This document shows positions 1 to 64,000 of a stretch of 64,000 bases of DNA, piece after piece. Source of the DNA: Undibacterium sp. (GTDB taxonomy: Bacteria > Pseudomonadota > Gammaproteobacteria > Burkholderiales > Burkholderiaceae_D). Numbering within the stretch: position 1 is the stretch's first letter; every line of letters begins with the position of its first letter. The notes beneath the pieces were generated by a model. It was not told the origin of the DNA. It saw only the letters and a program-made list of their open reading frames with translations, and ran no database searches. The position numbers were made by a program, and so were the translations under genes. The stretch is taken from NCBI GenBank assembly GCA_030645915.1, contig JAUSNO010000030.1, positions 124,001 through 188,000 on the forward strand, in the 5' to 3' direction.

Positions 1-38
1 TAACATCCGGGATATTTATTTGGTAACGACGACATCAT
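1..38 (-). CDS. start of next gene in the lipid cluster (partial)
   Basis: On the minus strand the preceding gene ends in ATATGATG, so an ATG at 38 overlaps its TGA stop by four bases (ATGA) and opens a frame reading MMSSLPNKYPGC that runs off the window edge without a stop. A four-base overlap of this kind is typical of translational coupling within an operon, so the cluster very probably continues to the left. Twelve residues are too few to name the product; in aryl-polyene-like clusters a glycosyltransferase or a hotdog protein often follows, but that is only context. Confidence 0.45.
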   Translation of the reverse strand, partial: MMSSLPNKYPGC

Positions 39-1765
39 ATTGATTCCTCACGTGCTTCGATGGCGAATAATATACGTCCGCTTGAGTGTTGTTCGGTTGA
101 AAAAAATCGAAAATTCAGGCAGCCCTTTTGCAAATCATAATTTAGCTCCAGCGATACAGGCGAATCTGGCCGAATGACCTGCTGAAATTTAAGGGAATGG
201 ATCGCACGAAAATGTTTTGGCAAATTAAAATAATCACGTCCATACTGCATCGCCCAGTCTATCTGCACCACGCCGGGCAAGACTGGTGCTTCGGAAAAAT
301 GGCCATCGAAATAAAATAAATTCTCTGGCGCAATCAATTCAAACAGTACACGCTGATCATCACGCTCAAGTACGCACACGTGCGGCAATCGTGGTCGAGT
401 TTCAAGTAAACCTAGCAATAGCGCCTGAGGTGTTTTGCCTTGTGAGTTAACCGGCATCTGATCCAGATACCGCCATCGGCGCGGAAAGGCAATTGGTTCG
501 ATCGCACCTGTCAATGATTCGATCAGGTGCCTGTTCATACTCAACTTACCTTCAGTTTCCAGTAGATGCCGCCCCTGATCAGATGTGACGATGAACGCCG
601 CGAGACGCTGGCGCTGGCCGGGTAGTTGATCACACAACAGTATCCGCGCAGCCAGAACCAAAGGCGATGTCATTAACTGCCGTTCAATGACGTCGAGCGA
701 GATGCGTTTTTCTTCAATTTTTACAATGCGGTCGCTACGGCCATTGAGCAAGAATCGTCCATTGAGGTTTTCCTGTACACGATCGGCAAGTCGTAACCAG
801 CAATCATCTGCGAGATGCGGCGAACGCACTTCGAGCAAGTTTTCTTCAGTAGCGATACGCCATTCAACATGCGGCAGTGGCTGCCACGATTCATCTGCAT
901 CTGCGGTTCGTTGGCGCCACGCGATGCCGCCGGTTTCTGAGCTTCCGTAAACCTCGACCGGAATCTGTCCCAGCCATATGCCTATGTTGCGAGCGACATC
1001 TGCCTCCAACGGGCCACCTGACGAGAAAACCGCACGCAATCTTCCAGCGGCACTTGACCAATCCAGATGGTCGGGCAAGCGCTTCAGATGTGCCGGGCTG
1101 GAAATCAACGCACATGAGCCACCTGCTAGCAATTGCGCCAATTCTTCAGGAAAATTCTGGCTTTGCGCATGTATGGCGCGACCAGCCATTAATGGCCAAA
1201 GCACCTTGAACAATAAACCGTAAATGTGATGGTGTGAAACCGTCGCTATGATGACGGCATCCGTAAGTTTTCTGCCAAACATGGTTTCCAGCGTGGCGAC
1301 TTCACGGGACAATTGAGCAAGACACTTTGGTATAGCCTGGGCAACACCCGTCGTGCCTGAAGTGTGCACCACAAGTGCCTTAAAATCGTTACACATCGCT
1401 GTATAGGCATCGCAATTTTCATCATCAGCACTAGGTACCAATGGAGTAAATTCGGCTGGAAACTCGCCGAGAAATCCGTCAACTGATCGCTGCAGTGATC
1501 GACAATTGAGATCCAGGGTATCGGCCGTCAGCCATATGGTTTTTCCGGCATACCATGCGCCAAACAGAGCCGCCGCGAACTCGATACTGTCATCATGATA
1601 AAGCGCGAAATTCTTTCCATTGAGCCGACTTAACAGCGCACGCCAATCACTCACTCGCTTCAAAAACGCTGCATTATGTATTGCGTGACCACGGCGCCAG
1701 CCAACCACATGCTCTGCGGGGCGTGCTGCCATTACTTGATATACATTAAGCAGAGTATCAGACAT
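35..1765 (-). CDS. AMP-dependent acyl ligase fused to hotdog dehydratase
   Basis: A 576-residue two-part enzyme. Residues about 1-460 are an acyl/aryl-CoA (or acyl-ACP) synthetase: the adenylate-forming P-loop HTSGTTG lies at about 134-140 and YGSSETGG follows at about 275. The last 110 residues look like a FabA/FabZ hotdog dehydratase, with GHFSEAPVLPGV starting near residue 488, comparable to the FabZ GHFP..P..PGV motif. In aryl-polyene and xanthomonadin clusters such an enzyme loads the aromatic or acyl starter and dehydrates the growing chain. I chose the ATG at 1765, which overlaps the upstream TGA by eight bases, over a longer in-frame extension to 1906 that would run deep into that gene. 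Acts in the cytosol on the ACPs encoded just upstream. The substrate cannot be read from the sequence. Confidence 0.85.
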   Translation of the reverse strand: MSDTLLNVYQVMAARPAEHVVGWRRGHAIHNAAFLKRVSDWRALLSRLNGKNFALYHDDSIEFAAALFGAWYAGKTIWLTADTLDLNCRSLQRSVDGFLGEFPAEFTPLVPSADDENCDAYTAMCNDFKALVVHTSGTTGVAQAIPKCLAQLSREVATLETMFGRKLTDAVIIATVSHHHIYGLLFKVLWPLMAGRAIHAQSQNFPEELAQLLAGGSCALISSPAHLKRLPDHLDWSSAAGRLRAVFSSGGPLEADVARNIGIWLGQIPVEVYGSSETGGIAWRQRTADADESWQPLPHVEWRIATEENLLEVRSPHLADDCWLRLADRVQENLNGRFLLNGRSDRIVKIEEKRISLDVIERQLMTSPLVLAARILLCDQLPGQRQRLAAFIVTSDQGRHLLETEGKLSMNRHLIESLTGAIEPIAFPRRWRYLDQMPVNSQGKTPQALLLGLLETRPRLPHVCVLERDDQRVLFELIAPENLFYFDGHFSEAPVLPGVVQIDWAMQYGRDYFNLPKHFRAIHSLKFQQVIRPDSPVSLELNYDLQKGCLNFRFFSTEQHSSGRILFAIEAREESI

Positions 1766-2297
1766 GATGCCGGCGTTTAAAACGTAATCGAAACAGGAAC
1801 TCGATGCCAAATAACAAGCCCATGAGAAGGTAAGAAACAACACCGGTGTAGATCGACCAAATCGCGTCCGAGGCCCACATAGCAGTAACAAATGCAATCG
1901 CGCCATTAACTACGAAAAATGCGCACCAGATCTGCGTCACACGCCGGGTATAGGCAATCGCCACGTCAGGTAAATTGGGTTCGCGCATGCGTGCAAACCG
2001 CTCTACCATCGATGGCGGCGCCGCCAGGCTATAGCTGAAAACCGCTAACATGGCAACATTGACCAATACCGGATACATCTTCAATGGCAACAGCACATTA
2101 CCCCACACGGCGGCAACCACTAACAGCATCACACCTGCTACTGTCCATCGTGCGAAACGACTTATTTTTAGCGTGGGCAGGCGTGTCAGAGCTGCCAGAA
2201 GTAGCACGCAAGCTAACCAGCGCGGCTCTACCTTGCCATGTCCAAACCAGATGAGGAGCGGATACGTGAGTGTGATTAACACCGTCAGGACGGTCAA
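1758..2297 (-). CDS. COG4648-type integral membrane protein of polyene/lipid cluster
   Basis: A 179-residue, very hydrophobic protein with roughly five or six membrane helices, the first being MTVLTVLITLTYPLLIWFGH. The length, the opening and the position between an ACP and an AMP-ligase match the COG4648-type membrane proteins of xanthomonadin and aryl-polyene clusters; their biochemical role is not established. It starts 20 bases after the ACP stop and overlaps the ligase gene by eight bases, so it is inside one transcription unit. Assignment rests on context plus general resemblance; there is no catalytic motif that I can point to. Confidence 0.65.
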   Translation of the reverse strand: MTVLTVLITLTYPLLIWFGHGKVEPRWLACVLLLAALTRLPTLKISRFARWTVAGVMLLVVAAVWGNVLLPLKMYPVLVNVAMLAVFSYSLAAPPSMVERFARMREPNLPDVAIAYTRRVTQIWCAFFVVNGAIAFVTAMWASDAIWSIYTGVVSYLLMGLLFGIEFLFRLRFKRRHHV

Positions 2298-2317
2298 TAT
2301 AGAACGAATTATTTCGC

Positions 2318-2581
2318 TTACTCCGAAGGCAAATCAGAAAGTGCATCAATCACATCGCTAATCGTGCGTATGGTCTTGAATACCTCAGGTTGCAGGCGCT
2401 TGCCTGTCATTTGTTTTAGTTTCACAGCCAGGTCTACCGCATCAATACTATCGATGTCCAAATCAGCATACAGATTGGACTGGAGAGTCATCGTCGACTT
2501 ATCCAATTCAAACATCTCCGCGAGCAAATCAACCACCCACAAATACAGTTCATCCTTGCTCATTGCGCTTACTACTACCAT
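2318..2581 (-). CDS. acyl carrier protein (first after the edge, distal ACP)
   Basis: An 87-residue acyl carrier protein. The 4'-phosphopantetheine attachment motif is DSIDAVD with the serine at residue 45, in a typical acidic four-helix ACP. The ATG at 2581 has a good purine-rich site (AAGGGG) seven bases upstream; a second in-frame ATG at 2563 (MSKDELY) is possible and would make an 81-residue protein. It lies only 11 bases after a second ACP gene. Paired, non-identical ACPs are characteristic of aryl-polyene/xanthomonadin clusters, where they carry the starter and the extending chain. Confidence 0.9.
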   Translation of the reverse strand: MVVVSAMSKDELYLWVVDLLAEMFELDKSTMTLQSNLYADLDIDSIDAVDLAVKLKQMTGKRLQPEVFKTIRTISDVIDALSDLPSE

Positions 2582-2592
2582 TACCCTACCCC

Positions 2593-2847
2593 TTATTTTT
2601 TTCTATTTTTCTCTATCAGTGCAGCCAATGTGCGCACTGAAGCGAAATGGCGCCGCGTATCTTCGGAATCGGCAGAAAGCGAAATACCATAGCGTTTTTG
2701 CAGTGCCACGCCCAATTCCAAGGCATCGATGGAATCCAGTCCCAACCCCTCTACAAACAAGGCCGCATCAACATCAATATCGTCTGCAGTGATGTCTTCC
2801 AGTTGCAACGCTTCGATGATCAGTTCTTTCACTTCTTGTTCAAGCAT
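2593..2847 (-). CDS. acyl carrier protein (proximal ACP)
   Basis: An 84-residue acyl carrier protein with the phosphopantetheine motif GLDSIDALELG, serine at residue 39. It differs clearly from the ACP encoded next to it, so the two are unlikely to be simple backups. Its start overlaps the end of the acyltransferase gene by eight bases, which points to coupled translation. It should be activated by a 4'-phosphopantetheinyl transferase encoded elsewhere and serve the ketosynthase and dehydratase activities of the cluster. Confidence 0.9.
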   Translation of the reverse strand: MLEQEVKELIIEALQLEDITADDIDVDAALFVEGLGLDSIDALELGVALQKRYGISLSADSEDTRRHFASVRTLAALIEKNRKK

Positions 2848-3613
2848 GGTGTTGATTTCTCTCAGTAAAATAGGTTTGTAGATAATCTGTTAAATGTCGT
2901 GCCGCCATCACTTCACTGACGTCATTGGCAATAAAATCGTCAATCTGTATATCTTCCTGCACCTCAATCCGAAAACGTGCGAACCGGGAAGGAACATGCC
3001 ACCATTTATCCCCTTTGCCCAGGGTCATAGGTCTACAACTGATCAGCACGGGTGTGACATGACGTTTTCCACGGACAGCGATATTGGCGGCACCTCGTTT
3101 CAGGCGAATCGATCCGCCGCTCGGCGTCCTTGTCCCTTCCGGAAATACGATCAGATTATTTCCCGCTTCAAGCGATGCAATACAATCGACCACCAGATTG
3201 GCGCCCTGATCGTTATTGATGTAACCCGCCGACCGCACCGGTCCGCGGGTAAATGGGTTATTCCACAGCCCCGCCTTTACGATGCAATCAGCGCGCTTGA
3301 CGAAAGCCATTAAAAATACCGTGTCGATCAGGGTCGGGTGATTCGCCAAAATCAGCAATCCCTCGCGTTTCAGGCGCTGGCCGCCGACAAGCTCATAACG
3401 CAGTACACCAAGCAACTTCATTAAACCAACAAAAGTGAGAAAAGCCGCTCGAATGACTTCACGCGCAAGCGCAGTGCGCTGCTGCCTATGCCAAACCATA
3501 AGATTTAACATGGGAAATACCAACACGCGAAGCAGCAATCCTCCCACGCCAAAACTGACAAAACTTAATCCTGTCGCAAACACTCGCCAGTAAAGATTGA
3601 GCTGATTACTCAT
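2840..3613 (-). CDS. PlsC-like 1-acylglycerol-phosphate acyltransferase
   Basis: A 257-residue acyltransferase of the LPLAT/PlsC family. It has the catalytic HX4D block (NHPTLID, residues 91-97) and the substrate-binding block FPEGTRT (about 157-163), with a hydrophobic N-terminus suited to membrane association. I chose the ATG at 3613, giving the eight-base overlap ATGAGTAA with the upstream stop; the frame is open to 3667 but that would run into the upstream gene. In housekeeping PlsC this reaction makes phosphatidic acid. Sitting between a ketosynthase-like gene and two ACPs, it more likely moves the polyene or acyl product from ACP to a lipid anchor, as proposed for aryl-polyene clusters. 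Confidence 0.85.
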   Translation of the reverse strand: MSNQLNLYWRVFATGLSFVSFGVGGLLLRVLVFPMLNLMVWHRQQRTALAREVIRAAFLTFVGLMKLLGVLRYELVGGQRLKREGLLILANHPTLIDTVFLMAFVKRADCIVKAGLWNNPFTRGPVRSAGYINNDQGANLVVDCIASLEAGNNLIVFPEGTRTPSGGSIRLKRGAANIAVRGKRHVTPVLISCRPMTLGKGDKWWHVPSRFARFRIEVQEDIQIDDFIANDVSEVMAARHLTDYLQTYFTERNQHHA

Positions 3614-4355
3614 CGCGCGTCCAGCTCCACAGGCGGCGGTCTGCCGATCGCTGCAATTGACTGTCACCTCGCAGCTGAAATTGCAATACCTCCAAGCTAC
3701 CAGGCATAGAATTAGGCGTCTGAGGCATCTCAGACGTTTCGGCCTGAGCAGCAGTCCAATTCAAATGCATTGAATTGTTGTCAGCAGGCACGACTAACCA
3801 TGCCCATGCATGCGGTTGCTCATGGCACTCTTCAAATTGCTGGAAGACAGACGGTAAACAAATGTCATATGAGACAAGCAACACTTCCGGTGCACCGTCC
3901 CTGAGCAAACTACAAGCTTCAATCACTGCATGTTCAACCGTACTTGCTCCGGCCGAAACGGCAATATGGTTTGCCCGATCAGCGCGTGCAATCGAAAACA
4001 AACCGGCACTGGCGTTATGCACGGCCAGACCAAAGCCGGTTGGTGACAGAGCAGTATCATTCACCAGATCAGTTAATAGATCGACGGAACGCGATGCCTC
4101 ACCATGCCGTGAACAAAACACGGCTGGAACGCCAGTGCGCCCGTCAAGACACTGGTAAGCGACTTCAAGCGCCAGCTTGCCAAGAAAACCAGCGCGCCGG
4201 CGTAGCATGGATGGCATTTGACGCACGCTTGGTTCAGCATCACCAGCAATCACGAATGGCGATTGCGCCCAAACCTGCCATGCTTCAGGCGTCTCTATTC
4301 CTGGCGCCCAAGCGGCTTGTCTGGCAATAGAAAAACTGACTCCATGTTCGCCCAT
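3606..4355 (-). CDS. beta-ketoacyl synthase N-terminal-like protein
   Basis: A 249-residue protein resembling the stand-alone beta-ketoacyl-synthase N-terminal-like domain that opens many aryl-polyene and xanthomonadin clusters. It is about half the length of a complete ketosynthase and I see no clear Cys-His-His catalytic triad, so it may act as a partner or chain-length subunit of a condensing enzyme encoded elsewhere in the cluster. The segment around residues 105-150 (GLAVHNASAGLFSIARAD) is the most ketosynthase-like stretch. It is the first gene of the leftward operon, preceded by a 326-base non-coding region. Confidence 0.65.
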   Translation of the reverse strand: MGEHGVSFSIARQAAWAPGIETPEAWQVWAQSPFVIAGDAEPSVRQMPSMLRRRAGFLGKLALEVAYQCLDGRTGVPAVFCSRHGEASRSVDLLTDLVNDTALSPTGFGLAVHNASAGLFSIARADRANHIAVSAGASTVEHAVIEACSLLRDGAPEVLLVSYDICLPSVFQQFEECHEQPHAWAWLVVPADNNSMHLNWTAAQAETSEMPQTPNSMPGSLEVLQFQLRGDSQLQRSADRRLWSWTRDE

Positions 4356-4681
4356 TGTATTTTTTTAACCTGTGTTTCCTGGTGCAAATTGAAAAATGCA
4401 TTCACGTCAGATAGCTGAAATATAAGCAGAAATGCGCGGCACAGTATGACGTCTCAGAGCACTTAAATCAATTGAAATGCTTGCTTTTATACTATGAGAA
4501 CACTCTAATTTAGGTAAATTCGCCTATCAGCAACAAAAATGAAAATTTTAAATTCTCACGAACACCATCGCCAGCACGCACTGTCCATGCGGGTTTCCAG
4601 GCACATGCCGCCAGAAGGCGCATGGATAGTGCGTGGTGGGGCTGCTACATTTTCTACAACCGAACATGCCTCACAAATAGT
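4356..4681. other. non-coding region upstream of lipid cluster and downstream of metC
   Basis: This 326-base gap must hold the promoter of the leftward lipid cluster, since its first gene starts at 4355. The stretch from 4400 to 4545 is AT-rich and is the likely promoter; I could not fix a -35/-10 pair with confidence. The metC-proximal half contains a 69-base imperfect inverted repeat, listed separately. No convincing open reading frame was found. Confidence 0.6.
4571..4639. repeat. dispersed inverted repeat, copy 1 (degenerate)
   Basis: Arms at 4571-4591 and 4619-4639 pair at 19 of 21 positions. The outer sequence CACGCACTGTCCATGCGGGT is shared, with small changes, by copies at 26365-26439 and 35935-36003. 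It lies 43 bases beyond the metC stop. It could form a hairpin in the metC transcript or mark the end of a small mobile or REP-like element. No coding potential is evident. Confidence 0.75.
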
Positions 4682-5863
4682 TCAGGCCAAGCGAGCCAAT
4701 GCTTGCTCAATATCGGCAATTAAATCTTCGGTACTTTCCAGACCAATATTAAATCGTACCAAAATACCCTCGTGCGACCAATCCTTGCGCATTTGCGCAA
4801 TACGGTAAGGTACACACAAACTATGCGCACCACCCCAACTGTAGCCAATCTTGAACAGTTTGAGATTATTGACGAACTGATCTGTCTGCACTTCGCTGTA
4901 CCGGGCATCGAACAGAACCGAAAACAAACCCCCTGCACCGGTAAAATCGCGCTTCCAAGTGTCGTGCCCAGGGCAATCAGGAAAAGCCGGATGCAATATT
5001 TTGTTAATTTCCGGACGGGATTGAAGCCAGCCGGCAACCTTGCGTGCACTGGCATCATGGGCATCGAAACGCAACTTAAGCGTAGGCAAATTGCGCAACA
5101 CCAAATATGCGTCGTCCATGCCGACGCCGAATCCAAGTCGCATGTGTGCCGCTTGCAGGCGCACATTAAGCGCCTGATCTCTGGTAATGACTGCGCCCAT
5201 CAAAACGTCTGAACCGCCACTTTGATATTTGGTGAGCGCTTGCATGACTATATCAACGCCATGTTCAAAAGCGGCAAACGCTATCCCACCTGACCAGGTA
5301 TTGTCGATGGCGACCAGCACACCTTTAGCATGAGCGGCGCTGCAAATGGCTGGAATATCAGGCACTTCCATTGATACCGAACCTGGCGCTTCGGTCCAGA
5401 TCAATTTGGTATTTGCCTCGATGAGATCAGCGATACCTGCACCAATAAGTGGGTTGTAATAGCGCGCGCTAATACCAAAACTACGCGCCAGCCAATCGCC
5501 GAGTTCGCGATTTGGGTTATAGACATTGTCAGGCAACAGTACATCATCACCTGCTTGCAGCAGCGCCATGTCCACCAAGGTAATCGCCGCTAACCCGCTC
5601 GGTGCCAACAGGCAGTATTCGCCCTGCTCTATTTCAGCCAGGCGCGCTTCCAAGGTAAAGCTGGTCGGTGTTCCGTGCAAACCATAGGTATAGGCTGACT
5701 TATCCTGCCAGTGGCGTGCACGCATTGCGGCAACGTCTTTAAACAATACCGTTGAAGCGTGATGAATCGCGGTCGGCAATGCTGCAAAACCTTCAGGAGC
5801 TTGATAATCGCTGTGCGTTAACATTGTGCTCAGACTGCTGGTGGAGTTTGTATTTTTGGACAT
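4682..5863 (-). CDS. metC: cystathionine beta-lyase
   Basis: A 393-residue PLP enzyme of the Cys/Met trans-sulfuration family that splits cystathionine into homocysteine, pyruvate and ammonia in methionine synthesis. The PLP lysine is Lys212 in ALTKYQSGG, and the C-terminal SYSWGGAHSLCVPY block is the type found in MetC rather than in cystathionine gamma-synthase. I chose the ATG at 5863 (MSKNTNSTSS) because the family has no long N-terminal extension; an upstream in-frame start at 5899 adds 12 unlikely residues. A methionine gamma-lyase or alliinase-like activity cannot be excluded from sequence alone. It is transcribed alone, with a 237-base gap from rimO. Confidence 0.85.
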   Translation of the reverse strand: MSKNTNSTSSLSTMLTHSDYQAPEGFAALPTAIHHASTVLFKDVAAMRARHWQDKSAYTYGLHGTPTSFTLEARLAEIEQGEYCLLAPSGLAAITLVDMALLQAGDDVLLPDNVYNPNRELGDWLARSFGISARYYNPLIGAGIADLIEANTKLIWTEAPGSVSMEVPDIPAICSAAHAKGVLVAIDNTWSGGIAFAAFEHGVDIVMQALTKYQSGGSDVLMGAVITRDQALNVRLQAAHMRLGFGVGMDDAYLVLRNLPTLKLRFDAHDASARKVAGWLQSRPEINKILHPAFPDCPGHDTWKRDFTGAGGLFSVLFDARYSEVQTDQFVNNLKLFKIGYSWGGAHSLCVPYRIAQMRKDWSHEGILVRFNIGLESTEDLIADIEQALARLA

Positions 5864-6100
5864 AAAATTTACCGTCAACGATGAGGAATCATGCAACATG
5901 AAAAACTATGGCTCAACCGTATAGCAGGCATCAAGAAAAGTACCCCATCATCACGCCATTGCGATTAGACATGTAGCATGATCATGCGAATTCTCTCAAC
6001 ACACTAGCTGGAGACGCTTACTGCGTAAGGGCTGCATGAGAGCATGCCTGCAAAGCCTTGCCCCGCCTGCGTTTCCAGCCATCCGCTTTTGAAAATCAAT

Positions 6101-7492
6101 TCAAACAGCCTCACCCCATAAATCATGGGCATCAGCAGCAGTAATAGTGACATCGACAAATTCGCCAACCTTGAGCTTGCGATGCGGTTCGAATGGTGGC
6201 TTGACGTAAACGACACCATCAATTTCAGGGGCGTCAGCAGAACTTCGGCCAACACCGCCGCTACGATCGAGAGAATCGATCAGGACACGCATGGTTTTGC
6301 CGATCTTGGCTTGCAGGCGTTTTTTAGAAATACCTTCTTGCAACTCCATTACGCGACGACGACGATCTTCCCGCACGTCATCGGGCAACTGACTCGCCAG
6401 CTCGTTCGCAGTGGCGCCATCGACTGGCGAATAGGCGAAGCAACCCAAACGATCAATCTCAGCTTCTTTCAAGAAATCGAGCAGATATTCAAACTCTTCC
6501 TCGGTTTCGCCCGGAAAGCCTGCAATGAAGGTGGATCGAATAGTAATCTCAGGGCACATGGCACGCCATGCCTTGATGCGTTCGCTATTTTTTTCGCCGC
6601 TAGCAGGACGTTTCATTCGCTTCAATACATCCGGATGGGCGTGCTGCAAAGGCACATCCAAATACGGCAATACGTGCCCATTGTTCATAAATGGAATAAT
6701 CTGATCGACATGAGGATACGGATAAACGTAATGCAGACGTACCCAGGAGTCGTATTGTTTAGCCAACTCGCCCAGCGCTTCAACTAACTGCGTCATGTGC
6801 GTCTTAAGCGGCTTGCCGTTCCAGAAACCCATGCGAAATTTGATATCGACGCCATAGGCGCTGGTATCTTGAGAAATCACCAGCAATTCTTTGACGCCAG
6901 CCTTGAACAAATTCTCGGCCTCCACCATGACATCGCCAATTGGCCTTGACACCAGATCACCACGCATGGAAGGAATAATACAAAAGCTGCAGCGGTGGTT
7001 ACAACCCTCAGAAATTTTGAGATAGGCAAAGTGCTTAGGCGTAAGTTTAACGCCTTGAGGCGGCACCAAATCAATAAACGGCTCATGCGGCTTAGGCAGA
7101 TGAAAATGCACTGCACTCATCACCTCAGTCAACGCGTGCGGACCGGTTACGGCCAAAACTTTTGGATGAATATTTTTAATTAAATCATTACCATCAGCAT
7201 CTTTTTTTGCACCGAGACATCCAGTAACAATAACCTTGCCATTTTCACTCAACGCTTCACCGATGGCATCAAGTGACTCCTGAACCGCCGCGTCGATAAA
7301 ACCACAAGTATTAACAATCACCAGATCAGCGCCGTCGTAAGATTTAGCAGTGTCGTAGCCTTCAGCACGCAACTGCGTCAGAATCTGTTCCGAGTCAACC
7401 AAAGCTTTTGGACAACCCAAAGAAACAAAACCGACTTTAGGGTTCATTTTAGGTGCGACGGCAACGGGAGTTGAAGATGTTTCTAGAGACAT
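6101..7492 (-). CDS. rimO: ribosomal protein S12 methylthiotransferase
   Basis: A 463-residue radical-SAM methylthiotransferase that adds a methylthio group to the conserved aspartate of ribosomal protein S12. Three cysteines for the auxiliary 4Fe-4S cluster sit at about residues 27 ([12 protein letters not shown]), 63 and 92. The radical-SAM CxxxCxxC motif is [10 protein letters not shown] with cysteines at 164, 168 and 171. A TRAM domain forms the C-terminus. [12 protein letters not shown] and the S12-type layout separate it from the tRNA enzyme MiaB. The ATG at 7492 (MSLETSS) is preferred over an upstream TTG at 7516. It follows phaR at a distance of 96 bases and may share its transcript. 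Confidence 0.95.
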
Positions 7493-7588
7493 AATAAAAA
7501 AAGAGATACAAAGCAATCTGCTATTGTACCTCTTCCTTGGCCCAGCGCTAAATAACGAATACTAGCCTGACATTACTTCATTACATTT

Positions 7589-8143
7589 TTATTTATTTTT
7601 TTTATCTTCTGCCACGAAGGGAAAACCAAACATATTTTTTGACTGGCTTTGCATCTGCTCCTGCATCTGCACGAACAAATTTTTGCTTTGGTCAATATAA
7701 TTGCCCATCATGCCCTGCATCATCGGCCCTTGCACATTCATAAACTGCGTCCACATCTCAGGGCTGAAGGTCTTACCCTCATAAGTGCCACTGGAATTTT
7801 CTGTCAATTTATTTTGGATATCAATAAAGGCCTGAATATTTTTTTCCAGATATGAACCCATCATTCCTTGCATGGCATGTCCGTAATAACGAATAATCTG
7901 CGCCAATGCAACACTTGAAAACATCGGTGCGCCACCCGCCTCCGCTTCTAGAATGATTTGCAATAGAATGGCTCTTGTCAGATCCTCGCCAGTTTTGGCA
8001 TCTACCACAGCAAAATCATCGTTTTCCAAAACAAACTGTCTCACATCAACTAAGGTGATGTAACTGCTTGTCTGGGTATCATACAATCGACGATTCGGAT
8101 ATTTTTTGATCAAATGCTGCGTTATCTTTTTTGCGTTATTCAT
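7589..8143 (-). CDS. phaR: polyhydroxyalkanoate synthesis repressor
   Basis: A 184-residue PhaR regulator. The N-terminal PHB/PHA accumulation DNA-binding domain begins with LIKKYPNRRLYDTQTSSYITL, a hallmark of the family, and is followed by the C-terminal PHB-binding region rich in Met and Gln. Known PhaR proteins bind PHB granules and DNA and repress phasin (phaP) and their own genes until polymer appears. The ATG at 8143 (MNNAKK) has GAG six bases upstream in AAATGAGATTTCAATG; the frame is open to 8173. It lies downstream of phaC-phaB, but a strong terminator separates them, so it is probably transcribed on its own. Confidence 0.93.
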   Translation of the reverse strand: MNNAKKITQHLIKKYPNRRLYDTQTSSYITLVDVRQFVLENDDFAVVDAKTGEDLTRAILLQIILEAEAGGAPMFSSVALAQIIRYYGHAMQGMMGSYLEKNIQAFIDIQNKLTENSSGTYEGKTFSPEMWTQFMNVQGPMMQGMMGNYIDQSKNLFVQMQEQMQSQSKNMFGFPFVAEDKKNK

Positions 8144-8316
8144 TGAAATCTCATTTGATAAAGCTCCAGACAAAGATCACCGAAAAGAAAAATCGCCAGT
8201 GTGATTCAATGCCAGACTCAAGCAGACAATCAACGTACATGTGCATATAGTGCGCAATGCGAAGAATTGCCCGTCCCCTAAATACTCTTTGTTATTATCT
8301 TAACCGCAATAAATAA

Positions 8317-8345
8317 ACCCACCAGAACAAGAAGTTCTGGTGGGT
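8317..8345 (-). terminator. rho-independent terminator of phaC-phaB
   Basis: A perfect 12-base-pair stem (8317-8328 with 8334-8345) around a five-base loop. Read on the minus strand it is followed by GGGTTTATTTATT, a loose U-rich tract. It stands 77 bases after the phaB stop and before the phaR start, which fits termination of the phaCB message. Confidence 0.8.
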
Positions 8346-8421
8346 ATCATTCTACCGCACTGCGGCAAGTGCGCTGCAATAAAAATTATATTGTGTGCAT
8401 ACCCAAATATCACGGGGGTGA

Positions 8422-9162
8422 TTACCCCATGTGCAACCCACCATTGATAGAGAAATCAGAACCGGTCGCATATCCACCTTCATCTGATGCAATCCATGCA
8501 ACGATCGAGGCTATTTCTTCAGGTTCAGCCAGACGTTTAACCGGGATACCTGCAACAATTTTCTCCAGTACATCAGGGCGAATAGCCTTGACCATATCAG
8601 TACCCACATAACCGGGAGAAACAGTATTGACCGTCACACCTTTGGTCGCCACTTCTTGTGCCAATGCCATTGAAAAGCCATGAATACCAGCTTTAGCAGT
8701 GGAATAATTGGTCTGGCCAAATTGTCCTTTTTGTCCATTCACCGAAGAAATATTGATGATCCGTCCCCAACCACGGTCAACCATCCCCTCGATAACCTGT
8801 TTGGTGACGTTAAACAAAGAATTCAAATTAGTATCGATAACTGCATCCCAATCGGCTTTCAACATTTTTCGGAACTGACCGTCACGCGTGATGCCGGCAT
8901 TATTGACGAGCACATCAACTTCACCAATTTCCGCTCTTACTTTTTCAAATGCTGCTTTGGTCGATTCCCAATCAGAGACATTACCCTCAGAGGCATGAAT
9001 ATCAAGACCTTCTGCACGCATATCCGCTAGCCATTTGTCCTTGCGGGGCGAATTAGGGCCACAGCCAGCAACCACTGTATAACCCTCTTTGCACAGACGT
9101 TTGCATATTGGAGTTCCGATTCCACCCATACCGCCAGTTACATACGCTACTCGTTTTGACAT
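8422..9162 (-). CDS. phaB: acetoacetyl-CoA reductase
   Basis: A 246-residue short-chain dehydrogenase that reduces acetoacetyl-CoA to (R)-3-hydroxybutyryl-CoA with NADPH, supplying monomer to PhaC. The cofactor motif TGGMGGIG is at residues 9-16, NNAG at 87-90, and the catalytic Ser140, Tyr153 and Lys157 are in place (NYSTAK). The length and the ending FSINGGLHMG are typical of PhaB/PhbB. It begins 27 bases after phaC, so both are one transcript. No phaA thiolase gene is present beside them; the thiolase must be supplied from elsewhere. Confidence 0.95.
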   Translation of the reverse strand: MSKRVAYVTGGMGGIGTPICKRLCKEGYTVVAGCGPNSPRKDKWLADMRAEGLDIHASEGNVSDWESTKAAFEKVRAEIGEVDVLVNNAGITRDGQFRKMLKADWDAVIDTNLNSLFNVTKQVIEGMVDRGWGRIINISSVNGQKGQFGQTNYSTAKAGIHGFSMALAQEVATKGVTVNTVSPGYVGTDMVKAIRPDVLEKIVAGIPVKRLAEPEEIASIVAWIASDEGGYATGSDFSINGGLHMG

Positions 9163-9189
9163 ACTATATCTCCATGTTTTTTTAATGAA

Positions 9190-10908
9190 TTATTCTGCTC
9201 TTACTTTTACATAGCGCCCAGGTGCAGACTCTATTGCGGGGAAACTGACATTGCCTGGCTTGGCAGGAACCTTAACCATTTTTCCACCATGCTCAGACAG
9301 AAAACTTGCCCATTCTGGCCACCAGCTACCAGAATGTTCTACTGCACCATCAAACCAACTCTGCGCATCGCTACCGATATGAGCGTTGGTCCAATAACTT
9401 CTTTTCTTTTTGGCCGGCGGATTTACCACGCCAGCAATATGCCCTGAAGCACCAAGAATAAAACGATTACGCGTTTTTTTCTTAGGATTGAGTAAAACAC
9501 AGGAAGCATAAGCCGCCTGCCAAGGCACTATATGATCCTCTCTCGATCCGTAAATGAACACTGGGGCATCAATTTTACCTAAATCTATTTTATTGCCAGC
9601 AACCGTTAATTTTCCCGGGATTTTCAGGCTATTTTCGAGATAAGTATTACGCAAATACCAACAGAACATCGGCCCGGGGAGATTAGTGCTGTCGGCATTC
9701 CAGTAAAGCAAATCGAAAGGCGGTGGTGCTTCACCTTTCAAGTAATTTTTCTGTACATAGCTCCATACCAGATCATTGGCGCGCAGACTAGAAAAAGTGC
9801 TGGCCAGATCGCGCCCTGGCATCATGCCACCGGCACCTAGCGTTTTCTCGCGCATCGACACTTGCATCTCGTCAACAAACACGTCCAAAATACCTGTATC
9901 AGAGAAGTCCAAAAGTGTTGTGAGCAAAGTAAGGCTACTTGCCACATTTTCGCCACGATCGGCAAGTGCGGCCAACGCAGTAGAAATAATTGTGCCACCA
10001 ACACAGAAACCGAAGACGTTAATTTTGTCTTGTTTGCTGATCTCTTGCACTACATGAATTGCCTTGATGGCACCTTCTTCAATATAGTCATTCCAAGTCA
10101 CCTTTGCCAGGGACTCGTCAGGATTAGCCCATGACACCAAAAATACCGTATTCCCTTGCTCAATGGCATAGCGAACAACCGAATTTTCTGGCTGCAAATC
10201 CAAGATATAAAACTTGTTAATACAAGGGGGTACCATCAGCAAAGGCCGCTGATGTGCAGTTTTAGTCAAAGGTGTGTATTGAATGAGCTGGAACAACCTA
10301 TTCTGATACACGACTGTTCCCTCAGTAGTTGCCACATTTTTACCAACTTCAAAAGCAGACTCATCAGTTTGTGAGATGCGTCCTTTTTGCATGTCAGCCA
10401 GCATTTGTGAAATACCAATGGCTAAACTTTCTCCCTTACTCTCAATGAGTTTCGCTTGAGCCTCAGGGTTACTGACAAGAAAATTTGCGGGAGACATTGC
10501 ATCAATCATTTGCTGTACGGCAAAACGAATTTTCTGACGTTTTTTCTCGGGTCCTTGCACTGCTTCTGCCATTGCCAATAAAAACCGTGCATTGAGCAAA
10601 TAAGAAGCTGCATTGTAGGTGTGTGTCGCTTGAGCGTGCCAATCCGGAGATGAGAATCGTCGATCATGAATTTGAGGTAATTTTGAGACAAGAAAATCTT
10701 GCCACAATTTACCAAACTCGACCATGTAATCGCTCTGCAATTTACTCATCGTTGCCGGATCTATCTCCGCGCCGACTTCTTTCAGCGCATCCAGCAATGG
10801 CACATCAGCCAATGCTGTCGCAGGCTTCATCCACTCCTGCCATTTATTTTGATTCATTAACTGTGCCATCCATTCGGAGTACACAGCTTGAGGATCAAAG
10901 GTCGTCAT
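9190..10908 (-). CDS. phaC: class I poly(3-hydroxyalkanoate) synthase
   Basis: A 572-residue PHA synthase that polymerises (R)-3-hydroxyacyl-CoA on the granule surface. It has the N-terminal PhaC domain and an alpha/beta-hydrolase core. The lipase-box-like motif FGFCVGG places the nucleophile at Cys302. The catalytic Asp lies in EDHIVPW and the His in GASGHIAGVVNPP. The length fits class I enzymes, which work without a PhaE or PhaR subunit. The ATG at 10908 follows a strong AGGAG. Transcription starts in the short gap shared with a divergent small membrane protein gene. Confidence 0.96.
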   Translation of the reverse strand: MTTFDPQAVYSEWMAQLMNQNKWQEWMKPATALADVPLLDALKEVGAEIDPATMSKLQSDYMVEFGKLWQDFLVSKLPQIHDRRFSSPDWHAQATHTYNAASYLLNARFLLAMAEAVQGPEKKRQKIRFAVQQMIDAMSPANFLVSNPEAQAKLIESKGESLAIGISQMLADMQKGRISQTDESAFEVGKNVATTEGTVVYQNRLFQLIQYTPLTKTAHQRPLLMVPPCINKFYILDLQPENSVVRYAIEQGNTVFLVSWANPDESLAKVTWNDYIEEGAIKAIHVVQEISKQDKINVFGFCVGGTIISTALAALADRGENVASSLTLLTTLLDFSDTGILDVFVDEMQVSMREKTLGAGGMMPGRDLASTFSSLRANDLVWSYVQKNYLKGEAPPPFDLLYWNADSTNLPGPMFCWYLRNTYLENSLKIPGKLTVAGNKIDLGKIDAPVFIYGSREDHIVPWQAAYASCVLLNPKKKTRNRFILGASGHIAGVVNPPAKKKRSYWTNAHIGSDAQSWFDGAVEHSGSWWPEWASFLSEHGGKMVKVPAKPGNVSFPAIESAPGRYVKVRAE

Positions 10909-10977
10909 GCGAGTCTCCTGTTTTTCGCGTATTGTGGCGTATCAATTTCGGTCTACAAATTTTTAATTAGTTTAATT

Positions 10978-11217
10978 ATGTATATTATCGCAATCGCCTG
11001 GATTTACGTTGTCTTATTGATGGCAGTCACTGAGCCAACAGTGACTGCATCGATTATGACGTTTTTATTTTATTGCGTGTTGCCTTTAACATTATTTTTC
11101 TATTTAATCCGCACGCCACAAAGAAAACGGATGCGTCAAAATGAAGAGCAACTAAAATCAAAGGCTACCGCACAAAGTTCTCAAGAAGACGACATGGAGA
11201 AAGACAATTTTGGTTAA
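10978..11217 (+). CDS. small membrane protein, function unknown
   Basis: A 79-residue protein beginning MYIIAIAWIYVVLLMAVTEP with two predicted membrane helices (about 2-17 and 25-42), then a charged, soluble tail with RKRMRQNEEQ and an acidic end. The ATG at 10978 is preferred over upstream in-frame starts, which would extend into the phaC 5' region. It is divergent from phaC and converges on pgeF, whose stop lies nine bases away. Similar short proteins beside phaC occur in Burkholderiales, but I do not recognise a named family or a function. Confidence 0.65.
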   Translation: MYIIAIAWIYVVLLMAVTEPTVTASIMTFLFYCVLPLTLFFYLIRTPQRKRMRQNEEQLKSKATAQSSQEDDMEKDNFG

Positions 11218-11226
11218 AGAAATCAA

Positions 11227-11988
11227 TTAATCCATCCAAATAACACTTGCCATTCTTCCTGTTTCACGATCTCTACGATACGAATAAAATTTATCGCGCT
11301 CCGTTACTGTACAGTGATCGCCGCCATCAACCTGAGCAACGCCGACCTCTGCCAAAGCGTGTCTTGCCAATAAATAGATATTCGCCAAGTATTTATCGTG
11401 TTTGTTATTTGAAACAAAACACTGCGATGCAGAGGCGCCCAGTTGAGGAAAAGCATCTAAAACATCTTTACCCACCTCAAATTGTGCGGGGCCAATTGCA
11501 GGACCCATCCATGCCAAAATTTCGTTGGCGCCAGATCCACGCATTTTATTAATTGCCACTTGCAGTATTCCCGAAGCAAGACCCCGCCAACCGGCATGTA
11601 CAGCAGCAACGATTGTTCCATGCCGATCGCTCAATAATACAGGCAAACAATCCGCAGTCAACACAGCGCAAATGACTCCGACTTTACTGGTAACACATCC
11701 ATCTGCGATTTGATTTTCCTTCAATTGGGCGGCATCCACCACCTCTATTCCATGTACCTGGGTTAAAAATGTGACGTGGGACGGCAAATAATTGCTAAAT
11801 ATCTCGCGATTACGCGCAACAGCGCAAGAATCGTCACCAACATGGTCACCGAGATTCAAGCCGCCACCAACACTGATACCCTGATAGGGTGCGAGACTCA
11901 CACCACCTTCGCGTAAAGTGGAAAAAGCGTGAACATTTGGAGGAAACCATCCTTTTTTGGGGGAAATTACAGAAAATTCAGATCGCAT
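11227..11988 (-). CDS. pgeF: purine nucleoside phosphorylase / YfiH-type laccase-domain protein
   Basis: A 253-residue member of the YfiH/LACC1 family, once called polyphenol oxidase. The metal-binding blocks are visible: VLTADCLPVLL (with the conserved Asp-Cys) and AAVHAGWRGLASG (His). Family members have purine nucleoside phosphorylase or adenosine deaminase activity, and E. coli YfiH corrects amino-acid misincorporation in peptidoglycan precursors. It follows rluD by 21 bases, the usual rluD-yfiH pairing, so they form one transcript. Confidence 0.9.
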   Translation of the reverse strand: MRSEFSVISPKKGWFPPNVHAFSTLREGGVSLAPYQGISVGGGLNLGDHVGDDSCAVARNREIFSNYLPSHVTFLTQVHGIEVVDAAQLKENQIADGCVTSKVGVICAVLTADCLPVLLSDRHGTIVAAVHAGWRGLASGILQVAINKMRGSGANEILAWMGPAIGPAQFEVGKDVLDAFPQLGASASQCFVSNNKHDKYLANIYLLARHALAEVGVAQVDGGDHCTVTERDKFYSYRRDRETGRMASVIWMD

Positions 11989-12009
11989 GATAAGTAATTT
12001 TTCTAAAAA

Positions 12010-13038
12010 CTAAAGCAATTGCATTCCAGCCGATTGAATTAATTCTGCAAAATCTATTGCAAGAGGAATTTCCCATTCCACCGCCTTGCCTGTTTGCGGA
12101 TGAATCAAACCAAGTCGTCGCGCCTGCAGTGCCTGACGGTGAAAGAAACGCGCAAGATGCTGTTTTCCATAGAGAGTATCACCGACCAATGGGAATCCTA
12201 TGGATTGCATATGGACTCTGATCTGATGGGTACGCCCAGTTTCAAGCTGACACGCCACTAGGGTAACTGGAAAACGCTCCAGCATTCCTGTAGCCAAACG
12301 TTGATAATGCGTAATGGCTGGTTTAGCAACAATACTCTGGGAAACAGCCATTTTAAGGCGATCGCGACTATGGCGTGCCATCGCCGCATCGACCGTACCA
12401 GATTTATTTGGTGTACCCCAAACAAGTGCAGAATATTCCCGTTTCACGGAACGTGCCTGCAATTGCCGCACTAATTCAGTCTGCGCAATTAATGTCTTAG
12501 CAACAACCATCAGGCCAGAGGTATCTTTATCCAGGCGATGTACAATGCCAGCCCTTGGCACACTGACTAGGTTAGGCCTATGATACAAAAGACCGTTTAG
12601 CAAAGTTCCAGACCAATTCCCAGCTGCAGGATGAACGACAAGCCCGGCAGGTTTATTAATCACCAATATTGAATCGTCCTCATACACAATATCGAGAGGA
12701 ATGTCTTCTGCCTTATAAGCACCTTCATCGGGCGCTGCTTGTGGATGAATGACAATATTTTCATCTCCCAACATTGTCATTTTTATGCGTGATTGCTTAC
12801 CATCAACAGTCACGAAACCTGCTTCTATCCATTGCTGAATACGACTTCTTGAATATTGTGGAACGAGTTTGGAAACTACCTTGTCCAATCGTTCACCACA
12901 GGAATCCGGGCGAAGTTTTAGCGCTATTATTTCAACTTCAAGGGAAATCTCATCACTATCTTCCTGCTCGCCGATAACAGGATCAAATTCAAGGTTTGAC
13001 GAAATGATTGCTTCAGTTGGTATCACATTAATTGCCAT
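12010..13038 (-). CDS. rluD: 23S rRNA pseudouridine(1911/1915/1917) synthase
   Basis: A 342-residue RluA-family pseudouridine synthase. An N-terminal S4-like RNA-binding domain (about 45-110) precedes the catalytic domain; the nucleophile is Asp170 in IVHRLDKDTSGL. It modifies helix 69 of 23S rRNA and supports large-subunit assembly. The first 40 residues are an acidic extension of low conservation. The gene is divergent from bamD with only 43 bases between the two start codons, a very common arrangement in proteobacteria. Confidence 0.94.
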   Translation of the reverse strand: MAINVIPTEAIISSNLEFDPVIGEQEDSDEISLEVEIIALKLRPDSCGERLDKVVSKLVPQYSRSRIQQWIEAGFVTVDGKQSRIKMTMLGDENIVIHPQAAPDEGAYKAEDIPLDIVYEDDSILVINKPAGLVVHPAAGNWSGTLLNGLLYHRPNLVSVPRAGIVHRLDKDTSGLMVVAKTLIAQTELVRQLQARSVKREYSALVWGTPNKSGTVDAAMARHSRDRLKMAVSQSIVAKPAITHYQRLATGMLERFPVTLVACQLETGRTHQIRVHMQSIGFPLVGDTLYGKQHLARFFHRQALQARRLGLIHPQTGKAVEWEIPLAIDFAELIQSAGMQLL

Positions 13039-13081
13039 CGGCTATAATCCGTTAATTGTTCTCATGCACATCTAAAAATTT

Positions 13082-13879
13082 ATGCAAATTAAATCTATAA
13101 AATCGTTTTGTCTCATCCTCACTTTGGCGTTGTCTGGCTGTGGGGCGTTTGGCGACAAGGTTGACGACACTAAAACATGGTCTGCTGCAAAATTATACGC
13201 TGAAGCAAAAGATGAGCTATCAAATGGTTCTTACGAACGGGCTGTTCAGTACTTTGAAAGACTGGAATCCCGCTTTCCATTTGGCCCCTATGCCCAACAG
13301 GCACAATTAGAAATTGCCTATGCATATTATAAACAGGGCGATCAAGCGCAAGCCTTGGCTGCAGTTGAACGCTTTATCAAGCTGCATCCAAACCATCCAA
13401 ATGTAGATTATATGTATTACCTGCGAGGGCTAATTAACTTTAATGACCAACTAGGTTTTTTAAACTTCATAGCAAATCAAGATATTACCGAAAGAGATCC
13501 GAAAGCATCACGTGATTCATTTGATGCATTTAAACAACTTTCCATACAATTTCCAGATAGCATTTACACTCCAGATGCAATTCTTAGAATGAAGTATCTT
13601 GTCAATGCACTTGCTCAGTACGATGTGCACGTTGCTAAATATTACCTGCGTCGTAACGCACATTTAGCGGCAGCAAATCGTGCTCAATCAGCAATTAAAG
13701 AATATCCTGATGCCCCAGCAATCGAAGAGGCATTGTTCATTTTGGTGAAATCTTACGACGCTATGGATATGACTGAATTAAGAGACGATGCAAATCGGGT
13801 GTTTTTAAAGAATTTTCCGAAAAGCGCTTTTTTAGATGGAAATGCAAAAGGTAAAAGTGCGTGGTGGAAATTTTGGTAA
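13082..13879 (+). CDS. bamD: outer-membrane assembly lipoprotein
   Basis: A 265-residue BamD (ComL) lipoprotein of the BAM complex that inserts beta-barrel proteins into the outer membrane. The lipobox is ALSGC with the lipidated cysteine at residue 20. TPR-like repeats follow: SYERAVQYFERLESRFPFGPYA and later units are typical of BamD. It is secreted by Sec and anchored on the periplasmic face of the outer membrane. It is monocistronic, ending in a strong bidirectional terminator. Confidence 0.95.
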   Translation: MQIKSIKSFCLILTLALSGCGAFGDKVDDTKTWSAAKLYAEAKDELSNGSYERAVQYFERLESRFPFGPYAQQAQLEIAYAYYKQGDQAQALAAVERFIKLHPNHPNVDYMYYLRGLINFNDQLGFLNFIANQDITERDPKASRDSFDAFKQLSIQFPDSIYTPDAILRMKYLVNALAQYDVHVAKYYLRRNAHLAAANRAQSAIKEYPDAPAIEEALFILVKSYDAMDMTELRDDANRVFLKNFPKSAFLDGNAKGKSAWWKFW

Positions 13880-13900
13880 CGATGTAAATAACTGAAAATA

Positions 13901-13925
13901 AAAAAACCTCTTTCTGAGGTTTTTT
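13901..13925. terminator. bidirectional terminator between bamD and yaaA
   Basis: A perfect ten-base-pair stem AAAAAACCTC / GAGGTTTTTT with a five-base loop. A run of T follows the GC core on both strands, so it can end the rightward bamD message and the leftward yaaA message, whose stops lie 21 and 9 bases away. Confidence 0.9.
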
Positions 13926-13934
13926 ACTTTAAGG

Positions 13935-14711
13935 CTATAGAGAAACTTTGCGTCTAAATACCCAACGCTGCGAATCAGATACTTCTTCACAATAGGAATA
14001 ACCATCCTTGTCGAACAGTTTTAACATTTCTGGACGATAAATTTTATTGAGCGCGCAGTAGCGAACCATTAAACCGCGAGCTCGCTTCGCAAAGAAGGAA
14101 ATGATTTTATACTCTCCATTCTTATAATCTTGAAACACAGGTGTAATTACGGGCACCTTTAAGAAAGAAGGTTTAATGACTTTAAAATACTCTTCAGAGG
14201 CGAGATTTAAAATCACCTTACATTTTTGTTCTTGTTGAATACTATTCAACATATCGGTTATTTTAGTCCCCCAAAACGAGTATAAGTTCTTTCCCCGACT
14301 GTTTTCTAATTGGCTCCCCATTTCCAATCGATAAGCTTGAATTAAATCAAGTGGCCGCAATAAACCATACAATCCGGATAAAATCCGCAAATGGGTTTGC
14401 AAGTAGCTCAACTGAGTAGCATTAAGCGTTTTGACATCCAAACCCTCGTAAACATCTCCATTAAAAGCAAAAACAGCAGCCCTAGTTTTATTCTTATCGG
14501 GATAACGCGACCAATTTTCGAAACGTTCCACGTTTAGCTTTGCCAAAACAGGAGAAATTTTCATTAATTGAGCAAGCTGTTCGACATTAAGCGTCTTTGC
14601 TTTTTCAATTAACGTAGCCGCGTCATCGACAAAATATGGATCACTCGATTTTTTATGACTTACAGGTGTTTCATAGTCGAGACTTTTTGCGGGCGATAAT
14701 ACAATAAGCAT
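13935..14711 (-). CDS. yaaA: peroxide stress protein YaaA (UPF0246)
   Basis: A 258-residue YaaA/DUF328 protein. The family opening MLIVLSPAKSLDYETP and the block LNLASEEYFKV are clearly present, and the length is standard. In E. coli YaaA is induced by OxyR and lowers free iron, limiting DNA and protein damage by peroxide; the fold binds DNA. It is transcribed alone, divergent from the PIN-domain gene. I saw no clear OxyR site in the 110 bases between them. Confidence 0.93.
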   Translation of the reverse strand: MLIVLSPAKSLDYETPVSHKKSSDPYFVDDAATLIEKAKTLNVEQLAQLMKISPVLAKLNVERFENWSRYPDKNKTRAAVFAFNGDVYEGLDVKTLNATQLSYLQTHLRILSGLYGLLRPLDLIQAYRLEMGSQLENSRGKNLYSFWGTKITDMLNSIQQEQKCKVILNLASEEYFKVIKPSFLKVPVITPVFQDYKNGEYKIISFFAKRARGLMVRYCALNKIYRPEMLKLFDKDGYSYCEEVSDSQRWVFRRKVSL

Positions 14712-14821
14712 AATTTATTTAAAAACCTTGATAAAAACAAACGTATTATTCTCTTCAAATTGCCAAGAGTCTAATCGTTCATATATACGAACACCAAATC
14801 TATTGAACGGACAAATTAATA

Positions 14822-15274
14822 ATGCCTCCCAAACTAGTCGTGCTTGACACCAATGTCTGTCTAGATTTATTTGTTTTTAATGACCCTCGCTGGTCAATTA
14901 TCCGAAAAGGATTAAAAGAAGGCAGCATCATCGCTGTCACACGCGATGATTGTCGTCAAGAATGGCTCGCGGTATTACATTACGAGCACCTCCCAATCAA
15001 TGACAACACACGTCTTCAAATGATAGAAATATTTGATGAGTTAATTAGTTGCGTCACTCCAGCAGAAAAAAATTATATTCTTCCCAAATGTAGCGATAAA
15101 GATGATCAAAAATTTTTGGAAATTGCTCGTGATGCAGAAGTGGAAACTTTAATAACCAAAGATAAAGCGTTGCTGAAATTGGCAAGAAAAACAAAGCTAG
15201 CGGGTTACTACAGTATAGAAACCCCAGAGAGTTTTCTTGCAAATTTTGTGTCCAATAGTGTCGTAACACATTAA
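14822..15274 (+). CDS. PIN-domain protein, orphan toxin-like
   Basis: A 150-residue PIN-domain protein of the COG1569 type (putative toxin-antitoxin toxin, PIN family). The first acidic residue is in VVLDTNVCLDLF, a second acidic pair is near DDCRQEW, and the DKDDQKFLEIA and TKDKALL blocks supply the remaining acidic residues of the Mg-dependent RNase centre. No small antitoxin gene overlaps or abuts it on either side: yaaA is divergent and cheZ begins 223 bases downstream. It may be a solitary housekeeping RNase-like protein rather than an active toxin. Confidence 0.75.
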   Translation: MPPKLVVLDTNVCLDLFVFNDPRWSIIRKGLKEGSIIAVTRDDCRQEWLAVLHYEHLPINDNTRLQMIEIFDELISCVTPAEKNYILPKCSDKDDQKFLEIARDAEVETLITKDKALLKLARKTKLAGYYSIETPESFLANFVSNSVVTH

Positions 15275-15318
15275 ATTTCTAAACCAAGCAATAAAAGAGA
15301 TGACAAATTTTATTGCAC

Positions 15319-15351
15319 GGGGTTATCCTTGTAACATGCAACCCCTGTTAC
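15319..15351 (+). other. competing hairpins between PIN gene and cheZ
   Basis: Two perfect six-base stems overlap: GGGGTT (15319-15324) with AACCCC (15340-15345), and GTAACA (15331-15336) with TGTTAC (15346-15351). They cannot both form in a simple hairpin, so the RNA has two alternative folds. The stretch lies 45 bases after the PIN gene stop and about 150 bases before cheZ. No run of T follows, so it is not a standard terminator. Confidence 0.4.
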
Positions 15352-15497
15352 GATCACAAAGATACGTAAAATCAGAAAACATAGTAAAAACGCAATGTTT
15401 TATCTGAATTTATCTATGAATTAATCTATCAAAAACACCATTTGAATTTTTGATAAATTCGCAAAACAATCACAGCGATTATGGAGATTAAAGAACT

Positions 15498-16244
15498 ATG
15501 ACCGATTCAGTAGATGATCTAGACGCGTTGTTTGAGGAAATGGCAAATCAACGAGCTGCAACGCCGGTTCCGTCGGACTCTTCTCCCGCTGTAGAAACCG
15601 TAAGTCAATTAACACCTCACCCAGCAAAGTTAAATTTCTATAGCGAAGATGAACAGTCGGGCAAACCAATGTTCGATCGTTTGGGTGGTTTGGTTCGGAT
15701 GATGCATGACTCAATGCGAGAGCTTGGATATGATCGTTCTTTATCGGACGTAGCATCACAAATTTCTGACGCGCAAGGTCGCTTGGAATATGTAGCTTCT
15801 CTTACTGAGCAGGCCGCGAACAAAGTCCTTAATGCTACCGATGTCGGTATGCCAGAGCAAGATATTTTGGCAAAAAATGCCAAAACATTGGGTAGTCGCT
15901 GGGAAAATCTTTTTTCTGGGAAAATGAGTGTCGATGAATTTAAGCTGTTGGCGGCGGATTCAAAGACATTTACAGCTACGGTAGTTACTTCAACTGATGC
16001 AGAAAAAGCACGGTTACTTGAAATTATGATGGCGCAAGATTTTCAGGATTTAACGGGGCAACTGATTAAAAAAGTATTGGTTATTACACAGGCAGTTGAA
16101 CGCGAACTTGCGCAAATTTTGATAGATAACGCCCCGTTAGATCTAAAAGAAAAAGCAATTGAACTAATGGAAGGACCATCCGTTCCTAATGCTGCTCTTG
16201 AACAAGATGACGTAGATAACTTACTTGATAGTCTGGGCTTCTAA
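15498..16244 (+). CDS. cheZ: CheY-P phosphatase
   Basis: A 248-residue CheZ of the betaproteobacterial kind. The catalytic region is IMMAQDFQDLTGQLIKK with Asp184 and Gln188 matching the Asp/Gln pair of E. coli CheZ. The C-terminus DNLLDSLGF is the conserved helix that docks on phosphorylated CheY. It dephosphorylates CheY and ends the tumble or reversal signal. GGAG lies 11 bases before the ATG. Its stop codon shares a base with the start of a cheA-like gene (TAATG). It is 31 kb from the main chemotaxis genes, where cheZ would normally follow cheY. A weak sigma-28-like sequence (TAAA, then AGCGATTA at 15474-15481) lies upstream, but its spacing is one base too long. Confidence 0.93.
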   Translation: MTDSVDDLDALFEEMANQRAATPVPSDSSPAVETVSQLTPHPAKLNFYSEDEQSGKPMFDRLGGLVRMMHDSMRELGYDRSLSDVASQISDAQGRLEYVASLTEQAANKVLNATDVGMPEQDILAKNAKTLGSRWENLFSGKMSVDEFKLLAADSKTFTATVVTSTDAEKARLLEIMMAQDFQDLTGQLIKKVLVITQAVERELAQILIDNAPLDLKEKAIELMEGPSVPNAALEQDDVDNLLDSLGF

Positions 16245-18040
16245 TGGATGATATGCTCAAAGAGTTTGTCGTTGAGGCTTTGGACTTAGCGATAAACGTA
16301 GAGGAACATCTGCTGTCTCTTGAGCGCAATCCTGGAGACATGAACACGTTAAATGCTGTGTTCAGATCATTTCACACCATTAAAGGCGGCGCAGGATTTA
16401 TGAATTTAACCGCAATGGTATCTGCATGCCATTTGACGGAAAATTTGTTTGATGCGCTCAGAACAGGACAATCACCAGTTACCCCCATTGCAATAGAAGC
16501 AGCCCTAGAAGCCAGCGGCTTTGTTGCCGACCAACTGACTGCGCTCTCAAATGGAACCAATCCAGACCAGCTTTCAACGATGCCAAAGTCACTGGAGAAA
16601 TTGTTAAATGATGCGATAGAAGGAAAAGCTAGTTCAGGAGAGAAGGCTACTTCCCCTAAAGAAGAAATAACATTAGTGGACTCAAAAAGTACTGAACAAC
16701 CATTAAATGAAGAAGGCATTAATTGGGAAGCCTATTTCAGGGCGGTAGTCCCTGCCGGCACACTCCCCGATACGCTAGCAATCACTTCAAACAAAGAAGA
16801 ACATGAAGCCGTCAAAACCTCTTTAGCAAGCACGGAAGTACGGCAGAACACTCCAGCAAAAGAAGAGAGTATACGTATCGACGCAGTAAAACTCGATGTA
16901 TTACTTGAAGTTGCAGGTGAATCCGTTCAAGCCGCAAATCAAGCTGCGGTTTTGCTAGAAAAACTATTGCAATTTAAGTTTGATGGCCAGGCGGCTCCTT
17001 TGATGTCGGCACTCACTGAAACACTGACCCGTGCATCACGCTATTCTACAGAGCTACAGCGTGCGACCCTCGCGACACGAATGCAACCAGTTGGGCGCCT
17101 ATTTCAAAAATTTCCAAGATTGATTCGTGAACTCGCTAAAGACTTAGGAAAAGAAGTAGATCTCAACATTTCAGGTGCAGAAACTGAGGTTGATCGAGTA
17201 GTCGTGGACAGTCTTTATGATCCACTTGTACATATGCTGCGTAATGCGCTTGATCATGGGATAGAAACATCTGAAGAAAGAGCGCAAGCAAAGAAAACAC
17301 CACGCGCCACAATTTCGTTGAAAGCGTGGCAAGAAGCCAGTAGTGTCATGATCGAGGTCTCTGATGATGGCAAAGGAATGGATGCTCAAAGACTGCGCGA
17401 CAAGGCTATTTCCAAAGGGCTGATTAATTCCCACGAAGCGCATTCTGATGATGAAGCGTTCCAGTTAGTCTTTCTACCCGGCTTCTCTACCAAGGAGGTT
17501 GCGTCTAGCGTGTCAGGCCGCGGTGTTGGAATGGACGTTGTGAAAACAGCTGTCGAACGGCACCGTGGTGCGATACGTATTTCTTCACGACTAGGAACTG
17601 GCACTACTTTTTTAATCCGTTTGCCAATTGAATTGTCGATAGTTCCTACTATGTTGGTTCGAACGGATGGCGCCTCACTTGCACTTCCAATGGCGACAGT
17701 ACAACGAGTAGTTGAATTACCGGAAACATTTGAAAGTGTGGGAGGGCAACCGGTTCTAAGAGATCTAGGACGCCCGCTGCCAGTTCGTTCACTTGGACAA
17801 ATTTTAGGGTACGATAAGAGTTCTGAACGGGTTGGGATTGTCATTGCAGCACCAAATCCCTATATTCTCTCTGTTGATGCGGTAGACGGCACAGCTGACT
17901 TGGTTATTAAGCCGCTGACTTGTGTCTCCACACCAGGAATCACAGGTACCGCTAGATCCGCCGAAGGTGAATTAGTACTTGTTATCAGTCTGTCTTTCCT
18001 TCTTGACGGTTGCAAGGTAACTGAACGCCTGACCGCATAA
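16244..18040 (+). CDS. cheA: second CheA-type histidine kinase
   Basis: A 598-residue CheA homologue. The N-terminal Hpt domain has the phosphorylated His44 in FHTIKGGAGF. A linker of about 110 residues with no evident CheY-binding P2 domain follows; then come the dimerisation helices, the HATPase domain (N box MLRNALDHGIE, G1 DDGKGMD, G2 SGRGVGMDVV) and a C-terminal CheW-like domain. There is no receiver domain. It is shorter than the 682-residue CheA in the main cluster. Translation is coupled to cheZ through TAATG. The pair could control CheY by kinase and phosphatase from one transcript, or serve a separate array. It ends in a strong terminator. Confidence 0.9.
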   Translation: MDDMLKEFVVEALDLAINVEEHLLSLERNPGDMNTLNAVFRSFHTIKGGAGFMNLTAMVSACHLTENLFDALRTGQSPVTPIAIEAALEASGFVADQLTALSNGTNPDQLSTMPKSLEKLLNDAIEGKASSGEKATSPKEEITLVDSKSTEQPLNEEGINWEAYFRAVVPAGTLPDTLAITSNKEEHEAVKTSLASTEVRQNTPAKEESIRIDAVKLDVLLEVAGESVQAANQAAVLLEKLLQFKFDGQAAPLMSALTETLTRASRYSTELQRATLATRMQPVGRLFQKFPRLIRELAKDLGKEVDLNISGAETEVDRVVVDSLYDPLVHMLRNALDHGIETSEERAQAKKTPRATISLKAWQEASSVMIEVSDDGKGMDAQRLRDKAISKGLINSHEAHSDDEAFQLVFLPGFSTKEVASSVSGRGVGMDVVKTAVERHRGAIRISSRLGTGTTFLIRLPIELSIVPTMLVRTDGASLALPMATVQRVVELPETFESVGGQPVLRDLGRPLPVRSLGQILGYDKSSERVGIVIAAPNPYILSVDAVDGTADLVIKPLTCVSTPGITGTARSAEGELVLVISLSFLLDGCKVTERLTA

Positions 18041-18055
18041 ATATTTCTACCTGTA

Positions 18056-18097
18056 AAAAATTCTCTTTTAAGCAATCCAACTTGAAAGAGAATTTTT
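18056..18097 (+). terminator. terminator of cheZ-cheA
   Basis: A perfect 13-base-pair stem (18056-18068 with 18085-18097) with a 16-base loop that can pair further at AAG/CTT. The stem ends in five T residues on the plus strand, 16 bases after the cheA stop. Confidence 0.85.
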
Positions 18098-18178
18098 CTA
18101 AAAAAAACAGCTTTATTCATATTCTGTCAAAATTGTGATGTTTTAATTTACTCCCGCAAACTTTTTCGGGATTTTTCG

Positions 18179-19666
18179 ATGACAGAAATCTACACATCAA
18201 CAGAATTCGGTTCGTTGATACTTCAGAATAAATTTGCCTCTTTACCGAGCATTTTTTATACACATCTGGCGCCCACACCGTTAGCTAACCCTTATCTGAT
18301 TGGGCTTAGTGAGCCAATGATGTCCACCATTGGGCTTAATCCTCTATCGGCTGATGATGAGTTCTGCCGTATTTTTACTGGAAACCAGCTTATCCCCAAT
18401 AGCCAACCTTTATCGGCCGTATATTCAGGCCATCAATTTGGTGTCTGGGCAGGACAACTTGGGGACGGCAGAGCAATTTTATTGGGGGATGTGGCGGCGC
18501 TAAACACTACCGATCGCGTGGAGATACAACTAAAAGGATCGGGCATGACCCCCTATTCGCGGAGAGGTGATGGTCGTGCAGTATTACGATCATCAATCCG
18601 TGAGTTTCTCTGCTCAGAAGCAATGGCTGGATTAGGCATCCCCACTTCGCGAGCATTGTGCATTACTGGTTCCGATCAATATGTAATGCGCGAGCAACCG
18701 GAAACGACTGCGGTTGTTACACGTCTGGCAGCGAGTTTTATTCGGTTTGGCTCGTTTGAACATTGGTATTACAATAATCAACCAGAACAATTGAAAATTT
18801 TAGCGGACTTTGTGCTCCACAATTATTTTCCTGAACTACAAGTTAAGCCAAACCCCTATCAGGCACTCCTAACCGAAGTGACTAGACGCACTGCTGAATT
18901 AATAGCCCACTGGCAGGCTGTAGGCTTCATGCATGGAGTAATGAATACTGACAACATGTCGATCTTAGGACTCACCTTGGATTATGGTCCGTTCGGCTTT
19001 ATGGAATCATTTGATCCGGAGCACATCTGCAATCACACGGATCAACAGGGACGTTACTCCTACCGTATGCAACCAATGATTGGGAAGTGGAACTGCCATG
19101 CGTTGGGTCAAGCGATGCTTCCTTTGATAGGTGGAATCGAAGAAACACAAGAGGCACTGGAAACTTATCAATATTATTACCAGAAAAAATACGACCAATT
19201 AATGCATCAAAAATTTGGATTATTACGTCATTTGGAAAATGATGAAAAATTAATCGAAGATTTCTTTAGCTTATTGAAGAACGATGCCGCTGATTTCACA
19301 CTTACATTCAGACTATTAGGGCACTTACTCGCAGATAGTGACTGTAAAGATAATATAGTTTCTGATTTATTCATCGACAGGAATGCAATAAATGATTGGT
19401 TAAAGGCGTACAGAATACGGTTACATCAAGAGCAAAGCAAAGACCATCAGCGCCATCAAGTGATGAGCGCGGTTAATCCTAAATATATACTGCGCAACTA
19501 CCTGGCTCAGGTCGCAATTGAGAAAGCACAAAAAAAAGATTTTTCAGAAATTAGTAAACTGTTAAAAATTCTTGAGCATCCTTATGATGAACAACCGGAA
19601 CATGATGAATATGCAAAATTGCCGCCAGATTGGGCCAGTCAACTAGAAATTAGCTGCTCATCATAA
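18179..19666 (+). CDS. selO: protein adenylyltransferase SelO (YdiU)
   Basis: A 495-residue SelO/UPF0061 pseudokinase that transfers AMP to Ser, Thr or Tyr of target proteins. Visible blocks are GHQFGVWAGQLGDGRA (flipped nucleotide site), the GSGMTPYSRRGDGRAVLRSS motif and HGVMNTDNMSILGLTLDYGPFG, which carries the metal-binding Asn and Asp. Bacterial SelO is linked to redox stress. It lies 18 bases upstream of msrB, itself a redox repair gene, and they are likely cotranscribed. This protein lacks the eukaryotic C-terminal selenocysteine but ends in SCSS, so a Cys remains near the end. Confidence 0.94.
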   Translation: MTEIYTSTEFGSLILQNKFASLPSIFYTHLAPTPLANPYLIGLSEPMMSTIGLNPLSADDEFCRIFTGNQLIPNSQPLSAVYSGHQFGVWAGQLGDGRAILLGDVAALNTTDRVEIQLKGSGMTPYSRRGDGRAVLRSSIREFLCSEAMAGLGIPTSRALCITGSDQYVMREQPETTAVVTRLAASFIRFGSFEHWYYNNQPEQLKILADFVLHNYFPELQVKPNPYQALLTEVTRRTAELIAHWQAVGFMHGVMNTDNMSILGLTLDYGPFGFMESFDPEHICNHTDQQGRYSYRMQPMIGKWNCHALGQAMLPLIGGIEETQEALETYQYYYQKKYDQLMHQKFGLLRHLENDEKLIEDFFSLLKNDAADFTLTFRLLGHLLADSDCKDNIVSDLFIDRNAINDWLKAYRIRLHQEQSKDHQRHQVMSAVNPKYILRNYLAQVAIEKAQKKDFSEISKLLKILEHPYDEQPEHDEYAKLPPDWASQLEISCSS

Positions 19667-19684
19667 GAAATAGGAAAGACAATC

Positions 19685-20080
19685 ATGAAAAAAATAACGA
19701 AAACCGATGCACAATGGCGCTCAATGCTATCCCCAATGGAATATGAGGTAACTCGCCAAGCGTCAACCGAACGAGCGTTCACAGGAAAATTTTGGGATCA
19801 TCACGAGATTGGAATTTATACTTGTGTATGCTGCGATACGCCATTATTTGAATCTGATGCCAAGTTTGATTCCGGATGTGGCTGGCCAAGCTATTTCAAA
19901 GCCATAAATCCGGAATTTGTCCGTGAAAAAAAAGACTCATCCTTTGGCATGACGCGCACTGAGATTTTGTGTAACATCTGCGATTCACATTTGGGGCACG
20001 TCTTTCCAGATGGTCCGCCACCAACAGGACTGCGATATTGCATTAATTCTGCGTCATTAAAATTTGCACCCAAAGTATAA
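19685..20080 (+). CDS. msrB: peptide-methionine (R)-S-oxide reductase
   Basis: A 131-residue MsrB that repairs the R form of methionine sulfoxide. The zinc site is two CxxC pairs (Cys47/Cys50 and Cys96/Cys99). The catalytic Cys119 is in RYCINSASL, and SGCGWPSY carries the candidate resolving Cys65. No signal peptide, so it acts in the cytosol with thioredoxin. It is three bases upstream of yciB and probably part of a selO-msrB-yciB-bolA-parvulin run. Confidence 0.95.
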
Positions 20081-20083
20081 ATT

Positions 20084-20707
20084 ATGAAATTTCTGTTCGA
20101 TATATTTCCGGTAATTCTATTTTTCGCTTCTTATAAATGGGGAGAACGTCATGTTGACGCTGCTCAGCAAATAGCGAACCAATACCTCTCTGGCCTCATT
20201 TCCGGAAACTCACTCAATGCTGAACAAGCACCAATTCTGCTGGCAACCGCGTTAACGATCATCGCTTCAATTGCTCAAATCAGTTATTTATTGCTAAGCA
20301 AAAAAAAGGTGGATGCAATGCTATGGATTTCATTCATTATCATTGCAGTCTTTGGTAGTGCTACCATTTATTTTCACAGTGACACATTTATTAAATGGAA
20401 ACCAACTGTTCTCTATTGGTGTTATGCCGCAGCGTTTTTACTTGGACAGTATGTTTTTAAGAAAAATCTATTAAAGGCTGCAATGGGGTCTCAGCTAACG
20501 ATGCCGGAGACGGTCTGGGCAAAACTAAGCTTGGCATGGATCGCCTATTTCATATTCATGGGAATACTAAACTTATATGTCGCGTTTTATGGAGGCTTTG
20601 ATCAAAGCACTTGGGTTAGTTTTAAATTATATTCTATCGGTGCAGTTCCAGTATTTGTCATACTACAAAGTATTTTTATTTCAAAATATATACAGGAACC
20701 GACATGA
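20084..20707 (+). CDS. yciB: inner membrane protein YciB (septation protein A family)
   Basis: A 207-residue polytopic membrane protein with about five helices. The start MKFLFDIFPVILFFASYKW is diagnostic of the YciB/IspZ family. Members take part in envelope integrity and interact with division and elongation proteins; the molecular role is not settled. It begins three bases after msrB and overlaps bolA by four bases (ATGA), as in many betaproteobacteria. Confidence 0.94.
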   Translation: MKFLFDIFPVILFFASYKWGERHVDAAQQIANQYLSGLISGNSLNAEQAPILLATALTIIASIAQISYLLLSKKKVDAMLWISFIIIAVFGSATIYFHSDTFIKWKPTVLYWCYAAAFLLGQYVFKKNLLKAAMGSQLTMPETVWAKLSLAWIAYFIFMGILNLYVAFYGGFDQSTWVSFKLYSIGAVPVFVILQSIFISKYIQEPT

Positions 20708-20979
20708 GCAATCGATTCAACAAAATTAAAACGCGCCTCGAAGAAACTTTTTCCCCATCGCAATGTCATCTACAGGATGATTCAGCAGCTCACGCTGGAC
20801 ATGCTGGCGCAGCGTCAGGGGCAGGACATTACAGCTTAAAAATTGTTTGTCAAAAATTTGAAGGCTTAAATCGTATTTCCCGACATCGACTGGTGTATGA
20901 TGCCGTTGGCGATATGATGCACACAGAAATTCACGCACTTGTGATCGTTGCGCTGGCGCCTTCTGAGATGCCAACCTAA
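20704..20979 (+). CDS. bolA: BolA-family protein
   Basis: A 91-residue BolA protein. The fold and the conserved C-terminal His region SRHRLVYDAVGDMM are evident; a His/Ala/Gly-rich loop (HAGHAGAASGAGH) sits where BolA proteins coordinate an Fe-S cluster together with a monothiol glutaredoxin. The family is involved in Fe-S trafficking and in envelope and morphology control. It overlaps yciB by four bases and precedes the parvulin gene by 41 bases. Confidence 0.92.
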   Translation: MSNRFNKIKTRLEETFSPSQCHLQDDSAAHAGHAGAASGAGHYSLKIVCQKFEGLNRISRHRLVYDAVGDMMHTEIHALVIVALAPSEMPT

Positions 20980-21020
20980 CCATTTTGTTTTTACTTACTT
21001 TGTTTTTTTAGGAACAGATA

Positions 21021-21794
21021 ATGACTTTTAAACCTGCTCATTTGCTGGTAGTACTTCTGGCAACCGCAATCCCTGCCATGGCGCAAAATATTGCTGTCGT
21101 CAACGGAAAAGCAATTCCCTCAAGCAAAGCGGAATTGATCGTAAAACAAGCTAAGGCTCAAGGTCAACAAGACACGCCTCAGTTACGCGCGCAGATTAAA
21201 GACCGGTTAATCGGTATGGAAGTATTGTTGCAGGAAGCCGAAAAAACGGGTGTCGCTGCAAATGCCGATGTTAAAACACAATTGGAAGTCACCAAACAGC
21301 AGATCCTGATTCAAGGATTGATGCGCGAATATATCGCTAAAAATCCAATTACGGATGCTGACATTACTGCAGAATACAACAGGGCAAAAGCTCAAGCAGG
21401 CGACAAGGAGTATCACGCATTTCATATTCTGGTTGAAAAAGAAGATGACGCTAAAGCCATTATCTCGAAGCTGAAGGCTGGCGCAAAATTTGATGAGTTA
21501 GCCAAGCAATCGAAAGATACTGGCTCTGCTGCCAAAGGTGGAGATCTGGACTGGGCTTCTCCAGCGACTTTTGTGAAGCCATTTTCTGATGCGTTAATCG
21601 CCTTGCAAAAAGGTCAATTTACCGAAACTCCGGTAAAAACTGAGTTTGGATACCATGTCATCAAATTGGATGATGTGCGTACCGCAAAATTCCCAACGCT
21701 TGAAGAAGTGAAACAACAGGTAGTTGAGGGTTTGCAACAGCAAAAACTACAGGCTTATCAGCAAGCATTGATGAAAAAAGCAAAGATTCAATAA
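21021..21794 (+). CDS. periplasmic parvulin-type peptidyl-prolyl isomerase
   Basis: A 257-residue secreted foldase. A signal peptide (about 1-21, ending AMA before QNIAVVNGK) is followed by a SurA/PrsA-like N-terminal chaperone segment. The PpiC rotamase domain then begins EYHAFHILVEKEDDAKAII and includes SKDTGSAAKGGDLDW and the closing EFGYHVIKLDD. It helps outer-membrane and secreted proteins fold. It lies downstream of bolA and ends in a classic terminator. Orthologues are often annotated only as peptidylprolyl isomerase, so no symbol is given. Confidence 0.92.
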   Translation: MTFKPAHLLVVLLATAIPAMAQNIAVVNGKAIPSSKAELIVKQAKAQGQQDTPQLRAQIKDRLIGMEVLLQEAEKTGVAANADVKTQLEVTKQQILIQGLMREYIAKNPITDADITAEYNRAKAQAGDKEYHAFHILVEKEDDAKAIISKLKAGAKFDELAKQSKDTGSAAKGGDLDWASPATFVKPFSDALIALQKGQFTETPVKTEFGYHVIKLDDVRTAKFPTLEEVKQQVVEGLQQQKLQAYQQALMKKAKIQ

Positions 21795-21811
21795 TATAAA
21801 GAATTAAGACA

Positions 21812-21837
21812 AAAAAAGACGCTTCGGCGTCTTTTTT
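21812..21837 (+). terminator. terminator of the bolA-parvulin transcript
   Basis: A perfect 11-base-pair stem with the core GACGC-TTCG-GCGTC and a UUCG tetraloop, followed by six T residues, 18 bases after the stop codon. The A run on the 5' arm also allows it to act on the converging purL transcript, whose stop is 143 bases away. Confidence 0.93.
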
Positions 21838-21979
21838 ATTTCTTGCTCTCTGACCCAATCTCGTGGGCAGAGTTCAAATCAGGCAAACCTAAGCAATCGC
21901 AATCCAGTCAAAAAATTTCATGACGAAAAACGAAAACGCTTCAACATGTTTTCATCTTCGCCATCGTCTTTATCCAACT

Positions 21980-24900
21980 TTATCCAACCCATTTTCGAGA
22001 GTTACGGAACATACGCATCCAAGGAGAGTCTTCACCCCAGCCTTCTGGATGCCAGGAATTCAGTACCGAACGAAATACCCTTTCTGCATGCGGCATCATC
22101 ACGGTGAAGCGACCATCATCATTGGTAACTGCAGTAATCCCTAGGGGCGAGCCATTTGGATTGTAAGGATAAGCCTCTGTGGCATGGCCATGGTTATTCA
22201 CGAAGCGCATTGCCACTTGTGCCGCCTTGATGTCGCCGGTAATAGAAAAATCCGCAAACCCTTCACCATGGGCTATTGCTATTGGTGTTTGTGTACCTGC
22301 CATGCCTTGCATAAAGATCGATTTGGACTCTAAAATCTCTACCATCGCAAAACGGCCCTCAAACTGTTCAGATTTATTTTTGGTAAACTTTGGCCATGCG
22401 GTGGCGCCTGGGATAATGGATTTAAGATTGCTCATCATTTGACAACCATTACAAATGCCTAAACCAAAGGTATCTGTACGATTAAAAAATTCCGAGAATT
22501 GCTCTGCCATCATGGCATTGAACAGTATCGTTTTCGCCCAACCTTCACCGGCACCCAGCACATCGCCATAAGAAAAACCGCCTACGGCGATCAAGCCTTT
22601 AAAATCAGCCAAACGAGCACGTCCTGAAATCAGATCACTCATATGGACATCAACTGCGGTAAATCCTGCCTTATGCATCACGTACGCAGTCTCGATATGA
22701 GAGTTGACACCCTGCTCTCGCAAAATCGCGATTTTAGGTCTAACGCCTGTTGCGATATACGGTGCAGCAATATCCAATTGCGCATCAAAAGCAACTTTTG
22801 GTTGCATCCCTGGATCTGTTACATCTGACAGACGGCCGTATTCTGCATCAGCACAAGCCGGGTTGTCTCGCATGCGGGCGATTTGCCAGCTGGTCTTACT
22901 CCACAGTTGATGCAGGCTGCTGCGCTCTTGACTGTAAATTTCTTTTGCGTCACGAGTAAATGCAATTTTTCCGCCATTACTCGGCTTACCGATAATATGG
23001 CTACAAGCACCCAGATTATGCAAGCGCAAAACATCCATAACCTCTGTACGCTGCGCAGTACGAATCTGAATGACAGCACCCAGCTCCTCATTAAACAGTG
23101 CACGCAAGGTCAAATCATTTCTACGCTCTGCAACCTGCCCCGCCCAGTTTTTAGCATCCCCTTGATCAGCAGCATGTTCGCTCCCCATCGTCAAAATATC
23201 GAGATTGATATCCAATCCACTACGACCAGCAAATGCCATTTCACACAAGACCGCATACAAGCCGCCATCGGATCTATCGTGGTACGCTAATAACTTATCC
23301 GCCGTGTTTAACTGCTGAATCGCTCGGAAGAACGCTTTTAAATCTTCGGCGCTATCAACATCTGGAGTTTCATCACCAAGTTTTTGCATCACTTGCGCGA
23401 AGCACGATGCACCCAAACGGTTTTTGCCGCGACCCAGATCAATTAATATAAGACTAGTATCGCCGGCATCGAGCTTGATTTGCGGCGTAAGAGATTTACG
23501 CACATCATAGACTGGCGCAAAGGCGGAAATAATTAATGAAACTGGGGATGTCACTGCCTTATCTACGCCCGCGTCGTTCCATGTGGTACGCATCGACAAT
23601 GAGTCTTTTCCAACCGGAATACTGATACCCAAAGCTGGACACAGATCCATACCGATCGCTTTAACCGTGTCGAACAAGGCAGCGTCTTGGCCGGGCTGAC
23701 CACATGCAGCCATCCAGTTGGCAGACAGTTTAATGTCTGAAATATCTCTAATAGGTGCCGCCGCAATATTCGTAATTGATTCGCCGACTGCCATACGGCC
23801 GGAAGCGGCAGCATTAATCACAGCCAACGGGGTGCGCTCCCCCATAGACATGGCTTCACCCAAATAGCCTTCTAAACTCATGGCGGTGACAGCACAATCC
23901 GCGACTGGCACCTGCCAAGGGCCGACCATTTGGTCGCGTACGGAAGTGGCTCCGACAGTTCGGTCACCTATCGTGATCAAGAAAGATTTATCGCCAACGG
24001 TAGGTAAACTGAGGACACGTTGCGCGACTTCCTGCAAATCCATTCCAGTCAGATCAATTGCCGGAAAATTATTCGCCACATGATTGGCATCGCGATGCAT
24101 CTTAGGTGGCTTGCCAAGCAAGACATCCATCGGCATATCGACCGGCGTATTGCCTTGCTCAGGATCGATCACTTTAAGCTGGCGTTCTTCTGTGGCAGTA
24201 CCTACCACGGCAAACAAGGCACGCTCGCGTTCACAAAGATATTTAAAGAGTGGCAAACTTTCTGGTGCAATCCCTAACACGTAACGCTCTTGCGATTCAT
24301 TGCTCCAAATCTCTTTGGGCGCCATGCCACTCTCTTCGAGGGGCACTTTTCGCAAATCAAAAATCGCACCACGCTTCGCGTCGTTGGTAATTTCTGGAAA
24401 AGCATTCGACAAACCGCCTGCGCCAACATCATGAATCGACAATATAGGGTTATCGTCTCCCATTTGCCAGCACGCATTAATCACCTCTTGGGCGCGCCTT
24501 TCCATTTCTGGATTGCCACGTTGTACTGAATCAAAATCCAAATCAGCGGTATTAGTACCGGTTGCCATGGAAGAGGCAGCACTGCCGCCCATACCAATAC
24601 GCATGCCTGGGCCACCAAGTTGTATCAATAAGCTGCCGACAGGTAAATCGTTTTTGTGGGTATGCTTATCCGAAATATTACCAATGCCGCCGGCAATCAT
24701 GATGGGCTTATGATAGCCATGCACTGTTCCGCCAACATTTTGCTCGTAGGTACGGAAATATCCCCCTAATACCGGGCGACCAAATTCATTATTGAAAGCT
24801 GCACCACCGATTGGCCCTTCGAGCATGATTTGCAATGGTGAGGCAATGCGATCTGGCTTGCCATAAACAGCAATTGCAGTATCAGAATCAGCGATGACGT

Positions 24901-25984
24901 CCCGGGTATTTTCCCAAGGCTGGTGAGCCTCGGGCAACATCAGGTTAGAAACAGTAAAACCAGTCAAACCAGCTTTTGGTCTGGCGCCACGGCCAGTTGC
25001 ACCTTCGTCGCGAATCTCGCCACCAGCACCAGTAGACGCACCAGGAAAAGGGGAAATCGCTGTTGGATGGTTATGCGTCTCAACCTTCATTAAAGTGTGT
25101 GTCAGCTCGACTGAAGTCTGGTACTCATTACCATTGGCAGCACCATTCGGGTAAAAGCGCGTTACTACAGCGCCTTCCATGATGGATGAATTATCACTAT
25201 AGGCAACGATAGTGCCCTTAGGCTGAAGTAAATGGGTATTTTTAATCATGCCGAACAGGGAGATATCCTGCTCAACGCCATCAATAGTCCAATCGGCATT
25301 GAAAATTTTATGACGGCAATGTTCGCTATTGGCTTGGGCGAACATCATCAACTCAACATCGGTTGGATTGCGCTTGGCGCTGACAAAAGCACTTACCAGA
25401 TAATCGATTTCATCATCTGACAAAGCCAGGCCTAGTGCGTTGTTCGCTTGCAATAGCGCATCTTTGCCACCGATCAAGACATCAACAAATTCCAGCGACT
25501 TCGCTTCTAATTCGGTAAACAGACCGCTGGCCGCATTCACATCCTGCAAGACCATTTCTGTCATACGGTCGTGCAACAGTGTTATCACACCCTGTTTTGA
25601 CGATTCGGCGAGTTTTTTTGTGCCGCCGAGCAAGCCACTTTTCACCTGTATAAAATACTGCACGCCACGTTCTATGCGCTTAACCTGCGCCATTCCGCAA
25701 TTATGAGCAATATCCGTCGCCTTACTTGCCCATGGAGAAATGGTACCAAAGCGTGGGATAACGACAAAACTATCCCCTTCCTCTACACCGGTGAAGGTGT
25801 CGCCATACGTCAACAAGGCGTTTAGGCGGCCAATATCGTTCTCGGATAGCGGTGTTGACGTTTCAATGAAATGACTAAAACGTGCGGTTACACCAACGAT
25901 GCTGGCATCAACAGCCTGCAAGCGAGAGAGTAGGCCCAAGGTACGGAAAGGAGACAAGGCATTAGAGCCTGACAATATCAACAT
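21980..25984 (-). CDS. purL: phosphoribosylformylglycinamidine synthase (large form)
   Basis: A 1334-residue single-chain FGAM synthase, the fourth step of purine synthesis, converting FGAR, glutamine and ATP to FGAM. It has an N-terminal PurS-like domain, the two AIR-synthase-like ATP/FGAR modules (for example [19 protein letters not shown]) and a C-terminal class I glutaminase with the nucleophilic Cys in [12 protein letters not shown] and the His-Glu pair in [10 protein letters not shown] chose the ATG at 25984 ([14 protein letters not shown]), the usual start of proteobacterial PurL, over an extension to 26053. Monocistronic. Confidence 0.95.
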
Positions 25985-26458
25985 GGCGAGAGTGTAGTTG
26001 AGGCAATGCGCTGGCTTATCAGCTAGTGTGGTGTTGCATTCTTGGCGAGACAATTGACATCAAAGATTGTCATGACAGCGCTCACCGATCGCACACGACG
26101 CCTAGTAATAGTTAACCTATTGCTAGGATTTGCGACGAAACCTCATGCGAAAATCTGCGCTTTGATGTTCCGCTAAGAATACTGCACTGCACTGGAATAG
26201 CCGCCACATCGCGGGGTGAATCAGAAAGCACGAATTATACCTTGATGCCCGCATAGGCTCCAGCATGATTGTTATTGAGAATAACCAAGGGCCTTAAAAA
26301 TCACCCTAATGATGTGTAGGATGTTGGCGGAATGATCTGGAGTGAAATTTTCATTTTAATCGGTCGCCTGACACGCAATGCCCATGCGGGTTTCCAGGTA
26401 GGCAGGCTGGAAACCCGCATGGGCATTGCGTGTCAGGCGTGCATCAATTACTTCTGTA
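25985..26458. other. non-coding region between flgL end and purL start
   Basis: A 474-base gap. The purL-proximal part must contain the leftward purL promoter. It also holds an inverted repeat at 26101-26127 (CCTAGTAATAG and CTATTGCTAGG, one mismatch, five-base gap), which could be an operator or leader hairpin. The flgL-proximal end carries the best copy of the dispersed inverted repeat at 26365-26439. No open reading frame looked real. Confidence 0.6.
26365..26439. repeat. dispersed inverted repeat, copy 2 (perfect)
   Basis: Two 33-base arms, 26365-26397 and 26407-26439, are exact reverse complements around a nine-base centre. The inner part (CATGCGGGTTTCCAG) matches copy 1 and the outer part resembles all copies. 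It begins 20 bases after the flgL stop, so it would form an extremely stable hairpin at the end of the flgKL message. It lacks a run of T, so any termination would not be of the textbook type. Confidence 0.9.
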
Positions 26459-27667
26459 TTAACTAATATAGTTGAACAAGGAAAGAGAAGATGTCTTGAC
26501 GAATGACTGTTGCGCTGCTTGCAATGTTACCTGCTGCTGATTGAGCTCAGTAATGGCTTTGGCATAATCAAGATCCTGCAGATCGGACAACTGTTGCTTA
26601 TAACTTAAACCGGTACTTTGTCCGACAGAATCAAGCTCATCAAGTTCTTTCAGGCTTGTCCCAAACTTCGCGCGAGTCGTCAGGACATTATTGAGCGATT
26701 TATCAAGATTATTATTTGCCTGGGCTAGACCTGCAGCCAAATCCAATTTAACAGCGGTTGAATTAACTGGAGTCTTGAGAATGTTAATCAGGTCTGTCAG
26801 TGTCTCAAAAATATTTTGGTTACCTGGCTGAATTGAAAAACGGTCGCCCGGCCCCGGGCCTGCAGGCGTATTTGATAAAGTCAGATCAATTCCATCAAAC
26901 GTCACCGTTTGTGGGCTGACATAAGGTGTGCTTGGAACGATGACAACGCCGGTAGTTTTGTTGGTTACAGAAAAATTAGCCCCTGTATTATCAAAATTCA
27001 CTTCGTAATAATTTCCAGTCAAATTTGCGGCAGTTGGCGCATTTATCGCTGCGGTTGCCAGAGCGCCGCCTAAGTTTGAGGGGTTCGCGACGGTATTGAA
27101 TTGCGACGCTGAAGTTCTGATATTTTCAAAAATAGCTGGGCCGACTTCGCTTAACGGAATTTGTCGTGAAGTATCCACCTGCAACAATCGTTGGCCCTGA
27201 TCGCCGTTATATTGTGCGCCAGCTTGAGTTTTAGTGTACGGCGCGGAAGCAGAAAACCCAGAAAACAGATAACCTTCAGAACCATCAGAAGAATTGGCAA
27301 GACCTAATAACTGCTCCAAATCTCCCTGCAATTCATTTGCGATAAAACCTCGCTCGACATCAGTAAGGATGCCACTACCGGCGCTGACGATCCGTGTTTT
27401 TATATTCTGCAATACGTTGGTCACTCCACCCAAGACACCTTCAGCAACACTTAAGGTATTTATGGCGTTTTTGCGATTGACGGCAAACTGATCATTTACT
27501 GCATCGGATTGGGTGATAACAAGAGCGCGCGCAGAACCAACTGGATCATCCGAAGGTGTCAGAATTCTGCGGCCGGAGGCAATCTGTTGCTGGGTTCGGT
27601 TTAAGCCAACCTGAAGGTCACTGATTCGCGTGCCGCCATTTTCATAAATTGTGTTTGTACTGATACG
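26459..27667 (-). CDS. flgL: flagellar hook-filament junction protein 3
   Basis: A 402-residue FlgL (HAP3) that links the hook-proximal junction to the flagellin filament. The N-terminus MRISTNTIYENGGTRISDLQ and the C-terminal coiled helix pair (DYAKAITELNQQQVTLQAAQQSF) are the conserved D0/D1 parts; the centre (about 180-280) is a variable beta domain. The ATG at 27667 is the family start; the longer frame to 27709 would overlap flgK. It follows flgK by 19 bases and shares its sigma-28 promoter. Confidence 0.94.
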   Translation of the reverse strand, partial: RISTNTIYENGGTRISDLQVGLNRTQQQIASGRRILTPSDDPVGSARALVITQSDAVNDQFAVNRKNAINTLSVAEGVLGGVTNVLQNIKTRIVSAGSGILTDVERGFIANELQGDLEQLLGLANSSDGSEGYLFSGFSASAPYTKTQAGAQYNGDQGQRLLQVDTSRQIPLSEVGPAIFENIRTSASQFNTVANPSNLGGALATAAINAPTAANLTGNYYEVNFDNTGANFSVTNKTTGVVIVPSTPYVSPQTVTFDGIDLTLSNTPAGPGPGDRFSIQPGNQNIFETLTDLINILKTPVNSTAVKLDLAAGLAQANNNLDKSLNNVLTTRAKFGTSLKELDELDSVGQSTGLSYKQQLSDLQDLDYAKAITELNQQQVTLQAAQQSFVKTSSLSLFNYIS

Positions 27668-27686
27668 CATAATTAGATCCCCTGAA

Positions 27687-29924
27687 TCACAACTGCAACA
27701 AAGCATCAAACAATTGACTTGCTATCTGCATCAACTTACCCGCAGCCTGATATGCCTGTTGATAGCGAAGTAAATTGGCCGCCTCTTCATCCAGATTCAC
27801 ACCTGACACGGATTGCTGGGTATCCACCGCAAGCGACAACAATTTCGTCTCAGAGGCATAGGTAATTTCTAATTCATGTGCCTTGTTACCTACAAGACTA
27901 ACAAACTGGCCATAAGCGCCCTGAAAACTAGTTGAATTACCAACTAAAGAATTTTGTGTTTGCAAGCCGGACAACAGCAACGCATTCCGGTTATCCCCAC
28001 TACCGCTAGGGTTCTGACTGACATTAAACACGTCCGCATTTTTTGGTGCGCCCGAGATCACGAAACTGGTGCCTTGATAGCTGATCGTCGCACCTTCCGT
28101 ATAAGGAATCGACGAACCGGCAACATACGTTGTGGAAGTACTTCCCATTGTTACAGTGACATTGGCATTTGCGGGAAAACCGCTCAAGGTATTCGCAACA
28201 GAATTGTACGTCAGCGTCGACGGCGTGACTGGCAGCGATGCTGCCAATGTAAATGTATCCGCATTGGATGGAGGCGCCGCACCATCCTTAATTGCAAAAC
28301 TAAGTCCGCTAAAGCTAATCGTTGCTCCGCTCGTGTATGGCACAGTGGCAGGAGGCGGATAATTAGTGGTCACAACACCGACCTTAACCGAAACCGTTGC
28401 AGCGGCTGGAAAACCAGTCAGGTTACCTCCGGCAAATGTCAAAGTAACAGGAGACGTAAGGGTTGTACCGGCATACGAATCATTCGTTGTCGCAGCACCT
28501 ATGGTTGCTGTTGCAGAGGTACTTTTTGTCGCGACCAGAGAATTAACAACACCGAATGTAATTTTTCCGGTGCCGGTATTGGTACTTGGAACAGATGCTG
28601 AAACAGCTGAACCTGCAGCAAGTTTGGAGGTATCAGAAATTGCCACGCCAAACTGACTTGCGCCATTAGCTGTAGGACGGACCAAAAACTCATCGCCGTT
28701 GGCTGGTGCAGCCGCCGCAGGCGGAGGTGCCAAATTAAATGTCACACCATCTACCACCAGAGGTAAGGTTGCCGAGGTTTGACTTACGCCATCTGAAACA
28801 CGCGTAATTTTATAATTTCCACCGACAAACTGAACCCGGTAATCACTAGTTGTTAATGCACCAACATCCGATATTGACGCTGCAATATTGGAGGTCGTGG
28901 TATTGAGACTGCTAGGCAAGGAAACTGGTTTGCCAACATTAAAAAAATCGCCTCCCAATTGCCCATTAAGATCTTGCCCCAGCTTATGCTGCTCATTGAA
29001 AGTGGAAGCTAATCCAATGGCGACTCGCCCTAGCGAGTTCTGTGAAACATCTAGCGTATTTGCCCTAAAACTAAACAGTCCGCCTAACTGTCCGCCAGTA
29101 ATACTGTTTTCAGAGATTTGAATCAATGCACCGTTACTCTCGTAGGCGACTTCAATTCGTGATGGGTCAGTCAACGCGGTAGTCGCTTGCAGTTGGTAGT
29201 TGCGCTCGCCTAAAACCAGTGGCTGACCTGTACCCATGTAGACATTTAATTTGGAGCCTTGTGGTGTCACTGAAATATTGACTAGCTTACTTAATTCAGT
29301 GACAAGATGATCCCGTTGATCAAGCAAATCATTCGGCGCACCACCGACGCTTTGCGCCTTTTCAATCACGTCATTAAGCTGAGATATTTGTGACGAATAG
29401 CTATTAATAGATCCGATTGAGTCCTGAATCTGGTTATTAACACCTTCACGAAGCTGATCCAATCGACCCTGCAAACTTTGGAGACGTGACGTCAATGCGG
29501 CGCCAGAGGATAAAACCGATTGTCGAGCGGCAGCACCTGCCGTGCCGCTAGGACTGGTCGATAAATTCTGTACCGCGTTAAAAAATTCTTGTAATGCTGG
29601 CGATACGCCAGAAGTTGGGTCTGCAACTAAATTGTTGATTTGCTTAATCTGAGCAGAATAAGTTTCAGCATAATTCTTGGTCGATTGGGTGGTATTGACC
29701 TGCTGGCTAATAAATTGATCATAAACCCGCCTGATCTCTCCAACCTGGACACCTTGTCCTACATAGCTTCCACCTAAGGATTGCGGCGCATTGGCCGATT
29801 GCAGCAGCAATTGCCTGTTATAGCCTGGCGTAGTTGCGTTGGCTATATTGTGCCCGGTCGTGGCAATCCCTAGCTGCGCTGCTGCTAGTGCGCTTTGTCC
29901 AATGCCTAATATACTGGTGCCCAT
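27687..29924 (-). CDS. flgK: flagellar hook-associated protein 1
   Basis: A 745-residue FlgK (HAP1), the first junction protein on the hook. The N-terminal helix region (GIATTGHNIANATTPGYNRQ) and C-terminal NLLRYQQAYQAAGKLMQIASQLFD are conserved. It is longer than many FlgK proteins because of the outer variable domain, which between residues about 492 and 640 contains two tandem units of about 73 residues (each with GFP.....V.V..G.....Y......YT.GATIS). Exported by the flagellar type III system, with FlgN as chaperone. A sigma-28 promoter lies 56-82 bases upstream of the start. Confidence 0.93.
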   Translation of the reverse strand: MGTSILGIGQSALAAAQLGIATTGHNIANATTPGYNRQLLLQSANAPQSLGGSYVGQGVQVGEIRRVYDQFISQQVNTTQSTKNYAETYSAQIKQINNLVADPTSGVSPALQEFFNAVQNLSTSPSGTAGAAARQSVLSSGAALTSRLQSLQGRLDQLREGVNNQIQDSIGSINSYSSQISQLNDVIEKAQSVGGAPNDLLDQRDHLVTELSKLVNISVTPQGSKLNVYMGTGQPLVLGERNYQLQATTALTDPSRIEVAYESNGALIQISENSITGGQLGGLFSFRANTLDVSQNSLGRVAIGLASTFNEQHKLGQDLNGQLGGDFFNVGKPVSLPSSLNTTTSNIAASISDVGALTTSDYRVQFVGGNYKITRVSDGVSQTSATLPLVVDGVTFNLAPPPAAAAPANGDEFLVRPTANGASQFGVAISDTSKLAAGSAVSASVPSTNTGTGKITFGVVNSLVATKSTSATATIGAATTNDSYAGTTLTSPVTLTFAGGNLTGFPAAATVSVKVGVVTTNYPPPATVPYTSGATISFSGLSFAIKDGAAPPSNADTFTLAASLPVTPSTLTYNSVANTLSGFPANANVTVTMGSTSTTYVAGSSIPYTEGATISYQGTSFVISGAPKNADVFNVSQNPSGSGDNRNALLLSGLQTQNSLVGNSTSFQGAYGQFVSLVGNKAHELEITYASETKLLSLAVDTQQSVSGVNLDEEAANLLRYQQAYQAAGKLMQIASQLFDALLQL

Positions 29925-29979
29925 ATATAAACCTATTCAATCAGTTTTGGTGTAACTCTGAGATCGGTGATCTGTACTA

Positions 29980-30006
29980 TTATCGGGGGAATAGTACAAA
30001 ACTTTA
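29980..30006 (-). promoter_or_regulatory. sigma-28 (FliA) promoter for flgKL
   Basis: On the minus strand the sequence reads TAAAGTTT (30006-29999), an 11-base spacer, then CCCGATAA (29987-29980). This matches the TAAAGTTT-N11-GCCGATAA consensus at 15 of 16 positions. It is placed 56 bases before the flgK ATG, making flgKL a late flagellar operon. Confidence 0.88.
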
Positions 30007-30011
30007 ATAAG

Positions 30012-30027
30012 CGGCACTCAGGTGCCG
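30012..30027 (-). terminator. hairpin downstream of flgJ
   Basis: CGGCAC and GTGCCG form a six-base stem with a four-base loop, nine bases after the flgJ stop and directly before the flgKL sigma-28 promoter. The following sequence CTTATTAAAG is only weakly U-rich, so it may end the early flg message partially. Confidence 0.45.
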
Positions 30028-30035
30028 TCAGCCAA

Positions 30036-30929
30036 CTAGGCAGATAATGTCTGTTTGATAATTTTAGACAGCTTATTGGCATATTGAGGATCAGTCGCAT
30101 AACCTGCTTTTTGCAGTCCGTATGCAAAACTACTCGCATCTTTTGCATTGGCAATGACATCTTGGTAACGCGGATTTTTGGTCAAGAGGTTGGCATAGTC
30201 TTTAAAGGCATCGCTGTACGAGTCGTAAGCTTTGAATTTTTCTACTTTACGATAGGCAACACCATTTGAATACTCGGTCGTCACGGCATCAACAGTTCGC
30301 CCCTTCCACCCTGCGTTGGCTTTTATGCCGAATACATTATGGCTTGCTGAACCATCTGTCGCTTTGATTTCATGCTTACCCCAACCACTCTCTAGCGCAG
30401 CCTGGCCCAGCATGAATTTTGCCGGAATGCCAGTTTCCAGACTCGCCTGCGCAGCATGTGCCGACAATTTATTTTCAAACTCGCGTACGTGCGCACGTCC
30501 TGAGGTAGATGTTTTTTCTATTTTTACTGACTGTTCCATCTTCAAATTATCAAGATAGGAGTCGATTCCACGCAAACTACCCGCGTTGCTTTGCGCTGGC
30601 CCATCCGGCTGAATGATCTGATTTGCCGCACTATTCGACAATTGCCTCACGAGAGCGTCCGCCAAGCCCATTCCCCTGCTCGCCATATTCTGAGAAAACT
30701 GTTGATCCAACATTGACGTATACATACGGCTCTGCTCATTATCAAAAGGGCTGTCCTGGCTGCTAGCTTGGCGCATGGACTTGAGCATCATATTCATGAA
30801 CAAGGCTTCAAATTGTTTTGCTGCGGACTTGAGCGCATCTGGCGAATTATTTTTCGCAGACTGCTTAAGCTCATCGAGCCCCTTACTATCGAAAGCTAAT
30901 TTATCAGATAAATCTGCACGCCCTATCAT
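30036..30929 (-). CDS. flgJ: flagellar rod assembly protein / peptidoglycan hydrolase
   Basis: A 297-residue two-domain FlgJ. The N-terminal half is the rod-binding domain (AAKQFEALFMNMMLKSMRQA). The C-terminal half is a glucosaminidase-type hydrolase with LGQAALESGWGKHEIK carrying the catalytic Glu, and NVFGIKA. It caps the growing rod and opens the cell wall. It starts nine bases after the flgI stop. Confidence 0.95.
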   Translation of the reverse strand: MIGRADLSDKLAFDSKGLDELKQSAKNNSPDALKSAAKQFEALFMNMMLKSMRQASSQDSPFDNEQSRMYTSMLDQQFSQNMASRGMGLADALVRQLSNSAANQIIQPDGPAQSNAGSLRGIDSYLDNLKMEQSVKIEKTSTSGRAHVREFENKLSAHAAQASLETGIPAKFMLGQAALESGWGKHEIKATDGSASHNVFGIKANAGWKGRTVDAVTTEYSNGVAYRKVEKFKAYDSYSDAFKDYANLLTKNPRYQDVIANAKDASSFAYGLQKAGYATDPQYANKLSKIIKQTLSA

Positions 30930-30938
30930 GATCTCGCC

Positions 30939-32066
30939 TTAGATAATTTCAAGTTCGGCACGCAGCGCGCCCGATGCTTTCATTGCCTGCAAAATAGCAA
31001 GTAAATCTTGCGGCGTGGCGCCAATCGCGTTCAATGCCTTGACTACATCTGACAGCGAAGCACTAGATTTCAGCATCAATAGCTGGCCTTGATCTTTGGT
31101 AATGGTGATATTTGAATTGCTAGTGCCCGCTGTTTGGCCGCCGGATAAAGCATTTGGCTGACTAACCGCATTCTCGGTATTGACGACAACAGATAAATTT
31201 CCATGTGCTACCGCACATGTTTCTAAAGTGACGGCTTGATTCATCACGATGGATCCTGTGCGGGCATTCAAAATCACTTTAGCTGCAGTTTGCGCTGGCG
31301 TAATCTCAATGTTCTCCATCACGCCAAGAAAAACCACACGCTGATCATTGACTGTTGGCGCCTTCACCTGAATAACGCGACCGTCAACCGCCGCGGCCGT
31401 ATCGGGACCAAATCGTTTATTGATCGCTTCTACTACGCGACTTGCCGTAGAAAAATCAGCGGTATTTAACTCCAGCTGTATCGTGTTTCCTTGTCCTAAA
31501 GACGTGGCAACAGCACGTTCTACCGTTGCCCCTGACGATATCTTACCCACGCTCAAATGGTTAATTTGCGCCTTACTTCCATTTGCAGCGGCCCCTACCC
31601 CACCGACCAGGACATTTCCTTGCGCCATTGCATAAATTTGATTGTCTGCACCTTTAAGAGGCGTCATTAACAAGGTGCCGCCCCGTAGACTTTTTGCGTT
31701 ACCCATGGACGACACGGTGACGTCCAAGGTCTGGCCAGGTTGAGAAAAAGGAGGGAGCGAGGTTGTGACCATGACTGCCGCAACATTTTTCAGCTGCAGG
31801 CTAGTCCCGACAGGAATACTTACGCCCAGCTGCTGCAGCATGCTAATAATACTTTGCACGGTAAATGGTGTTTGCGTCGTTTGATCACCACTCCCATCCA
31901 AACCTACCACCAAGCCGTACCCCATCAACTGATTCTGCCGCACGCCTTGTATCCCAGCCAGATCTTTCAGTCGTTCAGCCTGGCAATAGGACGGAAATAA
32001 GGAAGCCATCATTCCGAAACAAAGAATGATGAGAATGCCGGACTTCAGATTTGCGATGGATCTCAT
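30939..32066 (-). CDS. flgI: flagellar P-ring protein
   Basis: A 375-residue FlgI with a Sec signal peptide (about 1-30, ending SYCQA) and the conserved start of the mature chain, ERLKDLAGIQGVRQNQLMGYGLVVGL. It polymerises around the rod in the peptidoglycan layer as part of the LP-ring bushing. Gene order flgH-flgI-flgJ is the usual one, with 20 bases to flgH. Confidence 0.96.
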   Translation of the reverse strand: MRSIANLKSGILIILCFGMMASLFPSYCQAERLKDLAGIQGVRQNQLMGYGLVVGLDGSGDQTTQTPFTVQSIISMLQQLGVSIPVGTSLQLKNVAAVMVTTSLPPFSQPGQTLDVTVSSMGNAKSLRGGTLLMTPLKGADNQIYAMAQGNVLVGGVGAAANGSKAQINHLSVGKISSGATVERAVATSLGQGNTIQLELNTADFSTASRVVEAINKRFGPDTAAAVDGRVIQVKAPTVNDQRVVFLGVMENIEITPAQTAAKVILNARTGSIVMNQAVTLETCAVAHGNLSVVVNTENAVSQPNALSGGQTAGTSNSNITITKDQGQLLMLKSSASLSDVVKALNAIGATPQDLLAILQAMKASGALRAELEII

Positions 32067-32086
32067 TGGATTGACCTTTGCATTTT

Positions 32087-32752
32087 CTATAAAGGAATAA
32101 AGCTCAGGAAAAATCGCGTTAACAAAGAATTGACTTCGGCTAAATCGACGTGGGATGTAGAGCGATATTCAAACCGGGCATCAGCTACCTGAGTCGAGGC
32201 AACGACATTTCCAGCTGCGACGTTACTAGGATTGACTACTCCAGAGAAGCGAACAAATTCGGCGCCTTTATCAAAGGCAATTTGTTTTTCACCGCTCACG
32301 ACGAGATTGCCATTTGGTAAAACATCAATTACCGTCACCGCGATTGTTCCGCTAAAAGTATTGCTGGCCGATGCAGCCCCTTTTTCATCAAATTTAGTTG
32401 ATGAAGTAGTAGAAATTCCGGCCTTGGCGAGGGTCGCCGAAGGCAGGCCCAGAACAAGCGGAGCAGCAAATGATGCGCCGCCGGATTTACTTCCAGAACT
32501 CGCGGCAGCTTTGCCTGCAGAAGTGTTTTCGCTGATGGAAATGGTCAAAATATCGCCGACCAAACGGGCTTTTACGTCTTCAAAAAGTGGCCGATACGAA
32601 GCAGATTGAAATATTGCGCCGTTCATTTCGCGCTGAGGTTTCGCTGATTGGGGCTGCACGGCCATAGGCTGATGCACAATCGGCGACGGTGTAAAGGCAC
32701 ACCCTACTAAAGTAAGCAGCCCACAAAAAATGATTGGCGACGTTGATTTCAT
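32087..32752 (-). CDS. flgH: flagellar L-ring lipoprotein
   Basis: A 221-residue FlgH. The lipobox LTLVGC places the lipidated Cys at residue 18. The body contains the family blocks LVGDILTISISENTSA and VVSGEKQIA. It forms the L ring in the outer membrane. The ATG at 32752 starts the signal peptide; a longer frame to 32842 would overlap flgG. It follows flgG by 25 bases. Confidence 0.95.
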   Translation of the reverse strand: MKSTSPIIFCGLLTLVGCAFTPSPIVHQPMAVQPQSAKPQREMNGAIFQSASYRPLFEDVKARLVGDILTISISENTSAGKAAASSGSKSGGASFAAPLVLGLPSATLAKAGISTTSSTKFDEKGAASASNTFSGTIAVTVIDVLPNGNLVVSGEKQIAFDKGAEFVRFSGVVNPSNVAAGNVVASTQVADARFEYRSTSHVDLAEVNSLLTRFFLSFIPL

Positions 32753-32777
32753 GATGATTTTACCGCCCCTAATTTGG

Positions 32778-33560
32778 CTATAACTGCGACAAACGTTGCA
32801 GCATCTGGTCAGATGTCGTAATAGCTTTACTATTGATTTCATACGCGCGCTGAGTTTGTATCATGTTGACCAATTCTTCAGCAACATTCACGTTCGAGGT
32901 TTCAACAAAGGCTTGCGTTAACAAACCGGCACCATTAGTACCCGGCGTGTTGGTGCCAGGGTTGCCGGACGCTGCAGTCTCCACATACAGGTTCTCTCCC
33001 AAGGACATCAGACCGGCCGGATTAATAAACGTAGCCAACTGAATGGAACCAACTTGCACTGGCGAACTAGAGCCCGCTTGAGTGACCGATACCGTGCCAT
33101 CACGCCCCACAGTGATCGATTGTGCATTAGCGGGAATAGTAATCGCCGGCTGAATCACAAAACCGCTCGAAGTCACCATTTGCCCCTGACTGTCGACCTG
33201 AAAGGAACCGTCTCGGGTATAGCCTGTTGCACCATCGGGCATCAACACCTGAAAAAAACCCTGACCATTGATAGCCAGATCTTTGCTGTTACCCGTTTGC
33301 TGTAAATTTCCTTGGGTAAAAATACGCTCTGTAGCGACAGGACGAACGCCGGTGCCAAGCTGCAAACCTGAAGGCAATTGAGTTTGCTGTGAGCTCTGCG
33401 CTCCAGGCTGACGAATATTTTGATACAACAAGTCCTCAAAGACCGCACGAGAACGTTTAAATCCGGTGGTGCTGACGTTCGCCAAGTTATTGGTGATGAC
33501 GTCCATCTGCGTCTGCTGCGCATCAAGTCCGGTCTTGGCTATCCATAATGAACGTATCAT
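32778..33560 (-). CDS. flgG: flagellar distal rod protein
   Basis: A 260-residue FlgG with the conserved start [20 protein letters not shown], the [10 protein letters not shown] rod motif and the C-terminal [20 protein letters not shown] helix. It forms the distal rod after FlgF. The length equals the E. coli protein. Exported by the type III apparatus without a cleaved signal. Confidence 0.97.
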
Positions 33561-33622
33561 TTTTTGCTCCTATTTGCGTTTTAATGCAAATGTTAATTGA
33601 CTCTATTTTGCTACGACCTGCA

Positions 33623-34363
33623 TTAACTCAAAGCCAGAATCTGACTAGCTTTATTCGCATTGCTCTCTGCATTGGTTAATAATTTCATTTGCATTTCGAA
33701 CTGGCGCGCCAAATTGATCATGCTGACCATCGATTCGACCACGTTGACGTTACTTCCTTCCAGCATGCCTCCAGCCACACTCACTGCTGCATCAGCATCT
33801 GCTGGCGTACCGTCCTTGGTTTTAAATAAACCGTCATCGCCACGGACCAAATTGTCTTCCGGAGGATTCACCATTTTTAAGCGGCCGATGACCTGAACGG
33901 CATTTGGCTTTGTCCCGCTAGGAATCGTCGATACCGTACCGTCTTTGGCAATGGCAATCGACACATCGGGCGGAATAGTGATTGGGCCACCGTCACCGAC
34001 GAGATTCAATCCACTTTGGGTTTGTAACACACCATTTTCGCTCACTTTCAAACTGCCATGGCGCGTATAGGCTTCTGTCCCATCATCTTTTTGCACGACC
34101 AACCAGCCTTTTCCCTGGATCGCCACATCCAGTTCACGGCCGGTATTTTGCAGGCTTCCAGCAGAAAAATCCGTTCCGACTGTCGCGTCCACAACAAAAG
34201 CGCGCGTGGGCATGCCCTCGCCTAAAATCGGAACGGCACGAAAAGAATCAAGCTGCGCACGAAACCCGGTCGTCGTAGCATTGGCGAGGTTATGAGAAGT
34301 CGTTGCCTGCTGCTCCAGAATATGCTTTGCCCCAGTCATTGCCGTATAGATTAGGCGATCCAT
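33623..34363 (-). CDS. flgF: flagellar proximal rod protein
   Basis: A 246-residue FlgF: start MDRLIYTAMTGAKHILEQQATTSHN, the NLANATTTGFRAQLDSFRAVP block and a C-terminal helix ending NANKASQILALS. One of the rod proteins between FlgC and FlgG. Spacing of 62 bases to flgG and 94 to flgE is somewhat loose but no terminator was seen. Confidence 0.95.
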   Translation of the reverse strand: MDRLIYTAMTGAKHILEQQATTSHNLANATTTGFRAQLDSFRAVPILGEGMPTRAFVVDATVGTDFSAGSLQNTGRELDVAIQGKGWLVVQKDDGTEAYTRHGSLKVSENGVLQTQSGLNLVGDGGPITIPPDVSIAIAKDGTVSTIPSGTKPNAVQVIGRLKMVNPPEDNLVRGDDGLFKTKDGTPADADAAVSVAGGMLEGSNVNVVESMVSMINLARQFEMQMKLLTNAESNANKASQILALS

Positions 34364-34457
34364 TGCAAGCTCCTTACTGCCAATTTCGTTTGAATGAAAA
34401 GTGCGTTCATGGTTCAGCGATTAAATGGTGTGATTAATGAGATGATTGATGAGGTGA

Positions 34458-35798
34458 TTAACGTAGATTCACCAAGGTCTGCAACACTTGATCCTGTGTC
34501 TTGATCGTCTGCGCATTTGCCTGATAAATGCGCTGGGCGGTAATCAAATTCACCAGGTCACCGGTAAGGTCGGTATTCGAATCTTCTGTCGCACTTGAAG
34601 TCAAGGCGCCCAGACTTCCTGAAGTGGGGCCGCCGACCAGAGAGGGTCCAGAGGTAGATGTTTCTGTCCACTGATTGTCGCCTAATGATTGCAAACCATT
34701 CGGATTAGTAAAATTAGCCAGCGCAACTTGTCCCAAGACTGATGTCTTGCCGTTGGTGTAGCTACCTACGATCGTTCCATCTTTGCCAGTATTGAATTTG
34801 GATAATTTTCCTGAAGTGTAACCATCCTGCTTGAGTGAATTAACACTAAAGGTAGATCCGAATTGGGTAGTGCCGGTTAAATCAAATTTTATCGTCGGCG
34901 TAGAAATCGGCGTTACGGCACCAGACGTAACCGGGATGGCAATGGCTAATGCATTGGGGTCGGTCGCAGCGAATGGTGGTGTCGCTCCAGTCAATTTACC
35001 TAAAGCATTAAAACTAAGCGTGCCCATGACATCGGCTGGTGCTGGCGCAGTGGCTGGTTTAGTAATTAATACGCCGTCAACCGACGCGAACACGTCCCAT
35101 TGCGCAGTTGCAGGGGCAACGGGAACGCGCGTCGCTGGATCAACCCGCACATAAAAGGTCTGCAATACATGCGAATTGCCCAAGCTATCAAATACCGCAA
35201 CCGAGGTAGCATTGTTATAGGTCAATGGATCAGAAATCGAGAATGCGATGGGAACAATCACGGGCGGGGCAGCGACTGGAAGCTGAGTCCCAGGAACTAA
35301 AGCTCGCGAGTCAAGATTGAGAAGCGCCGTAGCGATATCTGTTTCTTTTGGTGGAATATCAGAGGTGTTGATAATAAGTGGTGCGGCAGCTCCGGTGGAT
35401 AGCACGCCATTTGCATCTGCAACGTAACCTGTCAGCTGCAAGCCCGCAGCATTCACGATTCCGCCGTTTTTATCCAATTGGAACTGGCCATTACGCGAGT
35501 AGGTGATAGCGCCGTTATTCGACATTCTAAAAAAACCTGAGCCATTGATGGCAATATCCAAGGGATTATTCGTTGAGCTGATGTTCCCCTGGGTGAATTG
35601 CTGAACGATTCCCGCAATCTTCACACCAATCCCCACACTACTTCCGCCGGCACCACTCAGTGAGTTAGCAAAAACGTCAGAAAACTGTGCTTGCGCCGCT
35701 TTAAAACCAACGGTATTGGCGTTGGCGATATTGTTCCCTATCACATCCAACGATTTGGACGCCGCATTCAATCCACTTAAGCCTTGTTGAAAACCCAT
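34458..35798 (-). CDS. flgE: flagellar hook protein
   Basis: A 446-residue hook protein. The start MGFQQGLSGLNAASKSLDVIG and the IANANTVGFK motif are conserved, as is the C-terminal TDLTGDLVNLITAQRIYQANAQT. The central domain (about 140-340) is rich in Ala, Pro and Thr, as usual for surface-exposed hook domains. It builds the universal joint, with FlgD as cap. A dispersed inverted repeat sits in the gap between flgD and flgE. Confidence 0.96.
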   Translation of the reverse strand: MGFQQGLSGLNAASKSLDVIGNNIANANTVGFKAAQAQFSDVFANSLSGAGGSSVGIGVKIAGIVQQFTQGNISSTNNPLDIAINGSGFFRMSNNGAITYSRNGQFQLDKNGGIVNAAGLQLTGYVADANGVLSTGAAAPLIINTSDIPPKETDIATALLNLDSRALVPGTQLPVAAPPVIVPIAFSISDPLTYNNATSVAVFDSLGNSHVLQTFYVRVDPATRVPVAPATAQWDVFASVDGVLITKPATAPAPADVMGTLSFNALGKLTGATPPFAATDPNALAIAIPVTSGAVTPISTPTIKFDLTGTTQFGSTFSVNSLKQDGYTSGKLSKFNTGKDGTIVGSYTNGKTSVLGQVALANFTNPNGLQSLGDNQWTETSTSGPSLVGGPTSGSLGALTSSATEDSNTDLTGDLVNLITAQRIYQANAQTIKTQDQVLQTLVNLR

Positions 35799-35934
35799 GA
35801 TTTTTTCTCCTAAATATTAAAACTGAAGCAGCGCAAAAATTCGAGGCTGCAAAAATAAAACGGCATGACGGCAACGACGTTCTGACAAAAGTAAAGAAAA
35901 CCAGATCAAAATAAAAAATCAAAATAGAGCAAGC

Positions 35935-36003
35935 CCAACACGCACTGTTCATGCGCCTCTCCAGCCTATCTAGGCTGTAACCCGCATGAACAGTGCGTGT
36001 TGG
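35935..36003. repeat. dispersed inverted repeat, copy 3
   Basis: Outer arms 35935-35955 and 35983-36003 are exact 21-base reverse complements, and an inner CAGCCTA/TAGGCTG pair lies at the centre. The arm CGCACTGTTCATGCG is close to copies 1 and 2. It lies 87 bases after the flgD stop, inside the flg operon, so it would have to be read through or would lower flgE and later gene expression unless flgE has its own promoter. Confidence 0.85.
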
Positions 36004-36089
36004 CGTTGACAGTATTGAGATTTACAAACAAGTTTCTTATTGAACGTATCTCTAAAATAGAGATATCTTTTTTAAGGACAATTCAAGCT

Positions 36090-36758
36090 CTAATAAATTT
36101 GCCTGACATCGGCCATACTGATGTCTCCAATGTTAGCGACGCTTAATTTTGCTCCTTGCGTACTTGACGTGATGCTCGATACCATGCCAAAACTGAGCGA
36201 CGTTGCATCAAGCTTATTTTCTCCCGAGCTTGCGCTTACTTCAAATTTGTACACGCCGTTTGCCGCAGTAGCGCCGCTATCAGTTAGCCCGTCCCAGGTC
36301 ATCGTATTCACACCGACAGGCACAACACCCATATTTAATTTTCTAACCGTATTTCCCGATGCATCTTTAATAGAAATTTCAACTTTATCAGCGGCCTGCG
36401 GCAATTCCACGCCAAAGATCGCTTTGCCATCCGTCAAGCCGATCGCGCTACCAGGCGCGATCACGCCATGACCTATCATGTTTGCCGCCTGCAAATTTTG
36501 CGAAGCCTGAAAATTGGCGCTCATTGCCGTTACCGACGCGTTTAACTTATCGATACCAGATACTGTCGACAATTGGGCCAGTTGACTGGTCACCTGTGCG
36601 TTATCCATAGGATTGAGCGGATCCTGATTTTTCATTTGCGTCACTAATAAGGTCAGAAACCGATCTTGCGCTTCTTCCGTTGTCGTTTTCGATGCCTTGC
36701 TTCCATTGACAGTCGCAAGCAAGGTCGGATCAACTGTATTGGTTTGTATGGTCGTCAT
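36090..36758 (-). CDS. flgD: flagellar hook-capping protein
   Basis: A 222-residue FlgD. The N-terminal block QDRFLTLLVTQMKNQDPLNPMDNAQVTSQLAQ is shortened here to its key part, DRFLTLLVTQMKNQDP; the C-terminal half has the FlgD Ig/tudor-like domains with a TWDGLTDSGATAANGVY loop. It caps the growing hook and is then released. It follows flgC by 23 bases. Confidence 0.95.
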   Translation of the reverse strand: MTTIQTNTVDPTLLATVNGSKASKTTTEEAQDRFLTLLVTQMKNQDPLNPMDNAQVTSQLAQLSTVSGIDKLNASVTAMSANFQASQNLQAANMIGHGVIAPGSAIGLTDGKAIFGVELPQAADKVEISIKDASGNTVRKLNMGVVPVGVNTMTWDGLTDSGATAANGVYKFEVSASSGENKLDATSLSFGMVSSITSSTQGAKLSVANIGDISMADVRQIY

Positions 36759-36781
36759 ATTAATTCCTCTTTATTTATCGC

Positions 36782-37186
36782 CTACTGGCCAAGAGTCAAT
36801 GTCTTCATCAACATCGTCTTCGCTGCATTCATTGTCTCTACGTTAGTCTGATATGAGCGTGAAGCAGAAATCATATTGACCATCTCTTCAACCACATTCA
36901 CATTCGGCATTGCCACATAGCCTTTTTCATCCGCCAGCGGATGCTTGGGGTCGTACATCATTTTCGCTGGACTGACATCCTCAACGACCTCGTTCACCTT
37001 GACACCGGTTGATGCCGTGCCGGCAACTGGCACCGCACTAAACACGACTTGTTTCGCCTTGTAAGGCTGCCCGTTGGAGCTGGTGACACTGTCGGCATTG
37101 GCCAAATTGCTAGACACCACGTTCAGACGCTGCGACTGGGCACTCATTGCCGAACCTGCGACATTAAATATATTAAATAAGGACAT
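36782..37186 (-). CDS. flgC: flagellar proximal rod protein
   Basis: A 134-residue FlgC with start [30 protein letters not shown], and the C-terminal [20 protein letters not shown]. Normal length. Its ATG is two bases after the flgB stop, so the pair is translated together. It forms part of the proximal rod. Confidence 0.96.
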
Positions 37187-37188
37187 GA

Positions 37189-37593
37189 TTATTGACCCTG
37201 TATCGCTGCAAGAATATTACGGATCTGCATATTAAGAATCGTCAGGCTGGCTTCATACCGGATTGCATTGTCGGTAAACTGATTGCGTTCAACATCCATA
37301 TCCACTGTATTTCCATCAACACTTCCCTGTACGCTAGGACGATAGAGCGCCGCTGCGCCATTCACACTGCCCTGCGCATTGAGATGGGAAACTGAAGTTT
37401 TTGCTAATTCTGCAGAGTTACCGCCACTACGATTTAAGGCCTGACCCATCGCAGCAGAAAAATCGATATCGCGCGCCTTATAGTTTGGCGTATCGGCATT
37501 GGCAATATTAGACGCCAGCATTTGCTGACGCTGCCCTCGAATAGACAACGCCGCCTCATGAAAGCCCATATACTGATCAATTTTGTTCACCAT
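37189..37593 (-). CDS. flgB: flagellar proximal rod protein
   Basis: A 134-residue FlgB, first gene of the leftward flg operon. The motif [20 protein letters not shown] is diagnostic. I chose the ATG at 37593, which has GGAGG five bases upstream (GGAGGGGTGATG); the frame is open to a GTG at 37608 that lies inside that ribosome-binding site. The promoter should lie in the 192 bases shared with the divergent flgA gene. Confidence 0.95.
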
Positions 37594-37677
37594 CACCCCT
37601 CCACTCACATTCCAACTTCAGTTCACCGGACGTTTAAACGGTTTTTGATAGTTTCTATAATAGGTCGACAAACGCAA

Positions 37678-37697
37678 CTTTGATCACGTGATCAAAG
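37678..37697. promoter_or_regulatory. perfect 20-base palindrome between flgB and flgA
   Basis: CTTTGATCACGTGATCAAAG is exactly self-complementary and lies near the middle of the divergent flgB/flgA region. A second, shorter palindrome CGTTTAAACG is at 37631-37640. A dimeric regulator could bind here. TTGAT and ATCAA are FNR-like half-sites, but the six-base spacing is that of CRP-type sites, so the regulator is not identified. Confidence 0.55.
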
Positions 37698-37785
37698 GCA
37701 GAAAAAGCCTCCTATTCCCCCATTCAAGGTCTGTCTCAGCGTCTAAAATCATTGCATTGGCTTTATGTTGAGCTTCGGGATAAAA

Positions 37786-38478
37786 ATGAAAATCGTTCTT
37801 GCGTTGTTATGCCTTGCCACGTGGGGTTCATCATGGGCACAGCCAGAAGCGGCATTTCAAGATACAAACGGTTTACGTCGTGCAGCCGAAGAATTTCTGT
37901 TGCTGCAAACAACGGGGCACCCAGGTCAAGTCACCATTTCCATCGGGAAAATCGACAACCGATTAAAATTACCGGTCTGTGCAAATGTGACACCATTTTT
38001 ACTTCAAGGAAGTAAACCTTGGGGCAAAATCAGTCTGGGAATTCGATGTACAGCACCAAGCCCGTGGACGATCTACGTCTCTGCGCAGGTGCAAATAACA
38101 GCAGATTACTATGTGACGGCAACCGCTCTTTCACAAGGTCAATTGATAAATGCCTCAGATATACGAAAAGTAAGCGGTGATTTGTCGACATTACCGACAG
38201 GCGTCATTACCAACCCGACACAGGTAATTGGAAGATCTTTACTGACATCACTCGCCTCTGGCAGCGTCTTGCGGATCGAAGCGCTAAAGATATCACCCGT
38301 CGTTCAGCAAGGACAATCCATTAAAGTTGTCAGTACAGGCGCTGGCTTTCAGGTAACGACAGAAGCATTAGCATTAAATACAGCGAGTGAAGGGCAAGTT
38401 GCCAAAGCAAAAACAACTTCCGGACAATTGGTGAGTGGCATAGCCAGAACTGGCGGCATCATCGAGATCAATTTTTAG
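37786..38478 (+). CDS. flgA: flagellar P-ring assembly chaperone
   Basis: A 230-residue FlgA with a Sec signal peptide (MKIVLALLCLATWGSSWAQ) and a C-terminal SAF-type domain: GQLINASDIRKVSGDLSTLP and VLRIEALKISPVVQQGQSIKV are typical. It helps FlgI form the P ring in the periplasm. The ATG at 37786 is preferred to an upstream start at 37765 that would spoil the signal peptide. It is divergent from flgB and precedes flgMN. Confidence 0.94.
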   Translation: MKIVLALLCLATWGSSWAQPEAAFQDTNGLRRAAEEFLLLQTTGHPGQVTISIGKIDNRLKLPVCANVTPFLLQGSKPWGKISLGIRCTAPSPWTIYVSAQVQITADYYVTATALSQGQLINASDIRKVSGDLSTLPTGVITNPTQVIGRSLLTSLASGSVLRIEALKISPVVQQGQSIKVVSTGAGFQVTTEALALNTASEGQVAKAKTTSGQLVSGIARTGGIIEINF

Positions 38479-38521
38479 TCGATTTAATGACATGTTAATA
38501 AAACATTTCATCAAATAATGT

Positions 38522-38548
38522 TAAAGTTTAAAATAACACAGCCGATAT
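38522..38548 (+). promoter_or_regulatory. sigma-28 (FliA) promoter for flgMN
   Basis: TAAAGTTT (38522-38529), an 11-base spacer, then GCCGATAT (38541-38548): 15 of 16 consensus positions with ideal spacing, about 45 bases before the flgM GTG. This is the usual late promoter through which FliA makes its own anti-sigma factor. Confidence 0.92.
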
Positions 38549-38592
38549 ACAAGACGTAGATGTATACAAATCCCACCAGAAAGGGTATTGCT

Positions 38593-38901
38593 GTGAAAAT
38601 CGATGACGCACTAAATAAGACCGCCGGACTTCCGCTTGGGCCACCACAAACACGTACAGAGAAGTCACCAGAGAAGACCGAAGTAACTAATACGCCTTCT
38701 CATAGTGTTCAAATTTCTTCTTTATCGACACAATTACAAGCGATGCAAAATACGCAGGCAAGCGGTGCTGTATTTGAAACCAAAAAAGTAGAAGCTATCA
38801 AGCTCGCCATTTCTGAGGGACGCTTTCAAGTCAATTCAGAGAAGGTTGCTGATGGACTGTTAGAAACGGTAAAAGATCTACTTAACTCTAGAAAACGATA
38901 A
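38593..38901 (+). CDS. flgM: anti-sigma-28 factor
   Basis: A 102-residue FlgM if translation starts at the GTG at 38593, which has AAAGGG eight bases upstream; an in-frame ATG at 38560 lies almost on top of the transcription start predicted from the sigma-28 promoter and is less likely. The conserved C-terminal part, VEAIKLAISEGRFQVNSEKVADGLLE, is represented by its core AISEGRFQVNSEKVADGL. FlgM holds FliA inactive until it is exported through the finished hook. It is seven bases upstream of flgN. Confidence 0.92.
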   Translation: MKIDDALNKTAGLPLGPPQTRTEKSPEKTEVTNTPSHSVQISSLSTQLQAMQNTQASGAVFETKKVEAIKLAISEGRFQVNSEKVADGLLETVKDLLNSRKR

Positions 38902-38908
38902 TTTAATA

Positions 38909-39397
38909 ATGAACTCGACAAATCTTAGTTTGCCAAAGTTACACCAATGTCTTCAGGAAGAAATTCTTGCCATGACATCTTTGGCTAATTTACTAAGACT
39001 TGAAGAGGCGGCATTAATTGAAGGAAACGTTGAAGAGGTAAGCAGGCTAACGCAAGATAAGAGCGCACTGGTATCGCAACTCTCAACATTGGAAAATGAG
39101 AGAAAGTTTTGTCTGAGCCAACAAGGATATTCTAGTGATACAAAAGGAATGCAAGATTATTTTTCGAATTCTGCAATAGAATTTTCCGCCGTCGAAGACT
39201 GGCAAACATTACTCGATCTGTCAGCGCAAGCAAAGGAAGCTAATCGGATCAACGGAATTCTAATTAATCGTCAATTTATCCGCAATCAAAGTGTTCTGAA
39301 TATTCTCCAGCAAAACAGTCCTGCGGAGTCAATGTACGGTCCAAATGGTCAGGCGACAAATAATTCAGCTTCTGGGCGAAGAGTGGTTGCCGGTTAA
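38909..39397 (+). CDS. flgN: FlgK/FlgL export chaperone
   Basis: A 162-residue FlgN-family protein, mostly helical (EEAALIEGNVEEVSRLTQDK), with an RQFIRNQSVLNILQQ segment near the C-terminus that matches the substrate-binding helix of the family. It escorts FlgK and FlgL to the export gate. Placed directly after flgM as in most flagellated proteobacteria. The gene converges with motD. Confidence 0.88.
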   Translation: MNSTNLSLPKLHQCLQEEILAMTSLANLLRLEEAALIEGNVEEVSRLTQDKSALVSQLSTLENERKFCLSQQGYSSDTKGMQDYFSNSAIEFSAVEDWQTLLDLSAQAKEANRINGILINRQFIRNQSVLNILQQNSPAESMYGPNGQATNNSASGRRVVAG

Positions 39398-39484
39398 CTG
39401 ATCAATCAAAAAAATTTACTTTTTAAAACGATTAGATAATTCCTTTCCAGTCTACCAAAAACGTTCATTAAACATGCTCTCCTG

Positions 39485-40273
39485 TTAAGGTCGTTTTTTA
39501 TCTGCGTCTATACTGATAGGCACTTCAACAATAGGTTCCGGCAATATCGCTAAAATAGTCACGGCAACACGCCGATTTCTTGCCCGCCCTTCCACAGTTT
39601 CATTAGAACTCACAGGAAGTTTTGGCCCTTGCCCTACGGCAGTCATGCGGTCTTCACTTACTCCACTTTCGGTAAATAAGCGCACTACCGTGCTTGCACG
39701 TACGGCGGATAATTCCCAGTTTGATGGAAAAATAGGATTGCTAATTGGAAGATTATCAGTATGTCCTTCAACTTGGATTGCGTGATTATCAGCTACCAGA
39801 ACCGAAGCAATGGCCTTAAGTGCTTGGTTGGAGTCATCATTTAATTTAGCTTCGCCCGGCGCGAACAACACGCTGGCATTAATTTCGATCGTGACGCCAC
39901 GACTAGTCTGGGTCACTCGAACCTTTCCCTCCCGCACCAAGGGCTCCAAGACAACGAGAATATCTTTTGCAATTCCCCTCATCTTTTCCCTTTCCTTACG
40001 TAAAGGTTCACCACTTCTTACTTTCACCGAAGATAAGGGATCAAATGCCACCGGTTGCGCGCCGGGCACCTCTGGAATCTTACCAACCGAGGTAAATGTC
40101 TTGCCAAACGCACCGGTCAAGGAATTGGATAAAACACGATATTTTCCTTCGTTAACCGAAGAAATTGCATACATAACAACAAAAAAGGCGAATAATAAAG
40201 TCATGAAATCGGCATATGACACCAGCCAACGATCATGATTATCTGGCTCTTCAAAATATTTTTTTCTTGCCAT
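39485..40273 (-). CDS. motD: flagellar motor stator protein MotD
   Basis: A 262-residue MotB-like stator subunit. The ion-binding Asp22 is in VSYADFMTLLFAFFVVMYAIS, the single membrane helix. The C-terminal OmpA-like domain contains EGHTDNLPI and NRRVAVTIL and anchors it to peptidoglycan. ATG at 40273 is preferred to the GTG one codon upstream. Its neighbours fliA and motC give the arrangement seen with Pseudomonas MotCD, a second stator beside MotAB. Confidence 0.93.
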   Translation of the reverse strand: MARKKYFEEPDNHDRWLVSYADFMTLLFAFFVVMYAISSVNEGKYRVLSNSLTGAFGKTFTSVGKIPEVPGAQPVAFDPLSSVKVRSGEPLRKEREKMRGIAKDILVVLEPLVREGKVRVTQTSRGVTIEINASVLFAPGEAKLNDDSNQALKAIASVLVADNHAIQVEGHTDNLPISNPIFPSNWELSAVRASTVVRLFTESGVSEDRMTAVGQGPKLPVSSNETVEGRARNRRVAVTILAILPEPIVEVPISIDADKKRP

Positions 40274-40290
40274 CACTCAACCCTGCAAAT

Positions 40291-41031
40291 TCAGATTTTA
40301 TGGTTTGAAATACGCTCTTCAATTATGCGAGGACTATCACCCTGCGCGATACTGAAAAAAATATCAGCCAACATTTCTCGTCGAACTACTTCACGACCAA
40401 CAATTTCTTTGAACTTATTACTAATGGGGAGAAAAAACAAATTCGCCAAACCTACTCCGTAGATAGTTGCAACAAAAGCGACAGCAATTCCGCTTCCTAG
40501 CTTGCTCGGATCAGTGAGGTTTTCCATCACATGAATCAATCCCAAAACTGCGCCGAGTATTCCTATAGTTGGAGAATATCCACCTGCGGCCTCCCAAATT
40601 TTGATCGCTTGACGCTGTTCCATCTCATAAAAAGTGATATCAACATCGAGAATTTCTCTCAACCGCAATGGATCTATACCATCAATAACCAGGCGCAAGC
40701 CTTTGCCAATAAACGGATCCTTTGAAGACTCCATATATCGTTCAAGACTAAGAAACCCTTCGCGACGTGCAACAACACTCCAAATCAAAGCATCCTGCAC
40801 GTTTTTTTTGATGGTATCTTCAGGCATTGTCACGATCCATCTCAGCATCCGAATTCCGCGCATGAAGACAGGTAATCGGCTTTGCAGCAAAACAGCGCCT
40901 ACCGTTCCGACGACAACAATAATAAAGGCCGCTGGTTGAACCAACGACGCCAGACGTCCGCCTTCGACCAATTGACCAAAAAGTATGCCAAAAACAACCA
41001 GTACCAATCCTATTAAGCTAGCCCAGTCCAC
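40291..41031 (-). CDS. motC: flagellar motor stator protein MotC
   Basis: A 246-residue MotA/TolQ-family stator subunit with four membrane helices. The start MDWASLIGLVLVVFGILFGQ uses GTG at 41031, inside the end of fliA (19-base overlap). The proton-channel helices GYSPTIGILGAVLGLIHVM and GSGIAVAFVATIYGVGLANL are well conserved. It pairs with MotD. Cotranscribed with fliA. Confidence 0.93.
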   Translation of the reverse strand: MDWASLIGLVLVVFGILFGQLVEGGRLASLVQPAAFIIVVVGTVGAVLLQSRLPVFMRGIRMLRWIVTMPEDTIKKNVQDALIWSVVARREGFLSLERYMESSKDPFIGKGLRLVIDGIDPLRLREILDVDITFYEMEQRQAIKIWEAAGGYSPTIGILGAVLGLIHVMENLTDPSKLGSGIAVAFVATIYGVGLANLFFLPISNKFKEIVGREVVRREMLADIFFSIAQGDSPRIIEERISNHKI

Positions 41032-41744
41032 GCTCTCTCCCTCAAAGATACCCGAAGTCGGGCTACTGCTTGACTGTGAAGTTGGGACACCCTTGATTCG
41101 GAAACCCCCATGACTGCACCTATCTCCTTCAAATTTAACTCTTGCTCATAATACAAACCCATCAACAGTTTTTCTCTTTCGGGCAAACTATTGATTGCCT
41201 CAATCACGGCATCGCGAAAATCGCCATGCAATAAATCCTGAAGTGGATCACCCGATAGATCTGAACTGTAATGATCCAGAAAATGTTCTTTGGTGTCTGC
41301 ATCATGAAAATCTTCGTAGTAAACCAACTGATGGCCACCACTTTCGCCTAATAAATCCTGGTATTCAGTGAGAGATAATTTTAGTAACTTAGCCACCTCA
41401 GTTTCCAACGGTGGACGGCCTAATTTTTGCTGCAGCGAAGTCATGGCATTTTCAATTTTACGCATATTTTGCCGCACGCCACGAGGTAACCAGTCACTAC
41501 TACGCAGCTCATCGAGCATCGCGCCACGAATGCGCTGAACCGCGTAAGTTTCGAACTGCGCACCATGATTATCTTCATAACGATTCACAGCATCAAGCAA
41601 ACCTATCATTCCCGCTTGTACAAGGTCATCGACTTCTACACTAGGGGGCAATCTGGCTTTTAACTGATAAGCCAAACGCTTTACTAGTGGAGCGTGCTCC
41701 TTAAGTATGGAATTTTTATCGGATTTTCCGCTGGCGGTGTACAT
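41013..41744 (-). CDS. fliA: flagellar sigma-28 factor
   Basis: A 243-residue RNA polymerase sigma factor FliA. Region 2 contains DDLVQAGMIGLLDAVNRYED and the DNA-melting segment FETYAVQRIRGAMLDELRSSDW; region 4 has ESRVSQLHSQAVARLR. It drives the late genes and is inhibited by FlgM. The gene lies six bases after flhG and overlaps motC. Confidence 0.97.
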   Translation of the reverse strand: MYTASGKSDKNSILKEHAPLVKRLAYQLKARLPPSVEVDDLVQAGMIGLLDAVNRYEDNHGAQFETYAVQRIRGAMLDELRSSDWLPRGVRQNMRKIENAMTSLQQKLGRPPLETEVAKLLKLSLTEYQDLLGESGGHQLVYYEDFHDADTKEHFLDHYSSDLSGDPLQDLLHGDFRDAVIEAINSLPEREKLLMGLYYEQELNLKEIGAVMGVSESRVSQLHSQAVARLRVSLRERAWTGLA

Positions 41745-41750
41745 GAATAA

Positions 41751-42593
41751 TTATATTTCTAGGGGAACACCAAATCCAGGCATTTGTTGTAGGGTAAAAG
41801 TTGATCTGGCTTTGAGCGCAAACTGTTGCGCAAGTAAAGAAAAAGCCAAGGATGCCCCAGTTAAAGGAAAAGCATCTATCACAGAACGGCCTAAATAAGC
41901 TGCCTTCTTCATATGATCATCTTCCGGTAAATATCCGACAAAATTCAGAGGTACGGCAAGATAACGATTCGCAGCCTGAGCCATATTTGAGTAAACAAGC
42001 ATTGCTTGCTTCTCTGTCACACCCGACACCAAAATCCCATATGATCGACGCCCGATTCTATTATTGACCCGTTTGATCAAGCCATAAGCTGCTTTAATTG
42101 TCATCGGATTTGCCGATACTTGAATCACGATCTCACTCTCATCAAGGGAAGCAAGTGGAAATGCGTCATTTGCATCTATTTCACTATCAACAATAACCAA
42201 ATCAGAACGATTCACTACTACATCAAAGACCCGGGACAAACTACGGAAATTTTCTGCAGGAAGACGACCTAAACCAGCGGAATATTTTGAAAGCATAGTC
42301 ACAGACAACCCCGACGAGATTACTTTAATTGCTTCTTTCATTGTACGCTGTTGTTGTGCAACATCCAACAAAGTCTGCTCGGCACTAGCATTGAGCCACG
42401 CACCTATACTGTTTTGCGATGACTTAGCGTCAATCATCAATACCTGCATCCCTTGCCTCGCAAGAGATGCACCAAGATTAATCAACATTCCGCTTTTTTC
42501 TTCTTCTTTTAATGCTGATAAAAAGGTAAGCACCCTTGGTTTGGGACTCTCCAGCAAGCGACGCAATCCCTCTGCTTGATCAAAACTAGCCAA
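41751..42593 (-). CDS. flhG: FlhG/FleN-like MinD-family protein with degenerate P-loop
   Basis: A 280-residue protein in the flhG position. The FlhF-stimulating motif DQAEGLRRL (residues 5-13) is intact. Where MinD/FlhG proteins have the deviant Walker A (KGGVGKT), this one has ALKEEEKSGMLINLG (about 27-41), with no glycine-rich loop, so normal ATP binding is doubtful. I place the start at a TTG at 42593: GGAGG lies six bases upstream, and it overlaps the flhF stop by eight bases (TTGGCTAG). FlhG normally sets flagellar number and restrains FlhF. Confidence 0.85.
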   Translation of the reverse strand: MASFDQAEGLRRLLESPKPRVLTFLSALKEEEKSGMLINLGASLARQGMQVLMIDAKSSQNSIGAWLNASAEQTLLDVAQQQRTMKEAIKVISSGLSVTMLSKYSAGLGRLPAENFRSLSRVFDVVVNRSDLVIVDSEIDANDAFPLASLDESEIVIQVSANPMTIKAAYGLIKRVNNRIGRRSYGILVSGVTEKQAMLVYSNMAQAANRYLAVPLNFVGYLPEDDHMKKAAYLGRSVIDAFPLTGASLAFSLLAQQFALKARSTFTLQQMPGFGVPLEI

Positions 42594-43854
42594 GAGACAC
42601 CTCCGCGATATTTCTATTACTATTGGAGCCGTTATACATTGCTGCACTGGCCATTAATATTGGCAATTCATCATCCTGAAACTTGAATGCGGTTGTTTCA
42701 CGCTTAAGTTTGAACGCGCGATCAACCAGGTACTGTTTGTTTGCAACATGCAGATCCTCAGGAACTCGCTGACCGCTAGCCACATAATAGATATTGAGTT
42801 TTTGTCGTATTGCGATATCTAATGCGCCACCTATCGTTGCCGCCTCATCTAATTTAGTTAAAATACAGCCGGCTAAACCACTCCCTTGATACGCGCGAAC
42901 TACTTCACTAAGTGTTTCGCCTGTAGATGTGGCATTCAGGCAAAGCAAACGTTTAACATCGATATCTTTACCTGAAAGCATTGCCACTTGCTCTGTCACC
43001 ATTTTATCTCTTTGACTAACGCCTACAGTGTCAATCAATACCGTATGTTTATTCTTTAACTCCGACAAAGCAATACGTAAGTCGGCTTCATCTTTTACAG
43101 AATGCACCATCACACCGAGAATCTTCCCATAAATGCGCAACTGCTCATAGCCACCAATACGATAGCCATCAGTTGTAATTAGCGCCAATTTTGCTGGTCC
43201 ATGACGCATCACACAACGTGCAGCAAGTTTTGCTGTAGTGGTCGTTTTTCCGACTCCCGTTGGCCCTACCAAAGCGTACACTCCACCCTTCTCGAGTATT
43301 TCGCTTTCATTACTGATGGTCGATAAATTATGAGTCAGAATTGATTTGATCCACTCAATTCCATTCGAAACAACTTCAGATTCTGGTAATTTATCAATTA
43401 AATAACGTGACAGACTTGCGCTAAATCCCGTCGCTAACATCTCTCTTAGAATTTCTGCCTTTTGTGGCTGTCGCTTCTGCGTATTTGCCCAAGAAATCTC
43501 GGCTAACTGCGCTTCGAGCATGCCACGCATGGAACGGATTTCAGTCATTACTTCGGCCATCTCTCCGGAACTGATTCCTACATTTTTTTCTAATGTAGAT
43601 TTAGCAAAATCTGAGCGATGATTAAATTCAAAATCCGCATCAACCCGAGGGGTAAATTTTGGAACCGATGGCACCTCGGCTGAGGCGTTCGACGGCGCAG
43701 CAATTGAGCTGATCGCATCATCCGCCATGGCCAATATTTCCACCCTGCCGTCTACGTTACGGTTAGATAAAATGACCGCATCCGACCCAAGCGCATCCCT
43801 CAATAATCGAATCGCTTCGCGAGATGTATTTGCTGAAAATTTTCTAACGTTCAT
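42586..43854 (-). CDS. flhF: SRP-type GTPase for flagellar placement
   Basis: A 422-residue FlhF. An N-terminal basic/variable B domain and N domain precede the GTPase: P-loop GPTGVGKT at residues 197-204, then DTVGVSQRD and TKLDEAATIGGALD. It recruits the first basal-body parts to the correct cell site. It overlaps flhA by four bases (ATGA) and flhG by eight. Confidence 0.96.
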   Translation of the reverse strand: MNVRKFSANTSREAIRLLRDALGSDAVILSNRNVDGRVEILAMADDAISSIAAPSNASAEVPSVPKFTPRVDADFEFNHRSDFAKSTLEKNVGISSGEMAEVMTEIRSMRGMLEAQLAEISWANTQKRQPQKAEILREMLATGFSASLSRYLIDKLPESEVVSNGIEWIKSILTHNLSTISNESEILEKGGVYALVGPTGVGKTTTTAKLAARCVMRHGPAKLALITTDGYRIGGYEQLRIYGKILGVMVHSVKDEADLRIALSELKNKHTVLIDTVGVSQRDKMVTEQVAMLSGKDIDVKRLLCLNATSTGETLSEVVRAYQGSGLAGCILTKLDEAATIGGALDIAIRQKLNIYYVASGQRVPEDLHVANKQYLVDRAFKLKRETTAFKFQDDELPILMASAAMYNGSNSNRNIAEVSLG

Positions 43855-45935
43855 AACTGTCCTCCAACAAGACTGGTAACTCTAATCGTTTTTGTTTCTG
43901 GTAACTCCGCGTGAGACAACACTTTCAGTTGCGGCAGGGTCCTACGTAAGAAACGGGATAACAAAGCACGCAATGGACCGGGGACCAACAAGACTGGAGT
44001 TAATCCCATTTGCTGCTGATGTTGCGCAGCGACCTCCGTCTGCATCGCCAATGTATCAGCCAAGCCTGGCTCGATGCCTGCACCGTCAGGACCACTGGTC
44101 TGCAATGCCTGCATCAATAACCGCTCAAGACGATTGTCAAGCGTCATCACAGTAAGTTCGTTCCCGGAAGGGAAGATTTGTTGCACGATAGCTCTTCCTA
44201 ACGCTATCCTAACTTGCGTCGTCAATTCATTAGCATCTTGCGTGTGCGTTGCATATTCCGACATGGTTTCAATAATAGTCCGCATGTCGCGAATATGGAC
44301 CCCCTCGATCAAAAGGTTCTGCAGCACTTTTTGCAAAACAGAAATTGGCAACAATTTCGGTACCAAGTCTTCAATAAGCTTCGGCGTATCTTTAGCAAGG
44401 TGATCCAATAATTGTTGGACCTCATGACGGCCAAGTAATTCTGCTGCGTGTGTCGTAATTAAATGATTCAAATGTGTGGCAATCACGGTGCCTGCATCTA
44501 CCACCGTATATCCCATCGATTGTGCTTGCTCCCGCATACTGGAATCAATCCAGACGGCTGGTAGTCCGAATGCGGGGTCTGTTGTAACAACTCCAGGTAA
44601 TGACCCCGATACCATGCCGGGATCAATAGCCAAATACTGCCCTGTATTAGCTTCGCCAGTACCAACCTCGACTCCCTTCAGAGTGATTCTATAAACGGCA
44701 GGTCTTAATTCAAGATTGTCACGTATGTGTACTGGTGGTGAAAGGAAGCCAACTTCTTGTGCAAATTTCTTGCGTATGCCTTTAATTCTCTTTAGCAACT
44801 CTCCACCTTGCGTTTTATCAACTAAGGGAATCAAACGATAGCCAACTTCCAAGCCTAAGGTGTCTACAGGTAAAATATCTTGCCATGTCGCCTCTTCCAT
44901 CTCGGCTGGTGCAGTTTGAGTTTCGGCTTCTTGTGCAGCTGGTGCAGCCATCTGAGCTTTTTTTGTCAACAAATAGCCACCGCCAGCCAAAATTGCCGCC
45001 AACATAATAAATGGGATGTGCGGCATTCCAGGAATTAAACCCATTCCTCCAATAATGGCGGCGGTGATATTCAAAACTTGGGGTTTTGCAAACAACTGCC
45101 CAATAAGTTGCCCACCAATATCCTGATCACTTGCTACGCGTGATACAACAACACCCGCTGCTGTAGAAATTATAAGTGATGGAATCTGTGCGACCAGACC
45201 ATCACCAATTGCCAGCAATGTGTAATTCTTTAGTGCCGTTGCAAAATCCAAATCATGCTGCACCATGCCAACAATTAATCCACCGATGATATTAATAATC
45301 GTAACGATAATACCTGCAACCGCATCGCCCCTGACATACTTGCTTGCACCATCCATGGCGCCGTAAAACTCCGCCTCCTGAGCCACTTCTGTACGACGAC
45401 GACGAGCTTCTTGTTCAGCGATTAATCCAGCATTCAGATCTGCATCAATTGCCATTTGCTTACCAGGCATAGCATCCAAAGCAAAGCGTGCCCCAACCTC
45501 AGCAATACGCCCGGCACCTTTTGTAACAACTGTAAAGTTAATGATGGTCAAAATCACGAAGACCACAATACCTACGGTGTAGTTGCCCCCAATCAAAAAA
45601 TGGCCAAATGCTTCGATCACTTTTCCCGCAGCATCTGGCCCGGTATGACCCTCGGTCAACACCACCCTCGTTGATGCAACGTTCAATGAAAGGCGTAACA
45701 TCGTACTTATTAACAAAACTGTTGGAAACACCATAAAATCAAGCGGCTTAACAGTATACAAACTAGTCAATAAAACAATAATTGCTAAAGCAATATTAAA
45801 AGTAAAAAATATATCCAATACAAATGCGGGTAACGGCAAGATCATCATTGCCAACATCATAATAATTAATATCGGCGCAGCTAACGCTTTAGTTCCCATC
45901 CCTGTGATCCAACTTGGCATCTTCAGACTATTCAT
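43851..45935 (-). CDS. flhA: flagellar type III export gate protein FlhA
   Basis: A 694-residue FlhA. About eight N-terminal membrane helices are followed by the FHIPEP cytoplasmic region (GRIAEVGARFALDAMPGKQMAIDADLNAG, shown by its core RFALDAMPGKQMAIDADL) and the C-terminal domain that receives chaperone-substrate complexes. It overlaps flhB and flhF by four bases each. Confidence 0.97.
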   Translation of the reverse strand: MNSLKMPSWITGMGTKALAAPILIIMMLAMMILPLPAFVLDIFFTFNIALAIIVLLTSLYTVKPLDFMVFPTVLLISTMLRLSLNVASTRVVLTEGHTGPDAAGKVIEAFGHFLIGGNYTVGIVVFVILTIINFTVVTKGAGRIAEVGARFALDAMPGKQMAIDADLNAGLIAEQEARRRRTEVAQEAEFYGAMDGASKYVRGDAVAGIIVTIINIIGGLIVGMVQHDLDFATALKNYTLLAIGDGLVAQIPSLIISTAAGVVVSRVASDQDIGGQLIGQLFAKPQVLNITAAIIGGMGLIPGMPHIPFIMLAAILAGGGYLLTKKAQMAAPAAQEAETQTAPAEMEEATWQDILPVDTLGLEVGYRLIPLVDKTQGGELLKRIKGIRKKFAQEVGFLSPPVHIRDNLELRPAVYRITLKGVEVGTGEANTGQYLAIDPGMVSGSLPGVVTTDPAFGLPAVWIDSSMREQAQSMGYTVVDAGTVIATHLNHLITTHAAELLGRHEVQQLLDHLAKDTPKLIEDLVPKLLPISVLQKVLQNLLIEGVHIRDMRTIIETMSEYATHTQDANELTTQVRIALGRAIVQQIFPSGNELTVMTLDNRLERLLMQALQTSGPDGAGIEPGLADTLAMQTEVAAQHQQQMGLTPVLLVPGPLRALLSRFLRRTLPQLKVLSHAELPETKTIRVTSLVGGQL

Positions 45936-47083
45936 AAAGTCGCTCCGATCAGATTATTTGGATCAAGTTCTGGAGGTACATATAGTTCAGATGGCTCTAC
46001 TGGCCTTGCACCACCATGTTGACGAAAACCGCGCAACTGAAACACGTAGGCAAGTACCTCAGCGACTGCTGCATATAATGTTTCTGGAATCTCATCTCCC
46101 AGTTCTGTATGTTTATAAAGAGCACGAGCGAGCGGTGGAGCCTCCAACAATGGAATATTATGCTCAGCGGCTAACTCGCGAATTTTTGCAGCTACAACAT
46201 CGGCTCCCTTTGCAATAACTCTTGGTGCTCCCACACCACCTTCTTTATACTTCAAGGCAACTGCAAAATGCGTAGGATTGGTCACAACTACATCAGCTGT
46301 AGGCACCTCCGCCATCATGCGTCGACGCGCCATTTCACGTTGCTGTGCACGAATTTTTGCTTTGATCTGTGGATTACCATTCGCTTCTTTTGACTCTTGT
46401 ACTACTTCTTGATGAGTCATTTTCAGTTTATTTGCGTAGTGCCACATCTGAAAAGGAACATCAATCGCAGCAATCAAAACCAATGCGCCAACAATCGACA
46501 AAAAACATACGCCCAACATATTGCCGAGATGTGCACTGCTTTGTTTTAAGGGCTCTAAGGCAAGTCCAAATATGGCATTTTTCTGACTCGAAATCACCAT
46601 CAGCGCAACGCTACCAACCAAAATCGTTTTAATGATTGCCTTAAGTAGCTCCACACCAGATTTAGCTGATACCATATTTGCCAAACCTGACAAAGGATTC
46701 ATACGAGAGAAATTTGGTTGCAACGCCTTAGCACTGAATAGCCATCCACCTATTAGCAATGGCGATCCCAATGCAACAATTAACAACAATCCCGCAATTG
46801 GTGCAAATGCCAGTAAAGTATCAAAAAGGCTAGTTGCTATATGAGAAAATAACATCGAGGAATCGTAGGCAAGAGCCCTCTCCATCGACAAACCGGCAAT
46901 AAGCAGATGATTTAATTGACGAACTAAACTTTCACCAGACATCCATAAAGCACCGCCTGCAGCCAGTAGAATGGTGCATGTTGACAATTCCCTTGATCGA
47001 GGTACATCACCTTCCTCGCGCGCCTGCTCAAGACGCTTAGGTGAGGCCGGTTCAGTTCGTTCGAGATCACTATCTTCGGCCAT
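45932..47083 (-). CDS. flhB: flagellar type III export switch protein FlhB
   Basis: A 383-residue FlhB. Four membrane helices precede the cytoplasmic autocleavage site NPTH (VVTNPTHFAVALKY), where cleavage between Asn and Pro switches export from hook to filament substrates. GGAG six bases before the ATG at 47083 decides the start over a TTG at 47095. It is the first gene of flhB-flhA-flhF-flhG-fliA-motC-motD. Confidence 0.96.
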   Translation of the reverse strand: MAEDSDLERTEPASPKRLEQAREEGDVPRSRELSTCTILLAAGGALWMSGESLVRQLNHLLIAGLSMERALAYDSSMLFSHIATSLFDTLLAFAPIAGLLLIVALGSPLLIGGWLFSAKALQPNFSRMNPLSGLANMVSAKSGVELLKAIIKTILVGSVALMVISSQKNAIFGLALEPLKQSSAHLGNMLGVCFLSIVGALVLIAAIDVPFQMWHYANKLKMTHQEVVQESKEANGNPQIKAKIRAQQREMARRRMMAEVPTADVVVTNPTHFAVALKYKEGGVGAPRVIAKGADVVAAKIRELAAEHNIPLLEAPPLARALYKHTELGDEIPETLYAAVAEVLAYVFQLRGFRQHGGARPVEPSELYVPPELDPNNLIGATL

Positions 47084-47255
47084 TGCCGACTCCAATTCTT
47101 TTTCACGATGTAATCAACGCAAGAGATTGACTAATTTACAGCTATGATTATTCCTGAAAAGGAACAACATAGATGCAGTGAATAAGTGAGTGTTCTCCCC
47201 TTACTTCAAGGGAATAAAATTCGAATTTGACGAAGTAGTAAATGGAGCAGATATG

Positions 47256-47282
47256 AAAACGGCGACAAAATGTCGCCGTTTT
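47256..47282 (-). terminator. terminator after the HDOD gene
   Basis: AAAACGGCGACA and TGTCGCCGTTTT form a perfect 12-base stem with a three-base loop, 20 bases after the HDOD gene stop. T runs occur on both strands. It separates the chemotaxis block from the flhB operon, so flhB needs its own promoter in the 170 bases that follow. Confidence 0.9.
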
Positions 47283-47302
47283 AAATTGAAATCACTTGAT
47301 TT

Positions 47303-48571
47303 TTATGCCATCGAGATATTTTTTGCCCAAACAAGAGCGGATAAATGCGCTTTATTTACATCAATAGGTTTAATTCGTAATGACTCAGCCAAAGAACCGA
47401 CGAGCATACTATTTAACTCACATGCCTCTGCCAATGCCAAATAAGGACCATAAACACCGCTTCTAGAAATTAATGCTTCTGTGACTGCCTCGGGCAATTG
47501 TATAGACGACAAAACCTCTTCCATTGGAATACCAAGTAATCGGTCTAGTAAAGAAAACATTCCAGCAACAAATAGATTTTCTGCCTCTGTTTTCGACATG
47601 AAAGGTTGCCCCAACAATTCTGCAAATCGCCCACGGACAATCGCAGTTTCTAATAAAACAGGAGAACTTCCTGTACTTGCCGTTGCTAATAAGAGAGATA
47701 ACCAACGATAAAGAGGACTGTAACCAAGAATTGTAACGGCATGCTTGAGAGATTGTACCTCTGTCCGCAACCCAAACCCTGCAGAATTGATGTATCGCAG
47801 TAATTTGTAAGCCAAAGCAGCATCACGCTTCACGACAGTTTCTAATTGCTGGACGTCAGCATTCTTTCTAATCATCTCCATTAATTGCAGAATAGTAGTC
47901 TGAGCAGAATTCAGTCCTTTATTATTAGGATTAGGACGAGGCATCAAATGTAACTTACCAACAAAACTGTCAAGCCCTAACGCCGCACATGCGTCAAAAT
48001 CTTGCCAAGTCTCAACTTTACGAGCGACCATGCGTACATCAGACTGCTTTAATGCGGCATACACTTTCGCTTGACTAGCAAAATTTCCAGCGTTTAATTG
48101 GACTTCAATATGTGAAATTTGAGAAAAGAAGGACCTCTCAAGGGTGCTTAGATCTGCGCCTCTCATACAAATACCGTACCCTAACTGGCGCAACTCTTTA
48201 ATTAACTCCAGTGTGGCAATATTAGTAAAATCCTGTTTAGATAATATCAATACCGTATGCTTGGGAGATAAGAGCTTTAGTCCACCCGCTTGCAATAACT
48301 CAGGAACAGCGTCTAAAAAAAGTACGCTATCGCCAAGTAAAAATCCCGTTTCTTCATCATTGAGTTGCTCAGCCACAAATTCCATTAATGAACTAAGGTC
48401 TTCTGAAGATAACGCAACAGATTGATCTGGATGCTGCCAAGATAATTGAAATCCAATAACCCGTTGTTTTGGATCAAGTAAGGGCTCTCTGACAATGAAA
48501 TTCACTTCATTCATAAGTGGATTATCTAGTTGATTAATATAATTCGAATTGTAGTTATAGACTCTGGTCAT
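47303..48571 (-). CDS. degenerate EAL plus HDOD signalling protein
   Basis: A 422-residue protein of the YuxH/HDOD type. The N-terminal half (REPLLDPKQRVIGFQLSWQ onward) is an EAL-like fold without the catalytic EAL signature; the bridge FVGKLHLMPRP is typical. The C-terminal half is an HDOD domain (VVKRDAALAYKLLRYINSAGFGLRTEV). Such proteins act in signal relay and are often tied to c-di-GMP or motility, but the ligand is unknown. A second start, ATG at 48514 (MNEVNF), is plausible. It lies between cheY and flhB, the position usually taken by cheZ. Confidence 0.82.
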   Translation of the reverse strand: MTRVYNYNSNYINQLDNPLMNEVNFIVREPLLDPKQRVIGFQLSWQHPDQSVALSSEDLSSLMEFVAEQLNDEETGFLLGDSVLFLDAVPELLQAGGLKLLSPKHTVLILSKQDFTNIATLELIKELRQLGYGICMRGADLSTLERSFFSQISHIEVQLNAGNFASQAKVYAALKQSDVRMVARKVETWQDFDACAALGLDSFVGKLHLMPRPNPNNKGLNSAQTTILQLMEMIRKNADVQQLETVVKRDAALAYKLLRYINSAGFGLRTEVQSLKHAVTILGYSPLYRWLSLLLATASTGSSPVLLETAIVRGRFAELLGQPFMSKTEAENLFVAGMFSLLDRLLGIPMEEVLSSIQLPEAVTEALISRSGVYGPYLALAEACELNSMLVGSLAESLRIKPIDVNKAHLSALVWAKNISMA

Positions 48572-48662
48572 ATGGACTACGCATCAGGAGCTCGTCATTT
48601 TGAGCATTTTTAGCGTTTTTTCACTCAACTTCAACGCTCTTGAAGTAGACGCGAATATTTAT

Positions 48663-49058
48663 CTATGCAGTTTTTCCTAATTTTTCAAAAATTTTTGTCA
48701 ATTTTTCATCAAGAGTTGCCGCTGTAAATGGTTTTACAACATATCCATTCGCACCGGCTTGAGCCGCAGCGATGATATTTTCTTTCTTCGCTTCAGCAGT
48801 AACCATTAACACCGGTAACTTCGCCAAAGCAGGATCTGCACGTATGTGCTGCAGCATGGTTAAGCCATCCATATTTGGCATATTCCAGTCCGAAATCACA
48901 AAATCGAAATCACCGCTTTTCAATTTTGCCAATCCTAACGCACCATCTTCCGCCTCATCAACATTTGAATAGCCAAGTTCTTTCAGCAAATTCCGCACAA
49001 TACGACGCATCGTTGAAAAGTCATCGACAACTAAAAATTTAAGGTTCTGATCGGCCAT
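48663..49058 (-). CDS. cheY: chemotaxis response regulator CheY (motor-binding type)
   Basis: A 131-residue single-domain receiver. Asp57 ([12 protein letters not shown]) is the phosphate acceptor, Asp12/Asp13 bind Mg and Lys near residue 109 (VVKPF) completes the site. The sequence [20 protein letters not shown] is almost identical to enterobacterial CheY, so this is the likely FliM-binding protein. It lies downstream of cheB. Confidence 0.95.
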
Positions 49059-49096
49059 GAATTACTCCATTATTTCTGTAGGGATACATAACAACA

Positions 49097-49123
49097 TTAT
49101 CGGTCAAATTATTACAAAGTGGT
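49097..49123 (-). promoter_or_regulatory. weak sigma-28-like site before cheY
   Basis: On the minus strand ACCGATAA (49104-49097) is a good -10 element, but the -35 position at the right distance reads ACCACTTT, matching TAAAGTTT at only four of eight positions. It may be a weak late promoter for cheY and the HDOD gene, or chance. Confidence 0.25.
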
Positions 49124-49156
49124 ACGAAAATTACACAACAACATAAACTATCCAAA

Positions 49157-50233
49157 TCAAACACGCAAAGCTCGACTTCCATGCAGAGCAAGATAATGGA
49201 GTACCTTCGTAGGCAAGTCATTTAACGGCGCAACTTCATGAGTAGCACCGATAGCAATTGCTTCACGAGGCATACCAAATACTACACAAGTTGTTTCATC
49301 TTGGGCAAAATTGTAAGCACCAGAATTTTTCATTTCCAACATTCCAAGAGCGCCATCTTTTCCCATTCCGGTAAGAATTACTCCAACTGCATTTTTTCCC
49401 GCATATATTGCAGCGGACCTAAACAATACATCAACAGAAGGTCTATGCCGATTGACTGGTGGACCACTATCCAATTGGGTAATGTAATTCGCACCACTAC
49501 GATTTAACATTAAATGAGAATGCCCTGGAGCTATATAAGCGTGTCCTGGCAATACACGCTCTCCTCCAACTGCCTCACTTACCGAAATTTTGCACAATCC
49601 ATCTAGTCGTTTTGCAAAAGATCGAGTGAAGCCTTCTGGCATATGTTGTGTAATCAATATTCCTGGACAATCAGACGGCATCTGAACTAAAAAGTTTTTT
49701 ATAGCCTCAGTTCCGCCCGTCGAAGCACCAATAATGATTAATTTTTCGCTGCTCGTTAGAGGGTTTCGTAACATTGGCAATGCATCTACTTTATTGCTAT
49801 TTCCATCAACTGCATGTATTGCTCGTGGTTTAATTCTTGCCTTAGACGCAGTTCTAATTTTGTCTGCGATTAATTCGGAATATTCACGCATTCCACTTTG
49901 TATGGAAAGCTTAGGTTTTGTAACAAAATCGACCGCACCTAACTCCAAAGCCCTCATCGTAATTTCTGAACCACGCTCAGTTAAAGAAGAAACCATAATG
50001 ACAGGCATAGGCCTAAGTCGCATCAATTTTTCCAAAAAATCTAGGCCATCCATTTTGGGCATTTCAACATCTAATGTTAAAACATCAGGATTGGTAAGTT
50101 TAATTAAGTCTCTAGCGACCAAAGGATCAGGAGCAACGCCAACAACCTCCATATCAGGTTGGCTTCCAATAATTTCGCTCATTACGCTTCTTATTAATGC
50201 AGAGTCGTCAACAATCAACACTTTAATTTTCAT
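49157..50233 (-). CDS. cheB: chemoreceptor methylesterase/deamidase
   Basis: A 358-residue CheB. N-terminal receiver with Asp55 ([12 protein letters not shown]), linker, and a C-terminal methylesterase with the Ser motif [12 protein letters not shown], the His motif [10 protein letters not shown] and the Asp in GMGKDGALG. It removes receptor methyl groups and resets sensitivity. Order cheR-cheD-cheB-cheY is the usual adaptation block. Confidence 0.97.
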
Positions 50234-50272
50234 AGAAACGCTCTACCAGAATATTTTTTCTCAAAATATTTT

Positions 50273-50881
50273 TCAAAATAAATCCACTTCACCACCGACA
50301 GAAGTTGTCTTAAGGCGACTTGCATAGTCAAGTTCGCGTCTTTTAAGGGTGTCGTTATGTTCCACCTTAAGTTTTTTGACCAGTACTTTGCCTGTTTTCG
50401 GAAAAAAATAAACTTTCCTAGGATAAATATCATTTAAGTCTTCGGCAATGACACGCATTCTTTCCGTTCTCAAATAATCAAGAACGAACTGAGCATTTCT
50501 TTGGCCGACATTAATTGCTGTAAATCCTCGCAAAACATTCCCACCACCAAAAACTTTGGCTTCCATATTTTCACGTTTTGCCCCAGCTTTTAAGAGTTCA
50601 TTGATCAATACTTCCATTGCATAAGTACCATAACGCATTGAAGCAGAAACAGGATTATCCGCATCGCCACCACTATCTGGAAGCATAAAATGATTCATTC
50701 CCCCGACGCCCGAAACACGATCACGAATACATGCAGAAACACAAGAACCTAAGACAGTGACTATCAGCATGTCCTTACCCGTAAAATAGAATTCCCCTGG
50801 CAAAATTTTGGCAGCATCACAATCAAATGTCCGATCGTAATAGACATTGGTTGCAAAATGTTCTTCACTTAATTGACTCAT
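50273..50881 (-). CDS. cheD: chemoreceptor glutamine deamidase
   Basis: A 202-residue CheD with the catalytic Cys in LGSCVSACIRD and the His in GMNHFMLPD. It converts receptor glutamines to glutamate. It begins three bases after cheR, so the two are translated in sequence. The C-terminal extension is 20-30 residues longer than the shortest homologues. Confidence 0.95.
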   Translation of the reverse strand: MSQLSEEHFATNVYYDRTFDCDAAKILPGEFYFTGKDMLIVTVLGSCVSACIRDRVSGVGGMNHFMLPDSGGDADNPVSASMRYGTYAMEVLINELLKAGAKRENMEAKVFGGGNVLRGFTAINVGQRNAQFVLDYLRTERMRVIAEDLNDIYPRKVYFFPKTGKVLVKKLKVEHNDTLKRRELDYASRLKTTSVGGEVDLF

Positions 50882-50884
50882 TGA

Positions 50885-51778
50885 TCAACCTTTAATGGAA
50901 TAATGCGATGTCGACCGACTATGTTTAGTATGCGAGCCTGCAAGTTCATAAACCGTTTTACCTCTAAGTCTAAAATCTTCTGAAACATACAGAAAATTTT
51001 CAGAATGTCCGGCAAACAGCAATCCATCTTGCTTCATTAAAGGTAAAAATTTTTTTAAGATACTTCCTTGTGTTAATTTATCAAAATAAATCATCACATT
51101 ACGACAAAAAATAGCATCAAACGGACCGTTTAACGACCAACTATCGTCTAATAAATTAAGTTGTTTAAATGCGACTAACTCTCTTAGCTCAGGTCTAATT
51201 CGAACCATCCCCTCATGGTCACCTTTCCCGCGCAAAAAAAATCGACTGATTCGATCAGGTGACATCTTATCCAAGCGGTCAATGTTGTATACCCCCTTGG
51301 AAGCAGTTGCCAAAACATTTGTATCTATATCAGTGGCTATTATGTGGATTGGCGGTTTTAAAGTACCAAATACCTCACATAATGTCATTGCTATTGAATA
51401 TGGCTCCTCTCCAGTAGAACTAGCTGAACACCACACATTAATTGGATCTTTTCGATTTTTTACGTGTTCGGCTAGAATTGGAAAATGGTGCTCTTCACGA
51501 AAAAAAGATGTTAGATTAGTAGTTAATGCATTAGTAAAGGCTTCCCATTCCAATCCTGCGGAGACCTTTTCAAGGTTATCTAAATAAACTGAAAAAGAGG
51601 TTAATCCTGTCGCTCTGAGACGGCGAGCCAGGCGACTGTAAACCATTTCTTGTTTACTATCAGCTAGGGAAATACCTGCTTTTTTGTATATTAAATCCCT
51701 GACACGATCAAAATCTTTGACATTAAAAATGAATTCTTTTTCAGTCTCTGATTTGATTCTCTCTATCGACTTGGTCAT
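50885..51778 (-). CDS. cheR: chemoreceptor methyltransferase
   Basis: A 297-residue CheR. The N-terminal helical domain is followed by the SAM-binding domain: WCSASSTGEEPYSIAM is motif I, and FCRNVMIYFD is the conserved C-terminal block. It methylates receptor glutamates. A 280-base AT-rich gap separates it from the receptor gene upstream, so a separate promoter for cheRDB is possible, though I could not define one. Confidence 0.96.
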   Translation of the reverse strand: MTKSIERIKSETEKEFIFNVKDFDRVRDLIYKKAGISLADSKQEMVYSRLARRLRATGLTSFSVYLDNLEKVSAGLEWEAFTNALTTNLTSFFREEHHFPILAEHVKNRKDPINVWCSASSTGEEPYSIAMTLCEVFGTLKPPIHIIATDIDTNVLATASKGVYNIDRLDKMSPDRISRFFLRGKGDHEGMVRIRPELRELVAFKQLNLLDDSWSLNGPFDAIFCRNVMIYFDKLTQGSILKKFLPLMKQDGLLFAGHSENFLYVSEDFRLRGKTVYELAGSHTKHSRSTSHYSIKG

Positions 51779-52058
51779 TCAAGCAGCCTTGCATTTAGTT
51801 TTTTAAGTGAAATTAATACAATATTTTAATTTTTCATACCAATTCAAAAAAATTAAATTTCAGAGTTTATCTAACTATTCTCAATCTCAACATCCATTCA
51901 AATACAAGCAGCAACGTCTCATTAAACAGGCGTAAAAATTTACTTTAAACGGAAACGTTAGGCGATTAAATAGCATGATCTGAACGAAGATTACCTTAAG
52001 TAATTTATTCATTTTTTACAAAATATAAATTACCAACGACTAAAAATGGATCCGCAAG

Positions 52059-53789
52059 TTAAAACTCTTCCCAATCATCCGACTGGGATTCAATTGAAGT
52101 TTTATTGGTTTTTTTAGACATTGATACAGATGCATCGTGTGTACTCGCTACAATTGCGTTCGATTTTTGAATGAGTTTTGCACTCCGATTCGTCACGGAA
52201 GTATTCTCGACAGCAATGGCCTTAGCACTTACCACTGGTCTATCATCGACCAATTTGAATACACTTACTGCTTGACCCAATTCGAAGGCCTGCTCTTCCA
52301 TACTTTCCGCAGCAGCAGCAGCTTGCTCAACCAATGCAGCATTTTGTTGAGTCATTTCATCCATTTGAGTAATTGCCAGGTTCACTTGCTCTATTCCGGT
52401 GCTTTGTTCACGACTAGCAGCAGTTATCTCACCCATAATATCCGCCACATGCTGAACGCTAGTTACAATTTCATTCATTGTTTTACCCGCTTCATCGACC
52501 AATTTGCTTCCTTGATCTACTTTATCTACGGAATCACTAATAAGGGCCTTAATTTCTCTTGCCGCGCTTGCACTACGTTGAGCAAGGTTACGAACTTCTG
52601 TTGCTACAACAGCAAATCCGCGTCCTTGTTCGCCGGCTCTTGCCGCTTCAACTGCTGCATTTAACGCCAAAATATTTGTTTGGAAAGCGATACCATCGAT
52701 AACACCAATAATATCAACAATCTTTCGTGAACTTTCTTTAATTGACCCCATAGTATCAACGACGTGCCCAACAACAACACCACCTTTAACTGCAACTCCT
52801 GATGCAGAAATTACCAGTTGGTTTGCCTGTCTTGCATTGTCAGCATTTTGCTTAACGGTAGAAGTCAATTCTTCCATTGAACTTGCGGTCTCTTCCAATG
52901 AACTCGCTTGCGATTCTGTTCTACTCGATAAGTCCGCATTACCTGAGGCAATCTCTCTCGACGCAACAGTAATTGTTTCTGTGCCAGCACGAACCTGACC
53001 AACTGTTTTGGCAAGGCTATCGTTCATTTCTTTTAAAGCATTTAAAAGTAACGATATTTCGTCTTTCCCTGTCACTATAACCTGCGAAGATAAATCGCCA
53101 CTAGCGACCACCTCGGCGACCTCAAGAGCGGCATGCAGAGGTTGAGTAATACTTTTTGTAATCGTCCAAGCAAAATAAATGCCGACTAATGAGGCACTTG
53201 CCAATATCACAAATAACCAAAAATTCATTTTTGAATTAGTTGCACTGGATGTTTCAAATATCTGTTTTGATCTTGATTCTTGAAAATCAACAAGCTTGTT
53301 CATTTCTTGAATAGATTTCGTGCTCAAAGGATCAATCACTGTTGAAATAATCGCAACAGCTCCTTCCGCATTAAATGCTAATGCTTGACCTACGGCATCT
53401 TTAAAAGGTTTATCGATTTCATTATCCAATCGAGCAATTTCTGCAATTATATTTTTTTCTTCTAATCCAAGACCTAACTTGGAAAGTTTTTCTTTCGCTT
53501 CGTCATAACGTTTACGTTGAAATTTTACTTTGCCGTCTTCTTTTTGCATTTCACCGACATCAGATTGCATGCCTATGTTTCGCATTGCAATTCCGCCCTC
53601 AAATAGAGCGCTCTTCATCGCATTAGCCAAAACCTGTTTTTGACTGGCAGTATTAAGCCCATCAATCATTGTGACTCTATTTTTCGCAGCAAAAACAGAA
53701 GCAAGGGCTAAAGTAACAATCAGACCGCCAAGAATGATTCCAAAACCGATCCCTAATCGAATACCGATGCGGAAATTGCGTAAATCCAT
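52059..53789 (-). CDS. methyl-accepting chemotaxis protein
   Basis: A 576-residue receptor. TM1 (about 10-30), a periplasmic four-helix bundle sensor (4HB_MCP type, about 31-190), TM2 (about 191-212), HAMP, and a signalling domain with the hairpin tip IDGIAFQTNILALNAAVEAA. It ends in DDWEEF, a tail like the NWETF pentapeptide that tethers CheR and CheB in high-abundance receptors. Its place between cheW and cheR makes it the main receptor of this system. The ligand cannot be predicted. Confidence 0.94.
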   Translation of the reverse strand: MDLRNFRIGIRLGIGFGIILGGLIVTLALASVFAAKNRVTMIDGLNTASQKQVLANAMKSALFEGGIAMRNIGMQSDVGEMQKEDGKVKFQRKRYDEAKEKLSKLGLGLEEKNIIAEIARLDNEIDKPFKDAVGQALAFNAEGAVAIISTVIDPLSTKSIQEMNKLVDFQESRSKQIFETSSATNSKMNFWLFVILASASLVGIYFAWTITKSITQPLHAALEVAEVVASGDLSSQVIVTGKDEISLLLNALKEMNDSLAKTVGQVRAGTETITVASREIASGNADLSSRTESQASSLEETASSMEELTSTVKQNADNARQANQLVISASGVAVKGGVVVGHVVDTMGSIKESSRKIVDIIGVIDGIAFQTNILALNAAVEAARAGEQGRGFAVVATEVRNLAQRSASAAREIKALISDSVDKVDQGSKLVDEAGKTMNEIVTSVQHVADIMGEITAASREQSTGIEQVNLAITQMDEMTQQNAALVEQAAAAAESMEEQAFELGQAVSVFKLVDDRPVVSAKAIAVENTSVTNRSAKLIQKSNAIVASTHDASVSMSKKTNKTSIESQSDDWEEF

Positions 53790-53875
53790 GATACTTCTCC
53801 CTTTCCGAATTTAATACTTTGGGTTCATATTCAAATTAATCGGTAAATATTCAAAAGGACTTTTATTTTGTATAT

Positions 53876-54388
53876 CTAAGTTGCATGATCCACCAGGCCC
53901 ATTTCCGCACTAGACATAAGCTTAACAATATCAACCAAAATTAACATTCGCTCTTCCAATGTGCCTAAGCCAATTAAAAAATCTCCACTAAACGTTGTTC
54001 CCATTTCTGGTGCTGGGCGAACCTGTTCTGGCATTAAAGTCATTACGTCAGAAACACTATCAACTACCATTCCGACCACTCTGCCGTCTATATTAAGTAT
54101 GATAACTACTGTTAGCTGATCATAAGTTGGTGTTCCAAGATTAAACTTGATTCTCATATCCACGATCGGAACTATGATCCCACGTAAATTAATCACTCCT
54201 TTCAGAAAATCTGGTGCATTCGCTATGCGCGTCACTGCCTCGTATCCTCTAATTTCTTGAACTTTTAAGATGTCAATACCATATTCCTCACGGCCTAAGG
54301 TAAATGCGAGAAATTCATGCACTTCCATTTCCCCATCAATTTTTTCTACCTGAGTTGAATTCCCCGAAGCTTGTATTGTTTGTGTCAT
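53876..54388 (-). CDS. cheW: chemotaxis coupling protein
   Basis: A 170-residue CheW, a single SH3-like coupling domain: [19 protein letters not shown] and [19 protein letters not shown] are the conserved blocks. It links receptors to CheA. Start is 37 bases after the CheA gene stop. Confidence 0.96.
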
Positions 54389-54425
54389 ATCATTTTCCTA
54401 ATTGGTTATTCTATTGATACAAAAT

Positions 54426-56474
54426 CTATCGAGCAGAACGTAATAATGCCGTCACGTCTAAAATCAAAGAAACTCCACCATCGCCCAAAATAGTAGCTCC
54501 GGAAATACCAGGAATTTTCTTATAATTTGACTCAATGTTTTTCACTACCACTTGCTGCTGCCCAACTAAATCATCGACAAACAACGCCGCTTTTTTACCA
54601 TCAACTTCAACAATGACGGCAATTCCCTCTGAAGGATTTATGAATTTTGGTTCGATATTAAAACATTCGAATAATGCGATTAATGGCAAGTACTCATCAC
54701 GTACTTTAATAACCCGACCTTTTCCACTAATTTCTTTAACATCTTCAGCTAAAGGCTGAAGCGATTCCATTACAAAACCCAAAGGTAATATATAAATTTC
54801 GTCACCAACTTTAACCGACATTCCATCCAAAATTGCCAACGTTAAAGGGAGAGATATAGTAATTGTTGTTCCAAATCCTTTTCCAGATCGAATGTCAACA
54901 ACCCCCCCCATGGCTGTAATATTTCTCTTAACCACATCCATACCAACACCACGACCAGAGACATCTGTCACAATCTCGGCAGTTGAGAACCCTGGAGCAA
55001 ATATTAACTGCCATACTTCACTATCAGACATGGAATCATTTACCAGCAATCCATTTTGTTTCGCTTTTGCCAGAATTTTTTCTCGATGTAACCCACCGCC
55101 ATCGTCACTTACTTCAATAACAATATTTCCACCTTGATGAATGGCAGATAAAGATAATTTGCCAGTGACACTCTTGCCAGCCTCAGTTCTTAAAAGTGGC
55201 ATTTCAATACCGTGGTCAATACTATTTCTAACCAGATGAGTTAATGGATCTACGATTCTTTCAATGAGTCCTTTATCAAGCTCAGTAGAGGCACCATAGG
55301 TGACAAACTCAACTTTTTTCCCCAATTTTGTAGCCAAGTCACGAACCATTCTGGGAAATCGTGAAAACACGTAATCCATTGGCATCATACGAATTGACAT
55401 GACAGCTTCCTGCAAATCACGCGTGTTACGTGTCAGATGCGCAACTGTACTCAACATTTTCTCATTTAAAATTGGGTCTAGATCTTTTGTCCGTTGTTCC
55501 AGCATCGCTTGAGTGATAACCAATTCACCGATCAAATTCACGATTTGGTCAACTTTCTCAATACCAACACGAATAGTCGAAGCTTCTTGATTAGCGAAAG
55601 GTTTTTCGATTTCTTTTTTTATGGGAAGTTTGCTTTCAGAAATGGAAGAGTTGGCATTTGTTGAATCATGCCTAACATTGGGATGCAAAACTGTTACTGT
55701 ATCGGTCGCAACACTTGGCGGAAACATTGATTCCAAAGGTTCGAAAAAACCATATCCCAAGTCTTCTTCAGATTGCGACGAATCAGAATTTTTTATATCT
55801 GATTTAAGAACCGTAATTTTCAAATCATCAGGATCAAGAATAAAGGAGCAAATCGCTACGATATCGTCCTCGGTTTCATTCGTTTCCAACCTAAATACAT
55901 TCCTATCTGCAATATCTTCATCTTTACTTGTTAAACCGAGTAGGCCCAATTCGGAGACGATCGCACTTTCATCAGCAGGAGGTAATTTAGGAAACTCAAC
56001 AACAAAAATGCGAGAGTAATGGAGAATATCTGGTGATTTCTTTTTTTGCACATTAAAACTAGCAACTAGCGCAGTCCCAGGAATGTAGTCCTGAGACAAT
56101 GATTGCAATAACATACGAACGTCAGCAACAGCATCTTGGTCCACAGCAGTCCCTAATCGATGGCCATCTAATTGCATCTTAAGTACATCTTTTGCAACAA
56201 GAAATGCTTCAATATGTTCTGCAGTAAGCGCCATTTCCCCTTTTCTAATTTTATCTAGAAGTGACTCAAGAATATGCGTCACTTCAGTCATGTCATTTAG
56301 ACCAAATGTAGATGCGCCACCTTTAATCGAGTGTGCGGCACGAAAAATAGCATTTAACTCTTCAGGATCAGGGGAAGAGATATCGACAGCCAATAATAAT
56401 TTCTCTTTTTCTGCGAGAAGTTCCTCCGCCTCATCGAAAAAAACTTGAAAGAACTGACTCATATCAATGGTCAT
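54426..56474 (-). CDS. cheA: chemotaxis histidine kinase (main cluster)
   Basis: A 682-residue CheA. Hpt His48 in AAHSIKGGAST; a CheY-docking P2-like region with long acidic linkers (about 145-290); dimerisation domain (GIEKVDQIVNLIGELVITQ); HATPase with LVRNSIDHGIE, DDGGGL and SGRGVGMDVV; C-terminal CheW-like domain. It autophosphorylates and feeds CheY and CheB. It is longer and fuller than the second CheA at 16.2-18.0 kb. Confidence 0.96.
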   Translation of the reverse strand: MTIDMSQFFQVFFDEAEELLAEKEKLLLAVDISSPDPEELNAIFRAAHSIKGGASTFGLNDMTEVTHILESLLDKIRKGEMALTAEHIEAFLVAKDVLKMQLDGHRLGTAVDQDAVADVRMLLQSLSQDYIPGTALVASFNVQKKKSPDILHYSRIFVVEFPKLPPADESAIVSELGLLGLTSKDEDIADRNVFRLETNETEDDIVAICSFILDPDDLKITVLKSDIKNSDSSQSEEDLGYGFFEPLESMFPPSVATDTVTVLHPNVRHDSTNANSSISESKLPIKKEIEKPFANQEASTIRVGIEKVDQIVNLIGELVITQAMLEQRTKDLDPILNEKMLSTVAHLTRNTRDLQEAVMSIRMMPMDYVFSRFPRMVRDLATKLGKKVEFVTYGASTELDKGLIERIVDPLTHLVRNSIDHGIEMPLLRTEAGKSVTGKLSLSAIHQGGNIVIEVSDDGGGLHREKILAKAKQNGLLVNDSMSDSEVWQLIFAPGFSTAEIVTDVSGRGVGMDVVKRNITAMGGVVDIRSGKGFGTTITISLPLTLAILDGMSVKVGDEIYILPLGFVMESLQPLAEDVKEISGKGRVIKVRDEYLPLIALFECFNIEPKFINPSEGIAVIVEVDGKKAALFVDDLVGQQQVVVKNIESNYKKIPGISGATILGDGGVSLILDVTALLRSAR

Positions 56475-56523
56475 TGTCGCACTCCGTCATTTACCTTCAT
56501 TTACACATAATTACCGCTGATAA

Positions 56524-56889
56524 CTAGCCAATTACTTTTTTTACTACTTCAGTTAATTTTTGTGGATCAAATGGTTTCACTAGCCAACCATTTGCGCCAG
56601 CCGCTCGGCCCTTTGCCTTCATATCATCACTAGACTCAGTAGTGAGCATCAAAATTGGCACGCGTTGATATGAAGGTAATCCACGTAAAGATTTAATCAA
56701 AGTTAAACCATCCATACGAGGCATATTTTGATCCGTCAATACAAGATCAACCACTTGATTTCGTGCTTTCTCTAATCCATCCTGCCCATCAATTGCTTCG
56801 ATTACCTGATAACCAGCAGCTTTTAAACTAAAGGCTACCATCTGTCTTAGTGAGCCCGAATCGTCTACTGCTAAAATTGTCTTGGCCAT
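56524..56889 (-). CDS. CheY-like single-domain response regulator
   Basis: A 121-residue receiver protein. Acceptor Asp53 in LVLTDQNMPRMDG, with WLVKPFDP at the C-terminal lysine. It resembles CheY of gammaproteobacterial cheY-cheZ pairs less than the CheY encoded after cheB. I chose the third in-frame start, ATG at 56889 (MAKTILAVDD), which has GGAG at good spacing. It sits between a CheZ-motif protein and cheA and may be a phosphate sink or the partner of that protein. Confidence 0.88.
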   Translation of the reverse strand: MAKTILAVDDSGSLRQMVAFSLKAAGYQVIEAIDGQDGLEKARNQVVDLVLTDQNMPRMDGLTLIKSLRGLPSYQRVPILMLTTESSDDMKAKGRAAGANGWLVKPFDPQKLTEVVKKVIG

Positions 56890-56940
56890 CATCACTCCAT
56901 TATGCGAATTAAGGCAATATGCCTATGTTTTATTACAAAA

Positions 56941-57498
56941 TCAGAACAATTCAATATCACCACTGTCCAAATGTTTTTGATTCACTGCTTTTCGTAATAA
57001 ACTTTTCAATTCAATACTCTGAGTTTCCAACCGGGATGTTACCTCTTTCAACAGATTTGAGATTTCGTCAGTCCCGCCATCATGAGGGATTCCATTTCCT
57101 ATTAACTCTAGAGTATTAAGAACTTCTCGCAGACCAGCGCTGCGTTGTACTGTCCGAGAAATGAGCTGACTAGTTAAATCTTGAAATTGCAAGCCAGTCA
57201 CCGCAGAATTAATATGCACTGCAATATCATCCTGAATTGTCTTGAGACGCTCTACATTTGCGGCAGGTGCAACACCAGAAGAAATAAGAAGGTCGATTTC
57301 CTCCTGTTGACTAGAAATTGCTGAATGAAGCGACAAAAAACTATTACCAAGTTTCTCTATAGCCTCAGCAAGAAGAATAGTTGTTTGAACTAAATCCGTT
57401 TCGACTTCAAGCAAGTGCTCAGTTCCATGATCAGAGACCCCGGAAAGCAGTTGTTTGAATTGAGAACCCAACATTTTCTTTTTTAACATCTTAAGCAT
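56941..57498 (-). CDS. CheZ-like helical protein with FQDLTSQ motif
   Basis: A 185-residue, largely helical protein. The segment GLQFQDLTSQLISRTVQR has Asp107 and Gln111 in the same spacing as the catalytic Asp/Gln of CheZ. The C-terminus SGDIELF recalls the hydrophobic/acidic tail by which CheZ docks on CheY, although it is not the same sequence. It is directly upstream of a cheY-like gene and downstream of motB. A role as a second CheY-phosphate phosphatase is an inference. Start: several nearby ATGs (57498, 57489, 57474) could be used. Confidence 0.7.
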   Translation of the reverse strand: MLKMLKKKMLGSQFKQLLSGVSDHGTEHLLEVETDLVQTTILLAEAIEKLGNSFLSLHSAISSQQEEIDLLISSGVAPAANVERLKTIQDDIAVHINSAVTGLQFQDLTSQLISRTVQRSAGLREVLNTLELIGNGIPHDGGTDEISNLLKEVTSRLETQSIELKSLLRKAVNQKHLDSGDIELF

Positions 57499-57538
57499 CC
57501 CAGTTTTCAGTTTGACTCAGTAACTCAAGACTAAATAA

Positions 57539-58468
57539 CTATTTTTTCGCCTCGTCTATCTTCTCGGAGTTAACATCTCCAGAATTCGCAATCTCAATTG
57601 TTCCACCATCTTGAGACGCGGTTTGCTCAGCTTTCTTGTTCATAACAATAATACTAATGCGTCGATTAATTGGATTGAATGGATCGCTTTTATCAAATAA
57701 AACGGATGATGAAAGTCCCACTACTCGCAATACTTTAGTTTCATCCATCCCCCCATAGATCAATTCTCTACGTGAGGCATTAGCTCGATCAGCTGATAGT
57801 TCCCAGTTACTGTAACCTTTTTCGCCACTCCCATAGGGAGATGCGTCTGTATGACCAGAGAGACTGATTCTATTGGGAACATCATTTAAAGCAAGTCCAA
57901 TTTCGTGGAGAATTTCTCTTGTATAAGGCTGAAGATCAGCTTTTGCAGAAGCAAACATCGGTCTATTTTTTTCATCTACCATCTGAATACGCAATCCCTC
58001 TGACGTGATGTCCAATAGAAGCTGCTTTTTATACTGTTTCAAAGTTGGATTCGACTCGATTGCAGCTTCAATTTTTGCCTTCAGCACTTTCAGTCTATCT
58101 GCATCACTTTTTGCCAATGCAGCTTCAGCAGCCTGAAGATTGTAGGTTTTTTTTGCAGCGACAATGTCACCTTTTTTTGTTTGCCCATCTCTCAGAGTTA
58201 AGTCTTTACCACCACCTTTGATAATACTTGAACTATCACCACTCCCATCACCACCGGACATTGCAACTTTTAAAGGTGTTTTAAAATACTCAGCAATTCC
58301 CTGCAAATTTCCTTTCGCATCAGAACCAAGTAACCACATCAAAAGAAAAAAAGCCATCATAGCTGTTACAAAGTCAGCATATGCAATCTTCCATGCTCCA
58401 CCGTGATGTCCGGCAGCCACTTTTTTTACCCGCTTGACTATTATAGGTCTGAGTTCTTCGTTAGCCAT
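57539..58468 (-). CDS. motB: flagellar motor stator protein MotB
   Basis: A 309-residue MotB. The ion-binding Asp32 is in IAYADFVTAMMAFFLLMWLLG, and the OmpA-like peptidoglycan-binding domain has LSGHTDASPYG and NRRISIIVM. The N-terminal PIIVKRVKK is the usual basic leader. It starts 22 bases after motA. Confidence 0.96.
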   Translation of the reverse strand: MANEELRPIIVKRVKKVAAGHHGGAWKIAYADFVTAMMAFFLLMWLLGSDAKGNLQGIAEYFKTPLKVAMSGGDGSGDSSSIIKGGGKDLTLRDGQTKKGDIVAAKKTYNLQAAEAALAKSDADRLKVLKAKIEAAIESNPTLKQYKKQLLLDITSEGLRIQMVDEKNRPMFASAKADLQPYTREILHEIGLALNDVPNRISLSGHTDASPYGSGEKGYSNWELSADRANASRRELIYGGMDETKVLRVVGLSSSVLFDKSDPFNPINRRISIIVMNKKAEQTASQDGGTIEIANSGDVNSEKIDEAKK

Positions 58469-58490
58469 ATCCGTATTTCATCAAATGTTT

Positions 58491-59351
58491 CTATTTGGAT
58501 TTTGATTGTTTAATATGGTCTTCCAACTCAGTGAAAGTAGGTCGCTCCGTTGAATAAAGAACCTTCCGGCCAAACTCAACAGCAAGAGCTGGAGCATACC
58601 CATTTAAACTTGCAAGCAAAGTTACTTTAATACATTGAAATGTTTTTGATGACTCATCTAACTGCTGCTCCATTAGACTCGATAAGGGACCAACAAAACC
58701 GTAGGCTAACAAAATACCTAAAAAAGTCCCTACTAGTGCATGGGCAATCAAAATACCCAATTCCGCAGGCGGGATTCCTACAGACTCCATCGTATGTACC
58801 ACCCCCATTACCGCAGCAACTATACCAAATGCTGGTAATCCGTCGCCAAGCTTTGCAATAAAATGAGCGGGTATCGCCCCCTCGTGATGATGTGTATCCA
58901 ACTCATTATCCATAAGGTTTTCAATTTGAAATGCATCCATATTTCCTGAAACCATTAACCTCAAGTAGTCACTAATAAACTCCATCATGTGATGGTCAGT
59001 AACAATTAAGGGATATTTACTAAATAATGGACTTTCCTCCGGCTTTTCAATATCCCCCTCTATGGACATCAATCCCTCTTTACGAACCTTGGTCAACACA
59101 TCAAAAAGCATGGTCATTAGCTCCATATAAAGAGCTTTTGTATACTTTGAGCCTTTAAGCACGCTCGGCAAGGCCTTTAAAGATGCCTTAAGGGTTTTTG
59201 CACTATTACCGACCATGGATGCACCAACAGCAGCCCCTCCAATCATTAACAGTTCCAAAGGCTGAAACAAAACGGCAAGATGCCCGCCAGACATAACGAA
59301 TCCGCCAAAAACAGATCCCATAACAACGATATAGCCAACGATGACTAACAC
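58491..59351 (-). CDS. motA: flagellar motor stator protein MotA
   Basis: A 286-residue MotA with four membrane helices. GTG at 59351 gives VLVIVGYIVVMGSVFGG, which lines up with the E. coli start MLILLGYLVVLG and has AGGAG eight bases upstream; a TTG two codons earlier is less likely. GDGLPAFGIVAAVMGVVHTM and the FLGILLAYGFVGPL helix are conserved channel segments. Proton- or sodium-driven cannot be decided here. Confidence 0.95.
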   Translation of the reverse strand: MLVIVGYIVVMGSVFGGFVMSGGHLAVLFQPLELLMIGGAAVGASMVGNSAKTLKASLKALPSVLKGSKYTKALYMELMTMLFDVLTKVRKEGLMSIEGDIEKPEESPLFSKYPLIVTDHHMMEFISDYLRLMVSGNMDAFQIENLMDNELDTHHHEGAIPAHFIAKLGDGLPAFGIVAAVMGVVHTMESVGIPPAELGILIAHALVGTFLGILLAYGFVGPLSSLMEQQLDESSKTFQCIKVTLLASLNGYAPALAVEFGRKVLYSTERPTFTELEDHIKQSKSK

Positions 59352-59489
59352 GGGCAAGACTCCTCAGGATGACCTAAACATTAGAAACGAAAAGCACTTA
59401 AAACAATCGAAAATTAAAGAATATCAACATCAGACTTCAAAATCGATTCAGTCTCAAATATTGCTCGCAGAAACATATTTCAAATTCCA

Positions 59490-60290
59490 TTATATGCGCC
59501 ATAAGTAAAGAATAGGATCGTTTACCTTCAAATTAAAGTACAAATCTGGCTTAACATTTGGAATGATAAATTCATAACTAAGCAATATTGATCCAGCGCG
59601 CATTTCGCTCTTAGCTTTCATCCAAAGATCGGGCATGGCTGCGGGAGATAAATAAGCAAAGACTACGTCATACCCATTAAAGTTGATATTTCCATAATTT
59701 CCAAATGTAAATTGTACTTTATCCCTAAAAAATTTACATCTCAGAACACTAATTATCCAAGGAAGGGGAGCAATTTCAATTCCAAAAAAACAGCTATTTT
59801 TTTTAACTCTAGATAATTCTATTAATAGCCCACCGAGTCCACTACCAACATCAATAAAATTTATCGACTTCTCTGATGGCAATAAATCCAAAATAGTTGG
59901 CAACAAAGATGCCTTTGAAGGGTAGTAAGGAACTTGAGTACGAAAAGTCGACCAATAGACGAGCGCAAAGAAAATAAATGCACTTAGATAATAATAAGAT
60001 GGAAGTTCAGAAAAAACGAAAAAAATAATCAGCAGTGGGAATAAGAATTGAATTGGCCACCACCACCAATCAGCATCAAATAAAAAAGAAAAAAAGGCTG
60101 CCATGGCAGCCTGAGTAAAAACGAAAATATATATTGGGAACGACCATAAAAAATCAAAACTTGCAAGAATAGACCACGACAAACAGAATAAAAACGACAT
60201 AATCTGCAGAAATAACGCGAGCACCGCGGGTGGCATTATTGAATTAGCTAGACTTTCCTGATTGTTTTCAAAGTTACTCTTTAATTTCAT
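59490..60290 (-). CDS. membrane-anchored SAM methyltransferase-like protein
   Basis: A 266-residue protein of two parts. Residues about 18-115 form four hydrophobic helices with a striking FDADWWWWPI loop. The rest is a class I methyltransferase fold: motif I INFIDVGSGLGGLLIEL, acidic motif II FFGIEIAP, and NGYDVVFAYLSPAAMPDLW. The soluble half recalls small lysine methyltransferases with a YLSP block, but that is only a resemblance. It lies 22 bases from flhC and 138 from motA, in the middle of the flagellar regulon. The target is unknown; flagellin, stator or receptor are possible. ATG at 60290 is preferred to a TTG two codons upstream. Confidence 0.7.
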   Translation of the reverse strand: MKLKSNFENNQESLANSIMPPAVLALFLQIMSFLFCLSWSILASFDFLWSFPIYIFVFTQAAMAAFFSFLFDADWWWWPIQFLFPLLIIFFVFSELPSYYYLSAFIFFALVYWSTFRTQVPYYPSKASLLPTILDLLPSEKSINFIDVGSGLGGLLIELSRVKKNSCFFGIEIAPLPWIISVLRCKFFRDKVQFTFGNYGNINFNGYDVVFAYLSPAAMPDLWMKAKSEMRAGSILLSYEFIIPNVKPDLYFNLKVNDPILYLWRI

Positions 60291-60318
60291 GTTCAAAAGT
60301 ACGCCATTTTTTTACTTA

Positions 60319-60873
60319 TTATGCGACTAAAGCTAGCGACAACTCCATTTCCCTATGTTTTTTCGTCTTACCAGCACGTGATGGCACATGACATAAACCA
60401 CATGCATAATGATCGTGTAAATCTAACCTATGAGCAACAAATTGCCCACCACATTTATTGCATTTTGCAAAAGTTAACATTTTTCCGTCGAAAAATCTAA
60501 CTAAAGTCCAGGCGCGAGTTAAAGAAAGTACAGGTTCTTCGTTTACAGAAACAGGAACTTGCTCTAAGTAAAGTCTATACGCCTTTACAACTGTTTCTAT
60601 ACCTGTAACACCTGCATGTTTCTGTAAATATTTATGAATATTCATAAATAAAGAGGAGTGAATATTAGGCTGCCAAGTGATAAACCAGTCTGTTGAAAAT
60701 GGCAACATTCCTTTTGGAGGGGAAACACCTTTAAGCTCTTTGTATATTTTAAGTAGACGTTCACGAGAGAGAGACGTCTCAGATTCTAGAAGTTGTAATC
60801 GTGCACCTAAATTAACAAGATCGATTGCCAATTGAATTTCATGCGCTTCATTTACTACGCTTTTAGTTGCCAT
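60319..60873 (-). CDS. flhC: flagellar master regulator subunit FlhC
   Basis: A 184-residue FlhC, start MATKSVVNEAHEIQLA. Four cysteines for zinc are in CNKCGGQFVAHRLDLHDHYACGLC (given here as CNKCGGQF and YACGLC). With FlhD it forms the D4C2 activator of early flagellar promoters. ATG at 60873 is set by AGGTGG five bases upstream. It lies 41 bases after flhD. Confidence 0.96.
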   Translation of the reverse strand: MATKSVVNEAHEIQLAIDLVNLGARLQLLESETSLSRERLLKIYKELKGVSPPKGMLPFSTDWFITWQPNIHSSLFMNIHKYLQKHAGVTGIETVVKAYRLYLEQVPVSVNEEPVLSLTRAWTLVRFFDGKMLTFAKCNKCGGQFVAHRLDLHDHYACGLCHVPSRAGKTKKHREMELSLALVA

Positions 60874-60914
60874 GTTCGCCACCTATAAATGTCAAAATAT
60901 TAAAAAGGTGGCGC

Positions 60915-61232
60915 TTAATTTATTTCTTCAACGGCTTGACCCGCCATCAAAATAGCAGCATGAGAATGAGCAAGAGCACGCTCTTTATTATAATTTGTGA
61001 GCATGCACAAGATAGAACTATCCTCAAAACGGAATCTTGCCAACATCATATTTGATCCAGCCAGTTTCAAAATTTGTGAATTGTTTAGACCTTCAATAAG
61101 GTCAGCAATTTCTTTGCCAATGCCAAGACGAAAAATTGCAGTTGCCTTATCGGCACGAATCATTTGCTGAGCAAGCATCAGGTAACTTAAGTTAGCATCA
61201 CGAATTTCGGCCATCATATCGTTTGGTGTCAT
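60915..61232 (-). CDS. flhD: flagellar master regulator subunit FlhD
   Basis: A 105-residue FlhD: EIRDANLSYLMLAQQMIRAD and RLGIGKEIADLIEGL are the conserved helices. The ATG at 61232 has GGAGGG seven bases upstream; the frame is open to 61265 but without a site. Transcription comes from a long AT-rich leader that contains a consensus sigma-28 promoter. Confidence 0.96.
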   Translation of the reverse strand: MTPNDMMAEIRDANLSYLMLAQQMIRADKATAIFRLGIGKEIADLIEGLNNSQILKLAGSNMMLARFRFEDSSILCMLTNYNKERALAHSHAAILMAGQAVEEIN

Positions 61233-61798
61233 TATCCTACCCTCCATCCTGTTTAACCTGGCCAAACTGCGTTGCCAGTGAGATACATTGTGGGACTATA
61301 GAAAATACCGATGTATAGGTGGAGTTCGGGATTTAACTTAAGAAAATAACGATATTACCAATAGGAATTTATCCTACAAGCAAATAATTGACATCCGCAA
61401 AAAAATATTTTTACGGAATTTGATTTTTTTAAAATTTCACAAAAAAATAAAGCACTTAAAAATCATATACTTAACTACAAATAAAATTAAGAAAAAAATT
61501 CTATATTTTGTTATCGGCAGTAAAAACAAAAACTTTAGGCTTTGAGAAAAAAATATTTAAAAACATTTCCTACAAATCTATATCGTCAATTTATTGAGAA
61601 ACTTTAACGAAATAATCAAAAATATTAAAAAATATTGAAAATGAACAACAAAATGAGTTTAAAACGGCAACAAAAAATCTAATCCTGATGTTCATATCAA
61701 GGAAAAAATATTTTGATTCGTTTAATGTTGAGGAAGTTTTTGGAAAAATTGAAGACAAGAATTTAAATTGCCGATATGAAAATTCAATTCAACAGAAC
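61233..61798. other. AT-rich leader and promoter region of flhDC
   Basis: A 566-base gap with no credible gene, very rich in A and T with many A and T runs. It holds the sigma-28 site at 61511-61537 and an imperfect hairpin at about 61394-61416 (CCGCAAAAA and TTTTTACGG). A sequence of this kind is a good target for an H-NS/MvaT-like silencer and for several regulators, as known for flhDC in enterobacteria. I could not define a sigma-70 promoter. Confidence 0.6.
61511..61537 (-). promoter_or_regulatory. consensus sigma-28 (FliA) promoter facing flhDC
   Basis: On the minus strand TAAAGTTT (61537-61530), an 11-base spacer, and GCCGATAA (61518-61511) match the FliA consensus at all 16 positions with ideal spacing. 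It points toward flhD, whose ATG is about 270 bases downstream, with no other gene between. It is the best match among the sites found in the window. Confidence 0.88.
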
Positions 61799-62527
61799 CT
61801 AATTTTCTACACTATTCAATCGCCAGATGGCGTTACCATTAGTTTCTTTATCAAGGCCTGATATCAATATATTATGAGCATTCACTTCTAAATTTGTTGC
61901 TGATAATAAAGAGATGTGATGCAACGTGACGTCAGACGTGACTACTTGCGCCATACTACTAACCTGTTCATGTTCTTCTATTTCGATAGAAAAACTATTT
62001 TGTCCTCGAGACATGGCCAAAAAAACATCTGCTAATAACTCAGCATCGAGTAATGCACCGTGCAATTTTCTATGAGAATTAGATACATCATAACGATCAC
62101 AAAGAGCATCAAGTGAATTCCGCTTTCCTGGATGCAATTCTTTAGCCTGTATCAGGGTATCAGTAACGCCTGTTACATGCTCACCACACAAAGGAAAATT
62201 AAGACGAGAAAATTCCGCATTTAAAAAACCAATATCAAATGGTGCATTGTGAATCACAAGCTCAGAGCCGCAAATATATTCAATAAATTCTTCAATAATC
62301 TCTGAAAATTTTGGTTTATCGGATAAAAATTCAGTTGTTAAACCGTGAACCGCCAAAGCTCCCTCTTCGGAATCTCGCTCAGGGTTGATATAACAATGAA
62401 AATTATTCCCTGTCAACTTTCGATTTATTAATTCTACACAACCAATTTCAATAATTCTATTGCCTAGCTTGGGATTGAGACCCGTCGTTTCTGTATCAAG
62501 AACTATTTGTCTTTTCATTGCATTCAT
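61799..62527 (-). CDS. dnaQ: DNA polymerase III epsilon subunit (DEDDh exonuclease)
   Basis: A 242-residue proofreading exonuclease. ExoI DTETTG (Asp11, Glu13), ExoII NAPFDIGFLNAEF and ExoIII with HGALLDAELLADVF (His and Asp) are all present. It corrects replication errors as part of the polymerase III core. A second ATG at 62518 (MKRQIVLDTETTG) matches the usual start. The last about 60 residues contain a short, weakly conserved tail where polymerase-binding normally occurs. It follows tilS by 18 bases. Confidence 0.95.
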   Translation of the reverse strand: MNAMKRQIVLDTETTGLNPKLGNRIIEIGCVELINRKLTGNNFHCYINPERDSEEGALAVHGLTTEFLSDKPKFSEIIEEFIEYICGSELVIHNAPFDIGFLNAEFSRLNFPLCGEHVTGVTDTLIQAKELHPGKRNSLDALCDRYDVSNSHRKLHGALLDAELLADVFLAMSRGQNSFSIEIEEHEQVSSMAQVVTSDVTLHHISLLSATNLEVNAHNILISGLDKETNGNAIWRLNSVEN

Positions 62528-62545
62528 ATCATATTGTCATGGATA

Positions 62546-63943
62546 TTAGATTTCGGCTTGCCATCTAATATTGATTAAATCGGTTCGTCCTTCTTGACAA
62601 AATGATGCCTCCGTACCGACTAACGATGCGTGCAATAGTTTTTCATCAGCACATAAAATTGGGAGGCGCGACCGTTGCCAGAAAGGGATTTTCAATGTTT
62701 GAAAATGACTTTTAATATCGCGTGTAGGTCTATTTGCAGCCAATCTCAAGCGTTCACCTCCCTGACGCGGGCGCAGGCTCAGTTTTTGCTTTTGCAACCA
62801 TAAAGCATCAACCCCGAAACACGATCTTTCAAAATGTAAGCTTCCGTAAAATTGTGGAAAATGCATAACCGGGTCCCCATTCCATGCAAACTCAATTGGA
62901 ATAATCATTTCAGCATCCTTTAGTTGCTGAAACTCGGCCATAATTTTATTTTTATAACGATGAATTTGAATGCCATCATGATGAATCGTGATTCTGGCAT
63001 CATCGCGCGCTTCAAAAAGCTGCTTTCTCATCTCTGACAATCTTGCGGTTGACGGCATGCGTACTTGCAACGATGAAAGCCAAAATCGCAGCACATTATC
63101 AACTCGCTCATGACTCAAATTACGCATTTGAACTAGATCTAATCCATCATCGATTAAGAATTTTGCCAAATCTAATTGGGCAAGCTCATTTAGCAATTTT
63201 TTTGCCGACTGCATATGTTGGGCACTTCTTACAACGCGCTCTGCATAACTATGAGATATTCGGGATAACATCGGCATAACTTGAAGACGCAGTGCATTTC
63301 TTGCAAACTTAGAATCTAAGTTCGACTCATCCTCAACAAAAACCATTTTATTTTTTGTAGCATGATCAACTAAGGCTTGCTTGGACTGATTCAGTAAAGG
63401 TCTGGCCAACAATACATCACTATTTCCGAGTAATCCTGGTGCGTAATGAAACAAATCCATTCCCGACAGTCCTGCAACACCAGAACCTCTGAGTAGCTGC
63501 AATAAAACTGTCTCAGCTTGATCATCCTGGTGATGTCCGGTTAAAATCAAAGCCAATTGTTTTTCAGCACAAAGTCCCCCTAAGGCGCGATAACGCTCAT
63601 CCCGTGCAGCAGCTTCAACGCCAAGCTTTCCAACTTTATTGACGTCAACTTTAATGGCTGAAAAAGCAATTTTTTCTTCCTTGCAAAACGACTGGCAGTG
63701 CACTAGCCAATTGTCCGCATTCAAGCTCAGCCCATGATGAATATGAAAGGCAAAGACGGGTAGACTTCTTTCGCGTGCGAAATCTATGGTAAGCATTAAT
63801 AAGACAGTTGAATCCAAACCACCGCTGTAAGCAACGGCGATTCCATTTTGAATGTTTGCGTGAACCCGATCTGCAATAATCGCAGACAGCACATCCGAGA
63901 AATGCCTTTTCAGCACACTGTCTATTTGCCCCAAAGTAATCAC
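62546..63943 (-). CDS. tilS: tRNA(Ile)-lysidine synthase
   Basis: A 465-residue TilS. The PP-loop ATPase motif SGGLDST is at residues 40-46, and GHHQDDQAETVLLQLLRGSG is the second conserved block; a C-terminal TilS domain (LRLAANRPTRDIKSHFQ) completes it. It turns the CAU anticodon of tRNA-Ile2 into lysidine-AU. The start is GTG at 63943, overlapping the accA stop by four bases (GTGA). Confidence 0.96.
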   Translation of the reverse strand: MITLGQIDSVLKRHFSDVLSAIIADRVHANIQNGIAVAYSGGLDSTVLLMLTIDFARERSLPVFAFHIHHGLSLNADNWLVHCQSFCKEEKIAFSAIKVDVNKVGKLGVEAAARDERYRALGGLCAEKQLALILTGHHQDDQAETVLLQLLRGSGVAGLSGMDLFHYAPGLLGNSDVLLARPLLNQSKQALVDHATKNKMVFVEDESNLDSKFARNALRLQVMPMLSRISHSYAERVVRSAQHMQSAKKLLNELAQLDLAKFLIDDGLDLVQMRNLSHERVDNVLRFWLSSLQVRMPSTARLSEMRKQLFEARDDARITIHHDGIQIHRYKNKIMAEFQQLKDAEMIIPIEFAWNGDPVMHFPQFYGSLHFERSCFGVDALWLQKQKLSLRPRQGGERLRLAANRPTRDIKSHFQTLKIPFWQRSRLPILCADEKLLHASLVGTEASFCQEGRTDLINIRWQAEI

Positions 63944-64000
63944 TCAGCTAATCGAGTTTCCTTGAATTTGCCATAGCTCATCAATTTTTCGTGTCGAGCA
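63940..64000 (-). CDS. accA: acetyl-CoA carboxylase alpha subunit, C-terminus (partial)
   Basis: The last 61 bases on the minus strand read ARHEKLMSYGKFKETRLAE followed by a TGA stop at 63942-63940. RHEKLMSYGKFKE is the typical end of AccA, and accA-tilS is a known betaproteobacterial gene order. The rest of the gene lies outside the window. Four-base overlap with tilS indicates a shared transcript. Confidence 0.85.
   Translation of the reverse strand, partial: ARHEKLMSYGKFKETRLAE

Follow-up and report, generated by a model that had tools for sequence, protein, structure and literature searches.

The flagellar cascade is commonly described as one-way, leading from FlhDC to FliA and on to the late genes, with feedback of an indirect kind in enterics. 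A Salmonella study of 1997 (Kutsukake) reportedly concerned effects of FliA on the flhD operon. The locus described here raises the question of whether FliA (sigma28) might act directly on the master operon. It lies in a stretch of 64,000 nucleotides of an Undibacterium genome (contig JAUSNO010000030.1, positions 124,001 to 188,000), referred to as the window, and an earlier note on this DNA had pointed to a FliA promoter in front of flhDC.

Flagellar genes of the window

The master operon is encoded on the minus strand by flhD (60915..61232; PF05247, E 3.5e-43; NF002783) and flhC (60319..60873; PF05280, E 5.2e-89; NF009365). It is followed on the same strand by an ORF of 268 codons from a TTG start (59490..60290), by motA (58491..59357; PF20560, PF01618) and by motB (57539..58468; PF13677, PF00691). 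The ORF had no match in Pfam or NCBIfam and reads like a membrane-anchored methyltransferase; a relative of it sits between flhC and motA in most of the loci examined. Within it, the minus strand has a strong hairpin (60095-60112) that, together with a T-run, resembles a terminator. A conserved flhC-motA terminator was considered and rejected, as this hairpin (60112-60095) is not common to the relatives. According to NCBIfam profiles, the window encodes both FliA (41013..41744, minus strand; NF005413, E 8.1e-95) and its anti-sigma factor FlgM (38560..38901, plus strand; TIGR03824, E 5.6e-20). No fliZ-like gene adjoining fliA was seen on inspection of the ORF list.

Two FliA-type sites upstream of flhDC

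Upstream of flhD, a gene-free gap of 566 bp extends to an exonuclease gene (61799-62527). Here, the earlier note had read an exact FliA consensus on the minus strand at 61511-61537, and the motif scan recovered this site, named P2, as TAAAGTTT-N11-GCCGATAA with 16/16 positions matching. Its form and its orientation toward flhDC are those of a FliA promoter, as had been claimed. The stretch up to flhD is indeed free of genes; the distance, given as 270 bases, is corrected to 278 nt between the end of the -10 element and the flhD ATG at 61232. The single site was real yet only part of the picture, since a second site, P1 (61580..61606, minus strand; TAAAGTTT-N11-GACGATAT, 14/16), is located in tandem 69 bp upstream of P2 on the same strand, with two mismatches. 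The earlier observation is therefore right, and stronger than it was stated.

A whole-genome motif scan found P2 to be the sole site without mismatch in 4.17 Mb, and the genome's two sites with one mismatch are positioned in front of flgK and flgM. From base composition, the expected number of exact matches is 5.4e-5 for the window and 6.4e-7 for the leader, which has an A+T content of 73%. With up to three mismatches, six matches were present in the window against 0.82 expected. As far as can be judged from the sequence, P1 and P2 are very probably tandem FliA promoters of flhDC.

Likeness to known FliA promoters

In E. coli, the class III promoters recognized by FliA (flgM, flgK, motA, fliC) have a common -35/-10 sequence with an 11-nt spacer. 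The sites described here differ from these in standing before the master operon and, across the genus, in carrying mostly T at position 5 of the -10 element. For a quantitative comparison, we used a matrix built from 25 E. coli ChIP-seq sites (PMC4183435, Table 2; rows taken as FAT >4). The four top-scoring sites of the 64-kb window were P2 (25.7 bits), a site at flgM (22.5 bits), P1 (20.2 bits) and a site at flgK (17.8 bits), and each of them faces its own gene. The flgM site (38522..38548, plus strand) and the flgK site (29980..30006, minus strand), both with one mismatch, served as positive controls. P1 and P2 score inside the span of 5.9-26.0 bits covered by the 25 E. coli sites bound in vivo. 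In 20 Markov sequences modelled on the window, the best site scored between 11.7 and 21.1 bits; one of the 20 exceeded P1 and several exceeded the flgK site. When flhDC flanks of 40 to 60 kb from seven other genomes were inspected, few class III promoters were found, and a recognizable flgK site was present in only one of them (G006).

The flgM genes provide a further comparison. In Undibacterium, TAAAGTTT-N11-GCCGATA[AT] or a near variant precedes flgM in 30/30 loci, and a site with at least 12/16 matches was found in all 30 flgM loci examined from 15 genera of the host family, with -10 variants overlapping those at flhDC. Position 5 of the -10 element at flgM is A in 24 of 29 Undibacterium loci, whereas at flhDC it is T in P1 (36/40) as well as in P2 (37/40); the window's own P2 is one of three P2 copies in the genus with A. 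Among the E. coli FliA sites in the part of the source considered (PMC4183435), A predominates at this position, and most species' flhDC copies may thus be weaker.

Undibacterium fliC sites lean to T at position 5 (37/54, at a lax threshold). Upstream of fliC (L247-L274), two weak sigma28-like sites are found at about 100 and 185 nt, spaced 83-85 bp apart and both present in 26/28 loci, at a lax threshold that also gave 135 antisense matches. Given this fixed spacing, flhDC may not be the only place with a tandem layout in Undibacterium.

Conservation within Undibacterium

The genus sample comprised 43 genomes, 41 of them with flhC, from which 40 readable leaders were scored. When either A or T is accepted at position 5 of the -10 element, P2 reaches at least 13/16 in 40/40 leaders and P1 in 39/40; both therefore do so in 39/40, and the exception (L096) has scores of 13 and 11. 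Across the genus, P2 is found 278-309 nt before flhD and P1 another 66-80 bp further out. The spacing between the two is bimodal (66-71 bp in 28/40, 77-80 bp in 12/40). For tandem sites of all genera, a period of about 10.1 bp, as helical phasing would give, was weak after repeated values had been dropped (R 0.21, unique distances). In the genus alignment, the -35 and -10 elements form conserved blocks, whereas the letters of the spacer vary. One Undibacterium MAG contains a second, divergent flhDC (L099; G035:C27:52000-58500), whose FlhD is 54% identical and which is without sigma28 sites; this MAG has an estimated contamination of 9%.

Distribution beyond the genus

The earlier note had proposed looking for the motif in the leaders of related Oxalobacteraceae, and there it is kept. 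Across genera, sites were counted in the last 700 nt before flhD at a threshold of at least 14/16, with a spacer of 11 and either A or T accepted at position 5 of the -10 element. This set consisted of 209 distinct flhD upstream regions, after leaving out one locus with no flhD upstream sequence (L388) and two with less than 200 nt (L145, L392). We detected 243 sense sites in 140 regions, compared to six antisense sites and 0.4 in Markov sequence. Allowing A alone at position 5, there were 152 sense sites in 101 regions, five antisense sites and 0.0 in Markov sequence. A leader has one to four sites, two being the commonest number.

Of the 32 genera evaluated in the host family, 23 have a site that matches at 13/16 positions or better and lies no closer than 150 nt to flhD; no such site was found in the other nine (g5, g8, g9, g19, g24, which is Herbaspirillum, g26, g27, g38 and g40). 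Named carriers include Massilia, Duganella, Janthinobacterium, Herminiimonas and Oxalicibacterium, and further Methylobacillus, Methylovorus, Methylotenera, Sulfuriferula and Nitrosospira. In the wider order, five of 21 other sampled families have the site (13/15 loci), and 24 loci of 16 families are without it.

A FastTree phylogeny of FlhD+FlhC (184 rows) separates a part of 147 rows (115 with sites, 10 weak, 22 without) from one of 37 rows (two with, none weak, 35 without), although the support of 82 for this split is not strong. Herbaspirillum contributes 10 rows without flhDC sites, and since these are nested among site-bearing rows, a loss is likely. Herbaspirillum sp. SJZ107, which clusters with Massilia, does have flhDC sites.

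We also searched 195 whole genomes with a strict form of the tandem arrangement, two copies of TAAAGT-N13-GCCGWTA separated by 30-60 bases. It gave 26 matches in 26/195 genomes of nine genera. Judged by their coordinates, all of these lie a short way upstream of flhC, and no match to the reversed pattern was found in the 195 genomes. The pair of the window itself (G000) does not match this strict form, because its P1 reads GACGATAT.

Other conserved elements of the leader

Footprinting across the genus revealed further conserved elements on the minus strand of the leader. An A/T-rich block between P1 and P2 (61540..61570) is possibly an UP element for P2. Nearer to flhD, a conserved inverted repeat, TGTAGGA-n-TCCTA(C), lies at 61358..61379. 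It is found about 115-150 nt before flhD, as TGTAGGA-n-TCCTAC in Undibacterium and as GTTTGTMAGACAAAC elsewhere, and Herbaspirillum has versions of it too. In a 15-nt form, the repeat occurred in 22/60 genomes, exactly once per genome and, going by coordinates, always upstream of flhC. Possible functions are an operator, an activator site near -62 of the proximal promoter, or a leader hairpin. The distance from the repeat to a TAT box is fixed at 50.5 bp in 16 Undibacterium rows, out of 25 with a matched box, which is a lead only, as the palindrome search behind this figure often caught a neighboring hairpin instead.

The conserved CCTATACA (61308..61319) may represent the -10 box of a sigma70-type promoter close to flhD; a consensus scan of the minus strand of the window leader found no sigma70 promoter. 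Finally, a strongly conserved block, CACAATGTATCTCACTGGCAAC (61271..61294), belongs to the best conserved leader parts across the genus and has a version in other genera.

A proposed direct feedback loop and alternative explanations

The reading that we prefer is a direct feedback of FliA onto flhDC, gated by FlgM, and from the sites and their distribution we regard it as likely. P1, about 350 nt upstream of flhD, and P2, about 280 nt upstream, would act in addition to a presumed basal promoter proximal to flhD. Upon completion of the hook, FlgM would be exported and FliA-RNA polymerase could start at P1 and P2. Its transcripts would cross the leader into flhDC and perhaps run onward through the next ORF into motAB-che, such that the master operon would become a late operon too. 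This reading assumes that FliA uses P1 and P2, that the transcripts reach flhD and that the effect is positive in sign; that FlhDC drives fliA in Undibacterium is carried over from the enteric scheme. Together with the putative basal promoter, the tandem promoters would then make FlhDC to FliA to FlhDC a direct positive loop gated by assembly, which we consider quite probable. Such a loop would be dispensable, as the sites are missing in Herbaspirillum and in eight other genera of the 32.

The alternative with the best standing, to which we give somewhat less than an even chance, concerns the genes downstream. FliA transcripts from P1 and P2 could extend across flhD, flhC and the ORF behind them as far as motA and take the place of the sigma28 promoter that motA usually has; a rise of FlhDC would be a by-product. 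In the window, no sigma28-like site with at least 11/16 matches was found in front of motA, and Undibacterium has no conserved sigma28 site at this place. From flhD to the distal che genes, the minus strand has no other matrix site of at least 16 bits. Massilia, Duganella and Janthinobacterium share with Undibacterium the presence of flhDC sites and the lack of a conserved motA-front site, while seven of eight named Herbaspirillum (the eighth being SJZ107) and 2/2 Paraburkholderia show the reverse. The pair may therefore also serve motAB-che.

To tabulate these patterns, we used 102 distinct genomes in which both flhC and motA were present and the upstream sequence was long enough; they were drawn from Undibacterium and the named loci, with eight duplicate Undibacterium removed. 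Sites at flhDC only were present in 78 genomes, at both places in 14, in front of motA only in nine (seven Herbaspirillum and the two Paraburkholderia) and at neither place in one; antisense matches in front of motA occurred in two of the 102. Nearly every flhDC-motAB block examined thus has a sigma28-like site somewhere, which in Undibacterium is upstream of flhDC. As the lineages are related and the events few, the association in this table does not represent a set of independent trials. Judged by position or sequence, three of the 14 genomes with both (L083, L084, L371) appear spurious. This leaves about 11 genomes, from several lineages, with flhDC sites and a credible motA-front site, and the flhDC sites are hence not merely a moved motA promoter. 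The strong hairpin within the flhC-motA ORF of the window, though not conserved, also speaks against transcription reaching motA.

Improbable, in our view, is a second alternative, namely that P1 and P2 serve not for flhDC mRNA but for a short leader RNA, a sigma28-dependent sRNA or attenuator whose end would lie about 115-125 nt ahead of flhD. There is a precedent in E. coli, for which four sigma28-dependent sRNAs are described in the part of the source considered (PMC10578931), one of them, UhpU, reaching flhDC via LrhA. Moreover, a hairpin with a T-rich stretch is present 112-125 nt before flhD in 19/41 Undibacterium leaders (lax filter, no shuffle control), and some termination is thus possible there. 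However, the window's own leader has no qualifying hairpin with T-rich stretch, and outside the genus one is found at 110-127 nt in only 5/169 regions. When hairpins anywhere from 60 to 265 nt were counted with the lax filter, 27/41 Undibacterium leaders were positive versus 27/169 of other genera. A bulge-free terminator scan between P2 and flhD was positive in 2/37 genus leaders, with none in 35/37. Further, the sequence from P2 to the hairpin is poorly conserved, and the search of the leader against Rfam returned one sub-threshold match and none above threshold.

We give still less weight to transcriptional interference, in which sigma28 transcription through the proximal promoter would disturb it and yield a negative loop, with flhDC falling after hook completion. 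P1 and P2 are indeed upstream of the conserved proximal promoter-like block and directed through it, but their transcripts would themselves carry flhDC, and in most of the leaders scanned a conserved terminator is lacking. Least probable is a chance match or a site of another protein: in an A/T-rich leader, predicting a single site may be misleading, and one Markov sequence surpassed P1, yet the tiny number of exact matches expected in the leader, the excess of sense over antisense sites and a bipartite form with fixed spacing and variable spacer letters, as at the flgM promoters, argue against it.

Relation to known systems

A sigma28 input to FlhDC is known from other bacteria by other routes. 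In E. coli, the ChIP-seq table considered (PMC4183435, Table 2) lists no FliA site before flhDC. The same source places a sigma28 promoter inside flhC that serves motAB-cheAW; neighborhood and sigma factor are the same as here, but this promoter is downstream of flhD, unlike P1 and P2. A counterpart of it before motA is present in Herbaspirillum and Paraburkholderia and not conserved in Undibacterium.

For Salmonella, the portion of the literature considered describes a feedback of FliA on FlhDC via FliZ, which represses ydiV (PMC4173784). There, too, the late sigma factor raises FlhDC output in connection with the FlgM checkpoint; that route is indirect, through FliZ and ydiV, whereas in the direct loop proposed here FliA itself would transcribe flhDC. 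The E. coli sRNAs UhpU, MotR, FliX and FlgO likewise represent sigma28 feedback on the cascade, in the case of UhpU via LrhA onto flhDC, as far as described in the part considered (PMC10578931). These RNAs act in trans, in contrast to the sites before flhDC, which are in cis. Among the matches listed in ranked searches of the open-licence literature, none described a sigma28 promoter in front of flhDC, and none dealt with Undibacterium together with flhDC.

Implications for the flagellar cascade

Taken together, our analysis suggests that in Undibacterium and many of its relatives, completion of a flagellum acts back on the master operon and holds it active. More tentatively, and with rather less than even confidence, we propose that in Oxalobacteraceae, Methylophilaceae and some neighbors flhDC occupies the first tier of the flagellar hierarchy and the last one as well, the tandem sigma28 promoters closing it into a direct, self-sustaining loop with FlgM export as its sole gate. 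A finished hook would then latch cells into motility, and bistable flagellation could arise with neither FliZ nor YdiV. Herbaspirillum would provide a lineage without the flhDC sites, an absence with which the motA promoter goes along. If the proposed direct loop holds, an input of sigma28 to flhDC, conserved in a large environmental group, would reverse one edge of the cascade and link hook completion to master expression, offering a simple system for how one-way cascades become latches.
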